DNA of 64,000 nucleotides from Leadbettera azotonutricia ZAS-9 (GTDB taxonomy: Bacteria > Spirochaetota > Spirochaetia > Treponematales > Breznakiellaceae). Location: the NCBI RefSeq assembly GCF_000214355.1, contig NC_015577.1, forward strand, positions 2,719,389 through 2,783,388, written 5' to 3'. The position numbers and the translations under genes are program-made. Numbering within the stretch: the stretch's first letter is position 1; the number at the start of each line of letters is the position of its first letter. Below are positions 1 through 64,000 of this stretch, in pieces. The notes beneath the pieces are model-generated. The model had not been told where the DNA came from, did not search any database, and was given only the letters and a program-made list of their open reading frames with translations.

Positions 1-1329
1 GAGTGTTACTTTTTTATAACCTCTCTGGGTATGGGAGGTTACGCTGATTTTCCAAACAAGAACCCCTGCCGCAAGGAGTATCACCACAAGCCAGGAAAAG
101 GCCGGCACTTTCCAGGGCCTCCACCTTTCATCCTCGGTAAAGCTAAAGCCCAGGCTTTGTTCCAGGTTCCTGCGGAGGACAGCCAGGGCAGCCCCCGGAA
201 GGCTGTCCCTTTCGTTCTTGCGTATCAGGGCCAGGGCGCTTGCATAGCGGCCCTCTTCCCAAAGGATTTTAACATTTCCGGCAATCTTTTCATATTCCTT
301 CCTGAACAAGGGGAACACATTGCCGGACAATTCCGGGAAGAGGGGCTTCATGGTTTCGTCGTTTTCTTCGGCAGCCGGCGATGGGGCAGCCGGCGATGGG
401 GCAGCCGGCGATGGGGCAGCTTGGGTTGTGCTTGCCGCAGGGGCCTGGGCAGCAGCAGCCGGGGCGAGGGCTATGCTGAGGCGGGGCACTTCTAGGGAAA
501 GGCCTTCGGCCTGGACAGGCAGAGGGCCAAGGACCAGGGCATCCCCTTCAAGGGGGATGAGCCTGAAACGATAACGGATTATGCCATCGGCGCCAGCGCC
601 TTCAAAGGGCAGCTCTTCCATGATTGTATTTGCGGAGGTCTTTCCCTGAAGGAAAAAACGGGGAATGGGCTTCTGGAGATCCCAGTTATTAAGGGCCAAG
701 GCGATATCCCCCGGAGCGCCAATGACAAGGGAAGAGGGAGGCGTTTCCCAGCGGAAAACCGGGGCATTGCGCCGGGAAGCCCCAGGCTCTGCAGCTATGC
801 GGAGGCTGATGGTTCCGGTGGCGGCCCGTTTTCCTGCAGCGGTAACTTCGAAGGGTTCAATGGTAAGGGCGCCGGATGCCAGGGGTGTGAACAAAAATTC
901 CACCGCCGTCCAGCGTGCAGGTTCAGGGGCAGGCCCTGATTCGTCGAGCCTTCCCGGATGGGTAATGTACCTGGCCTCGGTGCGTACGCGCTCCAGGATC
1001 AAGGTCGGGGGGAAACGGGGCGGCCTGACCGTAACCTGGGAGGCAAGGGGGTGGTCAGCCAGTATGGTAACCGAAAGGCTGCCCCTCACCACAGGGGAAG
1101 ATGGGGAAGTCACGACCAGCACGTCCATAGGGAGGTATGCTTCCGCTGGCGCTCCGGCATCAGTATCAGCACTGCTGCCTGAAGCAGAAACCGAAGTTGC
1201 ACTCTCCCCACCCTCCCCCGCTTCCTGGGATGAAACCAGAAAGCCCGGATTAATGAAGAGCATGGCCAGGGCTATTAATAGTCGGGGCCGGAAGTATCGT
1301 CTTCTTTTGCCCATTCCCTGCTTTTCCAT
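1..1329 (-). CDS. batD: BatD-like oxygen-tolerance membrane protein (partial, runs off left edge)
   Basis: The reading frame stays open from an ATG preceded by GGGAG/AGGA to the window edge, giving at least 443 codons. The N-terminus is a basic stretch followed by a hydrophobic signal sequence. The middle is a beta-rich extracellular-type region (PRFPPTLILERV, FLFTPLASGALTIEPFEV) typical of BatD. A PSPAA repeat follows, then a helical part and a membrane anchor (WLVVILLAAGVLVW) about 15 residues before the edge. BatD proteins are secreted or membrane partners of the VWA proteins BatA and BatB. The start overlaps the end of the upstream batB/C gene by about 55 bases, so the two are probably translationally coupled. 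An alternative ATG lies five codons downstream. The exact function of Bat proteins is unsettled; aerotolerance is the historical name. Confidence 0.75.
   Translation of the reverse strand, partial: MEKQGMGKRRRYFRPRLLIALAMLFINPGFLVSSQEAGEGGESATSVSASGSSADTDAGAPAEAYLPMDVLVVTSPSSPVVRGSLSVTILADHPLASQVTVRPPRFPPTLILERVRTEARYITHPGRLDESGPAPEPARWTAVEFLFTPLASGALTIEPFEVTAAGKRAATGTISLRIAAEPGASRRNAPVFRWETPPSSLVIGAPGDIALALNNWDLQKPIPRFFLQGKTSANTIMEELPFEGAGADGIIRYRFRLIPLEGDALVLGPLPVQAEGLSLEVPRLSIALAPAAAAQAPAASTTQAAPSPAAPSPAAPSPAAEENDETMKPLFPELSGNVFPLFRKEYEKIAGNVKILWEEGRYASALALIRKNERDSLPGAALAVLRRNLEQSLGFSFTEDERWRPWKVPAFSWLVVILLAAGVLVWKISVTSHTQRGYKKVTL
371..420. repeat. 15-base tandem repeat inside batD-like gene
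   Basis: The unit gcagccggcgatggg is present three times without a mismatch, plus five bases of a fourth copy. On the coding (minus) strand it encodes repeated Pro-Ser-Pro-Ala-Ala in a linker between the beta-rich region and the C-terminal helical part. The unit is a multiple of three, so copy-number change would keep the frame. Confidence 0.9.
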
Positions 1330-2918
1330 TGATCCTGCTCCCTCTGGCGTAGGTAATTATAAAGTATGGGAGAATCTGAACCCTCCCCCGTATTTCCGGT
1401 TTCCGGAACCCCCTCGGCTGTTGAAGCCTGGGAGCTCGAAGCGCGGTCAAGGGTAAGTAGGCTCAGCTCCAGATTCCTCTTGGCCTCAATGCGGCTTCCG
1501 TCTATTTCCAAAGCGCCCCTGAACGCTTTGGCAGCTTGCTCATACTCCCTTTTTTCAAAATATATGATCCCTGAATTGTATTGTATCCTGTAACGGAGCT
1601 CGGGGTGATCTCCGCCCAGGGCCAGGACCTTTTCCGCAGCAGCATAGCGCTCCAGAGCAGCCTGGCTTTCTTCGAGCGCCCAGTAAGCAGAACCCAGCCC
1701 ATACTCGGCGTAAGGGGCAGCGTCGTCGTAATCCATGGCTTTCAGATACGAAGAAATTGCCTCGGTGTATAATCCCCGGCTGTTAAAAAAATTGCCTTCC
1801 ATGATGAGAAGCTTCCCCTCGGTGCGTGAACAGGAAATTCCGGACAAAGCGAAAAGGCAGAGGAGAACAGGAAAGATCTTCTTCTTCCTGCGGCCTACGC
1901 CAAGGAACCTCGAAACACCGAAACTCACCAGGGCTGCAAGCACAAAAAGCTGCCACCTGGCCTTGGACTCCCGCCTGTGCCCTGAAAGGCCTGAATCCGC
2001 CGACAGGGATTTAAAATAATCATGCAGTATCGCTGCTGCATCATTCCTGTTTCCATCGATATAAATACCGCCGGTTTTTTCAACGCTATTTTTAAGGAAC
2101 TCCCCGCGCCGGGTACTTATCACAGGCAAGCCGTTGGCCGAAAGAAGAACCCCATTGGGCGCATCCGCCCCGGCTTCCACAGGCACGGGCCCTCCGTCCT
2201 CAGTGCCCAGGCCAGCGGCACAAAGAACAATGCCTGCATCCTGGGCCTTTTTCAAAGCACCTTCAAGGGTGCCTGAGTGTATCTCGCCATCGGTAAGGAG
2301 AAGTATACCCCGCCTGCCGGGCATATTATCCTTAAAGGCGCCCGAAGCTGCCGTAATGAGGGAATCGAGATCGGTGCCTGTGCCGGTAACAGCAAAACTA
2401 TCAAGGCTGTCGAGGAAATTCAAAACCGCCTCCGAGTCGTAGGTGAGGGGAACCGCGAGTATGCCCCGGCCTTTTCCTATGGCTGTCCCGATGCGTATAT
2501 CGTTCAAGCCAAGGGCTAAATCCCGGGCAAGGGCAAGGGCCCTTTCGAGGCGGGAAGCATTTTGCCCTGCGTCCTGGTTCCCCGGCAAGGGCGGGCAATC
2601 CCGCACGTTCATGCTTCGGGAAATATCCAGGGCCAGCACCACATCCACGCCCCTGCGGTAATCGGCTACCAGTTCTTCACCCCACCGGGGGCCCGCAAGG
2701 GATAAAATAAGGAAGCCCAAAAAAAGCACAAAGAAGCAATCGGAATATACCATGCGGGAGCGGTATTCTTTGACCAGGGCATCCTTTTTCCCGACAGAAG
2801 CAGAAGCCGCAAAAAGGTCGGCCGCATTCCTGCATTTCTGATAACGGAAGATCATCATTATTGCTATTGGAATTAGCAGTATTAGTAACAACAGAAAACG
2901 GGGGCTGTCAAAAATCAT
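1275..2918 (-). CDS. batB: BatB/BatC fusion: VWA-domain membrane protein with C-terminal TPR repeats
   Basis: The 547-residue protein starts with two membrane segments (about residues 7-24 and 61-75), followed by a von Willebrand A domain. Its metal-ion site is complete: D98-x-S100-x-S102, a Thr in GTGTDLDSL and TDGE. Two hydrophobic segments near residues 320-365 follow, the second ending in SGISCS. The last 170 residues hold at least two TPR-like helical pairs (YTEAISSYLKAM, YEQAAKAFRGALEI). In Bacteroides the VWA protein BatB and the TPR protein BatC are separate genes, so this is a natural fusion. The start overlaps batA in an ATGA, which indicates coupled translation. The acidic, Gln-rich tail is probably disordered. 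Confidence 0.85.
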   Translation of the reverse strand: MIFDSPRFLLLLILLIPIAIMMIFRYQKCRNAADLFAASASVGKKDALVKEYRSRMVYSDCFFVLFLGFLILSLAGPRWGEELVADYRRGVDVVLALDISRSMNVRDCPPLPGNQDAGQNASRLERALALARDLALGLNDIRIGTAIGKGRGILAVPLTYDSEAVLNFLDSLDSFAVTGTGTDLDSLITAASGAFKDNMPGRRGILLLTDGEIHSGTLEGALKKAQDAGIVLCAAGLGTEDGGPVPVEAGADAPNGVLLSANGLPVISTRRGEFLKNSVEKTGGIYIDGNRNDAAAILHDYFKSLSADSGLSGHRRESKARWQLFVLAALVSFGVSRFLGVGRRKKKIFPVLLCLFALSGISCSRTEGKLLIMEGNFFNSRGLYTEAISSYLKAMDYDDAAPYAEYGLGSAYWALEESQAALERYAAAEKVLALGGDHPELRYRIQYNSGIIYFEKREYEQAAKAFRGALEIDGSRIEAKRNLELSLLTLDRASSSQASTAEGVPETGNTGEGSDSPILYNYLRQREQDQWKSREWAKEDDTSGPDY

Positions 2919-3916
2919 ATTAAAGCCCCCAGTATATAACGCCTGATGAACCGCACCCCATATAACAGTATTAGGGCTAACACAATAAAAACTTCGTGGA
3001 AAGGTTCCTTGCGCCTCACTACCCCTGAACGGCGTATGGTCATTTCGCCCTGATCTACCTTTGCAAAGGCAGTCGCAAGGGCCTCTGCCGAAGGCGCCGC
3101 AATCCAGGTCCCATTCCCTTTTTCCGCAATAGACTTAAGGCTTTCAGGATCATAATGGGATTCGAAAGTGCCTGTCCGCCTCATTCTGGTATTCGGGTCG
3201 AGGTAATTGATGGGGATCTCCCCGCTGGAACCGACCCCTATGACCCAGAGTGAAATTCCCAAATCGCCCAAAAGGGATGCCGCGGCTTCAGGATGCACCG
3301 AGCCTGCGTTGTTCTCGCCGTCGGTGATAAGCACCACTGCCCGCCTCGGCGCCGAGGATCGCCTGAGGTGAAGGCCCGCGACAGCCAGCCCCATGCCCAG
3401 GGCTGTGCCATCCCCCAGTTCGCCGATAGCCAGGGTGTCAAGACGGGAATAAAGGCTTTCCCTGTCGGTGGTAAGGGGAACCAAAAGGCCCGCGTCCGCC
3501 CCCACAGCCACAAGGCCCAGGCCGTCCTGGGGCCGCCGGCCCGCAAAATCCCTCACCAGATCCCGGGCAGCATCAAAACGGCTCCTGCCGTTCATGTCCA
3601 TGCCGGCCATGCTGGGGCTCACATCAACCACAAAAAATATGTCCGCGCCCCTGCTGAACCACACAGTTTCAGTGTAGATAAAGTGGGGCCCTGCGGCGGC
3701 AATAAAAAGGAATACAACCCCGGCCAGTTCCAGGGCATGCAGCATCTTCAATAAAAGCTCGAGGTTTACAGGCGGCTTGAAGGGTATGCCCCCCGGAGGT
3801 CCCAAGGGCAATTCCAGGGTGAAGAGAGGTTTGAACCTCCTGGAAAATATAAGCATGAGGGGGATAAAGATGACGGCCGCGGCCAAAAGGTAGGGCCTGT
3901 CAAACGCCGCGCTCAT
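2915..3916 (-). CDS. batA: BatA: VWA-domain membrane protein
   Basis: This 333-residue protein has two N-terminal membrane segments, a VWA domain and a C-terminal membrane segment (VFIVLALILLYGVRFI). The MIDAS residues are visible: D98-x-S100-x-S102 in VVDVSPSM, a Thr in GDGTALG and an Asp in TDGEN. Such VWA proteins are thought to be assembled or remodelled by the MoxR AAA+ ATPase encoded at the head of the same operon. Both ends overlap the neighbouring genes by four bases (ATGA). The length and layout match the BatA family. Confidence 0.88.
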   Translation of the reverse strand: MSAAFDRPYLLAAAVIFIPLMLIFSRRFKPLFTLELPLGPPGGIPFKPPVNLELLLKMLHALELAGVVFLFIAAAGPHFIYTETVWFSRGADIFFVVDVSPSMAGMDMNGRSRFDAARDLVRDFAGRRPQDGLGLVAVGADAGLLVPLTTDRESLYSRLDTLAIGELGDGTALGMGLAVAGLHLRRSSAPRRAVVLITDGENNAGSVHPEAAASLLGDLGISLWVIGVGSSGEIPINYLDPNTRMRRTGTFESHYDPESLKSIAEKGNGTWIAAPSAEALATAFAKVDQGEMTIRRSGVVRRKEPFHEVFIVLALILLYGVRFIRRYILGALI

Positions 3917-4851
3917 GAGGCTGCCTTCTCTGTCTTTGCGAGGGATAAAATAAATTCGTTGAGTTCATCCAGAACCTTCCGGAGATCCCCCTTGGCGATT
4001 TTTGATCCCGAAAAACGCAGGGTTTCCCACCGGCGAAAAAGGTCGCAGAGGTAATCGCCTTTGATGGAATCCCCTTTTGCCGAATCCCTCGCGGCAAGGC
4101 TGACATCCCTGAATTCAAGGGGCGTCAAAATCCTGCAGTTCACCCCGGTAAAGATGCTTAAGAATTCCCGGAATTCCCCTGAAAGAAGGGAGAAAAGCTC
4201 CATCTGCCGGTGGATGCTTCCTCCTTCGCTTTCGACCCGGAGCCTCCTCAAAAATCTGTCCATCACCCGGAGAAGCCGCTTTCTCCTCCATCTTTCCCTG
4301 AAGGCAGAAAAATGCTTCCGCCCCCAAATGCTCCCCCCGATCCCCAAAAAAACAAGCGCCAGGATTCCTGAAGCAGCCCCATAGACCAAAAGCCCCGTTC
4401 CCGGGACAGTGAGGGGCGCCGCAGGTTCAGCCAGGGCAGCTTCCTGGGGTCTCAGGATGGAAGCCACAGACGCTTCAAGCCCCGAAACCTGAAGCGGCTC
4501 TCCGGCAGACGAAGGTATCTCGATATCGGGAAAAGCGACAATGCCCGGCGCATAGGGAATGAAATCAATCAGCAGCCTTGTCCCGTTCCTCTGTTCCAGC
4601 TCAATCCTCGTGATAAGCACATCATTAGCCTTGGGCAGCAATTCAGGCGCGGTATGCGCAAAAGCCCTGGCAGCCAAAAAAGCCTGCCCCAGCTGCACCA
4701 CCAGCCTTCCACTGTCGCCCACAAAAATAGTCTGGGGAATCAGATAAGGCGTCTCGGCTTTTTGGCTGTTGTCCTGGGCCCAGGCAGAATCCACAGGCGC
4801 GAGGCTGCACAGCAATACGCTTAATAATAAAACCAGGGGCTGCCGCTTCAT
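3913..4851 (-). CDS. Bat-operon membrane protein, signal peptide plus one TM segment
   Basis: The 312-residue product begins with a cleavable-looking signal sequence ending near SAWA-QD. A beta-type extracellular domain follows (about residues 35-135), then a membrane segment (LLVYGAASGILALVFLGIGG, about 155-175) and a basic, helical cytoplasmic region. Layout and position resemble the small BatD-like or DUF4381-like proteins found between the DUF58 and batA genes of other bat operons, but I do not recognise a defining motif. ATGA overlaps with both neighbours place it firmly in the operon. It is probably a partner of the VWA proteins (inference). Confidence 0.7.
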   Translation of the reverse strand: MKRQPLVLLLSVLLCSLAPVDSAWAQDNSQKAETPYLIPQTIFVGDSGRLVVQLGQAFLAARAFAHTAPELLPKANDVLITRIELEQRNGTRLLIDFIPYAPGIVAFPDIEIPSSAGEPLQVSGLEASVASILRPQEAALAEPAAPLTVPGTGLLVYGAASGILALVFLGIGGSIWGRKHFSAFRERWRRKRLLRVMDRFLRRLRVESEGGSIHRQMELFSLLSGEFREFLSIFTGVNCRILTPLEFRDVSLAARDSAKGDSIKGDYLCDLFRRWETLRFSGSKIAKGDLRKVLDELNEFILSLAKTEKAAS

Positions 4852-5723
4852 CCCCGCCGCCTTTCGCTGAAGAAGCGTATCAGCGCGGCGGAGGCATCCT
4901 CGCCAGTGGAGATATCCAAAAGCGCAGCCCCGGATCTCCTGCAGATGGATTCCCAGAGACGGCGGCGCTCCTCGTGCCAGTCGGCCCAGGCATTGCGGAA
5001 ACCCGCGAAGGAAGCGGGCGCCCTGAGCTTTAGGCCTGTCTCGGGATCTTCCAGAGTAAGAAGGCCGCCTCCGCTTATTTCTTTATCCAGGGGGCTGGAG
5101 ATCCTCAGGGCTATGACATCGTGCTTGCGGGACATATCCCCCATTTCGTGTTCCCAATCAAGGCAGAGAAAGTCGGAAATCACCACCAGGAGGCTGCGTC
5201 GTTTTAGAAGCCGCCCTGCGCCGGTGAGGGCAATGCCCAGGCCCGTGCCCTTTTCTTTAGGGTGGTTTTCCAGAGCCGCGCTGATAAGGGCCATGGTATG
5301 GGGCTTCCCCTTGCGGGGCGGGAAGATGCGGTTAATGGTACGGTCGAAAAAAACAGCCCCCACCCGCTGGCCGGCCCTATCGGCAGAAAAGGCGACGAGC
5401 GCCCCAGCCAAAAGCCCCTGCTCATAGCGGGTAAGATCGCCGCCCCCGGAAGCATGCATGGAAGCGGAATTATCGAGGATGATGCAGACCATCATCTCCC
5501 GCTCTTCCCGGTACATCTTTACATAGGGGGTACCGAAGCGGGCGCTCACATTCCAGTCGATGGAACGCACATCGTCGCCCCGTTCATAGTGGCGCACCTC
5601 GTCGAATTCAATGCCCTGGCCTTTGAAGATGGAACGGTAATCCCCGGAAAGGAGATCCTCGGCCAAGCCTCCCGCAAGAAGGGGGAAGGTAGTAATTTTT
5701 GCAAGTAACTCGTGGCGATCCAT
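4848..5723 (-). CDS. DUF58 family protein of the moxR/bat operon
   Basis: The 291-residue protein carries the DUF58 hallmark near residues 33-62: FKGQGIEFDEVRHYERGDD followed by VRSIDWNVSAR. A VWA-like fold follows, with a partial metal site (ILDNSASMHA) and HDVIALRISSPLD further on. DUF58 proteins are regularly encoded directly after moxR and are thought to be part of the MoxR-VWA chaperone systems. No convincing Shine-Dalgarno sequence precedes the ATG, which lies ten bases after the moxR stop, so translation may depend on termination of moxR. Confidence 0.85.
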   Translation of the reverse strand: MDRHELLAKITTFPLLAGGLAEDLLSGDYRSIFKGQGIEFDEVRHYERGDDVRSIDWNVSARFGTPYVKMYREEREMMVCIILDNSASMHASGGGDLTRYEQGLLAGALVAFSADRAGQRVGAVFFDRTINRIFPPRKGKPHTMALISAALENHPKEKGTGLGIALTGAGRLLKRRSLLVVISDFLCLDWEHEMGDMSRKHDVIALRISSPLDKEISGGGLLTLEDPETGLKLRAPASFAGFRNAWADWHEERRRLWESICRRSGAALLDISTGEDASAALIRFFSERRRG

Positions 5724-5733
5724 TAAAAGACCA

Positions 5734-6774
5734 TCAAGGCATGGGAACCAAGGTCAGGATTCGGGATATCACCGAATCGGGTTCAAGGCCGTCGGCCTCC
5801 GCCTCGTATGAAAGCACCAGCCTGTGGCGCAATACCGGAAAAGCCGCAGCCTTCACGTCCTCGGGGGTTACAAAGGAGCGGCCTTCAAAAAGCGCCCTGA
5901 TCCTGGAACAGCGGTAGAGGGCCAGGGAAGCCCTGGGGCTTGCCCCGAAGGCTATGTAGCGGTAAATGCCCTCCCTGCCCGACCTGGCTGCCTTTTCCCG
6001 CAAAGGCCGGGAAGCGGACACCACCGAAACTATATAGCTCATGATCTGCTCATCGATAAAGACCGAATCCGCCGCTGCCCTGAGCGTTTCGAGGGATGCA
6101 GTGTCCAGCACCGTATTGAGCGGGGCGGATCTCGCCTTGTCGGCTTCATTATTTTCATCAGCCCTGTCGGCTGCACGGCTCGAAGAAAAGGGGGCCGCAA
6201 AGTCCAGTATCTTCAATTCCTCGGAAGGATCAGGATAGCGGATCAGCAGTTTAAGGAGGAAACGATCCAGTTCGGCCTCGGGCAGGGCATAAGTCCCCTC
6301 GTGCTCGATGGGGTTCTGGGTAGCCAGCACAAAAAAGGGGTCCGGGAGGGGATAAGAATTCTCCCCGATAGTAACCTGCCTCTCCTCCATTGCCTCCAGG
6401 AGGGCCGACTGCACCTTGGCAGGGGCCCGGTTAATCTCGTCCGCCAGGATCACATTGGCAAAGACAGGCCCTCTCCGCACCGAAAAGGAACCTGAAGCCT
6501 GTTCCCAGATGAGGGTGCCTGTAAGGTCAGCAGGAAGCAGATCCGGGGTAAACTGTATGCGCTTAAAAACAAGGCCCGTGATCTCTGCCAGGCTTTTGAC
6601 CGCCCTGGTCTTGGCAAGCCCAGGGACACCTTCCAAAAGTATATGCCCCCCGGCTATAAGCGACATCAGAAGGCCGTCTATCATCTCGCCCTGGCCGACT
6701 ATGCGCTTCGCCATCTCCCGCCTACAGGCATCCAGGAGCGCGGCAGCAGGAGCTGTATCAAAATTTTCGTCCAT
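5734..6774 (-). CDS. moxR: MoxR-family AAA+ ATPase
   Basis: The 346-residue protein is a typical MoxR ATPase. Walker A is GVPGLAKT (K55), Walker B is VILADEINRAP (D112, E113), and the MoxR signature continues as AKVQSALLEAMEERQVTIG. MoxR ATPases remodel VWA-domain clients, here most likely BatA, BatB and the DUF58 protein encoded downstream. I chose the ATG at MDENFDTAP because a promoter (TTGCTA-18-TATACT) ends eight bases before it; an upstream in-frame start would lie inside or before that promoter. The sequence GGAG also sits next to the ATG. It is the first gene of a six-gene minus-strand operon. Confidence 0.9.
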   Translation of the reverse strand: MDENFDTAPAAALLDACRREMAKRIVGQGEMIDGLLMSLIAGGHILLEGVPGLAKTRAVKSLAEITGLVFKRIQFTPDLLPADLTGTLIWEQASGSFSVRRGPVFANVILADEINRAPAKVQSALLEAMEERQVTIGENSYPLPDPFFVLATQNPIEHEGTYALPEAELDRFLLKLLIRYPDPSEELKILDFAAPFSSSRAADRADENNEADKARSAPLNTVLDTASLETLRAAADSVFIDEQIMSYIVSVVSASRPLREKAARSGREGIYRYIAFGASPRASLALYRCSRIRALFEGRSFVTPEDVKAAAFPVLRHRLVLSYEAEADGLEPDSVISRILTLVPMP

Positions 6775-6782
6775 ATTACTCC

Positions 6783-6812
6783 AGTATAGGCCATGAGTAT
6801 GGGACTTAGCAA
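6783..6812 (-). promoter_or_regulatory. sigma-70 promoter of the moxR/bat operon
   Basis: The minus strand reads TTGCTA, an 18-base spacer and TATACT. The -10 box ends eight bases before the moxR ATG, so the predicted transcript begins only a base or two before the start codon. Confidence 0.6.
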
Positions 6813-6822
6813 TAACTTGTCC

Positions 6823-6856
6823 TTGACAATTCTTTCCTTTCTTAAGACAATTGTCT
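6823..6856 (+). promoter_or_regulatory. candidate promoter and 12-base palindrome before the aminotransferase gene
   Basis: A TTGACA lies 17 bases before GACAAT (a weak -10). That -10 falls inside the perfect palindrome agacaattgtct (6845-6856), which ends four bases before the ATG. The palindrome could be an operator for a dimeric regulator. No ribosome-binding site is visible before the ATG. Confidence 0.4.
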
Positions 6857-6860
6857 AAAT

Positions 6861-8183
6861 ATGAATCCACTAGCTATCGAACTCAACGCCGAATTGAACG
6901 GCACTGCTGCAGGGCGGCTTATGTCCAAGATGGGGAGCCGTCTTTATTTTCCCAAGGGCATCATCGCCCAATCCGCAGAAGCGAAAAAATCCGCCCATGC
7001 TGCCAATGCAACCATAGGCATGGCCTACAGCAAGGGCCTTCCTCTTATACTTTCCTCGATCGTATACAGCATGCCCACCCTCACGCCCGAACAGGCTGTG
7101 GCCTATGCCCCCACCGCGGGGGTAGAAAAGGTGCGCCAGGACTGGAAAAAGCTCATAGCCCAAAAGAACCCTTCATTGAACCCTCAAAACATATCCCTTC
7201 CCGTGGTGGTGCCGGGCCTTACGGCGGGCATCTCCTACATGGCGGATCTCTTCCTGGAAGAAGGGGGCGTCATGCTGGCCAGCGACCCCTGCTGGGATAA
7301 CTACCAGCTTGTTTTTGAGGAGCGCAGGAACGCCCGTCTTAAGGGCATACCTTTTTTTTCCAAGGATTCTATAAAAGCATCCAGGCCAGGGCTCGACCTT
7401 GAAGCCATTAATAAAGCGGTAAAAGAAGAAGCCAAAACCGGGGCTGTGCGCATCATTCTCAACTTCCCCAACAACCCCTCGGGCTATTCCCCCACCAAGG
7501 CCGAATACGACGGCCTGACAAAAATTTTCAAAGAGGCTGCCGAGGCAGGGGCGGACGTGCTGGTGCTCTGCGACGACGCGTACTTCGGCCTTTTTTATGA
7601 GAATGATATTTACCAGGAATCCATTTTCAGCGCATTGGCAGGGCTGCACGAAAAGGTGCTGGCAGTCAAAATCGACGGCCCCATCAAGGAAGATTATGTC
7701 TGGGGCTTAAGGACAGGTTTTGTCACTTTTGGATCAAAGGGCCTCGGCTCGGCCCACTACGACGCCCTTGTCAAAAAACTCATGGGCGCCATACGCTCGT
7801 CGGTTTCCTGCGCCAATACCCCCGCCCAGTACCTCATAATACAGGCAATGGAAGATCCCAGGACCATCAGCGAAAAGGCCCGCTTTCAGGACATGATGCT
7901 CAAGCGCTACCAGGCAGTAAAACAATTTGTCGTGTCTCATCCGAACCACCCGAACCTGACTCCCCTGCCCTTCAATTCAGGCTACTTCATGAGCTTCCGC
8001 ACAGAAGGCGTGAGCGCCGAAAAACTCCGCCAGGAGCTGCTTGCCAGGCACGGCATAGGGGTTGTGTCGTTGGGGGAGAGCTGTCTCCGCGTTGCCTTCG
8101 CGGGGCTGGATGAGGAGATTATAGAATCGACATATAAGGTGATTTACGATACCGCAGAGGGGATGGGGAAGGGGAAGGTATAG
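6861..8183 (+). CDS. PLP-dependent aminotransferase, fold type I
   Basis: The 440-residue protein has the class I/II aminotransferase signatures: NFPNNPSGYSPT near residues 201-212, DDAYFGL near 238-244 for the cofactor pyridine nitrogen, and a probable PLP lysine in GPIKEDYVWGLR (about K276). It would move an amino group between an amino acid and a 2-oxo acid. The amino-acid specificity cannot be read from sequence; the nearest types are aspartate/aromatic-like enzymes. The N-terminus (NPLAIELNAELN) matches this family, which supports the first ATG despite the absence of a Shine-Dalgarno sequence. It is transcribed alone, divergently from moxR, and its stop lies nine bases from the convergent neighbour. 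Confidence 0.85.
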   Translation: MNPLAIELNAELNGTAAGRLMSKMGSRLYFPKGIIAQSAEAKKSAHAANATIGMAYSKGLPLILSSIVYSMPTLTPEQAVAYAPTAGVEKVRQDWKKLIAQKNPSLNPQNISLPVVVPGLTAGISYMADLFLEEGGVMLASDPCWDNYQLVFEERRNARLKGIPFFSKDSIKASRPGLDLEAINKAVKEEAKTGAVRIILNFPNNPSGYSPTKAEYDGLTKIFKEAAEAGADVLVLCDDAYFGLFYENDIYQESIFSALAGLHEKVLAVKIDGPIKEDYVWGLRTGFVTFGSKGLGSAHYDALVKKLMGAIRSSVSCANTPAQYLIIQAMEDPRTISEKARFQDMMLKRYQAVKQFVVSHPNHPNLTPLPFNSGYFMSFRTEGVSAEKLRQELLARHGIGVVSLGESCLRVAFAGLDEEIIESTYKVIYDTAEGMGKGKV

Positions 8184-8192
8184 GCCAAACTT

Positions 8193-8669
8193 TCAGCCTA
8201 TCAACAGTCTGCCTATGTCCTGCAATTCGGGTATCTGCATATAGAGGGGCTTGTGGCCCTTGGCGTCCTGTTTGTCCAATTCCACGAGGTTCACGTAGAG
8301 TTCGTTGAGCAGATCCGCAAAAAGCTGAAGGTTCGAGCCGAAGTTGTTCACCGCCATGTCGCGGAGCACCCGGTCCGGGCCTGTGGAGCCGCCGGAAAGC
8401 CGGTTCCTCAGGGTGGGGACCAGTTCGCGGCGGGTAATGGAGACAAAGCGGGCGGAGGCGGCAATCTGGCGGTAGAGTTCGTCCAGGAGGAAGCCCTGGT
8501 AGCGGAACTGCTCCATCTTTTCCGTGAGGATTTCGATGAGATCCCAGCACTGTTTTTCCAGGGAAAGCTGCAACAGGGCCGGGCGTATAAACCGGTTGGA
8601 GATATTTGACCTGTAATGTTCACCTATGCGTTCAATCAATCTGATAATCTGGGCGTCTCTAACCTGCAA
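8193..8669 (-). CDS. conserved hypothetical helical protein, TTG start
   Basis: I do not recognise the family. The 158-residue product is predicted to be almost entirely alpha-helical and amphipathic, with no signal peptide or membrane segment; it is probably cytoplasmic. The start is decided by the promoter: TTGTCA-17-TATAAT places the transcription start near 8683, which rules out a TTG seven codons upstream. It leaves a TTG preceded by AGAGAGG with six-base spacing (product MQVRDAQIIRLIERIGEHYR). It shares its promoter region with the divergent solute-binding lipoprotein gene. A spirochaete-specific protein is my guess. Confidence 0.6.
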   Translation of the reverse strand: MQVRDAQIIRLIERIGEHYRSNISNRFIRPALLQLSLEKQCWDLIEILTEKMEQFRYQGFLLDELYRQIAASARFVSITRRELVPTLRNRLSGGSTGPDRVLRDMAVNNFGSNLQLFADLLNELYVNLVELDKQDAKGHKPLYMQIPELQDIGRLLIG

Positions 8670-8689
8670 AAATTGCCTCTCTGCATTCA

Positions 8690-8741
8690 ATTATACTCTT
8701 TTTACCCCGGATTGACAAGCACGAAAGATGGGCAATAGAAT
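8690..8741. promoter_or_regulatory. divergent promoters sharing one -35 element
   Basis: The sequence ttgacaa serves both strands. On the plus strand TTGACA (8712-8717) is 18 bases before TAGAAT (8736-8741). On the minus strand TTGTCA (8713-8718) is 17 bases before TATAAT (8690-8695). The two -35 hexamers overlap by five base pairs, so RNA polymerase could occupy only one direction at a time. Confidence 0.7.
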
Positions 8742-8746
8742 TCGGT

Positions 8747-10009
8747 ATGGCGAAATTCGATTCCCGGGCCCTGACAGGCCTTTTTGTACTTCTGGCTGTG
8801 CTTCCTGGTTTGGCCTCCTGCGGAAACGGCGATAACAGGGCAGCGGTTTTATGGACGGACAGGCCGGAATTCACTTTTTATGCTGAACAATTCAACGACA
8901 GCCAGGATAAATACAAGGTCGAAGCCCGTTATTTTGAGTCCCCTGCCCAAAAACTCACCGACGGGAACGAAAACCCCGACATAGTGGCGGCAAGCTGGCT
9001 TAAAAGCGCCTCCACCAGAGCCCTCTTCCTTCCCCTGGACAGCCTCCTGAACCGCGAAACCATTTCCCAGAGCGCCTTCTACCCCCGGCTCCTTGCCCTG
9101 GGCAGCATCGAAGGCAGGCAATACCTCCTGCCCGTAGCCTTCAATATACCTGCCATGGTTTTCGCACGGGATCACAGCCAGCTCCTTTCCAACCCCTTCA
9201 CCATCGATATGGAGGAAATCATGGACAGGGGCAAGGCTTACAACACCGACACCAACGGCGTCTACACCCGCATGGGTTTTTCCCCCTCGTGGAACGATGA
9301 ATTTTTGTTCATCGCCGTCACCCTCTTCAACACAGGCTTCAGGGAAGCCGCGCCCCTTGCCTGGGACCCCCAGGCCCTTGAACGCGCCCTCGTCTGGATA
9401 CAGAAATGGATCAACGAAGCCAACACCAGCATACAGGCAGAGGATGATTTCGCCTTCAAGTACCTCTACGATCCCCCTGCCAAACTCGTAAGCTCCGGCC
9501 GTATCTTTTTTACCTACATGGATAGTTCCGAATTCTTTACCCTTGCGGAAGACCGGCGGACCAACCTCCATTTCCGCTGGATCGCGGAAAAAGATGTAAT
9601 CCCCCTGGACGAATGGAGCGTCTACTACGGCATACACAAAAAGACAAAGGCAAAAAAAGCGGCCACAGCCTTTACCGAATGGTTCTTCCAGGCCGAAACC
9701 CAGCGCCGGCTTCTGGACGCGGCCAAGGCAAAACGCCTCCTCGAAAATTCCTTCGGCATAGGCGGCGGCTTCTCGGCCATGCGCACCGTAACCGAGCAAA
9801 TCTTCCCCCACTTCTACCCCAGCCTCCTGGGCCACATGCCGCCGGAGTCTTTCCTCTCGCCGCCCAATATACTCCCCCGCAACTGGATGACCCTCAAAGA
9901 AAGGGTCATACTCCCCTACCTCCATGACAAGATACGCCATGCCGAAAGGGACGAGGTGCGGCATCTTGAACGGAGGATCACGGACTGGTACAGGCTGAAC
10001 AGGGAATAA
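8747..10009 (+). CDS. extracellular solute-binding lipoprotein (ABC-type)
   Basis: The 420-residue protein has a short signal peptide with a lipobox (LASC, Cys about residue 25). The mature part has the features of sugar-type extracellular binding proteins: a strand-rich start (AVLWTDRPEFTFYAEQFNDS), PDIVAASWL, and a WSVYYGIHKKTKAKKAATAF segment late in the protein. It probably sits at the outer face of the inner membrane and delivers a small organic solute to an ABC permease. No permease or ATPase gene is nearby, so it is an orphan. The -10 box ends five bases before the ATG and there is no Shine-Dalgarno, so the mRNA is probably leaderless. Confidence 0.75.
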   Translation: MAKFDSRALTGLFVLLAVLPGLASCGNGDNRAAVLWTDRPEFTFYAEQFNDSQDKYKVEARYFESPAQKLTDGNENPDIVAASWLKSASTRALFLPLDSLLNRETISQSAFYPRLLALGSIEGRQYLLPVAFNIPAMVFARDHSQLLSNPFTIDMEEIMDRGKAYNTDTNGVYTRMGFSPSWNDEFLFIAVTLFNTGFREAAPLAWDPQALERALVWIQKWINEANTSIQAEDDFAFKYLYDPPAKLVSSGRIFFTYMDSSEFFTLAEDRRTNLHFRWIAEKDVIPLDEWSVYYGIHKKTKAKKAATAFTEWFFQAETQRRLLDAAKAKRLLENSFGIGGGFSAMRTVTEQIFPHFYPSLLGHMPPESFLSPPNILPRNWMTLKERVILPYLHDKIRHAERDEVRHLERRITDWYRLNRE

Positions 10010-10074
10010 CGCCGATCGACTGCCATAGAAATTCATGGCGGACACGGTTTATACTTTGGCGACAGGAGAATGAA

Positions 10075-10506
10075 ATGCAAAAACGCTTTTCTTTTGCTAT
10101 GATAGCGGCGCTTGTTGCTATTGCCGGGTTTATGCTTTCCGGCTGCGACATGGAAGCGTCTTCACTTGAAAATTTTGAGTACTATCTGCAGGGGTCCTGG
10201 GTATCCACAAGAGACCTATCCTCTTATTGGCCGCCGGAAGACCAAGGTCGTCTGGTGATTGGCTCTGGTTCCATTAAAATCATCGGGTACGTGCTCCCCT
10301 TCAACTTCGGATATACTAAAGACACTGAGCTTATAGGGTATTCAGAAGAATCAAGCTCGGACAGCAATGTAAAAAGAGGGACTATATTTATCAGGGAAAA
10401 AGGCACGTTAAAAAATGTTCCCTATGTGCGCTGGCCTACTGCCTCCAAGGAATATATGCTTACCGTGGGGACCGACCGCAACGAGGAAACATTCAGGAAA
10501 GAATAG
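10075..10506 (+). CDS. small treponemal-type lipoprotein
   Basis: The 143-residue product has a signal peptide with a lipobox (FMLSGC, Cys about residue 25) and a short beta-rich mature domain (LQGSWVSTRDLSSYW, GRLVIGSGSIKIIGYV). Proteins with this layout, a lipobox followed by a Trp-containing GSWVS-type strand, are common in treponemes and have no assigned role. A ribosome-binding site AGGAG lies seven bases before the ATG, and a TATACT lies about 25 bases further upstream. It is probably exported and membrane-anchored; function unknown. Confidence 0.65.
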   Translation: MQKRFSFAMIAALVAIAGFMLSGCDMEASSLENFEYYLQGSWVSTRDLSSYWPPEDQGRLVIGSGSIKIIGYVLPFNFGYTKDTELIGYSEESSSDSNVKRGTIFIREKGTLKNVPYVRWPTASKEYMLTVGTDRNEETFRKE

Positions 10507-10605
10507 AAGCTGCAGGGGCCGATTTTAAAGGTAATAAACATTCTTTTAATGACCCTTTGTTCTATTCATTTTTTCTAAATAATTGCGTTTTTTAGCCAAA
10601 TATTG

Positions 10606-10658
10606 AATTCATCTTAACTGATGAATTTGTTGATTAAAATTCATCTTAACTGATGAAT
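10606..10658. repeat. two identical 20-base palindromes spaced 32 bases apart
   Basis: The palindrome attcatcttaactgatgaat (7-base arms, 6-base centre) occurs twice, at about 10607-10626 and 10639-10658. The copies start 32 bases apart, close to three helical turns. They lie between two convergent genes, in an AT-rich tract without any reading frame. They may be paired operator sites or RNA hairpins; nothing here decides between these. Confidence 0.8.
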
Positions 10659-10731
10659 CCGATAATCCTGCCAATTAAAAACAGGACAAGGCCCGGTAGT
10701 CCCCGGATCTTTTCTTCTTCCTTTGTGTACC

Positions 10732-11838
10732 TTACTCAACCCCCATGCAGGTCCCCACGGAAACCGCAGTATCCACCATATAGTGATCCCTCGGCACGGT
10801 TTTGACTTTCCCCGCAGGGACGCTTAAATCCACCGAAGAAATCCCGTCACCCGAAAGGGCCACCATGCGGCCGTACTCGCCGCGGGCCAGCAAGTCCGCA
10901 GCGGCAGTGCCAAGGCTCGTTGCAAGCACCCGGTCCGAGGCGGAGGGTATGCCGCCGCGCTGGACATAGCCCAAAACCGTGGCACGGGTTTCCATGCCGG
11001 TCTCCGCTTCTATCTCCCTGGCGACACGGTAGGCTATGGAGGGGGTAACAGTTTCGGAGCGGTACTTCTTCTTTTCCTTTTTATCCATTTTGTCCTCGAC
11101 GATTGAAAGGGCGCCTTCGGCGACTACCACGATGGAAAAGGTCTTGCCATCCCTGGCGCGATCTTCAAGGTGCCTGCCTATGACCTTGATGTCGTAGGGG
11201 ATTTCGGGGATGAGGATGATGTCCCCGCCGCCCGCGACGCCTGCGTAGAGGGCAAGCCAGCCAGCCTTGTGGCCCATGAGTTCTATGACCATCACGCGGC
11301 TGTGGCTCTGGGCAGTGGAGTGGAGGCGGTCTATGGCTTCGGTGCCGATGGCCAGGGCCGAATTGAAACCGAAGGCGCGGTCGGTGCCCACAATGTCGTT
11401 GTCGATGGTTTTGGGAAGCCCCACCACGTTGAGGCCCTCCCGCGCCAGGAGGTAGCCTGTGGTGTTTGTGCCGTTGCCGCCAAGAATCACCAGGCAGTCG
11501 AGGCCGAGCTGGCGGTAGTTTTCCTTGATGGCTTCCACCTTGTCAAGGCTGACTTCCGTATCCCCATGGGCAGGGGGCGCCTTGAAAGGTTTTTCCCTGC
11601 CCGCGCCCAAAATAGTCCCCCCCCGGGTGAGGATGCCCGAAAAGTCATCGGGGCTCAAAACCCGGGAATCCCCTTCGATGAGGCCCCTGAAACCGTAGGC
11701 GATGCCGAGGGCTGTCATGTTGTAGCGGTCATGGGCTGCCCTGCAAACCCCCCTGATGGCGGCGTTGAGGCCGGGGCAATCCCCGCCCGCGGTGAGTATC
11801 CCGAAGGTCTTTGTGACGCTGGCCCTGAGCTTTCCCAT
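10732..11838 (-). CDS. pfkA: 6-phosphofructokinase (PfkA family, probably ATP-dependent)
   Basis: The 368-residue enzyme phosphorylates fructose 6-phosphate in glycolysis. It has the PfkA motifs in order: GILTAGGDCPGLNAAIRG at the N-terminus, LGGNGTNTTG, the catalytic PKTIDNDIVGTD, IELMGHKAGWLA, EIPYD and LGYVQRGGIPSASDR. At the first phosphoryl-donor position it has Gly (GGNGT, as in ATP enzymes; pyrophosphate enzymes have Asp), but at the second it has Lys (PKTIDND), a combination I recall from some ATP-using group III enzymes. The ATG at MGKLRASVTKTFGILTAGG is supported by GAGGG five bases upstream. A longer in-frame form starting 47 codons earlier is unlikely because it has no family match. 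Confidence 0.88.
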   Translation of the reverse strand: MGKLRASVTKTFGILTAGGDCPGLNAAIRGVCRAAHDRYNMTALGIAYGFRGLIEGDSRVLSPDDFSGILTRGGTILGAGREKPFKAPPAHGDTEVSLDKVEAIKENYRQLGLDCLVILGGNGTNTTGYLLAREGLNVVGLPKTIDNDIVGTDRAFGFNSALAIGTEAIDRLHSTAQSHSRVMVIELMGHKAGWLALYAGVAGGGDIILIPEIPYDIKVIGRHLEDRARDGKTFSIVVVAEGALSIVEDKMDKKEKKKYRSETVTPSIAYRVAREIEAETGMETRATVLGYVQRGGIPSASDRVLATSLGTAAADLLARGEYGRMVALSGDGISSVDLSVPAGKVKTVPRDHYMVDTAVSVGTCMGVE

Positions 11839-11942
11839 GGATTCCCTCTTTTTCGCAGTATACAATAATTGCGCCCCAGAGAACACTGAACAAGAGCATG
11901 GGGACGCTTTTATAATCCCGGTTTTTGCGTTAAAATTCGAGT

Positions 11943-14078
11943 ATGTCCCCGGCTTCAAAAACATCCCGCCCTTTAGCATTATGGAAGCGGATTTTTCCTG
12001 TCATCGTGCTATTCAGCTTGTTGCTATTCTCTTCAGCCTCCCCGGCTTCTCCTTCGCCGGGGGCTGCCCAGGTTGCGGTAAAATGGTCCCTTGTCATTGG
12101 GGCAAAGGACGGCCTTTACGGTCTCGACTCTTCAGCACGGCTTACAAAGCTTTGGCAGGGGGGAGATGTGCGAAAGATCATCCCCCTGGGGGAGAGCGAA
12201 AAAGCGGGCTGGGCTATGCTCTCGGATCAGGGCATTCTGGTATCAGACGATCTCCGCAGCTGGGAGCCCAGAAACACGGGCTTTCCTGTAAAGACATTAA
12301 AACTTTATACAGATGGAAAAAAATCCTTTGCCCCCGGGATACAGGAAATCAAAGATCTTGAAGTGAATCCCCAGAACCCCGAGATCATGGTTGCGGCCCT
12401 GAAGAACGGCGTCTACCTCACCAGGAACGGGGGAAGGAACTGGGCGAGCCTTGGCATGCCCCCCTATAACACCAACGGCATTAAAGCTGTTGCGGCATTT
12501 TCCCTTGCCGGAGATCTCACGGTTTTCTGCTCCCACAGCGTGTATGGAATCTACTATATAAACCCCGATACCCGGGGGGCAAAATGGACAGAACTCAACG
12601 GGGGCCTCGAACAGCTTGAGACTACGGGCAACCCCGACGAAGTGGCGGATTTGGCCGTGGTGTTTCCGGATTTTCAGAGTACGGCAGGGGCGGGTCTCTA
12701 TGCATCCCAGACTTTCAGGAGGAGAATCTACAAGCTCGACTGGGAAGCAAAACGTTTTGATCTGATCTGGTCAGACAACTCCGAATTCGGGACTGTGGAT
12801 TCTTTGAGCCCCGGAAAAAACACCCTGCGCTTTGTCCGCGACGGCGGCATCTCGGAGTTAAGTTTTCCGGCGCCCGACAGAAGGACTCAGACCAGCCGAC
12901 CTCCCCTCCCCAAAGAAAGAAAGGATTTGGCCGATTTCATAAAGACCATCCCGAAGAACCTTGAGCTTAGCCCCCTCTGCGCGGTTATTTGGGAAAACAC
13001 CCGTGATGCCCCTGTCATCTCCCTTTCGGAACTGTGGCTCCTTGACGAGGGCCTTGCGGCGAACCCTCTCGCCGAGGAGGCTTCAGGCCGCGAGGGGCTC
13101 TACCTCCCGGTAAACCACGCCATGGAAAACCGCACCCTCAAGCCCTACTTTGACACCCTGAAGAATCGCAGCCTGGACATGGTGGTTATAGACATGAAGG
13201 ATGATTACGGCAGGCTTCGTTTCACCCCCAGGGGCAAAGCCCTCGAAGGCTGGGGCCGTGTTTTTTGGCCTATCGATATAGACAGCTTATTGAAGGAAAT
13301 GAAGGCCCGGAATATTTATACCATTGCGCGGGTAGTAGTCTTTAAAGATCCCGAGGCTGCCCGCAAGGCAGGGGGCAAATACGCGGTGTGGGACGCAAAA
13401 AACAACAAGCCCTGGGAAGGTTACAGCAATGCTGCGGACATCGAAGGCAGCCTTTATGACGAACGCTGGGTAGACCCCTACTCGGAAGAAATCTGGGATT
13501 ACATTGCCCTGGTAGCAGAAGAACTGCACGACCGGGGCTTTGACGAAATCCAGTTCGATTATATACGCTTCCCCACAGACGGATTAAATCTCGGCGACGC
13601 CCAGTACCGCTGGCGCGATCCGGGCATGGACATGGACGCAGCAATACTGTCATTTTTGCAGCATGTCCGATCCAGGGTGAAGGCTCCTATTTCAGTTGAC
13701 ATATACGGGGCAAACGGCTGGTATCGCACCGGCGCCCGCACCGGCCAGGAAGTGGAACTCCTGGCGCCCTGGGTAGATGTGATCTGCCCCATGTACTACC
13801 CAAGCCATTTTGAGCAGGACTTCCTCGCCCAGGACCCGCCGGAAATGCGGCCCTACCGCATTTACTACCTGGGCACTCTCCGCACCCGCCGCATAGCCCG
13901 GGGAAAGATCATCGTCCGCCCCTGGCTTCAGGCCTTCTACCTCAACGTCTCCTACGACCGCAAATACTACGACCTCGACTATGTCCGCCGGCAGACCGAG
14001 GGCGTCCGGGACGCGGGCACAGGGGGCTTCACCTACTGGAACAATTCGGGCCGCTATGACGATATACCGGTGCCGTGA
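11943..14078 (+). CDS. secreted propeller protein with DUF4015 glycoside-hydrolase-like domain
   Basis: The 711-residue protein has a signal sequence (IFPVIVLFSLLLFSSASPA) and an N-terminal half with repeated beta-propeller-like stretches (VIGAKDGLYGLDS, MLSDQGILVSDDLRSWEPR, VYLTRNGGRNWASLG), similar to sortilin or photosystem-stability propellers. The C-terminal 330 residues match the DUF4015 putative glycoside hydrolase barrel: VVIDMKDDYGRLRFTP, TIARVVVFKDPE, DRGFDEIQFDYIRFPTDG and VDVICPMYYPSHF. The Asp/Glu in FDEIQFDYIRFP are the likely catalytic region. The substrate is unknown; an envelope or dietary polysaccharide is a guess. A TAAAAT lies six bases before the ATG and no clear Shine-Dalgarno is present. 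Confidence 0.75.
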   Translation: MSPASKTSRPLALWKRIFPVIVLFSLLLFSSASPASPSPGAAQVAVKWSLVIGAKDGLYGLDSSARLTKLWQGGDVRKIIPLGESEKAGWAMLSDQGILVSDDLRSWEPRNTGFPVKTLKLYTDGKKSFAPGIQEIKDLEVNPQNPEIMVAALKNGVYLTRNGGRNWASLGMPPYNTNGIKAVAAFSLAGDLTVFCSHSVYGIYYINPDTRGAKWTELNGGLEQLETTGNPDEVADLAVVFPDFQSTAGAGLYASQTFRRRIYKLDWEAKRFDLIWSDNSEFGTVDSLSPGKNTLRFVRDGGISELSFPAPDRRTQTSRPPLPKERKDLADFIKTIPKNLELSPLCAVIWENTRDAPVISLSELWLLDEGLAANPLAEEASGREGLYLPVNHAMENRTLKPYFDTLKNRSLDMVVIDMKDDYGRLRFTPRGKALEGWGRVFWPIDIDSLLKEMKARNIYTIARVVVFKDPEAARKAGGKYAVWDAKNNKPWEGYSNAADIEGSLYDERWVDPYSEEIWDYIALVAEELHDRGFDEIQFDYIRFPTDGLNLGDAQYRWRDPGMDMDAAILSFLQHVRSRVKAPISVDIYGANGWYRTGARTGQEVELLAPWVDVICPMYYPSHFEQDFLAQDPPEMRPYRIYYLGTLRTRRIARGKIIVRPWLQAFYLNVSYDRKYYDLDYVRRQTEGVRDAGTGGFTYWNNSGRYDDIPVP

Positions 14079-14094
14079 CATCACCCTAAATCAC

Positions 14095-14123
14095 TTGGCA
14101 AATAATGTCTTCCTTAGTATATT
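14095..14123 (+). promoter_or_regulatory. alaS promoter placed for a leaderless transcript
   Basis: TTGGCA, 17 bases, then TATATT. The -10 box ends six bases before the alaS ATG, so the expected first transcribed base is the A of the start codon. Confidence 0.65.
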
Positions 14124-14129
14124 CTATCC

Positions 14130-15947
14130 ATGACAGCTAATGAACTCCGTTCCAAGTACATAGAATTCTTCAAATCCAAAGGCCATGCCCAGATTCAGGG
14201 GAAATCCCTGCTTCCCGACAATGACCCGACAGTGCTTTTTACCACTGCCGGAATGCATCCCCTGGTGCCCTACCTCCTGGGCCAGGATCACCCTGCGGGG
14301 AAACGGCTCGTGGATTATCAGAAGGTCATACGCACCGGCGACATCGATTCCGTGGGCGATCCGAGCCACCTTACCTTTTTTGAAATGCTGGGAAACTGGT
14401 CTTTAGGGGATTATTTTAAGGAAGGGGCCATCAAGATGAGTTTCGAATTCCTTACCTCCAAAGAATGGCTGGGGATTCCCATTGAAAAGCTGGGGGTAAC
14501 GGTTTTTAAAGGCGAGGGGGATGTGCCCCAGGACGACGAAAGCGCCGCTGTGTGGAAGTCCCTGGGTATCCCTGAGAACCGCATCGCCTACCTGCCCCGG
14601 GAGGACAACTGGTGGGGGCCTGCGGGTACCACCGGGCCCTGCGGCCCTGACTCCGAAATGTTCTACTACGTGGGGGATAAGCCCTGCGGACCCGACTGTA
14701 AGCCTGGCTGTTCCTGCGGCAAATGGCTCGAAATCTGGAACGACGTGTTCATGCAGTACAACAAGGATGCCGACGGCAAGTACATCCCCCTGGCCCGCAA
14801 ATGCGTGGATACAGGCATGGGCATTGAACGCACCGTCACCATACTCAACGGCAAGTCTTCGGTATACGATACGGAAATTTTTGCCTCCATACGCGGCGCT
14901 ATTGAAAAGGCGGCGGCCTACACCTATGGGAGCGACAGCGAAAAAGACAAGTCTGTGCGCATCATCTCCGACCACCTCAGGGCCTCGTCCTTTATCCTGG
15001 GTGATCCCAAAGCGGTGAGCCCTTCCAATGTAGGCGCGGGCTATGTGCTGCGGCGGCTCATCCGCCGGGCGGTGCGGCACGGGCGCAAGCTTGGAATTGG
15101 GGGCGAAACAGAGGGAACCGTGTTCCTTTCCCCCATTGCGCAGGTTTTAATCGATCAGATGAAGGGGCCCTATCCTGAACTTGAAGAAAACAGGGGCCGC
15201 ATCATAGAAGAACTCGACAACGAGGAGAAGAAATTCCTCGAAACCCTGCTCAAGGGCGAGAAGGAGTATGAAAAACTGCTCCCCAACCTCCTCAAAGATC
15301 CCAAAAAGGTGATGAGCGGGCGGCTGGCTTTTAAACTGTACGACACCTATGGCTTCCCCATCGAACTTACCGAAGAACTGGCCGTTGAACACGGCATGAC
15401 GGTGAACCGGGAGGAATTTGACGAAGCTTTTAAAAAACATCAGGAACTTTCCCGGGCGGGGAGCGAGCAGATCTTCAAGGGCGGGCTGCAGGATCATTCC
15501 GAGATTGCGACCAAGTACCATACGGCCACCCACCTGCTCCACAAAGCCCTGCGAACCGTCCTGGGGGATCAGGTGGCCCAGAAAGGGTCCAATATAACCG
15601 CCGAGCGCATGCGCTTTGACTTTTCCCATGGCGCTCCCATGACCCAGGAAGAGATCCGGAAGGTCGAAGACATGGTGAACGATGCCATAAAGCAGGATCT
15701 TCCCATCACCATGGAAGTGATGAGCCTGGACGAAGCCAAGGCTTCGGGGGCTATCGCCCTTTTCGGGGAAAAGTACGAAAGCCAGGTGAAGGTCTATACC
15801 ATGGGCAGGTCGGCCACGGACTTCTATTCCAAGGAAGTCTGCGGGGGGCCCCATATGGAACGCACCGGGCTTTTGGGGAAATTCACCATCCAGAAAGAGC
15901 AGTCTTCCTCGGCGGGAGTGCGCCGTATCCGGGCGGTCCTGGAGTAA
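14130..15947 (+). CDS. alaS: alanyl-tRNA synthetase, short form
   Basis: The enzyme charges tRNA-Ala with alanine. The class II catalytic core is at the N-terminus (FFKSKGHAQIQGKSLLPDND, LFTTAGMHPLVPYLLG, and MGIERTVTILNG for motif 3). The editing domain follows with HTATHLLHKAL and CGGPHMERTG, which carry the zinc-ligand His and Cys residues. At 605 residues it lacks the C-Ala oligomerisation domain found in the roughly 875-residue E. coli enzyme; short AlaRS is known from spirochaetes. The start matches the family N-terminus (MTANELRSKYIEFFKSKGH). No ribosome-binding site precedes it and the promoter abuts the ATG. Confidence 0.95.
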   Translation: MTANELRSKYIEFFKSKGHAQIQGKSLLPDNDPTVLFTTAGMHPLVPYLLGQDHPAGKRLVDYQKVIRTGDIDSVGDPSHLTFFEMLGNWSLGDYFKEGAIKMSFEFLTSKEWLGIPIEKLGVTVFKGEGDVPQDDESAAVWKSLGIPENRIAYLPREDNWWGPAGTTGPCGPDSEMFYYVGDKPCGPDCKPGCSCGKWLEIWNDVFMQYNKDADGKYIPLARKCVDTGMGIERTVTILNGKSSVYDTEIFASIRGAIEKAAAYTYGSDSEKDKSVRIISDHLRASSFILGDPKAVSPSNVGAGYVLRRLIRRAVRHGRKLGIGGETEGTVFLSPIAQVLIDQMKGPYPELEENRGRIIEELDNEEKKFLETLLKGEKEYEKLLPNLLKDPKKVMSGRLAFKLYDTYGFPIELTEELAVEHGMTVNREEFDEAFKKHQELSRAGSEQIFKGGLQDHSEIATKYHTATHLLHKALRTVLGDQVAQKGSNITAERMRFDFSHGAPMTQEEIRKVEDMVNDAIKQDLPITMEVMSLDEAKASGAIALFGEKYESQVKVYTMGRSATDFYSKEVCGGPHMERTGLLGKFTIQKEQSSSAGVRRIRAVLE

Positions 15948-16034
15948 GCCCGGAGGGGGCTTGAACTGTTACATAAGCGGCGAAAATTTGTTATTATTAC
16001 CGTAATGTGATATTTTCTATAAGTAGGAATGAAT

Positions 16035-17075
16035 ATGAAGAAAATTTGTATATCGATCTTTTTGGGCATCTTTTTGGCCGGGCTTCTCGCGGCCCAGTCT
16101 GACTTGCAGCCTGCCGCCATAGTAAGGCTGACCAAGAGCGAGCCCATCACGGTAAAGCAGTACCGCACCGAGCTTGAACGGTATGAAAAGCAGGCCGGCA
16201 GGGCCCTTGCGGCCACAGAAAAGCGGCAGGTGCTGGACATGATGATCAACGAAAGGCTGGCCATGCAGGCTGCCGAACGGGACAAAATCGCCATTACCGA
16301 CAACGATGTGAACCAGCAGCTCACCCAGCTCAAGAACAACATGGCCCAATCCGTAGGCCGCCAGCCCACGGATACCGAATTCGGCCAGGCCATACGCAAT
16401 GAAACGGGCTTGGAACTGCCTGCCTTTAGGGAGCAGCTTAAAAAACAGCTTCTTATCCAGAAATACCTTATGGAAAAGAAGAAGGATTCCTTCGCCAACA
16501 TCAAGGTTCCCTCTGAAGACGAGATAAAGAACGCCTACAACCTGGCAAAAGCCCAGATGGTGAGGCCGGAAACAGTGCGTTTCTCCATGATCCAGGTAGC
16601 TTTTACCGATGCAGCCTCCAAAGCCAAGGCCAAGGACATTGCTGACAGGCTGGCCCGGGAAATCGGGACCAACCCCTCCAAATTTGACGAAAACCTGATT
16701 AAAAGCCAGACCCCTAGCGCGGATTTTAAGGCCGGCGACGGCGGATACCTCCCCAGGAATACCCAGGCCCAGCAGGTTGTGGGCCCCGACTTCATGAATA
16801 TCGCCTTTACCCTTAAGCAGGGCGAGGTTTCCAGGGTAATTGAAGGGGCCAAGGGCTATCAGATAATCAAGATCACTGAAACCTATGAACAGAAAAACCT
16901 GGAACTGGAGGATATTTTCCAGCTCGGGACCAGGATGACCGTGAGGGACTATATAGGCAACAGCTTGCTCCAAGAAAGGGAACAATCCATCATCGCCAAA
17001 GCAACCCAAGAGCTGGTTACCGAACTCAGGACGGGGAATCCGTATCAGATTATCGAAGCCAATATCAACTTTTAG
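16035..17075 (+). CDS. SurA/PrsA-like periplasmic peptidyl-prolyl isomerase
   Basis: The 346-residue protein has a signal peptide (ICISIFLGIFLAGLLAA-Q), an N-terminal helical chaperone region with SurA-N character (EKRQVLDMMINERLAMQAA) and a parvulin domain near residues 175-285 (VRFSMIQVAF, GDGGYLPRNTQAQQVVGPDF, LKQGEVSRVIEGAKGYQIIK). It probably folds outer-membrane or periplasmic proteins. I chose the second of two nearby ATGs because AGGA lies six bases before it. The gene ends two bases before nusB, so the two are probably co-transcribed. Confidence 0.85.
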   Translation: MKKICISIFLGIFLAGLLAAQSDLQPAAIVRLTKSEPITVKQYRTELERYEKQAGRALAATEKRQVLDMMINERLAMQAAERDKIAITDNDVNQQLTQLKNNMAQSVGRQPTDTEFGQAIRNETGLELPAFREQLKKQLLIQKYLMEKKKDSFANIKVPSEDEIKNAYNLAKAQMVRPETVRFSMIQVAFTDAASKAKAKDIADRLAREIGTNPSKFDENLIKSQTPSADFKAGDGGYLPRNTQAQQVVGPDFMNIAFTLKQGEVSRVIEGAKGYQIIKITETYEQKNLELEDIFQLGTRMTVRDYIGNSLLQEREQSIIAKATQELVTELRTGNPYQIIEANINF

Positions 17076-17077
17076 CC

Positions 17078-17545
17078 ATGGCTTCACGGAGAAAAGGGCG
17101 TATTCTGGCCTTTCAGGCCCTCTATTCCTGGGATTTGGTCTATGGCCAAACAGGGAAGGCTCTTATCCCTGAGGGCTTATTGGACTTTGGCTGGCTGGAA
17201 AACGAGAAAAAAGACTCTCTTGATGAAGAAACCCTGGCTTTTTCCCGGCTTTTGGTAAGCGGGACTGTCGAGAATATCGCGGCCATAGATTCAATGATAA
17301 AAAAGCATCTCAAAAACTGGGATTTTTCCCGTGTCAGCAAGGTGGATTTAGCCCTTCTCAGGATGAGCGCCTATACCCTGATGTACCAGACCGAGACAGC
17401 GCCTTCCATAGTAATCAACGAGGCCATAGGGATTTCCAAGGAATTCGGAACCGATGATTCCTACCGTTTTATAAACGGCGTACTGGACGGCATACACAAA
17501 AACCCCGGCGCGTCTCCCAATGGCCAAGAAAACCCGGCAGTCTAA
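17078..17545 (+). CDS. nusB: transcription antitermination factor NusB
   Basis: The 155-residue protein matches NusB along its length: MASRRKGRILAFQALYSWDL at the start, FSRLLVSGTVENIAAIDSMI in the middle and SIVINEAIGISKEFGTDDSY with FINGVLDGIHK at the end. NusB with NusE binds boxA RNA and supports antitermination of rRNA transcription. The ATG follows the stop of the upstream isomerase gene by two bases without its own Shine-Dalgarno, which suggests reinitiation. Its end overlaps the next gene by 26 bases. Confidence 0.92.
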   Translation: MASRRKGRILAFQALYSWDLVYGQTGKALIPEGLLDFGWLENEKKDSLDEETLAFSRLLVSGTVENIAAIDSMIKKHLKNWDFSRVSKVDLALLRMSAYTLMYQTETAPSIVINEAIGISKEFGTDDSYRFINGVLDGIHKNPGASPNGQENPAV

Positions 17546-19301
17546 GGCCCGCTTAAGGCAGTTATTGTCCGGCAATCCACTAAAGCCTGTGGGGCTTGCG
17601 GGACTGATCCTTGCCCTTGTCTTTGCCTGGGCCCTGCTGTTCTATTCCGTAATCCGCGACAAAGGTGTTTACCCCGAAAATGCCCAGCAATCAGGCAGCA
17701 CGTTTAGCCGCGATTTAGCCCGCTGCGATGCAGCTTTCCTCCAGGAAAGCCCCGAAGCCCTTGACCGTATGTTAAGCAGGCTTGAAAAACGGGCCAAAGG
17801 CCAGGAAGAGCGGCTTTCACTATTGAAACGCCGCCGGGATCTTGCCCGCCGGAACATACGGCGCGACCCCCGCTGGCTTGCTGGCTATGAAAAATCCGCC
17901 AGGGATGCCGCAACCGCCTTCCCCTACTCCGAGCCTATTGCCGCTATTGCCATAGAAGCTATACTCCTTGCCAATGATCACCCTGCGGGGGAAGCCCTTG
18001 CCCTCCTAAAGACCTTGTCCGGCAGGGTAACCCAGCCCCGTTTTGACACCCTGGTTTTGAGCCTCCTGGCACTTGGAGGGGATTTGGAAAGCCCCGCAAA
18101 AGCCATCGCGGTTCCCGGCATCGGGGCCCTTCTTGGCCTGGATCTCCCAGGGCTTCCTGCCCCGGTAACGCAGGATCTCCTTGTGGACAAGGCCCTCCTG
18201 GATATTTTGCGGGGCGAGGCAGCGGGAACGAGGCTTGCCAACCTCATCAGGGAAAACCCGGAGGATCGGAGGCTTTTGCGCATGGGGGCTGAATATTTTT
18301 ACGATTACGGGAACCCCCTGAGGGCAGCCGAATTATTCGCTCGCCTTGGCGACGATGAAAGCCTTATCCGCGAGGCCGACGCCCTGGCCCTGGCAGGACT
18401 CGACTCCATACCCGCAGCCAGGAACATCTGGACGGCCCTGGGCGCTTCGGCAGGAACTTCACCGGGCGCAGGGCAAGCTTCTGCGGCGAAGTCCAGGGCT
18501 ATACAATCCCGGAGCCTCTACAACCTTGCTGCCACTTCGCCTACCGAAAGAGAAGCCGCCGCTTGGCTGGAAAAATTCTTCACCGCCAGGTCTATGGGGA
18601 ACATTGAAAACCCAGGGCCTAGGGAGAGTTTTTACGATCCCTACGACAGTGCAGGCATTTACGGCATTATCCGCTATACGAGGCTGCAGGACACAGCCCG
18701 CAGTATAGCCATACTCGAAGATGAAACCCTTGCGTCAAGCCCCCTGCTGGATCTGGAACTCCTCCGCCGCAGGCTGGAAACCTTGCCCAATAATCGTTCA
18801 GCCGCCGAGGTCTGGCTCCTTCTTGGCCGCCACCCCGGCGACGGAGACCTTTACCAGTGGGGCGCCTACTGGTTTGACCGCCAAAAGCTTTACACCGAAA
18901 CCGCCCAGCTCCTCAAAATCGCGTCCAACAACTTCATCAGCGCCCCCTGGATGGACCTGCACCAGGGCCTATCATACCTCAGGCAGGAAAAAACCGGGGA
19001 GGCTGAAAAACTTTTTAAAGAGGCTCTTGCAAAAGGAAGCCGCGACTGGCGGGTGTCCGCCAATTTAGCCCGCATACAGGAAGGCCGCCGTTCCATTGCC
19101 GCAGCCCTCGAAAGCTACGAAAACGCCGCAGCCCTGGCCCCGGATCTTAAGGATGTCTCAAGGCTCCAGGTGCGCATAAGCCGCTGCCTCGAAGCCCTGG
19201 GCCAAAAAGAGGATGGCCGCCGTGCTTTGGAAAAGGCCCTGGAACTGGACCCGGATAATATCACAGCCCGGCATGAACTCAGGCGGATGGAAATATACTA
19301 A
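17520..19301 (+). CDS. membrane-anchored TPR-repeat protein
   Basis: The 593-residue protein has a basic N-terminus, one membrane segment (LAGLILALVFAWALLFYSVI, about residues 25-45) and a long helical region. Near the C-terminus the repeats are clear TPRs (AEKLFKEALAKGSRDWRVSANLARIQEG, ALESYENAAALAPD, GRRALEKALELDPDNITARHEL). TPR proteins act as scaffolds for protein complexes; the partner is unknown. Position directly after nusB with overlapping reading frames suggests one operon. The stop is followed by a hairpin shared with the convergent groES gene. Confidence 0.75.
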   Translation: MAKKTRQSKARLRQLLSGNPLKPVGLAGLILALVFAWALLFYSVIRDKGVYPENAQQSGSTFSRDLARCDAAFLQESPEALDRMLSRLEKRAKGQEERLSLLKRRRDLARRNIRRDPRWLAGYEKSARDAATAFPYSEPIAAIAIEAILLANDHPAGEALALLKTLSGRVTQPRFDTLVLSLLALGGDLESPAKAIAVPGIGALLGLDLPGLPAPVTQDLLVDKALLDILRGEAAGTRLANLIRENPEDRRLLRMGAEYFYDYGNPLRAAELFARLGDDESLIREADALALAGLDSIPAARNIWTALGASAGTSPGAGQASAAKSRAIQSRSLYNLAATSPTEREAAAWLEKFFTARSMGNIENPGPRESFYDPYDSAGIYGIIRYTRLQDTARSIAILEDETLASSPLLDLELLRRRLETLPNNRSAAEVWLLLGRHPGDGDLYQWGAYWFDRQKLYTETAQLLKIASNNFISAPWMDLHQGLSYLRQEKTGEAEKLFKEALAKGSRDWRVSANLARIQEGRRSIAAALESYENAAALAPDLKDVSRLQVRISRCLEALGQKEDGRRALEKALELDPDNITARHELRRMEIY

Positions 19302-19313
19302 GAAGCATGCCAG

Positions 19314-19343
19314 TAAAAAAAGCCCGGCTTTCACCGGGCTTTA
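19314..19343 (-). terminator. groES terminator between convergent genes
   Basis: On the minus strand a perfect stem AAGCCCGG/CCGGGCTT with a six-base loop is followed by seven T residues, a classic intrinsic terminator 20 bases after the groES stop. On the plus strand the same stem is followed by only three Ts, so it would act weakly for the TPR gene. Confidence 0.85.
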
Positions 19344-19361
19344 GGGGGCGCAGGGGCAGGT

Positions 19362-19628
19362 TTACTCGATGACTGCCAGAATATCCGCCATCTTGAGGAT
19401 GAGGTACTCGTTCCCGTCGATCTTGACCTGGGTGCCGGCGTACTTGTCGTACATGACTTTCTGGCCGGCTTTGACCTTGATGACTTCTTTGTCATCCCCT
19501 ACTTCAACTACTGTGCCCTGCTGGGTCTTTTCCTGGGCGGTGTCGGGAATAATGATACCGCCAGCGGTTTTCGCTTCGCTCTTTTCGAGTTTCACCATGA
19601 CCCGGTCTGCTAAGGGTTTTACCTTCAT
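19362..19628 (-). CDS. groES: co-chaperonin GroES
   Basis: The 88-residue protein has the GroES pattern: MKVKPLADRVMVKLEKSEAK, the mobile loop ETAGGIIIPDTAQEKTQQG-like segment (residues 18-36), and GQKVMYDKYAGTQVKIDGNE with YLILKMADILAVIE at the end. GroES caps GroEL and assists protein folding. GGAGG lies six bases before the ATG. The gene stands alone; no groEL is adjacent, which is also the case in other treponemes I know of. Promoter and terminator are both visible. Confidence 0.96.
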   Translation of the reverse strand: MKVKPLADRVMVKLEKSEAKTAGGIIIPDTAQEKTQQGTVVEVGDDKEVIKVKAGQKVMYDKYAGTQVKIDGNEYLILKMADILAVIE

Positions 19629-19674
19629 ATATACCTCCGTTGTACTATGATTAATTGAGTATCTGGTTATATAG

Positions 19675-19704
19675 AATATACATAAAATTGCCCCTAAAGG
19701 TCAA
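19675..19704 (-). promoter_or_regulatory. groES promoter
   Basis: The minus strand reads TTGACC, an 18-base spacer and TATATT, followed by about 46 bases of leader with a strong GGAGG. No CIRCE inverted repeat (TTAGCACTC type) is visible. Confidence 0.6.
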
Positions 19705-20051
19705 GAAAAAAATCAAAATTTTATGAAAAGACTGCACTGAAATGGCAAAACCGGGTTGAAGGAACATTGTTTTTGCTTTTGCTCGTGAAATGGGTCATTT
19801 TGATACAGTTTTTCCCCTGATTTTTTGAAAAGGGTCATAATGAAACTCTTTTTGAAACCTATCGATTTGTTGCAGGAACAGATGCCTCCCAAAGCCTGAC
19901 AAAGGATGAACCAATATGTGTGTAATTCGTTACTATATAAGGAATTACTTGAAATTGGAAAATTTTCGAATGAAGCCATAAAAATGGACTGGCTTGGCAT
20001 GGAAATTGCTAATATATAGGTGTAACAAAATATAGCAAGGAGCTTTGACGA
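19705..20051. other. AT-rich intergenic region without a supported gene
   Basis: This tract between groES and the sigma-factor gene contains no reading frame with a recognisable product or ribosome-binding site. It ends in the sigma-gene leader, with AGGAG nine bases before that ATG and TATATA about 35 bases before it. I see no hairpin, repeat or tRNA in it. Confidence 0.5.
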
Positions 20052-20930
20052 ATGACAAAACAAATGGCAAAAAAAACGGCTCGGGTTAAGAGGATCAATT
20101 CTGACGAAAATACTCTTTCTCTTTATTTAAAAGAGATTAGCCATATCCCTCTTTTGACCAGGGAAGAAGAGGACGAGGTTGCCAGGAAAGCTGCACAGGG
20201 CAGCATGGCTGCCAGGAACAAGCTGGTCAGCGCCAACCTCCGCTTTGTAGTCAATGTGGCAAAGAAATTCCAGGGCCAGGGCCTGCCCCTCCCGGATCTT
20301 ATCAGTGAAGGCAATCTCGGACTTATGCACGCCATCGAGCGTTATGACGTTGACAAGGGCTATCACTTTATTTCCTATGCGGTCTGGTGGATACGCCAGT
20401 CCATATTTAAGGCTGTCCGCGAAAAATCCAGGATGATCAGGCTGCCCTCCAACAAGGCCAACGAAGTGATCCAGGTTGAAAGGGCCAGGGATAAGGTCCG
20501 GGGCAACCAGAGCCACGAAAGCGAGCTCAGGGAAATCGCCGGCATCCTCGACATGGATGCCAGCCATGTGGACGAGATCCTCAATATTTCCCGTGACATG
20601 GTGTCGCTCGATAACCCTGTGAGCATTGAAAATGACTCGGCTACCATTGGGGATTTCGTTGAAGACGACAAATACATAGCCCCCGAGGAGCACGCGGTAA
20701 CAAGCGCCCTCCAGGGCGATATTGAGACCCTGCTGGGAAGCCTTAACCACAGGGAAGCGGAAGTCCTCCGTTTCCGCTACGGCTTGATGGAAGGCGGCCC
20801 CATGTCCCTTAAGGAAATCGGCGACCACTTCAACCTTACAAAAGAGCGGATACGCCAGATTGAAAACAACGCCATCACAAGGCTTCGGACCCCCTCCCGC
20901 CGGCGGGTGCTTGCAAACTATGTAGCCTAA
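20052..20930 (+). CDS. RNA polymerase sigma factor, sigma-70 family (RpoD/RpoS group)
   Basis: The 292-residue protein has region 1.2 (LSLYLKEISHIPLLTREEED), region 2 (ANLRFVVNVAKKFQGQGLPL, ERYDVDKGYHFISYAVWWIR), region 3 (ELREIAGILDMDASHVDEIL) and region 4 with its helix-turn-helix (MSLKEIGDHFNLTKERIRQI). It lacks the acidic region 1.1 and the large insertion of primary sigma factors, so it may be a group 2 (RpoS-like) factor or a short primary factor. The -10 and -35 contact regions look complete. The stop interlocks with the stop of the convergent aldolase gene. Confidence 0.88.
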   Translation: MTKQMAKKTARVKRINSDENTLSLYLKEISHIPLLTREEEDEVARKAAQGSMAARNKLVSANLRFVVNVAKKFQGQGLPLPDLISEGNLGLMHAIERYDVDKGYHFISYAVWWIRQSIFKAVREKSRMIRLPSNKANEVIQVERARDKVRGNQSHESELREIAGILDMDASHVDEILNISRDMVSLDNPVSIENDSATIGDFVEDDKYIAPEEHAVTSALQGDIETLLGSLNHREAEVLRFRYGLMEGGPMSLKEIGDHFNLTKERIRQIENNAITRLRTPSRRRVLANYVA

Positions 20931-22066
20931 TGGCTTGCGGAAACCTTTGAGCGGTAGCGTTCCACTTCCCAATTGTTGATAAAATCAATCTTGTCTTTGG
21001 TCATAAAGAGCACGCCGCCGAAGCTCTCTGCATAGACTGCTACTTTGACTGCGTCGTTGAAAAGCTCCACTGCGGTAGCTGCTGTTTTTTCTGAATTGCC
21101 CAGGCCGAAAATGCCCAGCCCCTGTATGGCTGCGATTTTGGGCAGCCTGCCCGTCTTTTCAATATGGGCTTTCCAGGCTGATCCTAAAGCGGACACATCG
21201 CTCACAAAAAGGGGATCGCTTCCGGCATACACTATATGATCCGGGGTCAGGGCCGAGGAAACGGGCTTGAAGGCATCTTTATTCGCCAAAAGTTTTGCAA
21301 GTTCATTGTTGCGTTCAAAACGGACGAACCAGGGCAGGGCATCAGCGCCCTGGGGGTCCGATTTTTCTGCCAGCGAGAGAAGCTCCTTTCCCACCGACGC
21401 GGAACTGCCATAGGCAAGCTGCGTTCCGCCAAGGTCAGGATTCCGGATTATCTTGCCTTCCAGGGTATCCATGATTTTTGCATAGATAGCCTTGATACCC
21501 TCAGTGCTATCGGCGCCTACAAAAACCCCGTGGTTCTGGAGGAAAATAATCTCCGGCGCCTTGCCTTTGGCAGCCTTATAGGCGTCCATGGCTTCCTTCA
21601 CTTTGAGGGAAAGTATGTAGCCCGGGTTGGTGATGGGTATCCAGACAGCCTCGCCGCCAAAGAGTTCCTTAACCGCTGCTTCGCCCTTTTGGGCGCAGCC
21701 AAGGCCGTTCACCAGGCTGGGGTGGGTATGCACCACATAGGCAAAGGGCAGGATGTCGTGGAGGAGAGTCTCCACGCTGGGCCGCTTGCTTTCTTCCCCT
21801 GGGCATTTGGCTGCCATCATGTCCGCCAGGACAGCGGACTCCCGCTGATCCGTGTCCTCGGGGTAATCCTTCTCCCAGATAGCTGCGAGCCTGGCCCTGT
21901 CCATCTTCACAAAATCTTCAGGCTTAATCACCGCAAGGCGCGTGCCCGAACCTTTTATGTAGAGATTGGCTGTATCTTTGAAGGAGGTATTGCCCCCGCC
22001 TGCTATAACATAATCAGTATCAGCCCCGTAGAAACGGGAAATGTCGGCTAATTCTTGTAAACCCAT
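20927..22066 (-). CDS. class II aldolase/adducin family protein
   Basis: The 379-residue protein has the zinc-binding class II aldolase pattern: AGGGNTSFKD near residue 24, VVHTHPSLVNGLGC (two zinc His residues) and FLQNHGVFVG (third His). It resembles the N-terminal, aldolase half of the bifunctional aldolase/short-chain dehydrogenases (RhaD/YphJ type). The matching dehydrogenase half appears here as a separate gene about 7.6 kb away. It would split a phosphorylated ketose or similar into two smaller carbonyl compounds. It faces the deoR gene, whose product is the probable regulator. AGGGG lies seven bases before the ATG. Confidence 0.82.
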   Translation of the reverse strand: MGLQELADISRFYGADTDYVIAGGGNTSFKDTANLYIKGSGTRLAVIKPEDFVKMDRARLAAIWEKDYPEDTDQRESAVLADMMAAKCPGEESKRPSVETLLHDILPFAYVVHTHPSLVNGLGCAQKGEAAVKELFGGEAVWIPITNPGYILSLKVKEAMDAYKAAKGKAPEIIFLQNHGVFVGADSTEGIKAIYAKIMDTLEGKIIRNPDLGGTQLAYGSSASVGKELLSLAEKSDPQGADALPWFVRFERNNELAKLLANKDAFKPVSSALTPDHIVYAGSDPLFVSDVSALGSAWKAHIEKTGRLPKIAAIQGLGIFGLGNSEKTAATAVELFNDAVKVAVYAESFGGVLFMTKDKIDFINNWEVERYRSKVSASH

Positions 22067-22125
22067 GATTGTCCCCTTGTGAAAATATCTTATACTTAAC
22101 TATCAATTTATGCAACTTATCAGAA

Positions 22126-22190
22126 AATTTGCGTTTTTCTTGCAAATTCCTTTTGTTTCGCTTGCGTTTATTTTTTTAATGTGATATATT
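22126..22190. promoter_or_regulatory. deoR promoter and candidate operator
   Basis: TTGCGT (22162-22167), 17 bases and TATATT (22185-22190) form a good promoter for deoR; the -10 ends 11 bases before the ATG. A perfect inverted repeat AATTTGC...GCAAATT with a nine-base spacer (22126-22148) lies in the divergent region and could be the DeoR binding site. Two copies of TTGCGTTT also occur here. Confidence 0.5.
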
Positions 22191-22201
22191 CATAAGCAGA
22201 T

Positions 22202-22993
22202 ATGGAATCTGGCGTAAGAGAAAGGATAATCATCGACTCTCTTCTGGAAAAAGGGGCTATTTCCGTAGCCGATCTGAGCCGGGATCTCGAAGTTTCGGAG
22301 GTTACCATACGCTCGGATCTGAATAGCCTCGAGAAAAAAGGCCTTTTGAACCGGGTCCACGGCGGCGCTGTCACAGCCCTCCACCCCCACATCCTTGAAA
22401 GGCAGAACCTCAGGATCGAAGAAAAGCACAACATAGCCCGGTCGGCAGCAGGTCTGGTGCAGTCAGGCGATACCATCATGGTAGAAGCCGGAACCACCCC
22501 TGCCCTCGTCTGCCGTTACCTGGGGGGCAAGCGGGACATCCACGTGATCACCAACTCGGTTCTGGCCTTCCAGGCTGCCAAAAACAACCCATCTCTTAAA
22601 ATCACCCTGTGCGGGGGGGAATTCCGTAGCAGCACCGAATCCTTTGTGGGCCCCATTGCCGAAGAAACCATAGGCCGCTTCAATGTGCGCTTTGCCTTTG
22701 TGGGCACCGACGGTTTCAGTGCCCGCCAGGGTATCACCACCCATCTTCTCGAAGGTGGGGAAATTATCAAAGTGATGAAGACACGGGCGCTCAAAACCAT
22801 ACTCATCACGGACTCAACCAAATACGACCAGGCGGGGCCTGTTACCATCATGCCCCTTTCGGGCGTGGACGGGATCATCACCGATGCCGAGATGCCCCCC
22901 GAGGCAGCAGCGGAGATGAAGGAGGATTCTCGTATCCTCCAAATAGAAGAAGAAAAAGACGCCGCAGTTTTGCGGTATTGGTTTACCAAATAG
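22202..22993 (+). CDS. DeoR-family transcriptional regulator
   Basis: The 263-residue protein has the DeoR helix-turn-helix at the N-terminus (RERIIIDSLLEKGAISVADL, LEVSEVTIRSDLNSLEKKGL, LNRVHGGAV). The sugar-phosphate-sensing domain follows (GDTIMVEAGTTPALVCRYL, HVITNSVLAF, LCGGEFRSSTESFVGP, FVGTDGFS, ILITDSTKYDQ). DeoR proteins usually repress sugar catabolic operons and respond to a phosphorylated intermediate. Its place between the aldolase and the dehydrogenase genes makes it the likely regulator of the whole cluster. It begins close to its promoter with no clear Shine-Dalgarno. Confidence 0.9.
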   Translation: MESGVRERIIIDSLLEKGAISVADLSRDLEVSEVTIRSDLNSLEKKGLLNRVHGGAVTALHPHILERQNLRIEEKHNIARSAAGLVQSGDTIMVEAGTTPALVCRYLGGKRDIHVITNSVLAFQAAKNNPSLKITLCGGEFRSSTESFVGPIAEETIGRFNVRFAFVGTDGFSARQGITTHLLEGGEIIKVMKTRALKTILITDSTKYDQAGPVTIMPLSGVDGIITDAEMPPEAAAEMKEDSRILQIEEEKDAAVLRYWFTK

Positions 22994-23009
22994 TTTCATA
23001 GGAGACAAT

Positions 23010-24422
23010 ATGGCCCATGTTTTGATCATGCCCAGGCAGGGCAATACCGTTGAATCCTGCATCATCGGTGAATGGAAGGTAAAAGAGGGGGATACGGTCC
23101 AGGCCGATACCCCGGTCTGCGTAGTGGAAACCGACAAGGCAACTTTTGAAGTCCCCTCGGGCGCTTCAGGCACAGTGCTCAAGATATTCCACAGCCAGGG
23201 CGACGATGTACCGGTACTCCAGCCTATTATGGTGGTGGGGAACCCCGGCGAGAATTGGGAAGCGGCGGTCCCCGGCGGTGCCTCGGCTGCGAGCGCGGCT
23301 CAAGCAGCACCGGCGGCGGCCTCTGGCGCAACCTCAGCGGCACTTGCCGTCTCTGTCCCAGCCGTTGAGGCAGTACAAGCCCCGGCGCCCCAGACGGAGG
23401 GTCATTTGGCCGCGTCCCCCAGGGCGAAAAAACTGGCTGACGCTGAAGCGGTTGATATACGCACCCTCGGCGGTTCAGGCCCCGGCGGGCGCATCATTGA
23501 GGTTGACGTGGCTGCAGCGCTTGCGGCAAGGCCACCCCTCACGGAAGCTGCAAAGGACGAACTGAGGAAGCGCATTGCTGTGGGCCTTCCTGCGGGTACT
23601 GCCGGCCAGGGTACGGGCATTGGCGGCAGGTTCACACTCGGCGATCTTGCTTCCGGCGGGGCAGGTTCAGGAGCGGTTGTCGGAACATCTCCACCGGCTG
23701 CGTCTTCCGCTGCGCCTGCTCCGGGCGGATTCACCGATATACCCATTAAGGGCATACGAAAAGTCATCGCGGATCAGATGATGAATTCTCACACCAACAC
23801 TGCGGCCTTTACACTTAATACTTCTGCATCAGTAGTAAACCTGCAAAAACTTCGGGCGAGGTTTAAGGCAAGCGATCCTGAACTGGGGCTCAGCAAAATT
23901 ACCCTTAACGATTTGGTCCTGTTTGCGGCATCCAGGGTACTGCCTCTTTACACGTATATGAATGCCCACAGGCTCGACGGAGTGGTGAGAGCGTATAACG
24001 ATGTGCAGCTCGGCGTGGCAGTTTCTACACCCAGGGGCCTCATGGTTCCAGTTATGAGGAACGCTGACAAACTGTCGCTTGTTCAAATCTCCCAGAAGGC
24101 AAGGGAGCTTGCGGAAGCATGCAGAAGCGGTTCTATTTCTCCGGACGATCTTCACGGTTCAACCTTTACGGTAACCAATTTGGGGAACACCGGGATTGAA
24201 AGTTTTTCACCGGTTATCAATATTCCCGAAGTGGCCATCATGGGGGTCTGCGGCATATCGCCCAAGGCCGCCGAGACTTCACCGGGAGTGTATGAGATAC
24301 TTCCCCATCTGGGGCTTTCCCTCACCATCGATCACGCGGTAGTAGATGGCGCCCCTGCGGCGGAATTCCTCAAGGCTTTTGCCGGGGCTATCCGGGATAT
24401 CGACATTTGGGTCGCAAAGTAA
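23010..24422 (+). CDS. dihydrolipoamide acyltransferase (E2) of a 2-oxo acid dehydrogenase complex
   Basis: The 470-residue protein has one lipoyl domain (residues 1-80, lipoyl lysine K43 in ETDKATFEVP) and an Ala/Pro-rich linker. A peripheral-subunit-binding domain follows (SPRAKKLADAEAVDIRTLGG), then a possible second, shorter one (ELRKRIAVGLPAG). The catalytic domain carries the active-site motif DHAVVDGAPAAEFL. E2 passes the acyl group from E1 to CoA and forms the core of the complex. The sequence does not say whether the substrate is pyruvate, acetoin or another oxo acid. GGAGA lies five bases before the ATG. It is followed directly by E3 and E1. Confidence 0.88.
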   Translation: MAHVLIMPRQGNTVESCIIGEWKVKEGDTVQADTPVCVVETDKATFEVPSGASGTVLKIFHSQGDDVPVLQPIMVVGNPGENWEAAVPGGASAASAAQAAPAAASGATSAALAVSVPAVEAVQAPAPQTEGHLAASPRAKKLADAEAVDIRTLGGSGPGGRIIEVDVAAALAARPPLTEAAKDELRKRIAVGLPAGTAGQGTGIGGRFTLGDLASGGAGSGAVVGTSPPAASSAAPAPGGFTDIPIKGIRKVIADQMMNSHTNTAAFTLNTSASVVNLQKLRARFKASDPELGLSKITLNDLVLFAASRVLPLYTYMNAHRLDGVVRAYNDVQLGVAVSTPRGLMVPVMRNADKLSLVQISQKARELAEACRSGSISPDDLHGSTFTVTNLGNTGIESFSPVINIPEVAIMGVCGISPKAAETSPGVYEILPHLGLSLTIDHAVVDGAPAAEFLKAFAGAIRDIDIWVAK

Positions 24423-24439
24423 GGTAAGGAAGGATAAAT

Positions 24440-25807
24440 ATGTACGATGTAATTATTATCGGCGGCGGCCCAGGGGGGTATCTTGCGGCTGAACGCCTGG
24501 GACACAGGGGCAAATCAGTGCTGCTGGTCGAAAAACAGCATCTGGGCGGAACCTGCCTCAACGTGGGCTGCATACCCACCAAGACTCTTCTCAATTCGGC
24601 GAAACATTATCTCCATGCCCAGGAGGCTGAACAGTTCGGCGTCCATGTTTCAGGGGTCAGTTTCAATATGAGTGAGATGATGGCCTGGAAAGAAAAAGTA
24701 GTAGAAACACTACGTTCAGGCGTGGCCTCCCAAATGAAACGTTGTAAGGTTGAAGTTGTCAACGGCATAGGCGTTCTCCAGGTAAAGGGAGCTTCGCGGG
24801 GTGTTACGGTAGACGGGAAGCTTTATGAAGCAAAGGCTGTGCTTATCGCGGCAGGTTCCGTACCCGCAGTGCCGCCCATTCCCGGTTCAAGGGATAATCC
24901 CAAGGTGCTTGATTCCACAGGCCTGCTTTCGGTAAAGGAAGCCCCTGCAAAACTCTGCGTCATAGGCGGCGGGGTCATAGGCATGGAATTTGCCAGTCTT
25001 TTCAGCACATTGGGCAGCAAGGTTTCGGTAATAGAAATGCTGGAGGAAATTATTCCCCCCATGGATAAGGATCATGCCCCCTTAATGAGGCGTTCACTTA
25101 AGAACACCGAATTCCATTTAGGCTGCAAAGTTACCCGCATCGAAGGGGGCACGGTGTTCTATACCACCAAGGAAGGAAAAGAAGAATCTTCCGCCGCAGA
25201 TATAGTGTTAATGGCCGTGGGCCGCAGGGCGGAGACCGCATCTTGGGGTGCCAAGGAAGCGGGCATCGACGTTACGCCCAAAGGTGTAAGCGTAGACGAC
25301 AAAATGCGCACCAATGTTCCCGGCGTATGGGCGGCAGGCGATGTGAATGGCAGAAGCATGCTGGCCCATTCTGCTTACCGCATGGCGGAAGTTGCCGTGA
25401 ACGATATCTGTGCATTCCTCGAAGGAACTAACAGTAACGATGCTATGCGTTACAATGCTATACCCTGGGCGGTGTACAGTATTCCTGAAGCCGCTGGCGT
25501 GGGCATGACCGAGCAGGAAGCCGCTGCCAAGGGCATTGCGATAAAAAAAGCGACAGCCCCCATGGTAATTTCAGGCCGCTTTATTGCCGAAAACGGCGTC
25601 AAGGCGCCGGGCGCAGTAAAAGTAATAGCCGAGGCAAGCACCAATAGAATACTGGGCATTCACGTTCTTGGGCCATATGCCTCGGAAATGATCTGGGGTG
25701 CTGCGGCTCTTATCGAAAATGAAATGCGGATCGCCGATGTAAAGGAAATGATCTTTCCCCATCCTTCTGTCTGCGAAGTTATACGTGAAGCAATTTGGAA
25801 TATATAA
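24440..25807 (+). CDS. lpdA: dihydrolipoyl dehydrogenase (E3)
   Basis: The 455-residue flavoenzyme reoxidises the lipoyl group of E2 with NAD. It shows the FAD motif GGGPGGY (residues 8-14), the redox disulfide C39-x4-C44 in GGTCLNVGCIPTK, the NAD-binding GGGVIGMEFASLFSTLGSKV, the second FAD motif TNVPGVWAAGDVNG and the C-terminal catalytic pair in FPHPSVCEVIREA. Its place between E2 and E1 indicates that it serves this complex. An AAGGA precedes the ATG by about seven bases. Confidence 0.92.
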   Translation: MYDVIIIGGGPGGYLAAERLGHRGKSVLLVEKQHLGGTCLNVGCIPTKTLLNSAKHYLHAQEAEQFGVHVSGVSFNMSEMMAWKEKVVETLRSGVASQMKRCKVEVVNGIGVLQVKGASRGVTVDGKLYEAKAVLIAAGSVPAVPPIPGSRDNPKVLDSTGLLSVKEAPAKLCVIGGGVIGMEFASLFSTLGSKVSVIEMLEEIIPPMDKDHAPLMRRSLKNTEFHLGCKVTRIEGGTVFYTTKEGKEESSAADIVLMAVGRRAETASWGAKEAGIDVTPKGVSVDDKMRTNVPGVWAAGDVNGRSMLAHSAYRMAEVAVNDICAFLEGTNSNDAMRYNAIPWAVYSIPEAAGVGMTEQEAAAKGIAIKKATAPMVISGRFIAENGVKAPGAVKVIAEASTNRILGIHVLGPYASEMIWGAAALIENEMRIADVKEMIFPHPSVCEVIREAIWNI

Positions 25808-25844
25808 GCATAAATACAATTAAGGTTATTAAGGAGTAAATGAA

Positions 25845-28304
25845 ATGCCTAAATCAATTTTTGTTGACCCCAGCGAAGTCCGGAAGCCGCAGATCCTGAA
25901 GATCAAAGACATTCCGGTCAATCAGTACACAAGCGACTTTGCCAAAGAGCTCAAAACCTACGGCAAAGAAGGCCTCACCAGAATTCTCTATGACATGATC
26001 ACCATCAGGGAATTCGAAAACATGATGAACACCTTCAAGATCCAGGGCGCCTGGAACGGCATTGAGTACAACCATAAAGGGCCTGCCCATCTTTCCATGG
26101 GGCAGGAAGCGGCCGCAGTCGGCCAGTGCGTAAATCTTGGTATCGACGATCTTATTTTCGGCTCCCACAGGAGCCACGGCGAAATTCTCGCAAAGTGTCT
26201 TTCTGCGGTAGAAAAACTGGACGAGAAGCAACTCGAAACCATCATGAAAGAATTTCTGGGCGGCGACACTTTGAGAATGGCGGAAAAAGTAACCCACTCA
26301 AGTGTAAAAGATTTGGCGGAAAACTTTGTACTCTACGGCGCATTGGGCGAAATCTTCGCCAGAAACGCCGGGTTTAACCGCGGCCTCGGCGGTTCCATGC
26401 ACGCCTATTTCCTCCCTTTCGGTTCCATGCCCAACAACGCCATTGTAGGCGGTTCTGCGGACATAGCCACAGGAGCGGCCCTTTTCAAGCGGATCAATTC
26501 CAAGAACGGAATTGTAATTTCCAACGTGGGCGACGCCGCCCTGGGCTGCGGCCCTGTGTGGGAAGCCATGTGCCTTGCGTCCATGGATCAGTACAAAACT
26601 CTCTGGCCCAAAGACGGCCCCCACGGCGCTCCTCCCATACTTTTCAACTTTTTCAACAACTTCTACGGCATGGGCGGACAGACCAATGGCGAAACCATGG
26701 GCTACCAGATCCTCGCCAGGGTTGGCGCAGGCCTCAACCCTGATAACCTCCACTCTGAACGTGTTGATGGTTACAATCCGCTGGCAGTAGCTGACGCCAT
26801 TTCCCGGAAAAAGAAAATTCTCCTCGAAGGGAACGGCCCGGTACTCATGGATACCATCACTTACCGTATTTCAGGCCACTCCCCTTCTGACGCTTCAAGC
26901 TACCGTACCAAGGAAGAGATCGAAGCGTGGCAGAAGGCCGACGCCATCGCCGAGTATTCCCAATACCTCGTGAAGAACAAGGTGCTGAGCGACAGCGAAA
27001 TTGAAACCATGCGCGCCTCCATCAATAAAAAACTTACAGATGTTGCAAAACTCGCCACCAATGACGCTGAAAGCCCAAGGGCAACCATGGCCTTCATCGA
27101 ATCAGTAATGTTCTCCAATAAAAAGGTAGAAAAAATGGAAGACCGTAAACCGGATCTTCTTGAAACAGGCGAAACCAATGTCCGCGTAAAGGCCCTCAAA
27201 GACAAGATCCGATATGCTTTCGATGCAGAGGGCAAACCCGTAAGCAAGAACAAAATGTTCCAGTATCGGGATGCCCTCTTCGAGGCCATGTTCCACCGTT
27301 ACACCATTGATCCTACCATGGCTGCATGGGGCGAGGAGAACCGCGATTGGGGCGGCGCTTTCGCTGTCTACCGCGGCCTTACCGAAGCCATTCCCTATCA
27401 CCGGCTTTTCAACAGCCCCATTTCGGAAGGCGCCATTGTCGGCTCCGGCGTGGGCTATGCCATGGCCGGCGGACGCGCAGTAGTAGAATTAATGTACTGC
27501 GACTTCATGGGACGCGCAGGGGATGAAATTTTCAACCAGGCTTCCAAGTGGCAGTCAATGTCGGCTGGCCTCCTCAAGATGCCCCTCACCATCAGGGTTT
27601 CTGTGGGCAACAAATACGGCGCCCAGCACAGCCAGGACTGGTCGGCCATCACCGCCCATATCCCGGGCCTCAAGGTGATGTTCCCCACCACGCCTTACGA
27701 CGCCAAGGGTATGCTCAACCTGGCCCTGCGCGGTACAGACCCGGTGGTATTCTTCGAAAGCCAGCTCCTCTACGACAAAGGTGAACAGTTTGAAAAGGCA
27801 GGCGTTCCCGAAGGCTACTACGAGATCCCCGAAGGCGAACCTGCCATACGTAAAACCGGAAAAGATATTACTATTGCTACTATCGGAGCAACTCTCTACA
27901 AAGCCCTGGACGCAGCAAAGATACTTGAAACAAAATACGGTCTTGACGCGGAGATCATCGACATCAGATTTATCAATCCTCTCAATTACGAGAAGATCAT
28001 TGAATCGGTGAAGAAGACTGGCAGGCTGCTCCTTGCAAGCGATGCGGTAGAGCGGGGGTCGTTCCTTCACACTATTGCTTCTAATGTAACCCAACTGGCA
28101 TTCGATTACCTTGACGCGCCTCCCGCCATCGTGGGCAGCCGGAACTGGATCACCCCTGCGCCCGAATGCGAAGAATACTTCTTCCCCCAGGCCGAATGGA
28201 TCATCGACGCCATTCACGAGAAGATCCTGCCCCTCAAGGGCCACAGCCCTGCCACGGTACAGACCAATCTTGAGACCCTGAGGAAAAACAGGCTGGGTGT
28301 ATGA
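25845..28304 (+). CDS. thiamine-diphosphate E1, alpha and beta subunits fused
   Basis: The 819-residue protein joins an E1-alpha module (about residues 40-410) to an E1-beta module (about 460-800). The alpha part has the ThDP motif [14 protein letters not shown] ... [11 protein letters not shown], with a longer than usual gap between GD and NN, and the phospho-loop-like [20 protein letters not shown]. The beta part has [47 protein letters not shown] and [19 protein letters not shown]1 decarboxylates the 2-oxo acid and charges the lipoyl arm of E2. Alpha and beta are separate genes in most such complexes. AAGGAG lies nine bases before the ATG, and the end overlaps the PHP gene by four bases. 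Confidence 0.88.
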
Positions 28305-29587
28305 GCATAGTGTTTCCGGCCCTTGTTAATGATCCCAAGGCAGGCGCCTCGGAACGCATTGCCGCCCTCAAACAATTTGTTGAGGGTGGCGGCCTCAAAA
28401 GCATGCCTGCCTTTACGGGAGAAATAAACAACCACATCCACACGATTTACAGTTTCAGCCCCTATACCCCGGCCATGGCAGCCCTCAAGGCCAGGGAAGC
28501 GGGACTCGAAGCCGCGGGCTCTGTGGATCACGACTCCTATTCTGCGGCGGACGAGATGCGTCAGGCTTGCGAAATAATAGGTCTGGGTTGTGTTACCGGT
28601 TTCGAACTCAGGGTAAGCCTTAAACATACGGAGTTTGCAGACCGCAAGATCAACAGCCCCGATTCCAAAGGCATAGCCTACATGACCGTTCAGGGCGTTC
28701 CTTCCAGTGCAGGTATAAGGGTAAAAGATTTTCTTAAACCCATATCAAACGCCAGGCGGGAACGCAACATCAAAATGACTGAAAACCTCAACACCATACT
28801 TGCCTCATCGGGCCTCGGAAAGCTCAACTACGATAATGACATAGTTCCCCTTTCCATGACCCATGAAGGCGGCAGCGTTACTGAACGCCATCTGCTCTAC
28901 GCCCTTTCACTAAAACTCATAAACGAAACCGGCAAGGGTGAGAAGCTCTTAAAATTTCTGGAAGGAAAATTCGGCGTAAAAGTTACAGGCAAAAACCAAA
29001 CATGGCTTCAAGACCCTGAAAACCCCTATTACCCCTGGGATCTTCTCGGTGTGCTTAAAGGTTCGTTTAACGAGAAGATCTTTATTCAGCCCAATGAAAG
29101 CGAATGTCCCAAGGCCGAAGTGGTAACATCCTTCGCTAAATCCATCAATGCTATCCCGTCTTACGCTTATCTGGGCGACATAACGGATTCAGTTACAGGG
29201 GATAAAAAAGCTGAAAAATTCGAAGACGATTATCTTGATGACCTTATCCCCAAATTGAAAAGTTTTGGCTTCCAGGGTGTAACTTACATGCCGCCGCGGA
29301 ATACCAGGGAGCAGCTTGCAAGGCTTCACCATCTCTGCGAAAAGCAGGACTTGATCGAAATATCCGGCGTGGACATCAACAGCCCGAGGCAAGTTTTCCA
29401 ATGCCCCGAGATCAGGCGCCCCGAGTTTGCCATGCTTTTAGACACCACCTGGGCGCTGGCAGCCCACGAAAAGATCGCCTCTGTAGATACCAAACGGGGC
29501 TTGTTCAATCCCGCCGATCTGTTGGCGGGGAAACCGCTGGGTGAACGGATAGCGGCTTTTGCAAAAGAAGGAAGAAAGAGAATTTGA
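28301..29587 (+). CDS. PHP-domain protein in the dehydrogenase operon
   Basis: The 428-residue protein begins with a PHP-type metal-dependent phosphoesterase module: [19 protein letters not shown] (HxH), [15 protein letters not shown], and GFELRVS. Later candidate metal ligands are THEGGS and [12 protein letters not shown]. The rest does not match a family I recognise. PHP domains hydrolyse phosphate esters or act as nucleases. In this operon, removal of phosphate from a sugar intermediate is the natural guess, but it is only a guess. Its start overlaps the stop of E1 in an ATGA, so the two products are made in a coupled way. Confidence 0.7.
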
Positions 29588-29598
29588 CCACGAAGTCG

Positions 29599-29663
29599 CC
29601 GAAGGCACACGAAGGGAAGAAGAGAAAAAACCCATTCCTCTTATACTTCGTGTACCTTTGCGG
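29599..29663. repeat. palindromic intergenic repeat inside the operon
   Basis: Left arm ccgaaggcacacgaag (29599-29614) and right arm cttcgtgtacctttgcgg (29646-29663) form an imperfect stem with a 31-base loop. Similar words (aaaggacacgaag, tttgtgccttggtg, cctttgcgtgccttcgcg) occur at other intergenic places in this window, so it belongs to a dispersed family. It lies between the PHP and SDR genes and may process or attenuate the operon mRNA. Confidence 0.6.
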
Positions 29664-29706
29664 TTAAAAATTCTTAATTTGTATTTTGGAAGTTATTGGA
29701 GGTTAT

Positions 29707-30918
29707 ATGAAAACTGAAACATTTTTTGTCCCTCTTATAAGAGGAATATTTCTAGAAAAGGCCCGCTGTCCCTGGATGGTGGTTTTCAGCGCCGATGGTA
29801 AAGGTGGTGAATCCGCCGAACTTGCCATCAGCGTTGAAGCGGGCGATGAAAAAGCCGTCGGCAAAAAATTCGCCCTCGCTTTTTCTGAAAGCAAATTCTT
29901 TAAGGAAAACAAAATCCCCCTCAGGGTAAAAATCAGCAGTAATGGTACTGATTATATCTACCATACCGCTCCCTGCTATTCGGGCATTGAAAAGATCCGC
30001 AAAGGGGAGCAAAAAGAAGCCTGGGATCTCAAAAATATTGCCCCGGTAAATACCGGAGATTCAAAAACCCCCGATTACGCCACTTCACGATCAACTGTGG
30101 CAAAAAACCGCATCGCCCTCGTAACAGGCGGGGCCCAGGGTTTTGGCGAAGAAATCACCAGGGGGCTTGTGTCCGCCGGGGCATTGGTGTTCATTGCCGA
30201 TCTTAACAAAGAGGGAGCAGAAAAACTCGCCGCAACGCTTAACAGTGAATACAAAAAGACTGTTGCCTTCCCTGCAGAGGTGAATGTGGGGGACGAGCTT
30301 TCGGTCCAGAACATGATCGAAAACATAGCTATCACTGCCGGAGGGCTCGATCTCTGCGTCAGCAACGCAGGGGTGCTCAGGGCGGCAAGCATTCTGGAAC
30401 AGGACATTCAGTCATTTAAATTTGTTACAGATATTAACTACGTTGCTTTTGCCATTGTTACCAAACACTGCGGCCTTCTCATGAAGGCGCAGAATGCAAC
30501 GGCCCCTGTCTGGACCACCGATATCATTCAGATCAATTCCAAGTCCGGACTGGACGGCTCCAACAAAAACGGATCTTACGCGGGCAGCAAATTCGGCGGC
30601 ATCGGCCTGGTACAGAGTTTTGCGAAGGAACTCGTAGAATACAACACCAAGGTTAACGCGGTCTGCCCCGGGAACTTCTTCGACGGCCCCCTTTGGTCAG
30701 ATCCGGTGAAAGGGCTTTTTGTACAGTACCTCAATACCGGCAAGGTTCCCGGCGCAAAATCCATACAGGACGTAAAGGCCTTCTACGAAGCAAAAATTCC
30801 CATGGGACGGGGCTGCACCGGGCCGGATGTTATCCGGGCTGTGCTTTACCTCGTGGAGCAGATTTATGAAACCGGCCAAGCCTTGCCTGTTACCGGCGGG
30901 CAAGTTATGTTAAGCTAG
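29707..30918 (+). CDS. short-chain dehydrogenase/reductase with N-terminal extension
   Basis: The C-terminal 270 residues form a classical SDR: TGGAQGFGEEI for NAD(P) binding, LCVSNAGVLRA, catalytic Ser in QINSKSGLDGS, YAGSKFG with the Tyr-x3-Lys, and VCPGNFFDGPLW. The first 130 residues are an additional domain of unknown role that is unusual for SDRs. The family resembles the dehydrogenase half of bifunctional aldolase/dehydrogenase proteins and sorbitol-6-phosphate dehydrogenases. I chose the ATG of MKTETFFVPLIRG because GGAGG lies five bases before it. It probably oxidises a polyol or sugar phosphate (inference). Confidence 0.82.
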   Translation: MKTETFFVPLIRGIFLEKARCPWMVVFSADGKGGESAELAISVEAGDEKAVGKKFALAFSESKFFKENKIPLRVKISSNGTDYIYHTAPCYSGIEKIRKGEQKEAWDLKNIAPVNTGDSKTPDYATSRSTVAKNRIALVTGGAQGFGEEITRGLVSAGALVFIADLNKEGAEKLAATLNSEYKKTVAFPAEVNVGDELSVQNMIENIAITAGGLDLCVSNAGVLRAASILEQDIQSFKFVTDINYVAFAIVTKHCGLLMKAQNATAPVWTTDIIQINSKSGLDGSNKNGSYAGSKFGGIGLVQSFAKELVEYNTKVNAVCPGNFFDGPLWSDPVKGLFVQYLNTGKVPGAKSIQDVKAFYEAKIPMGRGCTGPDVIRAVLYLVEQIYETGQALPVTGGQVMLS

Positions 30919-30942
30919 AACTTATTATAGGAGAAGATAAAG

Positions 30943-32220
30943 ATGAAAACTAAAGCGATACGTATTTACGGGCAGAACGATCTCAGGCTTGAGGAATTTG
31001 AACTTCCCCAAATCAAGGACGACGAAATTCTGGCAAAGATCATTTCCGATTCTATCTGCATGTCGAGCCACAAACTTGCCATGCAGGGAAACAACCACAA
31101 AAGGGTAAAGGAAGATCTCGCAAAGCGGCCAATTATCATCGGCCATGAATTCTGCGGAGAACTTGTAGAAGTGGGGGCCAAGTGGAAAAACAAATTCAAG
31201 GCCGGCGACAAATTCGCCATACAGCCCGCCCTCAACGCCCCTGGCCCTGACGGCAAGGCTACTCTCTGGGCACCCGGCTATTCCTACCAGTTTATTGGTG
31301 GTGACGCTACCTATATCATCATTCCAAAGGAAGTGATGGAATTGGGCTGCCTTCTGGAATACAAAGCCCAAAGCTTTTACCTTGGCTCTCTGGCTGAACC
31401 TATCTCCTGTATAGTCGGCACTTACCATGCGCAGTATCATACCCGCAACGGTTCCTATGTGCATGATATGGGTATCGTAGAAGGCGGCAGCATTGCCCTC
31501 CTGGCATCCGCCGGCCCCATGGGCCTTGGAGCCATCGACTATGCGGTACACTGCCCCAGGAAGCCCAAACTTCTCGTGGTAACCGATATTGATGACGCGA
31601 GGCTCCAGCGGGCTGCTTCCATCTTTAGTCCTGCGGAAGCTGCGAAGTTCGGCGTTAGGCTTGAATATGTCAATACCAAAGAAATGGCCGACCCCGTGGC
31701 AAGCCTCAAGGAACTCAACGGCGGAAAACTCTATAACGATGTCTTAGTATTTGCACCCGTAAAGCCGGTGGTCGAAATGGGGGACAAACTTTTGGGAAGC
31801 GATGGCTGCCTCAACTTCTTTGCAGGCCCCACCGATCCCACATTCTCTGCGACCTTCAACTTTTACAATGTCCACTACGAGTCCCATCACCTGGTGGGGA
31901 CTTCCGGGGGAAACACCGACGACCTTAAGGAATCCATTGCCATGATGGCCGCAAAGCAGCTCAACCCCTCATCCCTCATAACTCATGTAGGGGGCCTTAA
32001 TGCGGTTGCAGAAACTACCATCAATCTGGATAAAATTCCCGGAGGCAAAAAACTCATCTATACCCACAAGAATCTGCCCCTTACGGCAATCGCGGATTTT
32101 GCGGAGAAAGGGAAGACCGATCCATTCTGGAAAACCCTGGCGGATATTGCGGCAAAGAACAACGGGCTTTGGAGCGGGGAAGCGGAAGAGTATCTGCTGA
32201 AAAACGCGCCGGAGATTTAA
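30943..32220 (+). CDS. zinc-type medium-chain dehydrogenase, SorE-like
   Basis: The 425-residue protein has the alcohol dehydrogenase plan: MKTKAIRIYGQNDLRLEEFE, GHEFCGELVEVG, FKAGDKFAIQPAL, LAEPISCIVGTYH and a Rossmann region (LLASAGPMGLGAIDYAV, VTDIDDARLQRA). The first ligand position reads SICMSSHK rather than the standard Cys. Length and sequence resemble L-sorbose-1-phosphate reductase (SorE) more than simple alcohol dehydrogenases. Together with the SDR it could interconvert a sugar phosphate and a polyol phosphate. AGGAG lies nine bases before the ATG. It is the last gene of the cluster. Confidence 0.78.
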   Translation: MKTKAIRIYGQNDLRLEEFELPQIKDDEILAKIISDSICMSSHKLAMQGNNHKRVKEDLAKRPIIIGHEFCGELVEVGAKWKNKFKAGDKFAIQPALNAPGPDGKATLWAPGYSYQFIGGDATYIIIPKEVMELGCLLEYKAQSFYLGSLAEPISCIVGTYHAQYHTRNGSYVHDMGIVEGGSIALLASAGPMGLGAIDYAVHCPRKPKLLVVTDIDDARLQRAASIFSPAEAAKFGVRLEYVNTKEMADPVASLKELNGGKLYNDVLVFAPVKPVVEMGDKLLGSDGCLNFFAGPTDPTFSATFNFYNVHYESHHLVGTSGGNTDDLKESIAMMAAKQLNPSSLITHVGGLNAVAETTINLDKIPGGKKLIYTHKNLPLTAIADFAEKGKTDPFWKTLADIAAKNNGLWSGEAEEYLLKNAPEI

Positions 32221-32250
32221 TCTAACCGGATTTTGAAGTATCTCAATAGG

Positions 32251-32305
32251 GGGGCGTATTACCGGCCTGTTACGCCGCATAGGCTAACATTCACCGGTAC
32301 GCCCC
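32251..32305. other. hairpin after the catabolic operon
   Basis: The arms GGGGCGTA (32251-32258) and TACGCCCC (32298-32305) are perfectly complementary, and CCGG pairs inside them with a small bulge. No T tract follows, so a normal intrinsic terminator is not certain. Nothing else is visible between the operon end and the alkA remnant. Confidence 0.5.
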
Positions 32306-32341
32306 TCGTTGTGCCAATACAGACACACCCGCCTTTTTCAT

Positions 32342-32711
32342 TTAAGGCGCATGGTATACAATATTAACACAGGCGCCCCCTGCAATTGCCCACAAATAAA
32401 GGCTTGCGACGCTTGCATAAGGCGAATATCGCCTCCTATATTTTGCAAAAAGTTTGGGCGTTATTTTACGATGATGGTATAACATGCGTAATCCGCGAAG
32501 AATTGCAAGATCGTTCCAACTAATAATGTTGGGACGCTGCATGGAAAAGACCATCAGCATTTCTGCTGTCCAACAATTGAATATATCAGGGCCATGAATA
32601 TATCGGGAATAACTGGCCGATAGATATGTCCGATTTCATCTATCGCGGCGCCTAAAATGGGATCTTGCGATTTTAGCCAGGCAATTTCTTTTTTCCGTAT
32701 TTAAAATAATG
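32342..32711 (-). pseudogene. alkA: DNA-3-methyladenine glycosylase II (AlkA type), broken by internal deletion
   Basis: Two fragments of one family are read in different frames. The first (32554-32711) gives YGKKEIAWLKSQDPILGAAI ... ALIYSIVGQQ and then a stop. The second (32342-about 32568) gives AEMLMVFSMQRPN ... SWNDLAILRGLRMLYHHRKI ... SVASLYLWAIAGG. The expected middle part, roughly 80-90 residues with most of the helix-hairpin-helix region, is missing. The join lies at short repeated gcag/cagaa bases near 32561-32568 and also shifts the frame. The gene follows adaA and ogt in the order known from the Bacillus adaptive response. It cannot make a working glycosylase. Confidence 0.82.
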
Positions 32712-32712
32712 C

Positions 32713-33180
32713 TCAGACGTATTTTTTCTCCAGATCCAGCAAATACTTTTTGGCAGACAGCCCGCCGATGTATCCGGTTAAATTATTATTCGATCCGATT
32801 ATACGGTGGCAGGGAATGATAATCAATATAGGATTGTATTTATTGGCCATGCCGATGGCCCGGCTTGCTTTTGGGTTTCCAATTTGAATGGCTATATCCT
32901 GGTAACTGCGTGTAGCGCCTATGGGGATAGATTGCAAGCTTCTCCATACAGCCAACTGAAAGTCAGTTCCATGCGGGGACATGGGTACATCAAACACGCT
33001 CCGGCTGCCGTTAAAGTATTCTGTTAATTGCAGCGCCGCTTTTTTAAGCAATGGCGTTTCGATGTTTTCAAAGCTCTCTAAATGTTTATTGCCGTTCAAA
33101 CACACATGGGTTAAAGCACCATTTTCTTCGGCAATCCCAATTGTGCCGACAGGGGAATCATAGAACCATACACTTTTCAT
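32713..33180 (-). CDS. ogt: methylated-DNA-[protein]-cysteine methyltransferase (Ogt/AdaB type)
   Basis: The 155-residue protein removes methyl groups from O6-methylguanine by transferring them to its own cysteine. The acceptor motif IIIPCHRIIG is present, followed by NLTGYIGGLSAKKYLLDLE, and the DNA-binding helix region FQLAVWRSLQSIPIGATRSY precedes it. The start at MKSVWFYDSPVGTIG is supported by AGGAG seven bases upstream; a longer in-frame form would overlap adaA. It lies between adaA and the alkA remnant, probably in one operon. Confidence 0.92.
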   Translation of the reverse strand: MKSVWFYDSPVGTIGIAEENGALTHVCLNGNKHLESFENIETPLLKKAALQLTEYFNGSRSVFDVPMSPHGTDFQLAVWRSLQSIPIGATRSYQDIAIQIGNPKASRAIGMANKYNPILIIIPCHRIIGSNNNLTGYIGGLSAKKYLLDLEKKYV

Positions 33181-33230
33181 AGGTAGCTCCTTTTGTTTTT
33201 CCTTTGCGTGCCTTCGCGCAACTTTGCGGT

Positions 33231-33791
33231 TCATTTTTGAACCATCTTATTTATGCGGTATTCCTTAGGCGTTGTTCCGGTGTGTTTTCTGAAAAACGTA
33301 TAAAATGCGCTCAGGCTGTCAAACCCAATATCAAAGGCAATGTCTATAATGGGCATATCGGTTTCCACAAGCATTTTTTTGGCATATTCTGTCTGCAGCT
33401 GACGAAGGTATTGAATTGGCGTCATACCATATTGCTGCTTAAAAATAGCAGTTAAATGCCCGGAGCTTATCCCTAATTGCTTCATTTTTTCTGTAAGTCC
33501 TTCCCGGTTATGGTAATAGCCGTCTATCAATTCTTTTGTATGCCGGACAATTTCCAATACCGGCGCATAGTCCGAGAGGTCAGGCCGACAGCGCTTGCAG
33601 GGACGGAACCCGGCCTTTTCTGCTTCTTGGGGCGTTTCAAAATAGCATACATTTTTACGGAGCGGCGTTCTTGATTTACAGGATGGACGGCAATATACGC
33701 CGACCGTTTTAACGGCATAGAAAAATTTCCCACCGTAGCTGGTATCGCAATCCACGGTAGCCTTCCACATTTCATCGTCTGTAAATTGCAC
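33231..33791 (-). CDS. adaA: AdaA-type methylphosphotriester acceptor and transcription activator
   Basis: The 186-residue protein has the Ada zinc domain with Cys residues C34, C38, C65 and C68 (VYCRPSCKSRTP, GFRPCKRCRPD), spaced as in E. coli Ada, so C34 would be the methyl acceptor. An AraC-type domain follows with two helix-turn-helix units (GISSGHLTAIFKQQYGMTPI, FDIGFDSLSAFYTFFRKHTG). Methylation of C34 would turn it into an activator of itself and the downstream repair genes. The start is a GTG with AGGAGG eight bases upstream. Unlike E. coli Ada, the guanine methyltransferase is a separate gene downstream. Confidence 0.9.
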   Translation of the reverse strand: MQFTDDEMWKATVDCDTSYGGKFFYAVKTVGVYCRPSCKSRTPLRKNVCYFETPQEAEKAGFRPCKRCRPDLSDYAPVLEIVRHTKELIDGYYHNREGLTEKMKQLGISSGHLTAIFKQQYGMTPIQYLRQLQTEYAKKMLVETDMPIIDIAFDIGFDSLSAFYTFFRKHTGTTPKEYRINKMVQK

Positions 33792-34135
33792 TACTCACAC
33801 CTCCTAGCTTGCAGTTAAAGGTAGTTTACCATGTTGGATTTAGTTTGTCTTACTCGTTTTCAGGATCTAATTCATACAAAAGACGACCTTCTGGCCCAAC
33901 ATATTGCGAAAAAAAATTTTACCCAAAGGACACGAAGAAGAGCCCGCTTGCGCGGGGGAGGGAAAGGGGGAAATGAATAATTACAGAAGAGCAGGAAAAA
34001 ACTGCCAATTAAAAATGGGAGAAAGCGGGTAGGCCCTTTTCCTCTTCTTTTGTGTTCTTTGTGCCTTGGTGTGAGATTTTCTTTTCCTTGTATGCGAAGC
34101 CCTCTTATTAATTATTTCACACTAAGGCATAGACA
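33792..34135. other. intergenic region with a diverged copy of the palindromic repeat
   Basis: No gene is supported here. Words related to the 29599-29663 repeat occur at both ends of 33921-34073: cccaaaggacacgaagaaga on the left and cctcttcttttgtgttcttt with gtgccttggtg on the right, in inverted orientation. The space between holds a perfect small hairpin, cccgctt/gcgcggg region, and AT-rich sequence. The unit looks like a non-coding dispersed element. Confidence 0.45.
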
Positions 34136-35494
34136 TTAATTAACCACATTGTGCAGCCATTTGCCTGTTCTTAAACGCCAAATGCCAAGGAGCACCTTGA
34201 TCATTTCTTCGCCATTGATGCACAGGTAAATGACCCACACAGGGGCTTTAAAAACAAAGCTTGCAATGGCCCCCAGGGGAAGGGCAACTATCCACATAAG
34301 GGCTGTATCGTAGATGATGCAAAAGACCGTGTCGCCCCCTGCCCTGCAGACCCCTATCATAGCTGCCATATTGAAAGCCCGAAAAGGATAGGCGCAGCAG
34401 AGCACTATAAACATCTGGGTAGTGATTGCCAGTACCGAGGGGTTCACATTAAAAACAAATGGCAGTAATTGTGTTAAAGGCAACAGTATCAGTATTGCCC
34501 CGATGGAAACAACAGGGGAAAAACGGGTAATGCGGGAAGCATATTCCCTTGCCTCCTGTTCCTTCCCTTCGCCTATCTTCTTCCCTATAAGAACTGCAAC
34601 CCCGTTCCCAAGACCAATAAAAACAACCCAGGTAAGCTGTGACACCGTATTGGTAATATTAAAAGCTGCTATAGCGTCGGTGTGGGTACGGGCAAAGATA
34701 AGGTTCTGCATGGTGACGCCCATGGACCAAAGCCCTTCATTGAAAATCACCGGAAGCGCCAGCCTAAAAAAACGGCCGGCATATGCCATATTAAACGCAA
34801 GAAGCTCCTTGAGCCTCCCTGCGGGCGCATAATGGCGGGCATAGCTCACAACAAAAAGGACGATAGCCTCAACATAACGGGAGATCACCGTTGCAAGTGC
34901 AGCCCCCCTTACCCCCATCACCGGGAATGGGCCTATGCCAAAAATCAAAAGATAATTCAGTACCGCGTTGAGGGAAAGGGCTATAAGGGTAGCCGCAATG
35001 GCAAGGCGCACTCTTTCCACCGATCTGAGGGTCAGCACAAGGGCAAGGCTTAAAGCAAAGGGCGCAAAAGAAGGGGCTAAAACCTTGAGGTAGGCTGCCC
35101 CTGCCTCAATCACCAGGGGATCCCGGGAATAAATCCCGATAAGGGTCTCGGGAAAAAAGACAGCCGCCAGGGTATAAACAGCCGCAACCATCACATTCAA
35201 GGTCATGCAGAAACCCATGTTCTTGCGTATACCCTGAACATCCCCTTTGCCCCAGAACTGGGCGGTAAAGATGGCGCCTCCTGAACAGATCCCAAAGAGG
35301 AAAAGGTTATAGAGGAAAAAGACCTGGTTCCCCAGCCCCACCGCCGCTATCTCCACAGTCCCCAGCCTGCCTATCATTATGGTATCCAGCATATTCACCA
35401 ATGAATTGATGAGGTTCTGCAGCATGATGGGAACAGCTATGGTTAAAAGGCTCCGATAAAATTCTTTGTCGCCGAAAAGTGAAGGCTTTTTCAT
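34136..35494 (-). CDS. MATE-family multidrug/Na+ antiporter
   Basis: The 452-residue protein has about 12 membrane segments and MATE features: AVPIMLQNLINSLVNMLDTIMIGRLG, VGLGNQVFFLYNLFLFGICSGGAIFTAQ split across helices 1-2, and the duplicated second half starting LPVIFNEGLWSMGVTMQNLI with FAR and GNGVAVLIGKKIGEG. It would export drugs or metabolites in exchange for Na+ or H+. The start at MKKPSLFGDKEF fits the family. A longer open frame upstream overlaps the divergent gene and lacks any match. A TATAAT lies about 31 bases upstream. Confidence 0.88.
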   Translation of the reverse strand: MKKPSLFGDKEFYRSLLTIAVPIMLQNLINSLVNMLDTIMIGRLGTVEIAAVGLGNQVFFLYNLFLFGICSGGAIFTAQFWGKGDVQGIRKNMGFCMTLNVMVAAVYTLAAVFFPETLIGIYSRDPLVIEAGAAYLKVLAPSFAPFALSLALVLTLRSVERVRLAIAATLIALSLNAVLNYLLIFGIGPFPVMGVRGAALATVISRYVEAIVLFVVSYARHYAPAGRLKELLAFNMAYAGRFFRLALPVIFNEGLWSMGVTMQNLIFARTHTDAIAAFNITNTVSQLTWVVFIGLGNGVAVLIGKKIGEGKEQEAREYASRITRFSPVVSIGAILILLPLTQLLPFVFNVNPSVLAITTQMFIVLCCAYPFRAFNMAAMIGVCRAGGDTVFCIIYDTALMWIVALPLGAIASFVFKAPVWVIYLCINGEEMIKVLLGIWRLRTGKWLHNVVN

Positions 35495-35551
35495 CTCAAC
35501 GCTAATAATATTCTCCAGTATTCCGATTATAGAATAGAAGGAGAAAGGAAA

Positions 35552-35947
35552 ATGATCCATGGGGTTATACCAAATAATGCTATCCCCAGCGTAGGATACG
35601 CGATAAACGCTTCCGGCAATGGAAGAATGTCTTTTCCTGTTGCCCCTGCCTCCCTTATATATTCCCATTTTCAGCATGTTTCAGGGGTTCCTGCTCCGGA
35701 AGGGTCAAGGGGCGTGTCTATTTCCAAGCTCAAAATTCTCGACGTACTCATTGAGCAGCTTTCACAGACAAAAAAACAGGGAACTAATGCCCTTGCCATG
35801 GGCGCTCCGGTCTCCGACGAGCATATTGACGCAATGATCGATTTTTATAAAACCCAGATACAGCAAGCCAAGGCAGCCAGTGCGGCCATGCCCTATATCC
35901 CCTCCCCCACGGCCCAGGCCGGGGCGGTCTTTAGCCTCACCGTATAA
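35552..35947 (+). CDS. hypothetical protein, 131 residues
   Basis: I do not recognise this family. The product has no signal peptide or membrane segment. The first 60 residues are Gly/Pro/Ser-rich (GRMSFPVAPASLIYSHFQHV), the centre is helical (KLKILDVLIEQLSQTKKQGT, HIDAMIDFYKTQIQQAKAAS) and the end is Ala/Pro-rich. A good ribosome-binding site (GGAG with eight-base spacing) supports it as a real gene. It is followed by a GGGGCC-gta-GGCCCC hairpin just after the stop. The divergent neighbour is the MATE exporter. Confidence 0.6.
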   Translation: MIHGVIPNNAIPSVGYAINASGNGRMSFPVAPASLIYSHFQHVSGVPAPEGSRGVSISKLKILDVLIEQLSQTKKQGTNALAMGAPVSDEHIDAMIDFYKTQIQQAKAASAAMPYIPSPTAQAGAVFSLTV

Positions 35948-35970
35948 GTGGGGCCGTAGGCCCCCCAAGC

Positions 35971-35999
35971 TTCACCAAAAGCCTTTTTTGTACTATCAT
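35971..35999 (+). promoter_or_regulatory. argA promoter placed for a leaderless transcript
   Basis: TTCACC, 17 bases, then TATCAT. The -10 ends six bases before the argA ATG, and there is no Shine-Dalgarno sequence. Confidence 0.5.
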
Positions 36000-36005
36000 G
36001 GATAT

Positions 36006-37328
36006 ATGGATAGCATATCGTCCCAGGTAGATCTCATCAGGGAAGCCTTTCATTATCAAAGCCGCTTCGATGGTTCTACCATGGTTTTTAAGATTGATTT
36101 TCCCGTGACCGAGGATCCGCTCTTCACCTCTTTGGTGAAGGATTTAGCCCTCCTGGCAAAGACAGGCTTCCGGGTGGTGATAGTCCCCGGGGCAAAGGAA
36201 TGGATAGACGCGGTCCTCAAAGAATACGATATAGTCTCAAGCTACAATGGCTCTGTGCGCATCACCACCGAAGACGCCATGCCCTTTGTTGAAATGGCTG
36301 CCTTTAACTCCGCTACCCGTTTTGTAACAGGCTTTTCAGGCAGCCGGGTCGATGCGGTGATAGGCAACTTTGTCCGGGCCCGGGGATTGGGAGTCATAGG
36401 CGGCGTGGATATGGAACACACAGGGGCGGTGGACAAATTCTACATCGATTCCATACACCGCATCCAGGAACTTGGCATGGTCCCCATTTTGCCCTGCATA
36501 GGCTGGAGCCCTTCGGGGAAATCCTACAATGTGCCCTCGGATGAAATCGCCCTGTCTGCGGCAGCAAACCTGCGGGCGGTCAAGCTTTTCATCATCTCCC
36601 TGAGCGGAGGCGTCAAAAAGGGCGCTTACCAGATCCCCGACGGCATAGAAACCGGAGAGAACGGCAGAATCATCAGGCTTACCCCCCAGGAAGCAGGCCG
36701 CATCCTGGAACTCAACTCCCCCAACAACAAAGATGACAAAGCCCTGGGCGAATTAGCCCTGGCGGTCAAAGCCTCAATAGCCGGCATAGAGCGGGTTCAC
36801 ATAATTGACGGCGGCGAAGAAGGCGCAGTGCTCAAGGAACTTTTCTCCAACCTTGGCGCCGGCACCATGGTCTACGCCGATGAATACGAATCCATCAGAA
36901 GCCTGAGAAGCCAGGACGTACCCGACATACTCCGCCTCATGGAACCCCTCATGCAGCAGGGCATACTCCTAAGGCGTACCCCCGAAGACATACAGCAGAA
37001 GAAGCAGGATTACGCAGTATTTGTAATAGACAGCCAAATCCACGCCTGCGGCGCCCTCCACGACTGGGGCGAGAATCAGGGCGAAATCGCTGCCATTGCC
37101 ACAGACCCCTCTTATGCCGACATGGGCTTGGGTAGACGCATAGTCCGCTACTTCATAGACAAAGCCAAAAAGCAAGGCATGAAGCGTGTCTTTGTCCTCA
37201 CTACCCGCAGCCACGACTGGTTCGAAGGCCTGGGTTTCAAGGAAGCCCCTGTGGACAGCCTCCCGGAGAAGAAACGGCGAATCTATGACCGCATACGGAA
37301 CAGCAAAGTATTTGCCCTGGGGCTGTAG
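36006..37328 (+). CDS. argA: amino-acid N-acetyltransferase (N-acetylglutamate synthase)
   Basis: The 440-residue protein has the two-part ArgA plan. An amino-acid-kinase domain (about residues 20-290: VVIVPGAKEWIDAVLKEY, GVDMEHTGAVDKFYIDSI, ILPCIGWSPSGKSYNVPSDE, VHIIDGGEEGAVLKELFS) is followed by a GNAT acetyltransferase domain (IAAIATDPSYADMGLGRRIV, VFVLTTRSHDWFEGLGFKEA). It acetylates glutamate with acetyl-CoA, the first step of arginine synthesis. No other arg gene is in the window. The start at MDSISSQVDLIREAF fits the family, and the promoter ends six bases before it; an upstream in-frame start would precede the promoter. Confidence 0.88.
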   Translation: MDSISSQVDLIREAFHYQSRFDGSTMVFKIDFPVTEDPLFTSLVKDLALLAKTGFRVVIVPGAKEWIDAVLKEYDIVSSYNGSVRITTEDAMPFVEMAAFNSATRFVTGFSGSRVDAVIGNFVRARGLGVIGGVDMEHTGAVDKFYIDSIHRIQELGMVPILPCIGWSPSGKSYNVPSDEIALSAAANLRAVKLFIISLSGGVKKGAYQIPDGIETGENGRIIRLTPQEAGRILELNSPNNKDDKALGELALAVKASIAGIERVHIIDGGEEGAVLKELFSNLGAGTMVYADEYESIRSLRSQDVPDILRLMEPLMQQGILLRRTPEDIQQKKQDYAVFVIDSQIHACGALHDWGENQGEIAAIATDPSYADMGLGRRIVRYFIDKAKKQGMKRVFVLTTRSHDWFEGLGFKEAPVDSLPEKKRRIYDRIRNSKVFALGL

Positions 37329-37352
37329 GGAGAAAAACTCCCTGCAAGGTAT

Positions 37353-37381
37353 TTGCAATAAATGTGCGCCCTCTTTATACT
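37353..37381 (+). promoter_or_regulatory. xseA promoter placed for a leaderless transcript
   Basis: TTGCAA, 17 bases, then TATACT. The -10 ends six bases before the xseA ATG. A small GGGAG-aaaaa-CTCCC hairpin lies just upstream, after the argA stop. Confidence 0.65.
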
Positions 37382-37387
37382 ATTCCC

Positions 37388-38596
37388 ATGGATGATTCCC
37401 GCAAACTGACAGTTTCTGAACTCACCGACCTTATACGCCGAAACCTTGAGGGGGCCTTCCCCTCGGTGGTGGTGGAGGGGGAACTTTCGAACTGCAAGCC
37501 TTCGACTACGGGGCATCTTTACTTTACCTTGAAGGACGGCACTGCCGCCATTTCGGGGGTAATGTTCAAAAACCGCCTGCGCTATCTTTCGTTTAAGCCC
37601 AGGGACGGTATGCTCCTCAGGGTTAAGGGAAGTCTTTCGGTTTATGCCCAGAGGGGGACCTATTCCATTGTCTGCGAGGAGATGGAGCAGGCCGGGGCAG
37701 GCGATATTCTGGCTATGCTGGAACAGAGGAAGGAGAAGCTTGCCGCAGAGGGGCTTTTTGACGAGGGCCGGAAAAAACCTATTCCCAGATTCCCCAAGGC
37801 TATTGGGGTTGTAACTTCGCCCGAGGGGGCTGCCCTTCAGGATATACTCAACATATTGAAGCGAAGGGCGGGCGGGGTTAAGGTGGTTGTTTTGCCGGCG
37901 CCGGTGCAGGGCACGGAGGCAGCGGAGATCATTGCCCGGCGCATTGAGCAGGCCAACCAATGGAATCTGGCGGACGTCCTTATCGTGGGACGGGGCGGCG
38001 GCTCCCTCGAAGACCTTCTCCCCTTTTCAGAGGAACGGGTGGTGAGGGCTGTGGCTGCATCGGCGATTCCTGTGGTAAGCGCCGTAGGGCATGAGATAAA
38101 CTGGGCGCTCTCGGATTTTGCGGCAGACCTCAGAGCCCCTACCCCTTCAGCTGCTGCCGAATTGGTCAGCGCCAACCGCGAGGAAGCCCTGGAATCTATC
38201 GCCATGCTGCGGGATTTTTTATACGAAACCATAAGGGCCCGTATCGAGAGGGTGAGGCTTTTGGCAAAACCATTCAACATGGAGGATCTTGAATACCGCT
38301 TCAGGGCTATACTCCAGCCGAGGCTTGTGCGTTTTGACGATGCCAAGGATGCCCTGCTCAATAATCTTGAAACAAAAGTCGAAGGATTCCGCCGCAGAAT
38401 AGAACTGGCACGCAGGGGGCTCGAAGCCGGAAGCCCTCTCTCTATTTTAGAGCGGGGATTTTCGATAGTCATAGACGAACGCACAGGAAAAGCGATACGC
38501 CGTTTTACAGAAGTAAAGCCAGGCGACAGGCTCAGCATCAGGCCCCTGGAAGGCATTATTACTGCTACTGTTGAAGCAGCACAAGAGAAAGAGTGA
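37388..38596 (+). CDS. xseA: exodeoxyribonuclease VII large subunit
   Basis: The 402-residue protein has the N-terminal OB fold (LTVSELTDLIRRNLEGAFPS, VVVEGELSNC, GHLYFTLKDGTAAISGVMFK) and the catalytic domain (GVVTSPEGAALQDILNILKR, ADVLIVGRGGGSLEDLLPFS, IPVVSAVGHEINWALSDFAA, DLRAPTPSAAAELV). With XseB it degrades single-stranded DNA and takes part in mismatch repair and recombination. The ATG at MDDSRKLTV is the family start; the promoter ends six bases before it. It heads an xseA-xseB-mutL operon. Confidence 0.93.
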   Translation: MDDSRKLTVSELTDLIRRNLEGAFPSVVVEGELSNCKPSTTGHLYFTLKDGTAAISGVMFKNRLRYLSFKPRDGMLLRVKGSLSVYAQRGTYSIVCEEMEQAGAGDILAMLEQRKEKLAAEGLFDEGRKKPIPRFPKAIGVVTSPEGAALQDILNILKRRAGGVKVVVLPAPVQGTEAAEIIARRIEQANQWNLADVLIVGRGGGSLEDLLPFSEERVVRAVAASAIPVVSAVGHEINWALSDFAADLRAPTPSAAAELVSANREEALESIAMLRDFLYETIRARIERVRLLAKPFNMEDLEYRFRAILQPRLVRFDDAKDALLNNLETKVEGFRRRIELARRGLEAGSPLSILERGFSIVIDERTGKAIRRFTEVKPGDRLSIRPLEGIITATVEAAQEKE

Positions 38597-38603
38597 GGAA
38601 AAT

Positions 38604-38867
38604 ATGGCAAAGGCAAAAACACAGACAGATAAAATCAGGACATTTGAAGAGAGGCTTGAGCGGCTGGAAAGCCTGGGGGAACAAATCCGCAAGCCCGACA
38701 TTCCCCTGGAAGAGGCTCTCATGTCATTCGAAGAAGGCATACGCCTGACGAAAGCACTGGAAAAAGATCTGGAAAAAATCGAAAGCCGCATCGAGATACT
38801 CATGAACGGCCCGGAAGCCAAAGTGAGCGAAAGCCCTGAATTGGAATTGTTCGACAACGAAGAATGA
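38604..38867 (+). CDS. xseB: exodeoxyribonuclease VII small subunit
   Basis: The 87-residue protein has the XseB helical hairpin: FEERLERLESLGEQIRKPDI, PLEEALMSFEEGIRLTKALE and KDLEKIESRIEILM. The small subunit binds in several copies to XseA. The ATG at MAKAKTQTDK follows the xseA stop by seven bases with GAGGA in between; the stop overlaps the mutL start in an ATGA. The acidic tail is poorly conserved in the family. Confidence 0.92.
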   Translation: MAKAKTQTDKIRTFEERLERLESLGEQIRKPDIPLEEALMSFEEGIRLTKALEKDLEKIESRIEILMNGPEAKVSESPELELFDNEE

Positions 38868-40600
38868 CAAAGATTCAGGTTCTCCCGCCGGAAGAAGCGC
38901 GAAAAATCGCAGCCGGTGAAGTGATAGACAGGCCCGCAGCATTAGTGCGGGAATTCATGGATAACGCCATTGATGCCGGTTGCTCTCTTGTGGAAGTAAG
39001 CATTGAGGGAGGGGGCATCATACGCACAGAGGTTAGCGACGACGGCGAAGGCATGGCAAAAGAAGATCTGGAACTCTGCTGGCTTACCCATGCCACAAGC
39101 AAAATCCGTTCTCTCGATGACCTAAAAATTGCCGAGACCCTGGGTTTTAGGGGCGAGGCGCTGGCCGCAGCATCAGCAGTATCGCACTTGGAAATATTGA
39201 CCAGTCAAAACGGCAGGGAGGCCTGGAAGCTCGATGTAGGGCCCGGGGAAAAATCCCCTCCTCTCCTGGAACAAAGCCTCCGTTCCCGGGGAACCAGTGT
39301 CAGGGCTCTGGGGCTTTTCGACACTATCCCTGCACGGAAACGCTTCCTCAAACGCGAAGGCAGCGAGGCTGCGTCCTGCAAGGCTATATTCAACGATAAA
39401 GCAATGGCATTCCCCAGCCTCGGCTTCAGGTTCATGCAGGACGGCACTCTTAAAACCTTTCTTTCCCCTGCATCCTCCTTAAAAGAACGTTTCAGCCAAA
39501 TTGTTATATCGGGAAATGAAGCTTCCTTCCTCCACGAGATAGCAGCCTCAGGGACAGGTTTTTCGGCAGTAATAGTAGTAGGCGGGCCCGAGATATTCCG
39601 AAACGACAAAAGGCAGCAATACATTTTCGCTAACGGTAGGCGTATACAGGATTACTCCCTCACCCAAGCCCTGGAATACGGAGTGCAGGGCTGGTTCCCC
39701 AACGGGACCCACCCTGTGGGGGCTGTATTTGTGGACATAGATCCTGCCCTGGCAGATTTCAACATACATCCCGCCAAGCGGGAGGTCCGCTTTGCAGCTC
39801 CCGGCTCTATTCACCACGCAATAACATCGGCCCTGCGGGACTTTTGCCATCACCGGAATTTAAGCACAGCTCCGACAGACGAAAACACAGGCAGAGAATT
39901 TCATTTTGACACTTTTGCTGCTAATAACGAAAGTAGCCGTATGGCGATGGAAGCGCTGCTTTCAAAACCGCCCGAATTCGTCTCCTTTCGCACAGGCTGG
40001 GCAGCGGAAGGCAGCCCCCCTTATGCCGATCAACAAGGGAATCCCGGCACTGCCAAAACCGGCTCTATACGCTACCTGGGCAGGCTTTTCGATCTCTTTA
40101 TCCTGGCGCAAAAAGAAGACCGCCTCTTCATCATCGATCAGCACGCGGCCCACGAACGCATACTCTATGACCGTTTTCTGAATTCGCCCATACCCAAACA
40201 GGAACTCCTGGTATCCATACCATTCACCGTTGAAAGCAGCGAAGACGACAGCTTCCTCAAAACAAGGCAGACCGATTTGGAAAAACTTGGCATTGAGATA
40301 ACAGAAGGCGACGGCGAATGGCTCATCGAAGCCCTGCCCGCCGATTGGCGCTTAAATGATGAAAAAACCGTTCAGGCGATCCTGGAACTCAAAGACGCAG
40401 GCGAAGACATAGCCGAACGCTGGGCCGCAACCCTCTCCTGCCACGGCGCCATAAAAGACGGCGACTACCTCGACCCCGCTTCTGCCCTGGCATTTGCCGA
40501 AGAAGCCCTGATGCTCCCGGTGCACCTATGCCCCCATGGCCGCCCCATCTACTTCGAACTCAGCAGGGAAAATCTCCTAAAAGCAGTTAAAAGAATATAA
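38864..40600 (+). CDS. mutL: DNA mismatch repair protein MutL
   Basis: The 578-residue protein has the GHKL ATPase motifs at the N-terminus (ARKIAAGEVIDRPAALVREF, DNAIDAGCSLVEVSIEGGG, VSDDGEGM, THATSKIRSLDDLK, TLGFRGEALAA) and NIHPAKREVRF near residue 305. The C-terminal dimerisation/endonuclease domain has IDQHAAHERILYDRF, CHGAIKDGD and HLCPHGRPIYFEL. The endonuclease motif DQHA-x2-E-x4-E has Asp in place of the last Glu, so latent nicking activity is possible but not certain. No mutS is nearby. It is coupled to xseB by an ATGA overlap. Confidence 0.95.
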   Translation: MTKIQVLPPEEARKIAAGEVIDRPAALVREFMDNAIDAGCSLVEVSIEGGGIIRTEVSDDGEGMAKEDLELCWLTHATSKIRSLDDLKIAETLGFRGEALAAASAVSHLEILTSQNGREAWKLDVGPGEKSPPLLEQSLRSRGTSVRALGLFDTIPARKRFLKREGSEAASCKAIFNDKAMAFPSLGFRFMQDGTLKTFLSPASSLKERFSQIVISGNEASFLHEIAASGTGFSAVIVVGGPEIFRNDKRQQYIFANGRRIQDYSLTQALEYGVQGWFPNGTHPVGAVFVDIDPALADFNIHPAKREVRFAAPGSIHHAITSALRDFCHHRNLSTAPTDENTGREFHFDTFAANNESSRMAMEALLSKPPEFVSFRTGWAAEGSPPYADQQGNPGTAKTGSIRYLGRLFDLFILAQKEDRLFIIDQHAAHERILYDRFLNSPIPKQELLVSIPFTVESSEDDSFLKTRQTDLEKLGIEITEGDGEWLIEALPADWRLNDEKTVQAILELKDAGEDIAERWAATLSCHGAIKDGDYLDPASALAFAEEALMLPVHLCPHGRPIYFELSRENLLKAVKRI

Positions 40601-40606
40601 GAAAAA

Positions 40607-40650
40607 AAAGGCTTCGGGATGCGACACCGCTCCCTGTGCCCCGATTTTTC
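40607..40650. terminator. possible bidirectional terminator
   Basis: The short space between the convergent mutL and oxidoreductase genes holds an imperfect stem (CGGG...CCCG arms) with A and T runs on both outer sides, as expected for a two-way terminator. The inner pairing is weak. Confidence 0.35.
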
Positions 40651-41640
40651 TTATCTTTCGCAGGGATATTTAAAATTCCATTGCCTTCTGATTTCATCCA
40701 TTGTTTCCATGAGCACCAGCGATTCGGCCCAGGGCATCACTTCGCTTTCGGTCTTGCCTTCCCGTATGCAGTCCATGACTGCCTCGGCTTCGTAATTATA
40801 ACCGTTGGAATAAAAATCAGGTTCGTAGGTATAGTCATAACGGCCGTCAAGCATGAGGATCGCTTTATGGGAAAACACAAAACCCGGCAAATGTATCCTG
40901 CCTTGAGTTCCGTAAATCCAGCCGTCATTTACCATGGCTGTGCGTATCGCAGAAGCAGCGTAAGCTATGCGGGGGCCGCCATAAGAAAGGATAACTGCAG
41001 CTTCCTCATCAACCCCGGTTTCGCCGAAATAAGCCTGGGAACTTATCTTCTCGGGCTTCTTCCCGCCGAAAACCATTGAGGCAAGGGACAGGGGATAGAT
41101 TCCCGCATCCAGGAGGCTTCCGCCTCCAAGCTCAAGATTAAAAAGCCTGCCCTGGGGATTCAAGTCAGTGCTAAAGCCGAAATTGGCCTGCACCATCTTT
41201 ACCTCGCCAATGAACCCCTGGCTCAGCCATTCCCGCACTTTACAGAGCGGCGGTGTGAACCGCGTCCACATGGCTTCCATAAAAAAAGTTTTATTGTCCC
41301 GGGCTGCCCCTATCATCTCTTTTAATTCGCCTGCGTTGATGGCTGTAGGTTTTTCGCAGAGCACTGCTTTTTTCGCCTTCAGGGCTTTAACGACCATATC
41401 CCGGTGCGTAGTATGGGGAGTGCCGATGTAGACTGCGTCTATCGCAGGGTCTTCCAGCATGTTATCAAAACTATCAAAGGCCTTTTCAATGCCATATTGG
41501 GCAGCGAACTTATCAGCATTCTCTTTAGTGCGCGAAACTGCCGCTTTTATGCAAGCGCCTTCAGCCGCTCTAAGTCCGACGAAAAAATGATTGGTAATGC
41601 CCCCGGTACCTGCCAAGGCCCAGTTAATTGTCTTTTTCAT
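40651..41640 (-). CDS. Gfo/Idh/MocA-family oxidoreductase
   Basis: The 329-residue protein has the family plan. An N-terminal Rossmann fold (INWALAGTGGITNHFFVGL, DAVYIGTPHTTHRDMVVKAL) carries the signature CEKPTAIN with its catalytic Lys. The C-terminal substrate domain follows (FFMEAMWTRFTPPL, GGGSLLDAGIYPLSLA). It is closest to the dihydrodiol/xylose dehydrogenase branch; substrate and cofactor direction cannot be told. A ribosome-binding site AGGAG lies five bases before the ATG. It is transcribed alone. Confidence 0.87.
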   Translation of the reverse strand: MKKTINWALAGTGGITNHFFVGLRAAEGACIKAAVSRTKENADKFAAQYGIEKAFDSFDNMLEDPAIDAVYIGTPHTTHRDMVVKALKAKKAVLCEKPTAINAGELKEMIGAARDNKTFFMEAMWTRFTPPLCKVREWLSQGFIGEVKMVQANFGFSTDLNPQGRLFNLELGGGSLLDAGIYPLSLASMVFGGKKPEKISSQAYFGETGVDEEAAVILSYGGPRIAYAASAIRTAMVNDGWIYGTQGRIHLPGFVFSHKAILMLDGRYDYTYEPDFYSNGYNYEAEAVMDCIREGKTESEVMPWAESLVLMETMDEIRRQWNFKYPCER

Positions 41641-41739
41641 GATTCTCCTTTGTTCTAAAATATCCTAAAGCGCAGGACCTTACAAGAAGGATCTTTTGGT
41701 CGTTGATTTTTTTCCCTTTAGAGGTGAAAATAAAGCATT

Positions 41740-44373
41740 GTGAAAGACAATGGCAAAAAAACACCCCTGGCTCTGAAAATCCTCAGGGCCTTTCTCATAC
41801 TCATTGCGGTTATTATACTTATCCCCGTCATTGCCATGGGGCTTTCGTTCATTGGACGCATTGCGCCCGACGAGGTGATACCCGATTCTTTCGCCCTTTA
41901 CGCCAGGGTGCCCAACCCGGTAAAGCTTGCAGAACGGCTCCTGGCCCACGAAAGCCTTCCGGAGATCCTTGCGCTTCCGGAGCTGACCCCTGCATTGCCG
42001 GGCATTGAACAGTTCCGCAGCAGCGGCATACATGAAAGCAAGTGGACCAGATTTGCCCTGCGAGGCAGGCTCGACGCTGCCCTCATGGCGGACGGGAAAA
42101 TCCTTGGGGCCTGGGATGCCGGCGTCCTCTCCCCGCTGCTCAAAGCATTGCCCTTAATCGCGGGCAGAATTTCGATAAAGGGGCTCTACTATGTGCAGGC
42201 AGGGAAGAATTCCCGCTTTGAATACCGCATGGAAGACGGGAAGGTTTTTTATGCAGGCCCCTGGCATAACCTGCTCATCATTGCCAATGACTCAAAGCTT
42301 TTTGAATCGGTGCTGGATGGAACTTCCCGGGATGAAGACCGCCGGGGGCGGGACAATAAAATTTTTTATGCCAGGAATTTTGATATCGCCTTCCTCCTCT
42401 CGCCTGAATACTTAAAAAAAATCCTGAAAGATTCAGACCCCATGATCGTTTCTGTCCTTGAGGATACCCAGTTCCGGGAATCCATCGAAGCGGCTTTAAC
42501 CATAGAGCCCAAACAGCTCGGGATAAATATTGCCGCATCCCTCTCGTCGAATAGCAGGGAAATCGAAAATGTCCTGGCAAGGAATTCTCCGGCTGTTGGC
42601 CTCAACCGCATTCTGCCTAATAATGCCCAATATGCCACCATACTGGCAGCCGGCCCTCTCCGCACGATCATGGACGCGGCGGCTTCAGTACCGGGCGCCG
42701 GTGTGCAGGAGCCATGGAAAACAGCGGACACTTCTTCGCGCAGGCTTTTGGGCATGAATATAGAGGAACTTCTCTATTCATGGACAGGGGAAGAGTTTGC
42801 CGTCTTCGGTATGGCAGGAAGGCCGAACCCGGTTATCCTTATGGAAGTAAAGGATGAAAAAAAGCGGCAGGAAGTTTTCAGCAAGGCTTTCAAATCAATT
42901 GTGCTGAACGAGAACATCAATCTTAATCTGGACGGCAACCGCTTGCCCCGTATCGAGATGCCGAATTTTCTTTCTTCCCTCCTCCTCTCCATGGGGGTGC
43001 GTATCCCTTCTCCTTATTATACTGTCCATAATGGGTACCTCTTCCTCTCGGAATCCGCGGAATCACTGCTGGCCGCAGTGAATGCGGTGCGGAAAAATGA
43101 AACCTTAATCCGGACGGATCTCTGGCAGGGTCTTGCAAAACCAGGTCCCGGCAAATCAAGCTTCGGCATCTTCTATTCTTTGGATCGTTCCCTCCCCTTC
43201 TTCCTCAGGGGTAACGCAATAGTAAGCGTAATACTGCGAGCCTATCGCCAGGGGCTGCTGCAGCTTTCCCTCGAAAAAAACAGGATGGAAATAAACCTCC
43301 AGGCTGTTCCCGGTTCAGGGAAGGGCCTCATTCCGGTTCAGGGTTATCCCCTTGATCTGGGCGGAAGAGCAGGCAACCGGGTATACGCTATAGGCAGGGG
43401 GAACGAAGGGAGGATACTCCTCACTAAAGACAACACCGCTGTTTCAATAAACGCCCTGGACAGGAGCATAAAAGAATTCCCCCTCCCCGGGAATCTCTGG
43501 ATAATTCCTGCCGACGGCATACAGGGTGGGGTATGGATAGTAAGCTCCCAGGGCAGGGTGGTACTTGCCGATCGCGATTTTGAACCCCTCAAGGGCTTCC
43601 CCCTTATCACCGGCATACGCATTTCCGCAGCCCCGGTTTCCCAGGGCGGCAAACTTTTCCTCTCCGACGAGGATGGTTCTGTTCACACCATAGATGACAA
43701 GGCTTCGGCGGCAAAATGGGGCACTGCTTACAGTACTGCCCTGCGATCCCCTCCCTCGTTCCTCACGGTGCAAAACAAAATCTATGCTGCCTCATATCCA
43801 AAAAGCTTCCTGGGGGAAATCTGGGTTCAGGATGCATCCAGCGGCGCAGCCCTCCCCGGCTGGCCTGCCTATGTTTCGGGCATCGCCTTCGGCTCTCCCC
43901 TCCCCTTTACCTATCAAAACAAACTCCATGCTGCCTTTATAAGCCAGGCCGGGGAACTTTACCTGTATGACGATCAAGGCATGCTCCTCCAGGGCTTCCC
44001 CCTGGAACTTGAGGGCGTATTCTACCTTCAGCCTGTTTTTGACGGGACTTTCCTCTGGGTCATAGCCCAGGACGGCACCCTCTACCAGATAAGCCCTTCC
44101 GGGGACCGTCTCTCCCAAAAGATACCCAACCTGGAAGTAAAAGAAAATGGCTATATCACCGCCGTGGATACGGATGGTAATGGCAAGGCTGAAATATTTA
44201 TCTCCGGGGAAGGCAATACCCTGCACGGCTACAACCGCAATTTCCAGTCCCTCGAAGGGTTCCCCCTCCCCATTTGGGGGCGGCCCGCCTTTACCGAATT
44301 GTCGGGAAACGGGAAAATGGAAATTATCGGAGCCGGAATGGACAACAAGATATACCGCTGGCAGTTCAGATAA
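41740..44373 (+). CDS. large envelope protein: DUF3352-like region plus C-terminal beta-propeller
   Basis: The 877-residue protein starts at GTG and has an N-terminal membrane anchor (ILRAFLILIAVIILIPVIAM). About 500 residues of DUF3352-like sequence follow (PDSFALYARVPNPVKLAERLLA, YATILAAGPLRTIMDAA, YYTVHNGYLFLSESAESLLA). The last 330 residues form a PQQ/FG-GAP-type propeller with repeated GFPL and DG strands (PLKGFPLITGIRISAAPV, VDTDGNGKAEIFISG, SLEGFPLPIWGRPA). It is probably exposed on the periplasmic side. No enzymatic motif is visible. GAGGTG lies 13 bases before the start, further than usual. The next gene encodes a lipoprotein and starts 11 bases after the stop. Confidence 0.65.
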   Translation: MKDNGKKTPLALKILRAFLILIAVIILIPVIAMGLSFIGRIAPDEVIPDSFALYARVPNPVKLAERLLAHESLPEILALPELTPALPGIEQFRSSGIHESKWTRFALRGRLDAALMADGKILGAWDAGVLSPLLKALPLIAGRISIKGLYYVQAGKNSRFEYRMEDGKVFYAGPWHNLLIIANDSKLFESVLDGTSRDEDRRGRDNKIFYARNFDIAFLLSPEYLKKILKDSDPMIVSVLEDTQFRESIEAALTIEPKQLGINIAASLSSNSREIENVLARNSPAVGLNRILPNNAQYATILAAGPLRTIMDAAASVPGAGVQEPWKTADTSSRRLLGMNIEELLYSWTGEEFAVFGMAGRPNPVILMEVKDEKKRQEVFSKAFKSIVLNENINLNLDGNRLPRIEMPNFLSSLLLSMGVRIPSPYYTVHNGYLFLSESAESLLAAVNAVRKNETLIRTDLWQGLAKPGPGKSSFGIFYSLDRSLPFFLRGNAIVSVILRAYRQGLLQLSLEKNRMEINLQAVPGSGKGLIPVQGYPLDLGGRAGNRVYAIGRGNEGRILLTKDNTAVSINALDRSIKEFPLPGNLWIIPADGIQGGVWIVSSQGRVVLADRDFEPLKGFPLITGIRISAAPVSQGGKLFLSDEDGSVHTIDDKASAAKWGTAYSTALRSPPSFLTVQNKIYAASYPKSFLGEIWVQDASSGAALPGWPAYVSGIAFGSPLPFTYQNKLHAAFISQAGELYLYDDQGMLLQGFPLELEGVFYLQPVFDGTFLWVIAQDGTLYQISPSGDRLSQKIPNLEVKENGYITAVDTDGNGKAEIFISGEGNTLHGYNRNFQSLEGFPLPIWGRPAFTELSGNGKMEIIGAGMDNKIYRWQFR

Positions 44374-44384
44374 GGGGATTAAGA

Positions 44385-45518
44385 ATGAAGCCATTTTCAT
44401 CCAAATTAAGTGTATTACTGCTAATTAGTATGTTTGCGATTTCCTGCCAATCAGTGCAAAAGGATCTCCTCATCTCCAGCATGGACGAATCTGCCAGGGC
44501 AAGCATCGAAGAGCTTGAGGAAACAATAGTCAGGCTCGAAGCTGCCCCTGCCGCCAATGCCCTTGCCTCTGCCCGCAGAAAAACCGAGGAACTCGAAAAA
44601 GAGGGCATCCCCGATGCCGACTTCCAGGCCCTCCTCGCGGCATGGTCAGGAAGGCTCAGCCTTTTGGAAAACAAAACCCCCGATGCCCAGCGGGAGCTTA
44701 AAAAATCCCAAACTTTAGCTCCCGGAAACTGGCCGGCCGTGCTATTGGAAGCGCGTCTTGAGCGGGACAGGCAAAAGCGGCTTATTATTGTAGACAGCGC
44801 ATTAAGCCTCGAAGACCTGGCAGCCCCTGCCGGGGGGGAATCAAACGGCCCCGGGGAATTAAGCCTCGAAAGGGGCAGGATACTCCTCGAACTCAACCGC
44901 TTTGCCGAAGCTGTGGCATCCTTTGACCTTGCCTTCGGCCTCCTGGAAGGCAAGCCCTTCTACCGCGAGATATACCAGCCTGCCAGGGACAGGGCATGGG
45001 AACTGCATGATATAGAAGCGGGGAACAAATCCATAACCCTCATGCAGCATGAATGGATAGACTGGAAGGATTTAATAGAGATCACCAAAACTGAAACGGA
45101 TTTGCTGCGTTTCCTCACTGCGGGCAGGGATTGGAAAGCCGAAGAAATATTCAGCCGCCTCCTGGATCGTTCCTTTATCCCCCCCACCCAGGACATTAGC
45201 TTGACCGAATGGCCCCAAACAAAACCAAAAATCGGCGATGAGGTGCTCCGCTCAGGGGCCGCATGGTTCCTCTGGCATCTTTATGCAGAGAACAGGAGCA
45301 ACAGAGGGCTGCTCTCCCGTTACGCGTCGAGGTATGCCAATACCCCAAATGCCAGAAGCCCAATACAGGATCTGCCCTTGCTCTCGCCTTTCTTTGATTC
45401 AATCCTGGGCTGCGTGGAATCCGAATTCATGTCTTTGCCGGACGGGAAAAATTTTAACCCCGGAGAAAAACTCCGGGGTTCAGCATATCTTGCAATGCTT
45501 AAGAAACTTGCTCCTTAA
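44385..45518 (+). CDS. lipoprotein, helical/TPR-like
   Basis: The 377-residue product has a signal peptide with a lipobox (FAISC, Cys about residue 21). The mature part is helical, with TPR-like stretches (LLAAWSGRLSLLENKTPDAQ, LERGRILLELNRFAEAVASF). The start at MKPFSSKLSVLLL has GGGG eight bases upstream; a longer in-frame form would begin inside the preceding gene and hide the signal peptide. It is probably co-transcribed with the propeller protein before it, and the two may act together. Its last 21 codons contain a hairpin that works as a terminator for the opposite htrA gene. Its stop codon interlocks with that of htrA. Confidence 0.7.
   Translation: MKPFSSKLSVLLLISMFAISCQSVQKDLLISSMDESARASIEELEETIVRLEAAPAANALASARRKTEELEKEGIPDADFQALLAAWSGRLSLLENKTPDAQRELKKSQTLAPGNWPAVLLEARLERDRQKRLIIVDSALSLEDLAAPAGGESNGPGELSLERGRILLELNRFAEAVASFDLAFGLLEGKPFYREIYQPARDRAWELHDIEAGNKSITLMQHEWIDWKDLIEITKTETDLLRFLTAGRDWKAEEIFSRLLDRSFIPPTQDISLTEWPQTKPKIGDEVLRSGAAWFLWHLYAENRSNRGLLSRYASRYANTPNARSPIQDLPLLSPFFDSILGCVESEFMSLPDGKNFNPGEKLRGSAYLAMLKKLAP
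45456..45480 (-). terminator. htrA terminator located inside the opposite lipoprotein gene
   Basis: A perfect ten-base stem (AACCCCGGAG/CTCCGGGGTT) with a five-base loop lies about 35 bases past the htrA stop. On the minus strand it is followed by AAAATTTTT, a short U tract after four As; on the plus strand no T tract follows. The same bases encode Asn-Pro-Gly-Glu-Lys-Leu-Arg-Gly of the lipoprotein. Confidence 0.7.
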
Positions 45519-47023
45519 CGCTTGAACTTGAGGGAATCCAATGTGGTCTCGTTCCTGATAAAGGTGAACCACAATTCCTTGTCGGTCTTTTCCCTCAGCG
45601 CTTTATAGAACGAGGCAATGTCTTTTACAGGCGTTTCATTTATCGCAGTAATTCTGTCGCCCCTCTGGAGGCCTATGATGGCTGCGGGGGTTTCGGGAAT
45701 CACCTGGGCGACATAGAGGCCCTGAGCGTCCTTATCGAGCTGCAGGCTTGTTCGCACTGCATCGGTGAGGGACACTACAAAGAGGCCGGGCCAGAGTTTC
45801 TTGTTTTCTGCTGCCACCTCGTCGGTGCGGGCTTCAATCTTGACTTCAAAATCGCGGGAAGCGCCGTCGCGTATCACCGTAAAGACCGCCTTGTCGCCGG
45901 GCCTGAGATCCCCAACCATCTGGGTAAGGGGGGTAGAGCTGCGCACTTCTTTCTTGTCCACATGGGTGATGAAGTCGCCGGCCCTGATGCCGCCCTTGTC
46001 CGCAGGCGAACCCAGGAAGACCTGGGAAGCCAATGCGCCCCGTTTGCCCTCGATGCCAAGGGCCGAAAGCAGATCCTTGTCGGGGTCGATGAGGGAAACG
46101 CCGAGCCAGCCGTCATTGGTGGAACCTGAATTAATGAATTCATCGATGGTGCGTTTTGAATTGTTGATGGGAATGGCAAAGCCGAGGCCCACTGAACCGC
46201 CGCCGTTATTGCTGGCAATCCAGGTATTGATTCCCACAACCTCGCCCCTGATGTTAACCAGGGGACCGCCCGAGTTCCCCTGGTTAATGGGGGCATCGGT
46301 CTGGATAAAATCGTTGATGTTTCCCGCAGGCCCGTTGGTCCGGCCAACGGCGCTCACTATGCCCATGGTCACAGAAAAAGAAAACTGCTCCCCCAGGGGG
46401 TTGCCCATGGCAATGGCCCAATCGCCCACTTTGACATCGTCTGAATTGCCCAGCACCGCCAGAGGGAAAAAATCAGAAGTCTTGAAGGAAACCATGGCAA
46501 GATCGCGGCGGCTGTCTTTCCCGACCAGCTCTGCCGTGTATTCTTTGCCATCCTTGGTAGCTATCTGGATTTCGTTTGCCCCATCCACCACGTGATTATT
46601 GGTAAGCACGTAGTACAGATCCTTGTTCTGCCTGACTATGATGCCCGAACCAAGACCCTGGGATCGCTGTTCCCTTTCAGGCTGGCTATTTTCCTGGCCA
46701 TTCCCCCGGGGGCCGAAAAAGAATTCCCAGGGTATGCCATTGAAGTTCTGGGCTTGCCGGCGGCTTACGGTGATTGTTTTAATCTCCACCACCGAGGGCA
46801 GCACCTTATCGGAAACCGAACGGAACGCCGTCTGGAGGCCCTCAGCTATGGCGAGGGCATCCTGAGGTATCACCACAGTCGGCGTTTCCTGGGCCTGCGC
46901 CTTTGCCCGGGGTGTGGAACAGGAAAATGAAAGGAAAGCCAGGGAAAACCCAAAGATTACCCCTATGAGCACCAGGTTGAAGATAAAGAATTTCTTCGAT
47001 GACAATTTCTGTGAGAGATTCAT
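45515..47023 (-). CDS. htrA: HtrA/Deg-family periplasmic serine protease
   Basis: The 502-residue protein has an N-terminal hydrophobic anchor (FNLVLIGVIFGFSLAFLSFS), possibly with a lipobox (SFSCS). The trypsin-like domain has a complete triad: His in LTNNHVVDGANEI, Asp in DSRRDLAMVSF and Ser in QGNSGGPLVNIRG. Two PDZ domains follow (GWLGVSLIDPDKDLLSALGI and LFVVSLTDAVRTSLQLDKDA begin them). It degrades or refolds damaged envelope proteins. AGGAG lies six bases before the ATG. Its gene ends face to face with the lipoprotein gene, with stop codons overlapping by two bases. Confidence 0.93.
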   Translation of the reverse strand: MNLSQKLSSKKFFIFNLVLIGVIFGFSLAFLSFSCSTPRAKAQAQETPTVVIPQDALAIAEGLQTAFRSVSDKVLPSVVEIKTITVSRRQAQNFNGIPWEFFFGPRGNGQENSQPEREQRSQGLGSGIIVRQNKDLYYVLTNNHVVDGANEIQIATKDGKEYTAELVGKDSRRDLAMVSFKTSDFFPLAVLGNSDDVKVGDWAIAMGNPLGEQFSFSVTMGIVSAVGRTNGPAGNINDFIQTDAPINQGNSGGPLVNIRGEVVGINTWIASNNGGGSVGLGFAIPINNSKRTIDEFINSGSTNDGWLGVSLIDPDKDLLSALGIEGKRGALASQVFLGSPADKGGIRAGDFITHVDKKEVRSSTPLTQMVGDLRPGDKAVFTVIRDGASRDFEVKIEARTDEVAAENKKLWPGLFVVSLTDAVRTSLQLDKDAQGLYVAQVIPETPAAIIGLQRGDRITAINETPVKDIASFYKALREKTDKELWFTFIRNETTLDSLKFKR

Positions 47024-47063
47024 GCTTGCTCCTTAAATCTGTATATCACGATTCATCAGATTA

Positions 47064-47092
47064 ATTATGTTTTCTATATATAATAATTACAA
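47064..47092 (-). promoter_or_regulatory. candidate htrA promoter
   Basis: The minus strand reads TTGTAA, 17 bases and CATAAT, about 40 bases before the htrA ATG. The region between map and htrA is otherwise AT-rich and unstructured. Confidence 0.5.
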
Positions 47093-47116
47093 TCTTAAAT
47101 AATGGTTACAAGGGAA

Positions 47117-47869
47117 TTATTCAGTGAGAATTTCGGTATGGTCCGGGAAAATGGCGATGGTATGCTCCCAGTGCGACGAAAGCTTCTGGTCGGCTGTAAC
47201 CACAGTCCAGTCGTCTTCCAAAATCTCCACATCCCCGGTACCCAGGTTGATCATGGGTTCAATAGCTATAACCATGCCCCCCGCCAGCTTGGGGTTGGGG
47301 CCGTGGGGAACATTCGTCACCTGGGGGTCTTCGTGAACCTCCAGGCCCACCCCGTGGCCGCAAAACTGGTGGACCACGCCATAACCGTGGGAAAGGGCAT
47401 GGCCCTGCACAGCCCTGGCAATCTGGAGGAGCCTGTCCCCTGCCTTGGCTGCCTTGATCCCCGCATAGAGGCATTCCCGGGTAACTTCGTTGAGCCTATG
47501 GGCTTCAGGACTCACCTTGCCTGCCTCCACCGTAATAGCCTGATCCGAAATATAGCCATCAAGGTCTATGCCGCAGTCCAGGGACACCAGATCGCCATTG
47601 GCGATCTTCCGCCTGGAAGGGATGCCGTGAATCACTTCCTCGTTTATGGATATGCAGATAGAGTTTGGGAAGGGATTTTTCCTGGGGCCGTAACCCAGGA
47701 ACGCGGGCTTGCCGCCTGCCTTTTTGATCCAGTTATGCACCCAGCGGTCTATCTCGATAGTCTCCACGCCGGGCTTAACCATGGGAAGGAGTTCCCTGTA
47801 CATAGATGAAAGGGCTTTGCACGAAGTCCTGATGGCGTTTATCTGCTTTTCATTCTTAAGCCGTATCAT
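47117..47869 (-). CDS. map: methionine aminopeptidase, type I
   Basis: The 250-residue enzyme removes the initiator methionine from new proteins. The metal ligands are all visible: two Asp residues (LVSLDCGIDLDGYISDQAI), His in CGHGVGLEVHEDP, Glu in VIAIEPMINLG and Glu in WTVVTADQKLSSHWEHTIAI. The catalytic His is in EEVIHGIPSRRK. The start overlaps the end of the DnaJ-like gene by 14 bases, so the genes are probably one operon running from the V-ATPase D subunit. Confidence 0.95.
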   Translation of the reverse strand: MIRLKNEKQINAIRTSCKALSSMYRELLPMVKPGVETIEIDRWVHNWIKKAGGKPAFLGYGPRKNPFPNSICISINEEVIHGIPSRRKIANGDLVSLDCGIDLDGYISDQAITVEAGKVSPEAHRLNEVTRECLYAGIKAAKAGDRLLQIARAVQGHALSHGYGVVHQFCGHGVGLEVHEDPQVTNVPHGPNPKLAGGMVIAIEPMINLGTGDVEILEDDWTVVTADQKLSSHWEHTIAIFPDHTEILTE

Positions 47870-48653
47870 AGCTGCCTTTTATATTGAGTTTGCGTTTGAG
47901 CTGCATGGTATTGGGAAGGCCCGGGTCGCGTTTAAGCGCCTCTTTTAAAACCTTGTTTGCGGTGCCAAGTTCGCCCATGCGGATCAAAGCTTCCGCCATG
48001 GATCGCAAAATTCTTGCCTCGTAGGAGGAATCAAAACCCAGGTCGAGCAGCATCTGGAGGCACTCCACATAGGTTCCAGGCTCTACAGACGGCCGGAGCC
48101 TGAGGCGGACTATCTCCTTAAGGAAATTTTCGATATCTTCCGCAAAGTGCCTGAAATAGGGCAGCCGCCTTTCTTCCCGTATCAGGCGGAGGAGGAGGCA
48201 AAACGCCTCATAGTAACGATCCCGCCGGGCAAGCTCCTCAGCCATAATGTAGACGCAGTCCATCCAGTCCTCACGGTCTATGTATTTTTCCATGGGAAAA
48301 TCAAGGCCGCCCTGCTCTTCCCAGATTGAAAGGGCTGTATCTTCCTCCATGTGGAGAAGCTCAAAAAACACAAGCTTTGCCTTGCTGGCCGGATCGTTTC
48401 CCTGCTCTTTAAGAAAACTGCGGTAATCAAAGTGGTAAGTCCGGTTGAAGCGGCTGTATGCCCTATCGTATTCAAAACGGCGATCCCGATCCGAAAGTAT
48501 CTCATAGGCGGCAAGAAGCCTGCGCATACCTTCCACCGCATTGTCCCCCGCAATGTCCGGGTGAAGCCGCTTGGCGCGCTCTCGAAAAGCTTTTTTTATA
48601 TCCTGGGCTGTCGCGTTCTGGGACACCCCAAGGAGGGTGTAATAGTTATCCAC
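47856..48653 (-). CDS. J-domain protein with C-terminal helical repeats
   Basis: The 265-residue protein has an N-terminal J domain (NYYTLLGVSQNATAQDIKKA, RERAKRLHPDIAGD with the HPD motif, LLAAYEILSDRDRRFEYDRA). About 190 helical residues follow, ending in a TPR-like unit (LIRMGELGTANKVLKEALKR). It probably recruits DnaK to a specific client. The start is a GTG nine bases after the stop of the gene before it, just ahead of the J domain. Longer in-frame forms would lie within that gene and add no family sequence. It lacks the zinc and C-terminal domains of DnaJ proper. Confidence 0.78.
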   Translation of the reverse strand: MDNYYTLLGVSQNATAQDIKKAFRERAKRLHPDIAGDNAVEGMRRLLAAYEILSDRDRRFEYDRAYSRFNRTYHFDYRSFLKEQGNDPASKAKLVFFELLHMEEDTALSIWEEQGGLDFPMEKYIDREDWMDCVYIMAEELARRDRYYEAFCLLLRLIREERRLPYFRHFAEDIENFLKEIVRLRLRPSVEPGTYVECLQMLLDLGFDSSYEARILRSMAEALIRMGELGTANKVLKEALKRDPGLPNTMQLKRKLNIKGSYDTA

Positions 48654-48661
48654 TAGCGCCG

Positions 48662-49072
48662 CTAGGCTCCAATCCTCTTGCCCAGGGCTTCCGCATGGGC
48701 CGCATTGAGGATAATTTCGCTCCAGTTGACCATCATGCCTTCTTTTTCCATAGCCTTCATAAGATTCCACAGTGCCTTGGTGATGAAGAAAGGCCCTGTT
48801 TTCTTAAGGAATGCCGCGCTTTTCTTGCCCACAAGCCCGCTTCCCGCCGAAAGAACCTTGGACAGCGCTTCGGGCATCTTGCCCCCCCAGGCTTTTACAG
48901 CCTCTGCGCAGACCGCGATATATTCATAGCCCGGAAGCCTAAAACCATCCTCGGTCCAGGCATCGATGACATCAACCCTGTGGCCCATGGATTCCATGCC
49001 TTTGGCAAGGGATTTCACGTATTCCGGAACACCGTTCCGCGATTTGGGGGCGCTTATCACTGCTATTCTCAT
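48662..49072 (-). CDS. flavodoxin-like fold protein
   Basis: The 136-residue product starts with a strand-loop-helix like that of flavodoxins (MRIAVISAPKSRNGVPEYVK) and continues with MGHRVDVIDA and GYEYIAVCAEAVKAWGGKMP, followed by a Lys-rich helix. The FMN phosphate loop is not classical (APKSRNG rather than TGNT), so cofactor binding is uncertain. AAGGA lies six bases before the ATG. It lies between a UspA-like gene and a J-domain gene. The function is unknown; a flavodoxin fold is my best reading. Confidence 0.6.
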   Translation of the reverse strand: MRIAVISAPKSRNGVPEYVKSLAKGMESMGHRVDVIDAWTEDGFRLPGYEYIAVCAEAVKAWGGKMPEALSKVLSAGSGLVGKKSAAFLKKTGPFFITKALWNLMKAMEKEGMMVNWSEIILNAAHAEALGKRIGA

Positions 49073-49087
49073 GTTCTATCCTTCATT

Positions 49088-49573
49088 TTAGGCTTGTTTG
49101 TAGATCTGGTCGATGTTCGGCTCTTTGGCCAGGAGAACCGTGCATTTGGCGTTCACGATGATTTCCCTGTGGGAATGGGAAACGATATCCCTGGAGCTGC
49201 GGTCTTTTTCCCAGCCCCCCAGAACTATCAAGTCCGCGCGCTGCTCGTCGGCAGCAGTCAAAATCTCGGTATAAACCGCCCCTCTGCGTATCTCCCGCTC
49301 CACCTTGACCCCCTTGGCCCGGGCAAGCTCTTCCACAAAGGAGAGGTATCGTTCGCCGTTGGCTTCAAGGCTCCGCTCGTAATCAAGACTCTCTTCCTGA
49401 ATGAAGATTTTGCTCAAGGTGAGCTGCCTGATAGTGGCAGTGTCCACCACATAAACCGCAGAAAGCCTGCACTTATACACTTTTGCCATGACAATCGCGT
49501 ATTTGGCAGCAAGAATGGAAGCGTCAGAACCGGTAATTGCGACAACAATGTTGGAAAAAAGAGGTTTCATCAT
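49088..49573 (-). CDS. universal stress protein, UspA family
   Basis: The 161-residue protein has the Usp fold: NIVVAITGSDASILAAKYAI at the start, CRLSAVYVVDTATIRQL in the middle and ADLIVLGGWEKDRSSRD with NAKCTVLLAKEP at the end. The ATP-binding motif G-2x-G-9x-G-S/T is degenerate (GGWEKDRSSRDIVSHSHREI), so it may belong to the non-ATP-binding branch. Its start overlaps the stop of the V-ATPase D gene in an ATGA, so expression is linked to that gene. Confidence 0.8.
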   Translation of the reverse strand: MMKPLFSNIVVAITGSDASILAAKYAIVMAKVYKCRLSAVYVVDTATIRQLTLSKIFIQEESLDYERSLEANGERYLSFVEELARAKGVKVEREIRRGAVYTEILTAADEQRADLIVLGGWEKDRSSRDIVSHSHREIIVNAKCTVLLAKEPNIDQIYKQA

Positions 49574-50193
49574 TCCTTTCCGGCCTTCCTTTTTAGCAGC
49601 TTGCTTGTAAAGAAGGAATCCCGATCCCTCTCCTCAAGCGCCGATTCGATATAGGTTCTGGTTTCCCTGGCAGTGGGAATCACCATTTTCTCCAGGGCGT
49701 TCACCCGCCTCTGGGTCTTGCGGACCTCCCGGGCAAGCCGCCAGGCAATGGTCCTCACCGCCGCCAATTCAGTCAGAATCTTCAGCAACCCGAAGAATTC
49801 TAGCACAGTTTCATCACATTCGGCAAATGAATTCGCAGGGGAATACTTCAATTCCGCACTGGGCAGCTTGATTTCAAGCCCCGGCAGGCTCATCCCGGCA
49901 GCCACAACCCGCTTTTCGGTCAGCTCGAAGCTGTACCGTATGTTCCGCGAAAGCTTGTCCGCCCTCTCCCTTCCCACAATGACCAGCATGCGCCGCAAAG
50001 CCGGATAAGCCGTCCCGATCTTGGCGTCCAAATCCCGCTCCAGGATCTTCACCTGCTCCACCTTCTGCATCAGCTCCATAACAAGGATTTCCCGTTTCTG
50101 CTCAAGCAGATCATAGCCCTCAAGGGCGGTATTGAGCCGTTCCTTGACCCTGATGAGGTTGCTTTTGGTTGGGGCTATCTGCTCCCGGGGCAA
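49570..50193 (-). CDS. atpD: V/A-type ATPase subunit D (central rotor stalk)
   Basis: The 207-residue protein is subunit D: APTKSNLIRVKERLNTALEG and YDLLEQKREILVMELMQKVE at the start, a middle region, and AWRLAREVRKTQRRVNALEK with VIPTARETRTYIESALEERD at the end. It forms the long coiled-coil rotor in the A3B3 head. The start is TTG with AGGAG seven bases upstream. Subunit D normally follows subunit B directly; here 2.2 kb of decayed mobile and toxin genes lie between them. A weak promoter of its own (TTGTTA-17-TAGATT, 50235-50263) is visible. Confidence 0.93.
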   Translation of the reverse strand: MPREQIAPTKSNLIRVKERLNTALEGYDLLEQKREILVMELMQKVEQVKILERDLDAKIGTAYPALRRMLVIVGRERADKLSRNIRYSFELTEKRVVAAGMSLPGLEIKLPSAELKYSPANSFAECDETVLEFFGLLKILTELAAVRTIAWRLAREVRKTQRRVNALEKMVIPTARETRTYIESALEERDRDSFFTSKLLKRKAGKE

Positions 50194-50436
50194 AACCGAG
50201 CTCCTTTAAGTGTTTCGTTATTGTATCAGCTCTTAATCTATAGCATTGAGACGGTTTTAACAATATAGGAAAGAAGGGGGTAGGAACGGCAAAAGGCGGA
50301 TTTCTGCAAATTCATGATGGTTTTTTGCCCTTTTTCGTTTTTTTTAGGATTCTTGGAGGAAATTTCAAAGCGCTACGCATGCCAGCGCCATATAGGTATA
50401 TAGAAATATCTGTTTGTATAGATTGTTGAGCTGCCC
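50194..50436. other. island border region upstream of atpD
   Basis: This stretch holds the atpD ribosome-binding site (AGGAG), the candidate atpD promoter at 50235-50263 (minus strand, TTGTTA-17-TAGATT) and AT-rich sequence with homopolymer runs. No gene is visible. It marks the left border of the insertion inside the V-ATPase operon; no clear inverted repeat or target duplication could be found by eye. Confidence 0.4.
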
Positions 50437-50939
50437 ATGGAGGATTTGCGGCAGCGCAAGCTCCGTTATGATATTAGTGCAGTTTTCGATGACAATGAGC
50501 AAATCAATGTGGAAATGATCATGTACCCCATTACTGCCTAGAAAGCCAAGATCGAGTACTACCTTGCCCGCCTGTTCCCCGACGAAGCCTGGGATCACAC
50601 CTTTATCTACTATGACCCTGAACGGCAGACCCCATTCGGTGGACAAACAACCATTACTTCACGGACGAAAGCATGGCCGGCAAGCTGCAGGAAATCTTGA
50701 AGAAAGAGGAGGCAATATCCATGGCAGAAGAAGCAATAAGCGGCTTTACCCAGGAGCAGCTTGAATATATGCGGGAAACCGCGCGCCTTGGGAATATAAT
50801 GTACTGGAACAGCCTGCGGGGAGACCAGGAAGAAAGGGTCAAGGAAGAGGGGAAAAAGGCAGGCCAAAAGGAAATCATTGCCCTGCTCGAAAGCGGCAAA
50901 ACCCTCGAAGAAGCCAAGCTGATTCTGGGGATCGAATAA
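50437..50939 (+). pseudogene. Rpn/PD-(D/E)XK nuclease-family transposase, degenerate
   Basis: Fragments of one protein are readable in successive frames. MEDLRQRKLRYDISAVFDDN followed by EQINVEMIMYPIT ends at a TAG (50538). The same frame then continues with KAKIEYYLARLFPDEAWDHT. A shift leads to NNHYFTDESMAGKLQEILKK and a Lys/Glu-rich tail ending in ESGKTLEEAKLILGIE. The order matches the Rpn/TIGR01784-type family: DNxxxINVEM core, a helical part and a C-terminal KEGxxxGxxEII ... LLxxGxxxExA tail. The N-terminal third is missing. It has a stop, a frameshift and a truncated start, so it is dead, although the last 88 codons are open. Confidence 0.65.
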
Positions 50940-50965
50940 GACCAGGGTACCACCACCTCGCCCGT

Positions 50966-51099
50966 GATATTGATAAACTCCCGGAGGGTTTTGATGTCGA
51001 TCCAGATTTCTTTGGAGATTCTTCCCTTTTTGCCGGGGATACCTGTCAGAGGAAGATCAAAAATTCATTGACAGAATATCCAAGGCATTCGAATCTTAA
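50966..51099 (+). pseudogene. unassigned coding remnant
   Basis: Two stretches in different frames look protein-like: DIDKLPEGFDVDPDFFGDS, then after a shift YLSEEDQKFIDRISKAFES and a TAA stop. I cannot name the family; a small antitoxin-like or nuclease-associated protein is possible. It lies between the transposase-family remnant and the vapC remnant. Confidence 0.3.
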
Positions 51100-51109
51100 A
51101 CACAGGCAG

Positions 51110-51246
51110 CTAATATATCTCTATTTCCCCAATTATTTTTGCCATATTGGTAAAATCGCTGTCGTCATGAAGTATATACAAATTATTTTCTATGGCAGTT
51201 TCTGCAATTATTAAATCTACAGTGCTTCTTATTGTTATTCCGTTTT
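51110..51246 (-). pseudogene. vapC: VapC-type PIN-domain toxin, C-terminal remnant
   Basis: The readable part is FLKNGITIRSTVDLIIAETA, then IENNLYILHDDSDF and TNMAKIIGEIEIY with a stop. This matches the C-terminal half of PIN-domain RNases, including GITIRS-x-VD, the conserved acidic residues and LHDDSDF. The N-terminal half with the first catalytic Asp is absent, and no vapB is present. It is inactive. Confidence 0.7.
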
Positions 51247-51317
51247 TCAAAAATTGACAAAAGGATCGCTTTTTTTATTTGCCTCTACGCCAAAAATTCA
51301 GTATATTATCAATATAA

Positions 51318-51364
51318 TCTTATCTGACTACTTTTTAATAAAAACTAGTCAGATAAGACTAGTT
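51318..51364. promoter_or_regulatory. overlapping inverted repeats, likely operator of the HTH gene
   Basis: A perfect 13-base inverted repeat (tcttatctgacta ... tagtcagataaga, 15-base spacer) shares its right arm with a second perfect repeat (aactagtc-agataa-gactagtt). A TATAAT (51313-51318) abuts the left arm. This gives three half sites of the type CTAGTC just upstream of the HTH gene. Confidence 0.65.
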
Positions 51365-51386
51365 CAATTTTTGAGGAAATAAGGTA

Positions 51387-51683
51387 ATGGATGAAGCGGA
51401 TATGTTTTGGAGCCGCGTAAAGCAGCTCATCAAAAAGAGAAACACAACCCAGGCAAGGGTAGCGGAAGCCTGCGGATTTCATCTCGAAACATTCCATGGA
51501 TGGATATACAAAGGGGTATTTCCTACCGTTCTTGGCGCTTATTATATCGCCAGGGTTCTGGGGGTTAGTGTCGAATACCTGATGGCGGGTAAAAATAAAC
51601 ATGAAGAAGAAATTGAATCCCAGCTTAAAAACATCCGTGCGTTATTGGATAAGGCCAGTTCGGGACTGGATGAGCTAATCTGA
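51387..51683 (+). CDS. HTH (XRE/CI-like) transcriptional regulator
   Basis: The 98-residue protein has an N-terminal helix-turn-helix (SRVKQLIKKRNTTQARVAEA, CGFHLETFHGWIYKGVFPTV), followed by AYYIARVLGVSVEYLMAGKN and a helical tail that could mediate dimerisation. It probably binds the inverted repeats directly upstream and regulates itself, in the manner of phage or toxin-antitoxin repressors. It is intact, unlike most genes around it. AGG-containing sequence precedes the ATG. Confidence 0.82.
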   Translation: MDEADMFWSRVKQLIKKRNTTQARVAEACGFHLETFHGWIYKGVFPTVLGAYYIARVLGVSVEYLMAGKNKHEEEIESQLKNIRALLDKASSGLDELI

Positions 51684-51738
51684 TTTGTAGTATAATTATA
51701 CTTATATGAGCATCTTATAGTGCTATAGGAGATACACC

Positions 51739-51936
51739 ATGTATAAACCAATAGAAATTGACCGTGAAAAGCTCACTATAATGGGAGTACAATTTCCGGA
51801 TAGGGAAACTTTGGAAAACATCGCGAGTTCTATTGGCTCATGTATGTTTGAAGGATTTGAACCATCAAAAAAGACTGTAGAAATAATCCGTGATTATGTG
51901 ACTGATAAAATAACGCTAACTCAAGTTATTGAATGA
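51739..51936 (+). CDS. VbhA-type antitoxin of a Fic toxin
   Basis: The 65-residue protein carries the Fic-inhibitory helix motif S-x3-E-G (S34, E38, G39 in SCMFEGF), followed by the VbhA-like end PSKKTVEIIRDYVTDKITLT. In VbhA/VbhT-type pairs this helix blocks ATP binding in the Fic active site. AGGAG lies seven bases before the ATG. It directly precedes the fic gene, as expected for the pair, but its partner is catalytically destroyed. It looks intact. Confidence 0.72.
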   Translation: MYKPIEIDREKLTIMGVQFPDRETLENIASSIGSCMFEGFEPSKKTVEIIRDYVTDKITLTQVIE

Positions 51937-51952
51937 GTTAAAACCAAAGAAT

Positions 51953-52403
51953 ATGCATAACAATTACGAGTATATAGACCCGGACTATTCATATACCGAT
52001 CCTAAAACCGGTGTTCTTAAAAATCTCGGCGGAATAACAAATCATGACGATTTAGTAAACTTTGAAAGTATAGCCGTTACAAAACGAAGGAATGAATTAA
52101 AAAAACACCCAATTAAAATTAAGAATACTGCTTCTTTACTGGAAATTCACGCCCTTCTATTTAAAGATGTTTATAAATGGGCAGGAAGACTACGGACAGT
52201 TGAAATCAGTAAAATGGGGAAACAGTTTTTTCTAACCCCCTTCTTTGAAAAGGGAGTTTCTACGGCTTCTCGCTCTGGAAAAAGGCTTTGACATTGACCT
52301 TAACCCGCCGGATAATCCGGGGATTTATGAGCGATATATGTCGGGAACCATAGATGGTGATATTCCTAAATTACAAGATTTGCTACAAGAACTTATGCAA
52401 TGA
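51953..52403 (+). pseudogene. Fic-domain toxin with the catalytic motif deleted
   Basis: The first frame gives the N-terminal part of a Fic protein: YIDPDYSYTDPKTGVLKNLG, EIHALLFKDVYKWAGRLRTV and ISKMGKQFF. About 12 residues later sense is lost, and from 52254 another frame gives the C-terminal part: EFLRLLALEKGFDIDLNPPD and PGIYERYMSGTIDGDIPKLQ. The piece between, including the HPFxxGNGR active-site loop, is absent, perhaps 50-60 residues. The break combines a deletion and a frameshift. The product cannot transfer AMP. The upstream antitoxin gene is still intact. Confidence 0.8.
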
Positions 52404-52430
52404 CTGGGCTTTTATCCACTAGACTTCCTA

Positions 52431-53855
52431 TCAACTAAAGTTATCGCCCGCTGCTAAAATCGGCTCAAAATACTTCCCGATAAATTCCGGCTTGATGCGC
52501 AAAAGTTCGTCACGGGGGATCTGGGTGAGGACTTTCCAGCCCAGGTCGAGGGTGCGGCCTATGTCGCGGTTTTCAAATTCGCCCTGGGTTAGGAAAATCT
52601 GCTCGAACTTTTCGCCGAACTTGAGGTACTGCTTATCGTTGTCCGAAAGTTCTTCTTCGCCGATGATGGAGGCGAGGTTACGCACCTGCTTCACTTTTGA
52701 GTAGGCCGCAAAGAGCTGGCTCGAAACGTCTTTGTGATCTTCCCGGGTCATACCGGGGCCTATGCCGTCTTTCATGAGACGGGAAAGGCTGGGGAGGCCG
52801 GCAACGGGCGGATACACGCCGCGCTGGGAAAGCTCACGGTCAAGGACTATCTGGCCTTCGGTGATGTAGCCTGAAAGGTCGGGGATGGGGTGGGAGATGT
52901 CGTCGTTGGGCATGGTCAAAATAGGGATCTGGGTGATGGAGCCTGTGGAGCCTGAAATTTTTCCTGCCCTTTCGTAGAGGCTCGCTAAATCCGAATAGAG
53001 GTAGCCGGGGTAGCCTTTGCGGCTGGGGACTTCGCCGCGTATCGAAGAAACTTCACGCAGGGCTTCGCAGTAATTGGTCATGTCGGTCATTACTACGAGG
53101 ACGTGCATATTCTTTTCGTAGGCCAGGTATTCCGCGGCGGTTAAGGCGCACTTGGGGGCCACCAGGCGTTCGAGGCTCGGGGCGTCGGCCAGTGACAGGA
53201 ATACTACTACATTGGCAAGAACGCCGGTGCGTTCGAAGTCGTCGAGGAAGAAACGGGCCACGTCGTATTTGACGCCCATGGCGCAGAAAACCACCACGAA
53301 GGGTTCCGCGGATTTGCCTGACGATGATCCGTCGGCGTTTATGATCGTGGCCTGGCGCACTATTTGTGCGGCGAGGCGGTTATGGGGAAGGCCGTTGCCC
53401 GAAAATATCGGAAGCTTCTGACCCCGAATCAGGGTGTTCATGCCATCGATGGCGGAGATGCCGGTCTGGATAAAGTCCCTGGGGTAAGTGCGGGCGTAGG
53501 GGTTTATGGGAAGGCCGTTTACGTCATAGCAGGAGGAAGAAAAAATGTTGCCGTAGCCGTCAATGGGTTCGCCAAGGCCGTTAAAGATGCGGCCCAATAA
53601 ACCGGGGCCGACCCGGAGCTCCATGGGCTTGCCCAAGAATTCGACGCGGCTGTCGTCGGCAGAAAGGCCTGTGTTGTTGCCGAAAAGCTGGACGGCGGTC
53701 CAGTCTTCGCTCATGTCAACCACGCGGCCGAGGCGGCGGCCTTCTTCCCTGTCGTAGACTGCCACCACTTCGTTGAAGCCCACGTTGCGGCTCCTCTGGG
53801 TGATGACCACTGGTCCTTCTATGCGGGTTAAGCCCCGATACTCAATGCCTTTCAT
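52431..53855 (-). CDS. atpB: V/A-type ATPase subunit B
   Basis: The 474-residue protein is the non-catalytic head subunit: [73 protein letters not shown] and [20 protein letters not shown]. It alternates with subunit A in the hexamer. The start with GAGG five bases upstream follows the stop of subunit A by seven bases. Its stop lies 27 bases from the end of the fic remnant, which marks the right border of the island that separates it from subunit D. Confidence 0.95.
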
Positions 53856-53862
53856 CGTAACC

Positions 53863-55671
53863 TCACAACATCTCTTTGGTGCGGTAACTGCGTTCCAGTT
53901 CTTCAAGGCTGGTCCGCATGTTCCGCTCGAATTCCGCAAGCCCCTCGGCGTCATCGTTTTTGATTCCGCTCTTGAGGCGCGAAAGTTCCTCCCTGATTGG
54001 AAGGGAAGTTATTTTGAAAAGCGGCGCCCCCAGCTTGATGCAGGTTGAAGAGCGCTCGTGGAATTCCATCATCAATTCCAGAAGGCGCACCTGTTTTGCG
54101 GGAACGCAGTACATATCAATATCATCAAAACTGTTTTGCTGAAGGAAACCGTTCTTGATAATTTCAGAAGTGATCAGCACCAGACGCTGATCGTCGGGCA
54201 GGGCGTCGGGCCCGATGAGGCGCACTATTTCTGCGAGGCGCTGTTCCTTCTTGAGAAGATCCAGGGCGCTCTGCCGCACTACCGCCCATTGAGGGTTTAC
54301 TTTTTCCCACCAGGGTTTTACTTCTTCTGCATATTCAGAATAACTGTCGATCCAGGAAATTGCAGGATAATGGCGGGCATTGGCAAGATCCCGATCCAGG
54401 GCCCAGAAGCAGCGGATAAACCGTTTGGTGTGCTGGGTTACAGGCTCTGAAAAATCGCCCCCCGGAGGGGAAACTGCGCCAATGATGGACACGGACCCTT
54501 CCTGGCCCGACAAGGTTTTGACCCGCCCTGCCCTTTCGTAAAATTCCGCAAGACGCGTGGGGAGATAGGCGGGAAAGCCTTCTTCGGCGGGCATTTCTTC
54601 CATGCGGCCTGAAAGTTCCCGCAAGGCTTCGGCCCAGCGGCTGGTGGAGTCCGCCATGATTGCCACATGGTAACCCATGTCGCGGTAGAATTCCGCCAGG
54701 GTAACGCCGGTGTAAATTGAAACTTCACGGGCCGCCACGGGCATATTGCTCGTGTTGGCAATGAGGACGGTGCGTTCCATGAGGGAGCGTCCGCTGCGGG
54801 GGTCGATCAGATGGGGAAACTCGGTGAGCACGTCGGTCATCTCGTTGCCGCGCTCACCGCAGCCTATATAGATGATCACGTCGGCGTCGCACCACTTGGC
54901 AATGGCGTGCTGGGTCATGGTCTTGCCCGTGCCGAAGCCGCCGGGTATGGCGGCGGTCCCGCCCTTGGACAGGGGAAAGAAAACGTCGATGACCCGCTGG
55001 CCTGTTACCAGGGGCATTTCGGGCGAGAGCCGTTCCGCATTGGGACGGGGTATGCGCACAGGCCACCACTGGGCCAGGGGGATTTCCAGTCCGCTTTCGG
55101 TACGGGCCGCGATTCCGTTAATGGTATATTCCGCAGCAGGCGAAAGCCACGAAACATTTCCGTACGCAGTTTTACTGCCGGTAGTTGCGCTGGGGGGAAC
55201 CATGATTTTACAGGTGATGCTTTCTGTTTCTTTTACCGTGCCCAGCACAAGGCCGGGGACTGCGGGGATCTTTTCACCTGAGGCTATTCTTTTTGCCAAT
55301 TCAGGATCAGGCACAAAGGGCCATTTCTTTTCGGAATCAAGGGGATCGCCCCGGCTGCCCGATTCCATGAAGGCGCCGCTCTGTTTGAAGAGGGCTTCGA
55401 GGGGGCGCTGTATGCCGTCATAAATGGTACCGATGAGGCCGGGGCCAAGGAGCACCGAAAGGGGGCGGCCGGTGGAATGGGCTTCAGCCCCAATCATGAG
55501 GCCCGTATCGTCTTCGTAAACCTGGACCACGGCTTCGTCTTTTTCAAGCCTGACAATTTCGCCGATGAGCTTCTTTTCGCCCACTTCAACTACATCGAAA
55601 AGGCCCGCTGCACCCAAGCCCTCAGCCCTGATGATGGGCCCTGATATACGCCTGACACGGCCATTAATCAT
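53863..55671 (-). CDS. atpA: V/A-type ATPase catalytic subunit A
   Basis: The 602-residue protein hydrolyses or makes ATP. It has the P loop [19 protein letters not shown], the Walker B region [40 protein letters not shown] and [20 protein letters not shown], plus the bulge domain typical of A subunits. Length and domain order match the V/A family rather than F-type beta. The start overlaps the end of subunit E by eight bases. Confidence 0.97.
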
Positions 55672-56281
55672 TTAAAGCCCCCTCACCTAAAAGCGCCTTG
55701 ATGAGTTCAGCTCGCTTCTCCTCCAAAAGTTCACGGGCCGCGTCATCCACCGATGCGGAAATTTTTGCCGCAGGAACATTCAAGGTCAGTGAAGGAAGCT
55801 TTGCAGCACTTGCGCTTTCATCCTTTTTCAAATCCCATTCTATGAGTTTGCTTTTTTTAAGCATGCCGAGAATTTCAGCCTCGCTCATGCCTGCATACAC
55901 AATCGCAGTTTTACTGTCATTCAATTCCGCACAGGCTTCAACGCGTTCGGAGAATTCTTTTTCCAAAACAGCAAGCACTTCGCTGCGGGGAAGGCTTTGG
56001 AGAAAGGCTTCCATGGCATCCCGCAAAAAACGCTCCGCTGTCTCGGATCGGAGACGCCGTTTATCCAGAGGGAGGCGGGCGAGGATTTCTTCCCGCAGCG
56101 TGTCAAGACGCTGGGCATAGGTCTTGCGTATGTCATCGACAGCTTTAAGGGTTTTCTTTTCCCAGCGTTTGGTCTGGGATTGAACCGTGTCGTCGGCGGT
56201 TTTAAGAATTTTAAAGGCCTTTTTGCGGGCATCCTCAAGGATCTCCCGGTCAAGCACCTCAGTTGAACGAAGTTCTTCCAC
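55664..56281 (-). CDS. atpE: V/A-type ATPase subunit E (peripheral stalk)
   Basis: The 205-residue protein has the subunit E layout. A long N-terminal helix ([40 protein letters not shown]) is followed by a globular C-terminal part ([20 protein letters not shown] at the end). With the small coiled-coil partner it forms the outer stalk. The start is GTG with AGGA seven bases upstream. Sequence identity in this family is low, so the operon context carries much of the assignment. Confidence 0.82.
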
Positions 56282-56290
56282 TATATTTTC

Positions 56291-56632
56291 CTACACATGG
56301 ATTCCTATGGCTTCCCTGATGGAGTCCACCAGGGTCTTGCGTCCCGGGAATCGCCCCATCATGCCGGGGACTTCTACTATCAGAGGATACTGATCAGAAA
56401 GCTGCCAGTCTATGAGGATATCCCCAAGCCAGTCGGCAACCTCTTCGGTCAGCACCAGTACCCGGCACTTTTCAATGCCCGGTATCACGGCTCCGGCTGT
56501 CTCGTCAAAGCCTTCTGTCATGCGGCGGAAAACCGCCCGGGCATCGTCGGCGCCCCGTACAGGAGCGCCCGCAATACCCACAAAACGGAAGGCCGTTACC
56601 AGCTCCGGATCCCCGATAAAGAAATAATCCAC
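56291..56632 (-). CDS. atpF: V/A-type ATPase subunit F
   Basis: The 113-residue protein has the subunit F pattern: DYFFIGDPELVTAFRFVGIA, ARAVFRRMTEGFDETAGAVI, CRVLVLTEEVADWL and a C-terminal region YPLIVEVPGMMGRFPGRKTL. It binds to subunit D in the central stalk and can regulate activity. The start is a GTG four bases after the stop of subunit K; AGG is only two bases away from it, so reinitiation is likely. A more distant start was not found. Confidence 0.85.
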   Translation of the reverse strand: MDYFFIGDPELVTAFRFVGIAGAPVRGADDARAVFRRMTEGFDETAGAVIPGIEKCRVLVLTEEVADWLGDILIDWQLSDQYPLIVEVPGMMGRFPGRKTLVDSIREAIGIHV

Positions 56633-56635
56633 TTC

Positions 56636-56953
56636 CTATAAGACCAGAATGAGGAGGGCCACAAGGAAGCCCCAGAGGCAGATACCTTCGGCCAAACCGG
56701 CGTAAGGCAGGGCCTTGCCGGAGAGTTCCGGATTTTCGCTCATGGCGCCCATGGCTGCCGACCCAATCTGCCCTACCGCAATGCCGCCGGCGATACAGGA
56801 AATCCCCACCGCCAAGGCTGCGGCAATGTACTTCCATGCCGGCGTAGATTCCGCAGCGGCGGCTGTGCCTTCAGCAGCAGCTTCCTGCCCAAAAACCGCA
56901 GCAGCGGAAATTACCGCCAAAAGCACTAATACCATTACTACTAAACGCTTCAT
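56636..56953 (-). CDS. atpK: V/A-type ATPase subunit K (proteolipid ring)
   Basis: The 105-residue protein has a signal-like N-terminal hydrophobic stretch (LVVMVLVLLAVISAAAVFG-Q), then one membrane hairpin: YIAAALAVGISCIAGGIAVG with Q and G residues at its end, and LPYAGLAEGICLWGFLVALL carrying the ion-binding Glu. With a single hairpin after a leader it resembles the Thermus proteolipid more than the four-helix NtpK of Enterococcus. Whether it carries Na+ or H+ cannot be decided. GGAGA lies five bases before the ATG. Confidence 0.92.
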   Translation of the reverse strand: MKRLVVMVLVLLAVISAAAVFGQEAAAEGTAAAAESTPAWKYIAAALAVGISCIAGGIAVGQIGSAAMGAMSENPELSGKALPYAGLAEGICLWGFLVALLILVL

Positions 56954-56982
56954 ATTCTCTCCTTATGAGTTTTACAATCTCT

Positions 56983-59049
56983 TTATTTATTTTTGCGAAA
57001 CCTGAAGGGCTGAAATTCCACTCCGGTCTCGGTAAAAAATTTGCTGAAAAATTCATAATACTGGAGCCGCACTACCTGAATAGCGACGATCATCCCCTCA
57101 AGCACGATAATCACCACATTGCCGAAAATCATGATGAAGATCGAGATGGCTGTCCCTGCGGCAATGCCTGACACTGCTTCCGCGAACCTGAACACGATAT
57201 ATGAAAGCACCGCGTGGGAAAGCGCGAAGGCGCCGACACGGAGGAAGCTTACGGTATTTGAAATATAGGTGGAAACGGTTTCGAGAATTTCCACAATCCC
57301 TTCCATGGCAAAGACCATGACCCCTTCTTCAAAAATCGGCCGCTCCCCCGCAAAGAGGCGCCATAAGGCATGGCCGAAGAAGATACCCGCCACAGGCGTC
57401 AGCAAACCCACGATATCGAACCACTGGAATTTGAAAACCAAATCATCATTGGGGTTCACCATGCAGACAATGAAACGCACAGCCATGGAAATTGCGTACC
57501 AGAAAAGCATAGTGCCTGCCACGCCGGTTTTGGCGAAGAATGCCCTATCATATTTTTTAAGCGTATAAAGATTAACGATGTTCACAACAAGCCCGATGGA
57601 ATTGAGCAGTATTCCTACACCGATGGTAAAGCCGAAAAAGTAAAAAAGCTTGGTAACGCTGCCGCCCTTTTCGGGCAGGGGCATAAGCGTAAGGATACGC
57701 TCCATGGGATGGCCGGTGAGGAAGCCTGTGATGGCCTTTGTGGGGCCGATTAAAAGGTATTCGTTGGTAAAGACCTCACCGTTAAGACAGCCCATGACCA
57801 TTGAAGAAATGCCCACCGCAATAAGGGGAACAGAATAGCTTTTAAAACCCTGCAAGAATTTCGGCCCATGTTTCCCCGTGAGGAACCCTGCGAGGAAAAG
57901 CACAAAGCCCTGGCCAAGATCGCCGAACATGATGCCGAAGAGCACGGTAAAGAAAATAGCCACAAAGGGCGTGGGGTCTATAGTGCCGTAAAGGGGGGCG
58001 CCGTAGGAAAAAACCACACCCTCAAAGCCTTTGACAAATTTGCCGTGATCCAAAGAGACCGGCACCTTCTCCTTCCCATCCCGCACTGCAGGAATTTCTT
58101 CGGGGTTAAAAGAACGGACAGCGATGCGGCCCTCGGTGAGTTTTTCAAGTTCGTTCACAATCGCAGGGACTATATCGGCAGGCATCCAGCCTGTGAGGAG
58201 ATACACATTCTTCGTGGAAACAAGCTTGGCCTTGAGCTTCTCCATGATCCCTGCCATGAGGTAGGAACAGGTAAGCGAAACAAGATTCGTTCCGTATTCT
58301 TCTTTGAAGGCTCTTTTACGGCCCCCTATGTCCTCAAGCTCCCGATCCACATTTTTCAGCCTGTCTTCAAGGCCCGAAAGAAGTTCTGTAGGAACCCCCT
58401 TGTAGCCTTCGGGAATGGCAATAGGCTGGAAGTTGACCTTCTTGAGTTCCGAATCCAGGGCAAAGCGGCCTTTGCGGGAGGCTGCAGCCAAAACCCGGTT
58501 GCCGCCGGACTCGGGCGAATCAAGGGGGATGATCACAGCCCTGTCAGCCAGGATTTCCTTGAGATCCTCCTGACGGCGGGAATCAAGATGACCCACCCTC
58601 AAGGTGAGGTAGGAAAGCTGATCCAGATCCGCAAAGGGCGCGTTAAGGTTGGCAAAAGCCTTGGCCTCGGTAAGGGCCTCGTCTATCTTGCGTTTTTCCT
58701 GATTCTGATCATTTTCCCGCTGGCTCAGGGAAGAAACAGCAGCGGTGATTTTGTCTGTAAGGGCTTCTTCGGTTTCGCCGGGGAAGCGGGTGTTTTCCTC
58801 AGGCTCTTTGGGAAGCTCAAGGCCGAGGTATGCCGAGCTAGTCTGGAGCTTGTCCAGGTTTTCCCGGATGTGATGGTAGACAGCCTCGTCCATAGCCTGG
58901 GTAGAACCGGTCTCGGCAGGAATGCCGCCTGAAACATCCTCGTCGGCAAAGTGCATAACCCCCCGGCGTCCCAAAAATTCTATGACCATGTCGGCATCCC
59001 GGGAAAGGACGGTGAGTTCAATCTGCTTCATTTTGCGGGGCCGTATCAT
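56983..59049 (-). CDS. atpI: V/A-type ATPase subunit I (stator membrane subunit)
   Basis: The 688-residue protein has a long N-terminal cytoplasmic region with coiled coils (about residues 1-330) and a C-terminal membrane half with seven or eight helices. Characteristic membrane motifs are FFTVLFGIMFGDLGQGFVL, GCLNGEVFTNEYLLIGPTKA, EGIVEILETVSTYISNTVSF and LRVGAFALSHAVLSYI, which carry the channel Arg and Glu. It holds the ion half-channels and the outer stalk. The start overlaps the stop of subunit C in an ATGA. MIRPRKMKQIEL is a typical N-terminus. Confidence 0.95.
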   Translation of the reverse strand: MIRPRKMKQIELTVLSRDADMVIEFLGRRGVMHFADEDVSGGIPAETGSTQAMDEAVYHHIRENLDKLQTSSAYLGLELPKEPEENTRFPGETEEALTDKITAAVSSLSQRENDQNQEKRKIDEALTEAKAFANLNAPFADLDQLSYLTLRVGHLDSRRQEDLKEILADRAVIIPLDSPESGGNRVLAAASRKGRFALDSELKKVNFQPIAIPEGYKGVPTELLSGLEDRLKNVDRELEDIGGRKRAFKEEYGTNLVSLTCSYLMAGIMEKLKAKLVSTKNVYLLTGWMPADIVPAIVNELEKLTEGRIAVRSFNPEEIPAVRDGKEKVPVSLDHGKFVKGFEGVVFSYGAPLYGTIDPTPFVAIFFTVLFGIMFGDLGQGFVLFLAGFLTGKHGPKFLQGFKSYSVPLIAVGISSMVMGCLNGEVFTNEYLLIGPTKAITGFLTGHPMERILTLMPLPEKGGSVTKLFYFFGFTIGVGILLNSIGLVVNIVNLYTLKKYDRAFFAKTGVAGTMLFWYAISMAVRFIVCMVNPNDDLVFKFQWFDIVGLLTPVAGIFFGHALWRLFAGERPIFEEGVMVFAMEGIVEILETVSTYISNTVSFLRVGAFALSHAVLSYIVFRFAEAVSGIAAGTAISIFIMIFGNVVIIVLEGMIVAIQVVRLQYYEFFSKFFTETGVEFQPFRFRKNK

Positions 59050-60080
59050 GATTCTACCCCCAGCATACCAAAAATTTCCCTGCTTGCCATGCCCAGCCCG
59101 AGGCCCTCGGCGCTGGAAGTGAGGATATCTTCTTCAAACTGCTTTATTTTGATAAAACAAAAAACCGTGTCCAGCGAAGCAGGATTGGACCTGAAAGAGC
59201 GGCGCGCCAGGCGGTAAAGGTACTGGGAAGCGGTATTTTGAAAATACCGCGGATCGAGTTTCCACTCCCCCATATCCGGATTGAGGAATTCGGATCGCTT
59301 CCAGCCCTTCCATGCCTGACGGTTATCAAGCACCCGATCGAGGGAATCAAAGGCATCCGCAGCGAGGGAAACGGCCTTGCCCTGGATGGCAGCGTTTATA
59401 TCGATAAGATGGGAGCGGACTTCATCGGCCTGCATGCGGTAATAGGTTCTGAGCCGCAAAGCCCACACTGCATTCCGCAGGGAAATTTCTTCGGCAAGGA
59501 TACGTTCAGAAACCCGCCGATCCCCGGCAGGCAGCTTCTTGAGGCTTTTCCAGAGGGACTCGTAATAATGGCGGTCGAGTTCTGCTTGAATGCTTATGCC
59601 GGGTTTTTCCTTGTCCATCTCCCCTTGTCTATTGAGGAGGAATTCGAATTCAGTGCCTTTGATCATCGCCGGGATATTGGGCCAGGCTGCAAAATTAATT
59701 GTGCTGAAACGTCCCAGATCGGTAAAACCAGGCTTGGCCTGCTCCGCAGGGATTTCACCGCCCGAGACGGCGTTAAGGGCTGTCTTCAAATCCGCATATT
59801 CGTAACTGCGTATGAGGAGGGAAAGAAGCTCGGGAGGCTTCCTGAAGGAATCCACTATGGCAATGATAGCGTCTGCTGCCCGTTTTATAAGGCGGCCTTC
59901 AAGGTCAACCAAAAGCTCTTTTTCGGGAAGATCCCGGGAAGTATCAGGAAAAACCAGACGGTCAAGTTCCGAAAGCCGGGTGATATTGCCGAGGTGCGAA
60001 ACCCGCTTGCCCACAAAGGACTTGCCCATGATGCCGCAAGCTTTGGCATAGGCAAAGGCCCTTTCCCCGGCGCCGGGCAT
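59046..60080 (-). CDS. atpC: V/A-type ATPase subunit C (AC39 family)
   Basis: The 344-residue protein is helical throughout and matches the AC39/C subunit layout: FAYAKACGIMGKSFVGKRVS, YEYADLKTALNAVSG, RRVSERILAEEISLRNAVWA, LRLRTYYRMQADEVRSHLID. It sits between the rotor ring and the central stalk. The start at MPGAGERAFAYAKACG has GGGG ahead of it and lies just after the stop of the coiled-coil gene. Identity in this family is low, but the position in the operon fits. Confidence 0.82.
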   Translation of the reverse strand: MPGAGERAFAYAKACGIMGKSFVGKRVSHLGNITRLSELDRLVFPDTSRDLPEKELLVDLEGRLIKRAADAIIAIVDSFRKPPELLSLLIRSYEYADLKTALNAVSGGEIPAEQAKPGFTDLGRFSTINFAAWPNIPAMIKGTEFEFLLNRQGEMDKEKPGISIQAELDRHYYESLWKSLKKLPAGDRRVSERILAEEISLRNAVWALRLRTYYRMQADEVRSHLIDINAAIQGKAVSLAADAFDSLDRVLDNRQAWKGWKRSEFLNPDMGEWKLDPRYFQNTASQYLYRLARRSFRSNPASLDTVFCFIKIKQFEEDILTSSAEGLGLGMASREIFGMLGVES

Positions 60081-60081
60081 C

Positions 60082-60393
60082 CTATTCCCCCCTGCCGAGG
60101 AAGGCGGCCGCCAATGCACAGAAAGCGGCATTGTCAACGGCCGTGGATTTAAGGCTGTTCCCGTAGGCTTCCAGCTGTCTTTTGTAGTCTTCTCTCACGG
60201 CAGCTATCTCTTTAGCGTAGTTGGCTTCGAGCCGGGTTACTTCTGCGGAATAGACTTCGTCGTATTTGGCATGGTTCTGCTTTTCGCCTTCAGAAACACG
60301 CCTGTCAGCCTCTGCCTGGGCGTCATCCACCAGGGCGGAAGCTTCGGCTTCGAGGTGAAGCAAATGCTGAAGCACATCCTTATCTTCTTCCAA
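60082..60393 (-). CDS. small coiled-coil protein, probable V-ATPase stalk subunit (G/H type)
   Basis: The 103-residue protein is almost all helix with heptad character (LLHLEAEASALVDDAQAEAD, RRVSEGEKQNHAKYDEVYSA, LEANYAKEIAAVREDYKRQL). Proteins of this size and position are the stalk partner of subunit E (NtpF/AhaH type). The start is TTG with AAGG eight bases upstream. It opens the V-ATPase gene run and starts 19 bases after the EIIA gene. The family assignment rests mainly on context. Confidence 0.65.
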   Translation of the reverse strand: MEEDKDVLQHLLHLEAEASALVDDAQAEADRRVSEGEKQNHAKYDEVYSAEVTRLEANYAKEIAAVREDYKRQLEAYGNSLKSTAVDNAAFCALAAAFLGRGE

Positions 60394-60412
60394 CTTTACG
60401 ACCTTATGCTTG

Positions 60413-60886
60413 TCAATAAGAGGCTACAAAAATATCCTCGTACTTTTTGATGACCCCATGGGCCGCCTGGGGATCGGTTTGAGCCACAAGTTCGGTGTAG
60501 AACTGGGTATCATCCAGAAGCCCCGCAAGGCGTTTAAGGAGCCGTAAATGCTTTTCAGAATCTTTTTGGGGCGCCAGGAGCATAAAAAGGAGGTATACAG
60601 GCTGGCCGTCAAGGGCATCGTAGTCGATACCCTTCTTGGAAATCCCCAAAATACCGTAAACCTTGTCTATGGCATTGGTTTTGCCATGGGGAATGGCAAT
60701 ACCCTTGTGTATGCCCGTGGACATCTTGGACTCCCGCTCCCTGAGGGCTTCCAAAATCTCGTCCCTGGCGTCGGATCTTTCAACCTGGCAGAACTGATCT
60801 ACCATTTCTTCAAAAACTTCGTCCTTATCATCGGACTCAAGCCCTATTTTAATCAACCCCGGCGGAAAAATCTCATACAGGAACAT
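60413..60886 (-). CDS. PTS EIIA domain protein, PtsN-like
   Basis: The 157-residue protein has the EIIA fold of the fructose/nitrogen branch: IGLESDDKDEVFEEMVDQFC, RERESKMSTGIHKGIAIPHG with the phosphorylated His in IPHG, and PVYLLFMLLAPQKDSEKHLR. No EIIB, EIIC, HPr or EI is nearby, so a regulatory role as in PtsN is more likely than transport. The start at MFLYEIFPPGLIK has GGGGG four bases upstream. It lies between secG and the V-ATPase genes in one run. Confidence 0.88.
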   Translation of the reverse strand: MFLYEIFPPGLIKIGLESDDKDEVFEEMVDQFCQVERSDARDEILEALRERESKMSTGIHKGIAIPHGKTNAIDKVYGILGISKKGIDYDALDGQPVYLLFMLLAPQKDSEKHLRLLKRLAGLLDDTQFYTELVAQTDPQAAHGVIKKYEDIFVASY

Positions 60887-60899
60887 AAATACCCCCGAT

Positions 60900-61277
60900 C
60901 TACTCGGCGATCTCAGGCGCCGGGTCTGAAGGCGTGATTGCCTCGGGCACAGGATTCTCAGCGGGGGCTGTGTCCTGCTGCCACCACTCGACGGCGGATT
61001 CCGGGGCAAGCTGGCGCCCTGCGGATTCAACCCCCGAGCCTGCAGGCGTGCGGTTGATCAAGGCAAGCCCAAGGCTGATTACCAGGAACAGGGCGCCCAA
61101 AACCGTGGTCGCCTTGGTCAGGACATTCCCGGACCTTGACCCAAAGGCCGAACCGGAACCGCCGGCAAAAATACCCCCCAGGCTGTCCCCTTCCTCGTTC
61201 TGAGCCAGAACCAGGAGGATAAGCAAAACCGCCACAATGACAAAGAAAACCAGCAAAACAATACCAAGTATACCCAT
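60900..61277 (-). CDS. secG: protein-export membrane protein SecG
   Basis: The 125-residue protein has the two SecG membrane helices (GIVLLVFFVIVAVLLILLVL and VLTKATTVLGALFLVISLGL) joined by the Gly-rich loop GDSLGGIFAGGSGSAFGSRS. An acidic, Pro-rich tail is an extension beyond the usual 75-110 residues. It helps SecYE translocate proteins. I chose the ATG with GGAG six bases upstream; a start four codons earlier is possible. It is the first gene of the run that continues into the V-ATPase genes. Confidence 0.9.
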   Translation of the reverse strand: MGILGIVLLVFFVIVAVLLILLVLAQNEEGDSLGGIFAGGSGSAFGSRSGNVLTKATTVLGALFLVISLGLALINRTPAGSGVESAGRQLAPESAVEWWQQDTAPAENPVPEAITPSDPAPEIAE

Positions 61278-61345
61278 TGCCTTCTCCATTATTTCAAGCC
61301 CGGCAGCCATGGCCCAAGCTTTCCGATATAAAAAACGATCCCTTT

Positions 61346-61374
61346 ATCTTACCGAAAGAGAAGAACTTGTTCAA
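61346..61374 (-). promoter_or_regulatory. secG promoter, likely also for the V-ATPase run
   Basis: The minus strand reads TTGAAC, 17 bases and TAAGAT, about 68 bases before the secG ATG. All downstream minus-strand genes through subunit B follow with short gaps or overlaps. Confidence 0.5.
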
Positions 61375-61393
61375 GGACTAAAAAACCTTGGCT

Positions 61394-62038
61394 CTATTCG
61401 CGGATATCCTCGATCGCCACATCCGGGAGGGATTTGACAAGGGCTTCAATATCAACCCGGCTCATGCCGTTCACCTTGATGGTGGCCCTGCGGTGGGAAA
61501 GGTCATCCCCCTCGGAGGACACAAAAGCCACAAGGTTGCCGCCTTTTTCCGCTATGGCCTGGGATACTTTGGCAAGCTGCCCGGGCTTTTCCAATATATT
61601 GCAGGTAAAGCGCACCCCGGGGTGCCTGGCGCCAAAGGCATTGACAAATACCCGGAAAAGGTCTGTGTCGGTGATGATGCCTACAAGAAGCCCCCCTTTA
61701 AGCACCGGGAGGCAGCCCAGACCCTGATCGGCCATGATGCGGGCAGCTTCTTCCACCACCTCGTTATCGCCGACCGTGATCACCTTTTTCTCCATTACCT
61801 CTTTGACAGTCATCTTCGAAAGAAGATAGCTGATCTCGTACATGTCGAGGCTCGTGGCCGCCGAAGGGCTGGCTTTGATGAGATCCTTCCGGGTTACAAG
61901 GCCCACCAAATTGTTGTTCTTGTCCAGCACCGGCAGATGCCCGATCTTTTCCTTGTCCATCAGGCTCCGCACCTCGTTGATGCTCATGTCGGGATGGATG
62001 TAGATGGGGTTTTTGGTCATTACCAGGTTCACTATCAT
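61394..62038 (-). CDS. CBS-pair and ACT-domain protein (AcuB-like)
   Basis: The 214-residue protein has two CBS motifs (about residues 1-60 and 75-130: VMTKNPIYIHPDMSINEVRS, GHLPVLDKNNNLVGLVTRKD, GCLPVLKGGLLVGIITDTDL) and an ACT domain (FTCNILEKPGQLAKVSQAIA). CBS pairs bind adenine nucleotides and ACT domains bind amino acids, so it is probably a regulatory sensor; its partner is unknown. The start overlaps the stop of the Uma2 remnant in TAATG. It stands upstream of secG. Confidence 0.88.
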   Translation of the reverse strand: MIVNLVMTKNPIYIHPDMSINEVRSLMDKEKIGHLPVLDKNNNLVGLVTRKDLIKASPSAATSLDMYEISYLLSKMTVKEVMEKKVITVGDNEVVEEAARIMADQGLGCLPVLKGGLLVGIITDTDLFRVFVNAFGARHPGVRFTCNILEKPGQLAKVSQAIAEKGGNLVAFVSSEGDDLSHRRATIKVNGMSRVDIEALVKSLPDVAIEDIRE

Positions 62039-62370
62039 TATGCTTCCTCCTTTATTGGTTCAGCAAAAACTTCACGCAAATTTATCTCGCAGCCCGGAAG
62101 AACTGAAACCGGGGCTGTAGCCTCGTCATTATAGGGTGCAAGGACATAACGGCTGTCCTCAAGCAAACAAGCCTGCACGATCTTTGAATCAGGCTCCACC
62201 ATCCAATATTCCCTGACCCCCGCCTTCTGGTAAAAGTTGCATTTCCGCACTTTATCGTGCGAAGCAGTGCTTGGGGAAATCACCTCGACAACCATATCCG
62301 GCGCCCCGTTGCAGCCCCGTTCAAGGAAATCCGCGTATGTATAGTAAATTTTTCCCTTCGGAATTGCCAT
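62038..62370 (-). pseudogene. Uma2-family nuclease-fold protein with in-frame internal deletion
   Basis: The 110-residue frame begins like a full Uma2 (DUF820) protein (MAIPKGKIYYTYADFLE) and then jumps directly to RGCNGAPDMVVEVISPSTAS, HDKVRKCNFYQKAGVREYWM and VEPDSKIVQACLLED. Uma2 proteins are about 185-200 residues. The missing 75 or so include the conserved first half of the nuclease core (WEIIDG ... H ... region). The remaining part keeps PDMVVEV and the later Lys. It probably makes no active nuclease, although the frame is open. Its promoter region is shared with the divergent UroD-like gene. Confidence 0.65.
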
Positions 62371-62465
62371 ATCGCCACCCTCTGTGTTCATTATAATAAA
62401 AAGAGAGGTTATTTCAATATATAGTCCCTCCACTCGATTTTTTGAAAATAATTTTGTAAAATCGT

Positions 62466-62494
62466 TTGACAAATAGAAAATCCGGGCTTATAAT
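62466..62494 (+). promoter_or_regulatory. consensus promoter of the UroD-like gene
   Basis: TTGACA, 17 bases, TATAAT: both hexamers are perfect. The -10 ends eight bases before the ATG and the short leader (ttattcat) has no Shine-Dalgarno. Confidence 0.8.
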
Positions 62495-62502
62495 TTATTC
62501 AT

Positions 62503-63510
62503 ATGACATCCAGAGAACGTGTATGCCGATCCATGCACTTCAAAAACCCTGATCGTATTCCGGTTCAGTACTATTACTGCCCTGTGGGGTATTACGAACA
62601 TGGGGATAAACTGAACGATCTTTACGCAGGATTGAAAGGCGATTTTGCCCCCATTGTCAGGGTGAAGCCCCCTGCGCCGCCCGCTTCGGACTTTGATGCA
62701 GAGGGAAAGTACCACGCCTTCAAGAAGGACGAATGGGGTGTCCTTTGGGAATACAGGATCTACGGTGTTACAGGCATCCCAAAAGAATATCCTTTGGCTG
62801 ATCCGGACAGGATAGCTTCCTTTACAACGCCGCCGCTTCCCGCCATTGTCCCGCCACCCGCTCAAATTTCTGGCAACAGCTTCTACCGTCTCGAAGGCTG
62901 CGGTTCCCTCTATGAACGCATGATCGCCCTGCGGCCCGAGGCGGATGTGCTCTGTGACATCATTTCGGATGAACCCTACATACACAAACTCGCGGATAGT
63001 ATCATTGGGTATGACGCCGCTCTTGTCGAACGGGCAATAGCTTCCGGCGCCGATGGTATAGCCTTTGGAGACGATTACGGTACTGAACGGGCCATGTTGA
63101 TGAGTCCCGCCCTATGGCGCTCATTTTTTAAACCCCTATTGTCTGCCCTCTTCAAACCTGCAGTTGAGGCGGGGCTGGATATACACTTCCATTCCTGCGG
63201 CTATATTTGGGACATTCTGAGTGATTTTGCTGAAATCGGGATTACTTCGATTTGGCCTCAACTTCCCATATACGATATGGGCTGTCTCGCTGCCCGCTGC
63301 CGCGAACTGCGCCTTGCCGTCGCAATTCATACCGACCGGGCCAGAACCATGACCTATGGCTCCCCTTCAGATGTACGGGAACTGGTATTGAGGGAGTGCG
63401 AGACGTTCAAACTGCACGATGGGGGCGGTTGGTTTTATATTGAGGCCGATAATGGCTTCCCCTTCGCCAACCTTGCGGCTCTGGTTAATACGATAAAGGA
63501 GATTCGATAG
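62503..63510 (+). CDS. uroporphyrinogen decarboxylase-family (corrinoid methyltransferase-like) protein
   Basis: The 335-residue protein has the UroD-family plan used by MtaA/MtbA-type methyltransferases: MTSRERVCRSMHFKNPDRIP, SGADGIAFGDDYGTERAMLM, LDIHFHSCGYIWDILSDFAE and IWPQLPIYDMG, ending with GGGWFYIEADNGFPFANLAA. The zinc ligand region of such enzymes (HxCG) is present as HFHSCG. Family members transfer methyl groups to or from corrinoid proteins or act as decarboxylases. It is not the haem enzyme, which lacks the HxCG motif. It is followed by a related fragment and a further related gene. Confidence 0.78.
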   Translation: MTSRERVCRSMHFKNPDRIPVQYYYCPVGYYEHGDKLNDLYAGLKGDFAPIVRVKPPAPPASDFDAEGKYHAFKKDEWGVLWEYRIYGVTGIPKEYPLADPDRIASFTTPPLPAIVPPPAQISGNSFYRLEGCGSLYERMIALRPEADVLCDIISDEPYIHKLADSIIGYDAALVERAIASGADGIAFGDDYGTERAMLMSPALWRSFFKPLLSALFKPAVEAGLDIHFHSCGYIWDILSDFAEIGITSIWPQLPIYDMGCLAARCRELRLAVAIHTDRARTMTYGSPSDVRELVLRECETFKLHDGGGWFYIEADNGFPFANLAALVNTIKEIR

Positions 63511-63541
63511 TGGGCTGGTATCAATTTACGTTTAATAGTAA

Positions 63542-63790
63542 CTTATTGAAAATAAGGAAGCAAAGCGTCTCTACGGCAAAAAATTGAGCCTCATGGGAAA
63601 CCTCCAAACTACCCAGGTGATGCTAAAAGGAAGCCCTGCCGATGTTGAGCGGGCTGCAAAAAAGGCCATAGATGACGCCGGCGCGGACGGCGGTTTTCTC
63701 CTTTCCACAGGGGATCAGTGCGGGCGGGATACACCGGAAGCAAATATTTTCAAACTTGTGGAAACAGCCAAAATATACGGTAAATATTGA
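63542..63790 (+). pseudogene. UroD-family protein, C-terminal remnant
   Basis: The frame after a TAA stop reads ENKEAKRLYGKKLSLMGNLQ, TTQVMLKGSPADVERAAKKA and GADGGFLLSTGDQCGRDTPE, ending KLVETAKIYGKY. This is the last 80 or so residues of a UroD-family methyltransferase. The first 250 residues, with the active site, are missing. It stands between two related genes and may be left from an unequal recombination or deletion in a tandem array. Confidence 0.75.
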
Positions 63791-63808
63791 TGCAAACAAG
63801 GAAGGCGT

Positions 63809-64000
63809 ATGACATCCAGAGAACGTTTTAACCGTGCCATCAGGCATGAAACAGCAGACAGGGCAGTTTTCGACCTTTGCGGCTGCCCCCAGACCCTTAT
63901 CGACTATCAGGAAACCAGGGACAGTCTCAAGGCGTACTTCGGCCTTTCAGGTACGGACAAAGGCGGCTTCCCCCTGGATGAGCGCATCCTCGATTTTTTT
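63809..64000 (+). CDS. UroD-family protein (partial, runs off right edge)
   Basis: The first 64 codons are MTSRERFNRAIRHETADRAV, FDLCGCPQTLIDYQETRDSL and KAYFGLSGTDKGGFPLDERI, typical of the N-terminus of UroD-like methyltransferases. AAGGAAGG lies three bases before the ATG. The first 18 bases are identical to those of the gene at 62503, so the two are paralogues in a local array. The catalytic part lies beyond the window. Confidence 0.72.
   Translation, partial: MTSRERFNRAIRHETADRAVFDLCGCPQTLIDYQETRDSLKAYFGLSGTDKGGFPLDERILDFF

Follow-up and report, generated by a model that had tools for sequence, protein, structure and literature searches.

The window analysed here is a 64,000-nucleotide stretch of the Leadbettera azotonutricia ZAS-9 genome (one contig, 3,855,671 bases). 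Within it, two divergent genes face away from a compact intergenic region (Table 1). The plus-strand gene had been read in the first-pass annotation as a solute-binding lipoprotein, and its domain match agrees; relatives were found in 113 of the 145 family genomes searched. The minus-strand gene, beyond which lies an aminotransferase gene, encodes a protein that the same annotation called helical and of unknown kind, with relatives in 78 of the 145 genomes. That description fits: the protein is predicted to form a helical bundle (mean pLDDT 90), had no match in Pfam or NCBIfam, and the profile of its family found no sequence relative in the PDB. Across 53 family members, Pfam returned scattered weak matches (best 0.0021), and in fold searches with the model Foldseek found nothing at E 0.001 or better, while Z scores to helical bundles were only middling (best 7.7). 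The searches made brought up no resemblance to a DNA-binding regulator for the product of either gene. The named relatives (Treponema metagenome bins, Breznakiella and Gracilinema) indicate that the family is probably Breznakiellaceae; we take the source organism and these relatives to be termite-gut bacteria.

Table 1. Coordinates of genes and promoter elements at the divergent locus (window positions).
Feature	Position	Strand	Remark
Helical-protein gene, 158 aa, TTG start at 8669	8193-8669	−	homology begins at this start
Shine-Dalgarno GAGAGG before TTG 8669	8676-8681	−	
−10 box TATAAT, helical-protein gene	8690-8695	−	spacer 17 nt
Conserved core ATTGACAAG around shared box	8711-8719		22/23 to 23/23 genera per position
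Shared −35 element TTGACAA	8712-8718	both	identical in 23/23 genera
−10 box TAGAAT, lipoprotein gene	8736-8741	+	spacer 18 nt
Solute-binding lipoprotein gene	8747-10009	+	Pfam SBP_bac_8, 2.7e-10

Between the two genes, TTGACAA can be read as a −35 element from either strand. The hexamer facing the lipoprotein gene is TTGACA (8712-8717, plus strand) and that facing the helical-protein gene is TTGTCA (8718-8713, minus strand); offset by one base, they have the five base pairs TGACA (8713-8717) in common. TTGACAA is an odd palindrome (TTG-A-CAA), each half of which provides the TTG of one direction. The first-pass annotation had placed two −35 hexamers on the same five base pairs, with near-consensus −10 boxes on both sides, in the span 8690-8741, and all of this is exact to the base. 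Consensus positions are matched at 11 of 12 in each direction, and both directions have the near-consensus −35 and −10 hexamers, 16-18 nt apart, of a sigma-70 promoter. Relatives have similar spacing, with a TAGNAT-type lipoprotein −10 mostly 17-18 nt from the −35 and the helical-gene −10 mostly at 17 nt.

The lipoprotein ATG is the sixth base after its −10 box and has no Shine-Dalgarno leader, so that a leaderless mRNA is predicted. Measured from the first base of the box, this ATG is found at 34-39 nt in 41 of the 46 loci with a usable lipoprotein (hand count), which, combined with spacers of 17-18 nt, predicts a leaderless lipoprotein mRNA throughout the relatives. One leaderless transcript and one with a normal ribosome-binding site had been proposed for this DNA, and the geometry agrees on both counts. 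Because homology of the helical protein begins at TTG 8669, behind the Shine-Dalgarno sequence, the minus-strand gene has a short leader: 20 nt containing GAGAGG separate the −10 box from this TTG, and the start codon does not lie at the predicted transcription start. The same homology ruled out TTG 8690, the start of the longest open reading frame.

Start codons of the helical-protein gene differ among relatives with the length of the leader. ATG is used in 64 of 65 loci with at most 10 nt after the −10 box, whereas 10 of the 14 loci with longer leaders use TTG behind a Shine-Dalgarno sequence, with GGAGG-like sites; the search gave ATG priority within a few codons, which biases this survey mildly. 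The helical-gene mRNA would thus be leaderless in most relatives and carry a leader, a Shine-Dalgarno sequence and a TTG start in the window genome, and since the latter is among the 14 leadered loci, its start is probably a derived state. If transcription begins 6-8 nt after each −10 box, the predicted starts are A8747 for the lipoprotein gene and 8682-8684 for the helical-protein gene, about 63-65 bp apart. Start codons of the divergent pair were 64-66 bp apart in 24 of the 41 relatives measured.

Leaderless starts seem common in the window genome. Among the 24 promoter-like sites that were strongest in 444 kb, seven are followed by an ATG at 4-9 nt from the −10 box; in a published survey, leaderless genes are listed for 6 of 18 spirochaete genomes (PMC3160421). 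Elsewhere in the window, TTGACAA and TATAAT at 62466-62505 precede by 8 nt the ATG (62503) of a 335-aa open reading frame of the leaderless type, and a weak divergent −10 is present at the same site. At 6823-6861, TTGACA-17-GACAAT stands 9 nt before the ATG of the aminotransferase gene, possibly also leaderless, and an opposite-strand gene lies across from that promoter.

To judge how readily such an arrangement arises by chance, we counted it in a 444-kb sample of the genome (the window and a further 19 stretches, each of 20 kb). Thirty-three places had a shared −35 whose weaker direction matched 8 or more of the 12 consensus positions, and this locus was alone at 11 of 12 in both directions (next best, 10). 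A strict pattern of the arrangement (spacers 17-19 and 17-18) had one match in the 3.86-Mb genome, this locus, and a looser one (TTGNCAA, spacers 16-18) matched six places against one for the control. In 57 family genomes the arrangement had 186 matches against 19 for the reversed control, a difference that we did not use as evidence, since the count also goes up with every TTGACA promoter that happens to have a reverse −10. The genome holds 49 copies of TTGACAAGC and 22 of its reversed control. A general preference for TTGACAAGC was rejected as the whole explanation, because AGC follows TTGACA in only 1 of 30 promoter-like sites of the genome sample, that one being this locus; A follows TTGACA in 16 of the 30.

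Conservation is a stronger argument than these counts. We compared one locus per genus from 23 genera in which the pair is kept in working geometry: TTGACAAG was identical in all 23, and the preceding A was found in 22. Conservation extends to both −10 regions but not to most other intergenic positions, and the intergenic DNA of these genera yielded neither a conserved block beyond the box and the −10 regions nor a second conserved palindrome. As ATTGACAAG is invariant or nearly so while most intergenic positions drift, the arrangement cannot be put down to chance. Breznakiella homolactica (L240) is among the relatives with the box. Its age had gone unnoticed in the first-pass annotation, as had the predicted absence of leaders from both mRNAs in most relatives and the probably derived nature of the start led by a Shine-Dalgarno sequence in the window genome; the elements described there (the shared −35, the two −10 boxes and the leaderless lipoprotein start) prove to be conserved across the family and to follow gene content.

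Gene content was compared with each half of the box in 78 family loci, identical upstream sequences being counted once. Seven loci belonging to the order but not to the family, and one at a contig end (L037), were excluded. The helical-gene promoter was located without scoring the lipoprotein half, the distance to the lipoprotein ATG was measured separately, and the two were then combined. The TTG half is kept in 45 of 46 loci with a lipoprotein ATG 28-60 nt from the box and in 9 of the 32 loci where the lipoprotein is absent or its start has moved, the decayed boxes typically reading ATATACAAGC or TTTTGCAAGC. The CAA half is kept in 46/46 and 31/32 loci, respectively, a retention that is in part circular, since the −35 of the helical-protein gene served as the anchor of the search. 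Fisher's exact test of TTG retention against lipoprotein geometry gave p = 1.6e-11, which overstates the evidence since it ignores the kinship of the loci. On the tree the lipoprotein geometry changes 8 times and the TTG trait 7 times, and a phylogeny-corrected test leaves 3 independent pairs on supported branches and 8 on all branches, too few for significance.

The reverse comparison drew on 56 family loci in which the lipoprotein has no adjoining helical-protein gene. Three keep a TTGA-type leaderless promoter, all without the CAA half (TTGACCTTC, TTGACAGAA and TTGACATTT; two of the three are from one genus). In many others, as read from the sequences, the lipoprotein gene apparently lies directly behind the aminotransferase gene that in the window is found beyond the helical-protein gene. 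Taken with the one-sided decay in most loci whose lipoprotein gene has left or moved, each half of the box appears to track its own gene.

The same script was applied to a second set of 22 new loci. Twelve have an ATG at 34-37 nt, and TTGACAAG is present in 12/12. The box is also kept in four loci whose nearest in-frame ATG is at least 68 nt away (L275, L284, L287 and L292), in two where no in-frame ATG was found and GTG starts are possible (L246 and L264), and in one with ATGs at 10-28 nt (L286). The lipoprotein start has moved and TTG is lost in L269 and L307, and in L295 the script chose the wrong box, though a box is visible.

In nine loci of the main set TTG persists although, by the geometry applied, no lipoprotein could use the box. 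In L011 there are two separate copies of GATTGACAAGC, in L064 the lipoprotein start lies upstream of the intact box, and in L102 (G013:C269) a tRNA-Val gene has taken the place of the lipoprotein opposite the helical-protein gene, with the box intact and TATAGT 17-18 nt from it on the tRNA side. Retention in the other six (L062, L065, L084, L089, L091 and L093) is not fully explained. A further variant, L046, retains the lipoprotein, which has a separate box next to that of the helical-protein gene. In L008 and in a genus designated g50, the lipoprotein ATG is found on the upstream side of the former box, the lipoprotein −10 (TATACT) overlaps the −10 of the helical-protein gene, and 21-24 bp separate the two start codons, near the 23-bp class of known bidirectional promoters; g50 has apparently gone over to a −10 predicted to be common to both genes. 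The loci with this displaced lipoprotein start, overlapping −10 boxes and predicted shared −10 are L064, L083, L085, L086 and L008, and L066 looks like a second such case. Outside the family, five relatives from the order have the divergent pair without a shared box. The shared box therefore looks family-specific, though in L017, which belongs to a different family of the order, the lipoprotein by itself has this box (TTGACAAGC at its promoter, with the helical-protein gene about 1.1 kb away). The L017 promoter keeps GATTGACAAGC, and an apparent intervening gene may use the reverse half.

We read the locus, with a probability of roughly 0.8, as a bidirectional promoter region of the housekeeping (sigma-70) type in which one −35, TTGACAA, is used from both strands by two divergent genes. 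Sigma region 4 would dock on TTGACAA in either orientation, and polymerase would then melt one of the two flanking −10 boxes, so that divergent mRNAs would arise with starts about 65 bp apart. The lipoprotein mRNA would begin at its AUG; the helical-gene mRNA was probably leaderless ancestrally and in the window genome would begin about 13-15 nt ahead of the UUG led by the Shine-Dalgarno sequence. Polymerase bound one way would exclude the other orientation, so that the two genes would share one docking site. The first-pass annotation had them competing for RNA polymerase, a reasonable inference given that the box can be occupied in only one orientation at a time.

Both promoters may be real and yet share the box only through the shortness of the intergenic region, leaving the genes functionally uncoupled. 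We consider this unlikely, if by some way the most serious alternative. The intergenic region is indeed compact, one genus moved its lipoprotein start yet kept both genes, L011 and L046 have separate boxes, and examples in E. coli are reported to show little competition at basal activity (PMC12825309). Against this, the overlap has been kept through 23 genera, and both directions are near consensus, so that occupancy may be high, although neither point by itself shows coupling. It is very improbable that ATTGACAAG is instead the binding site of a shared regulator, coincidentally at the −35 position: near-perfect conservation of 9 bp in 23 genera seems, in our judgement, above what is usual for a single −35, but the distances to the two −10 boxes hardly vary (17 nt; 17-18 nt), the box changes by halves with gene content and not as a unit, and the −10 regions are the only other conserved blocks between the genes. 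Marginally less probable still is a true promoter in the lipoprotein direction alone, with TTGACAAG as the preferred −35 of the clade and the reverse boxes a by-product of near-symmetry, for although TTGACA holds its own near-reverse (TGTCAA), is often followed by A (16/30) and in L017 keeps TTGACAAGC away from the helical-protein gene, the −10 of that gene is conserved at 17 nt, AGC follows TTGACA at 1/30 sites only, and where no usable lipoprotein remains it is mostly the helical half that persists and the lipoprotein half that decays, the opposite of what such a promoter predicts.

A bidirectional −35 would work like the bidirectional promoters already described in bacteria, while falling outside the published class. 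In those reports it is the −10 that serves both directions, and pairs of starts are counted when 7-25 bp separate them (PMC10268837, PMC12825309), commonly 10, 18 or 23 bp (PMC12825309); activating one direction represses the divergent RNA, and little competition is described at basal activity in E. coli (PMC12825309). Common to both would be one pseudo-symmetrical core element that takes polymerase in two orientations, produces divergent RNAs and excludes simultaneous binding, and TTGACAA is such an element as judged by sequence and conservation only. Here, unlike there, it is the −35 that is shared, with the −10 boxes flanking it, and the predicted start separation lies outside 7-25 bp.

The closest arrangement found is the cvkR/cas12k pair of an Anabaena CAST system, likewise divergent, with both mRNAs leaderless and promoters overlapping in a short intergenic region of 82 nt (PMC9938897). 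In that pair, one product is a MerR-type repressor of the other promoter, whereas for neither product here did the searches show likeness to a DNA-binding regulator. Classical overlapping divergent promoters have opposed, overlapping polymerase footprints, often with a regulator bound between them; the present locus differs in having no conserved regulator site between the genes. The open-licence papers searched contained no description of a shared −35.

A broader proposal, which we hold only tentatively, is that the shared −35 forms a stable promoter class of its own. Polymerase orientation alone would then set the ratio of two ancestrally leaderless mRNAs, and the class would be family-wide, able to swap partners (as with the tRNA gene) and to convert to a shared −10 (as in g50). 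Promoters of this class would lie outside the 7-25 bp rule by which bidirectional promoters are counted and would be missed in start-site maps, a hint that tallies built on closely spaced starts omit a class. Whatever regulatory use the arrangement may have, the family offers, at one orthologous locus, a natural experiment on the way a single −35 serves polymerase in two orientations, with a change of partner and an apparent move to a shared −10 alongside intact and half-decayed boxes, and this makes it testable whether sharing a −35 couples two genes.
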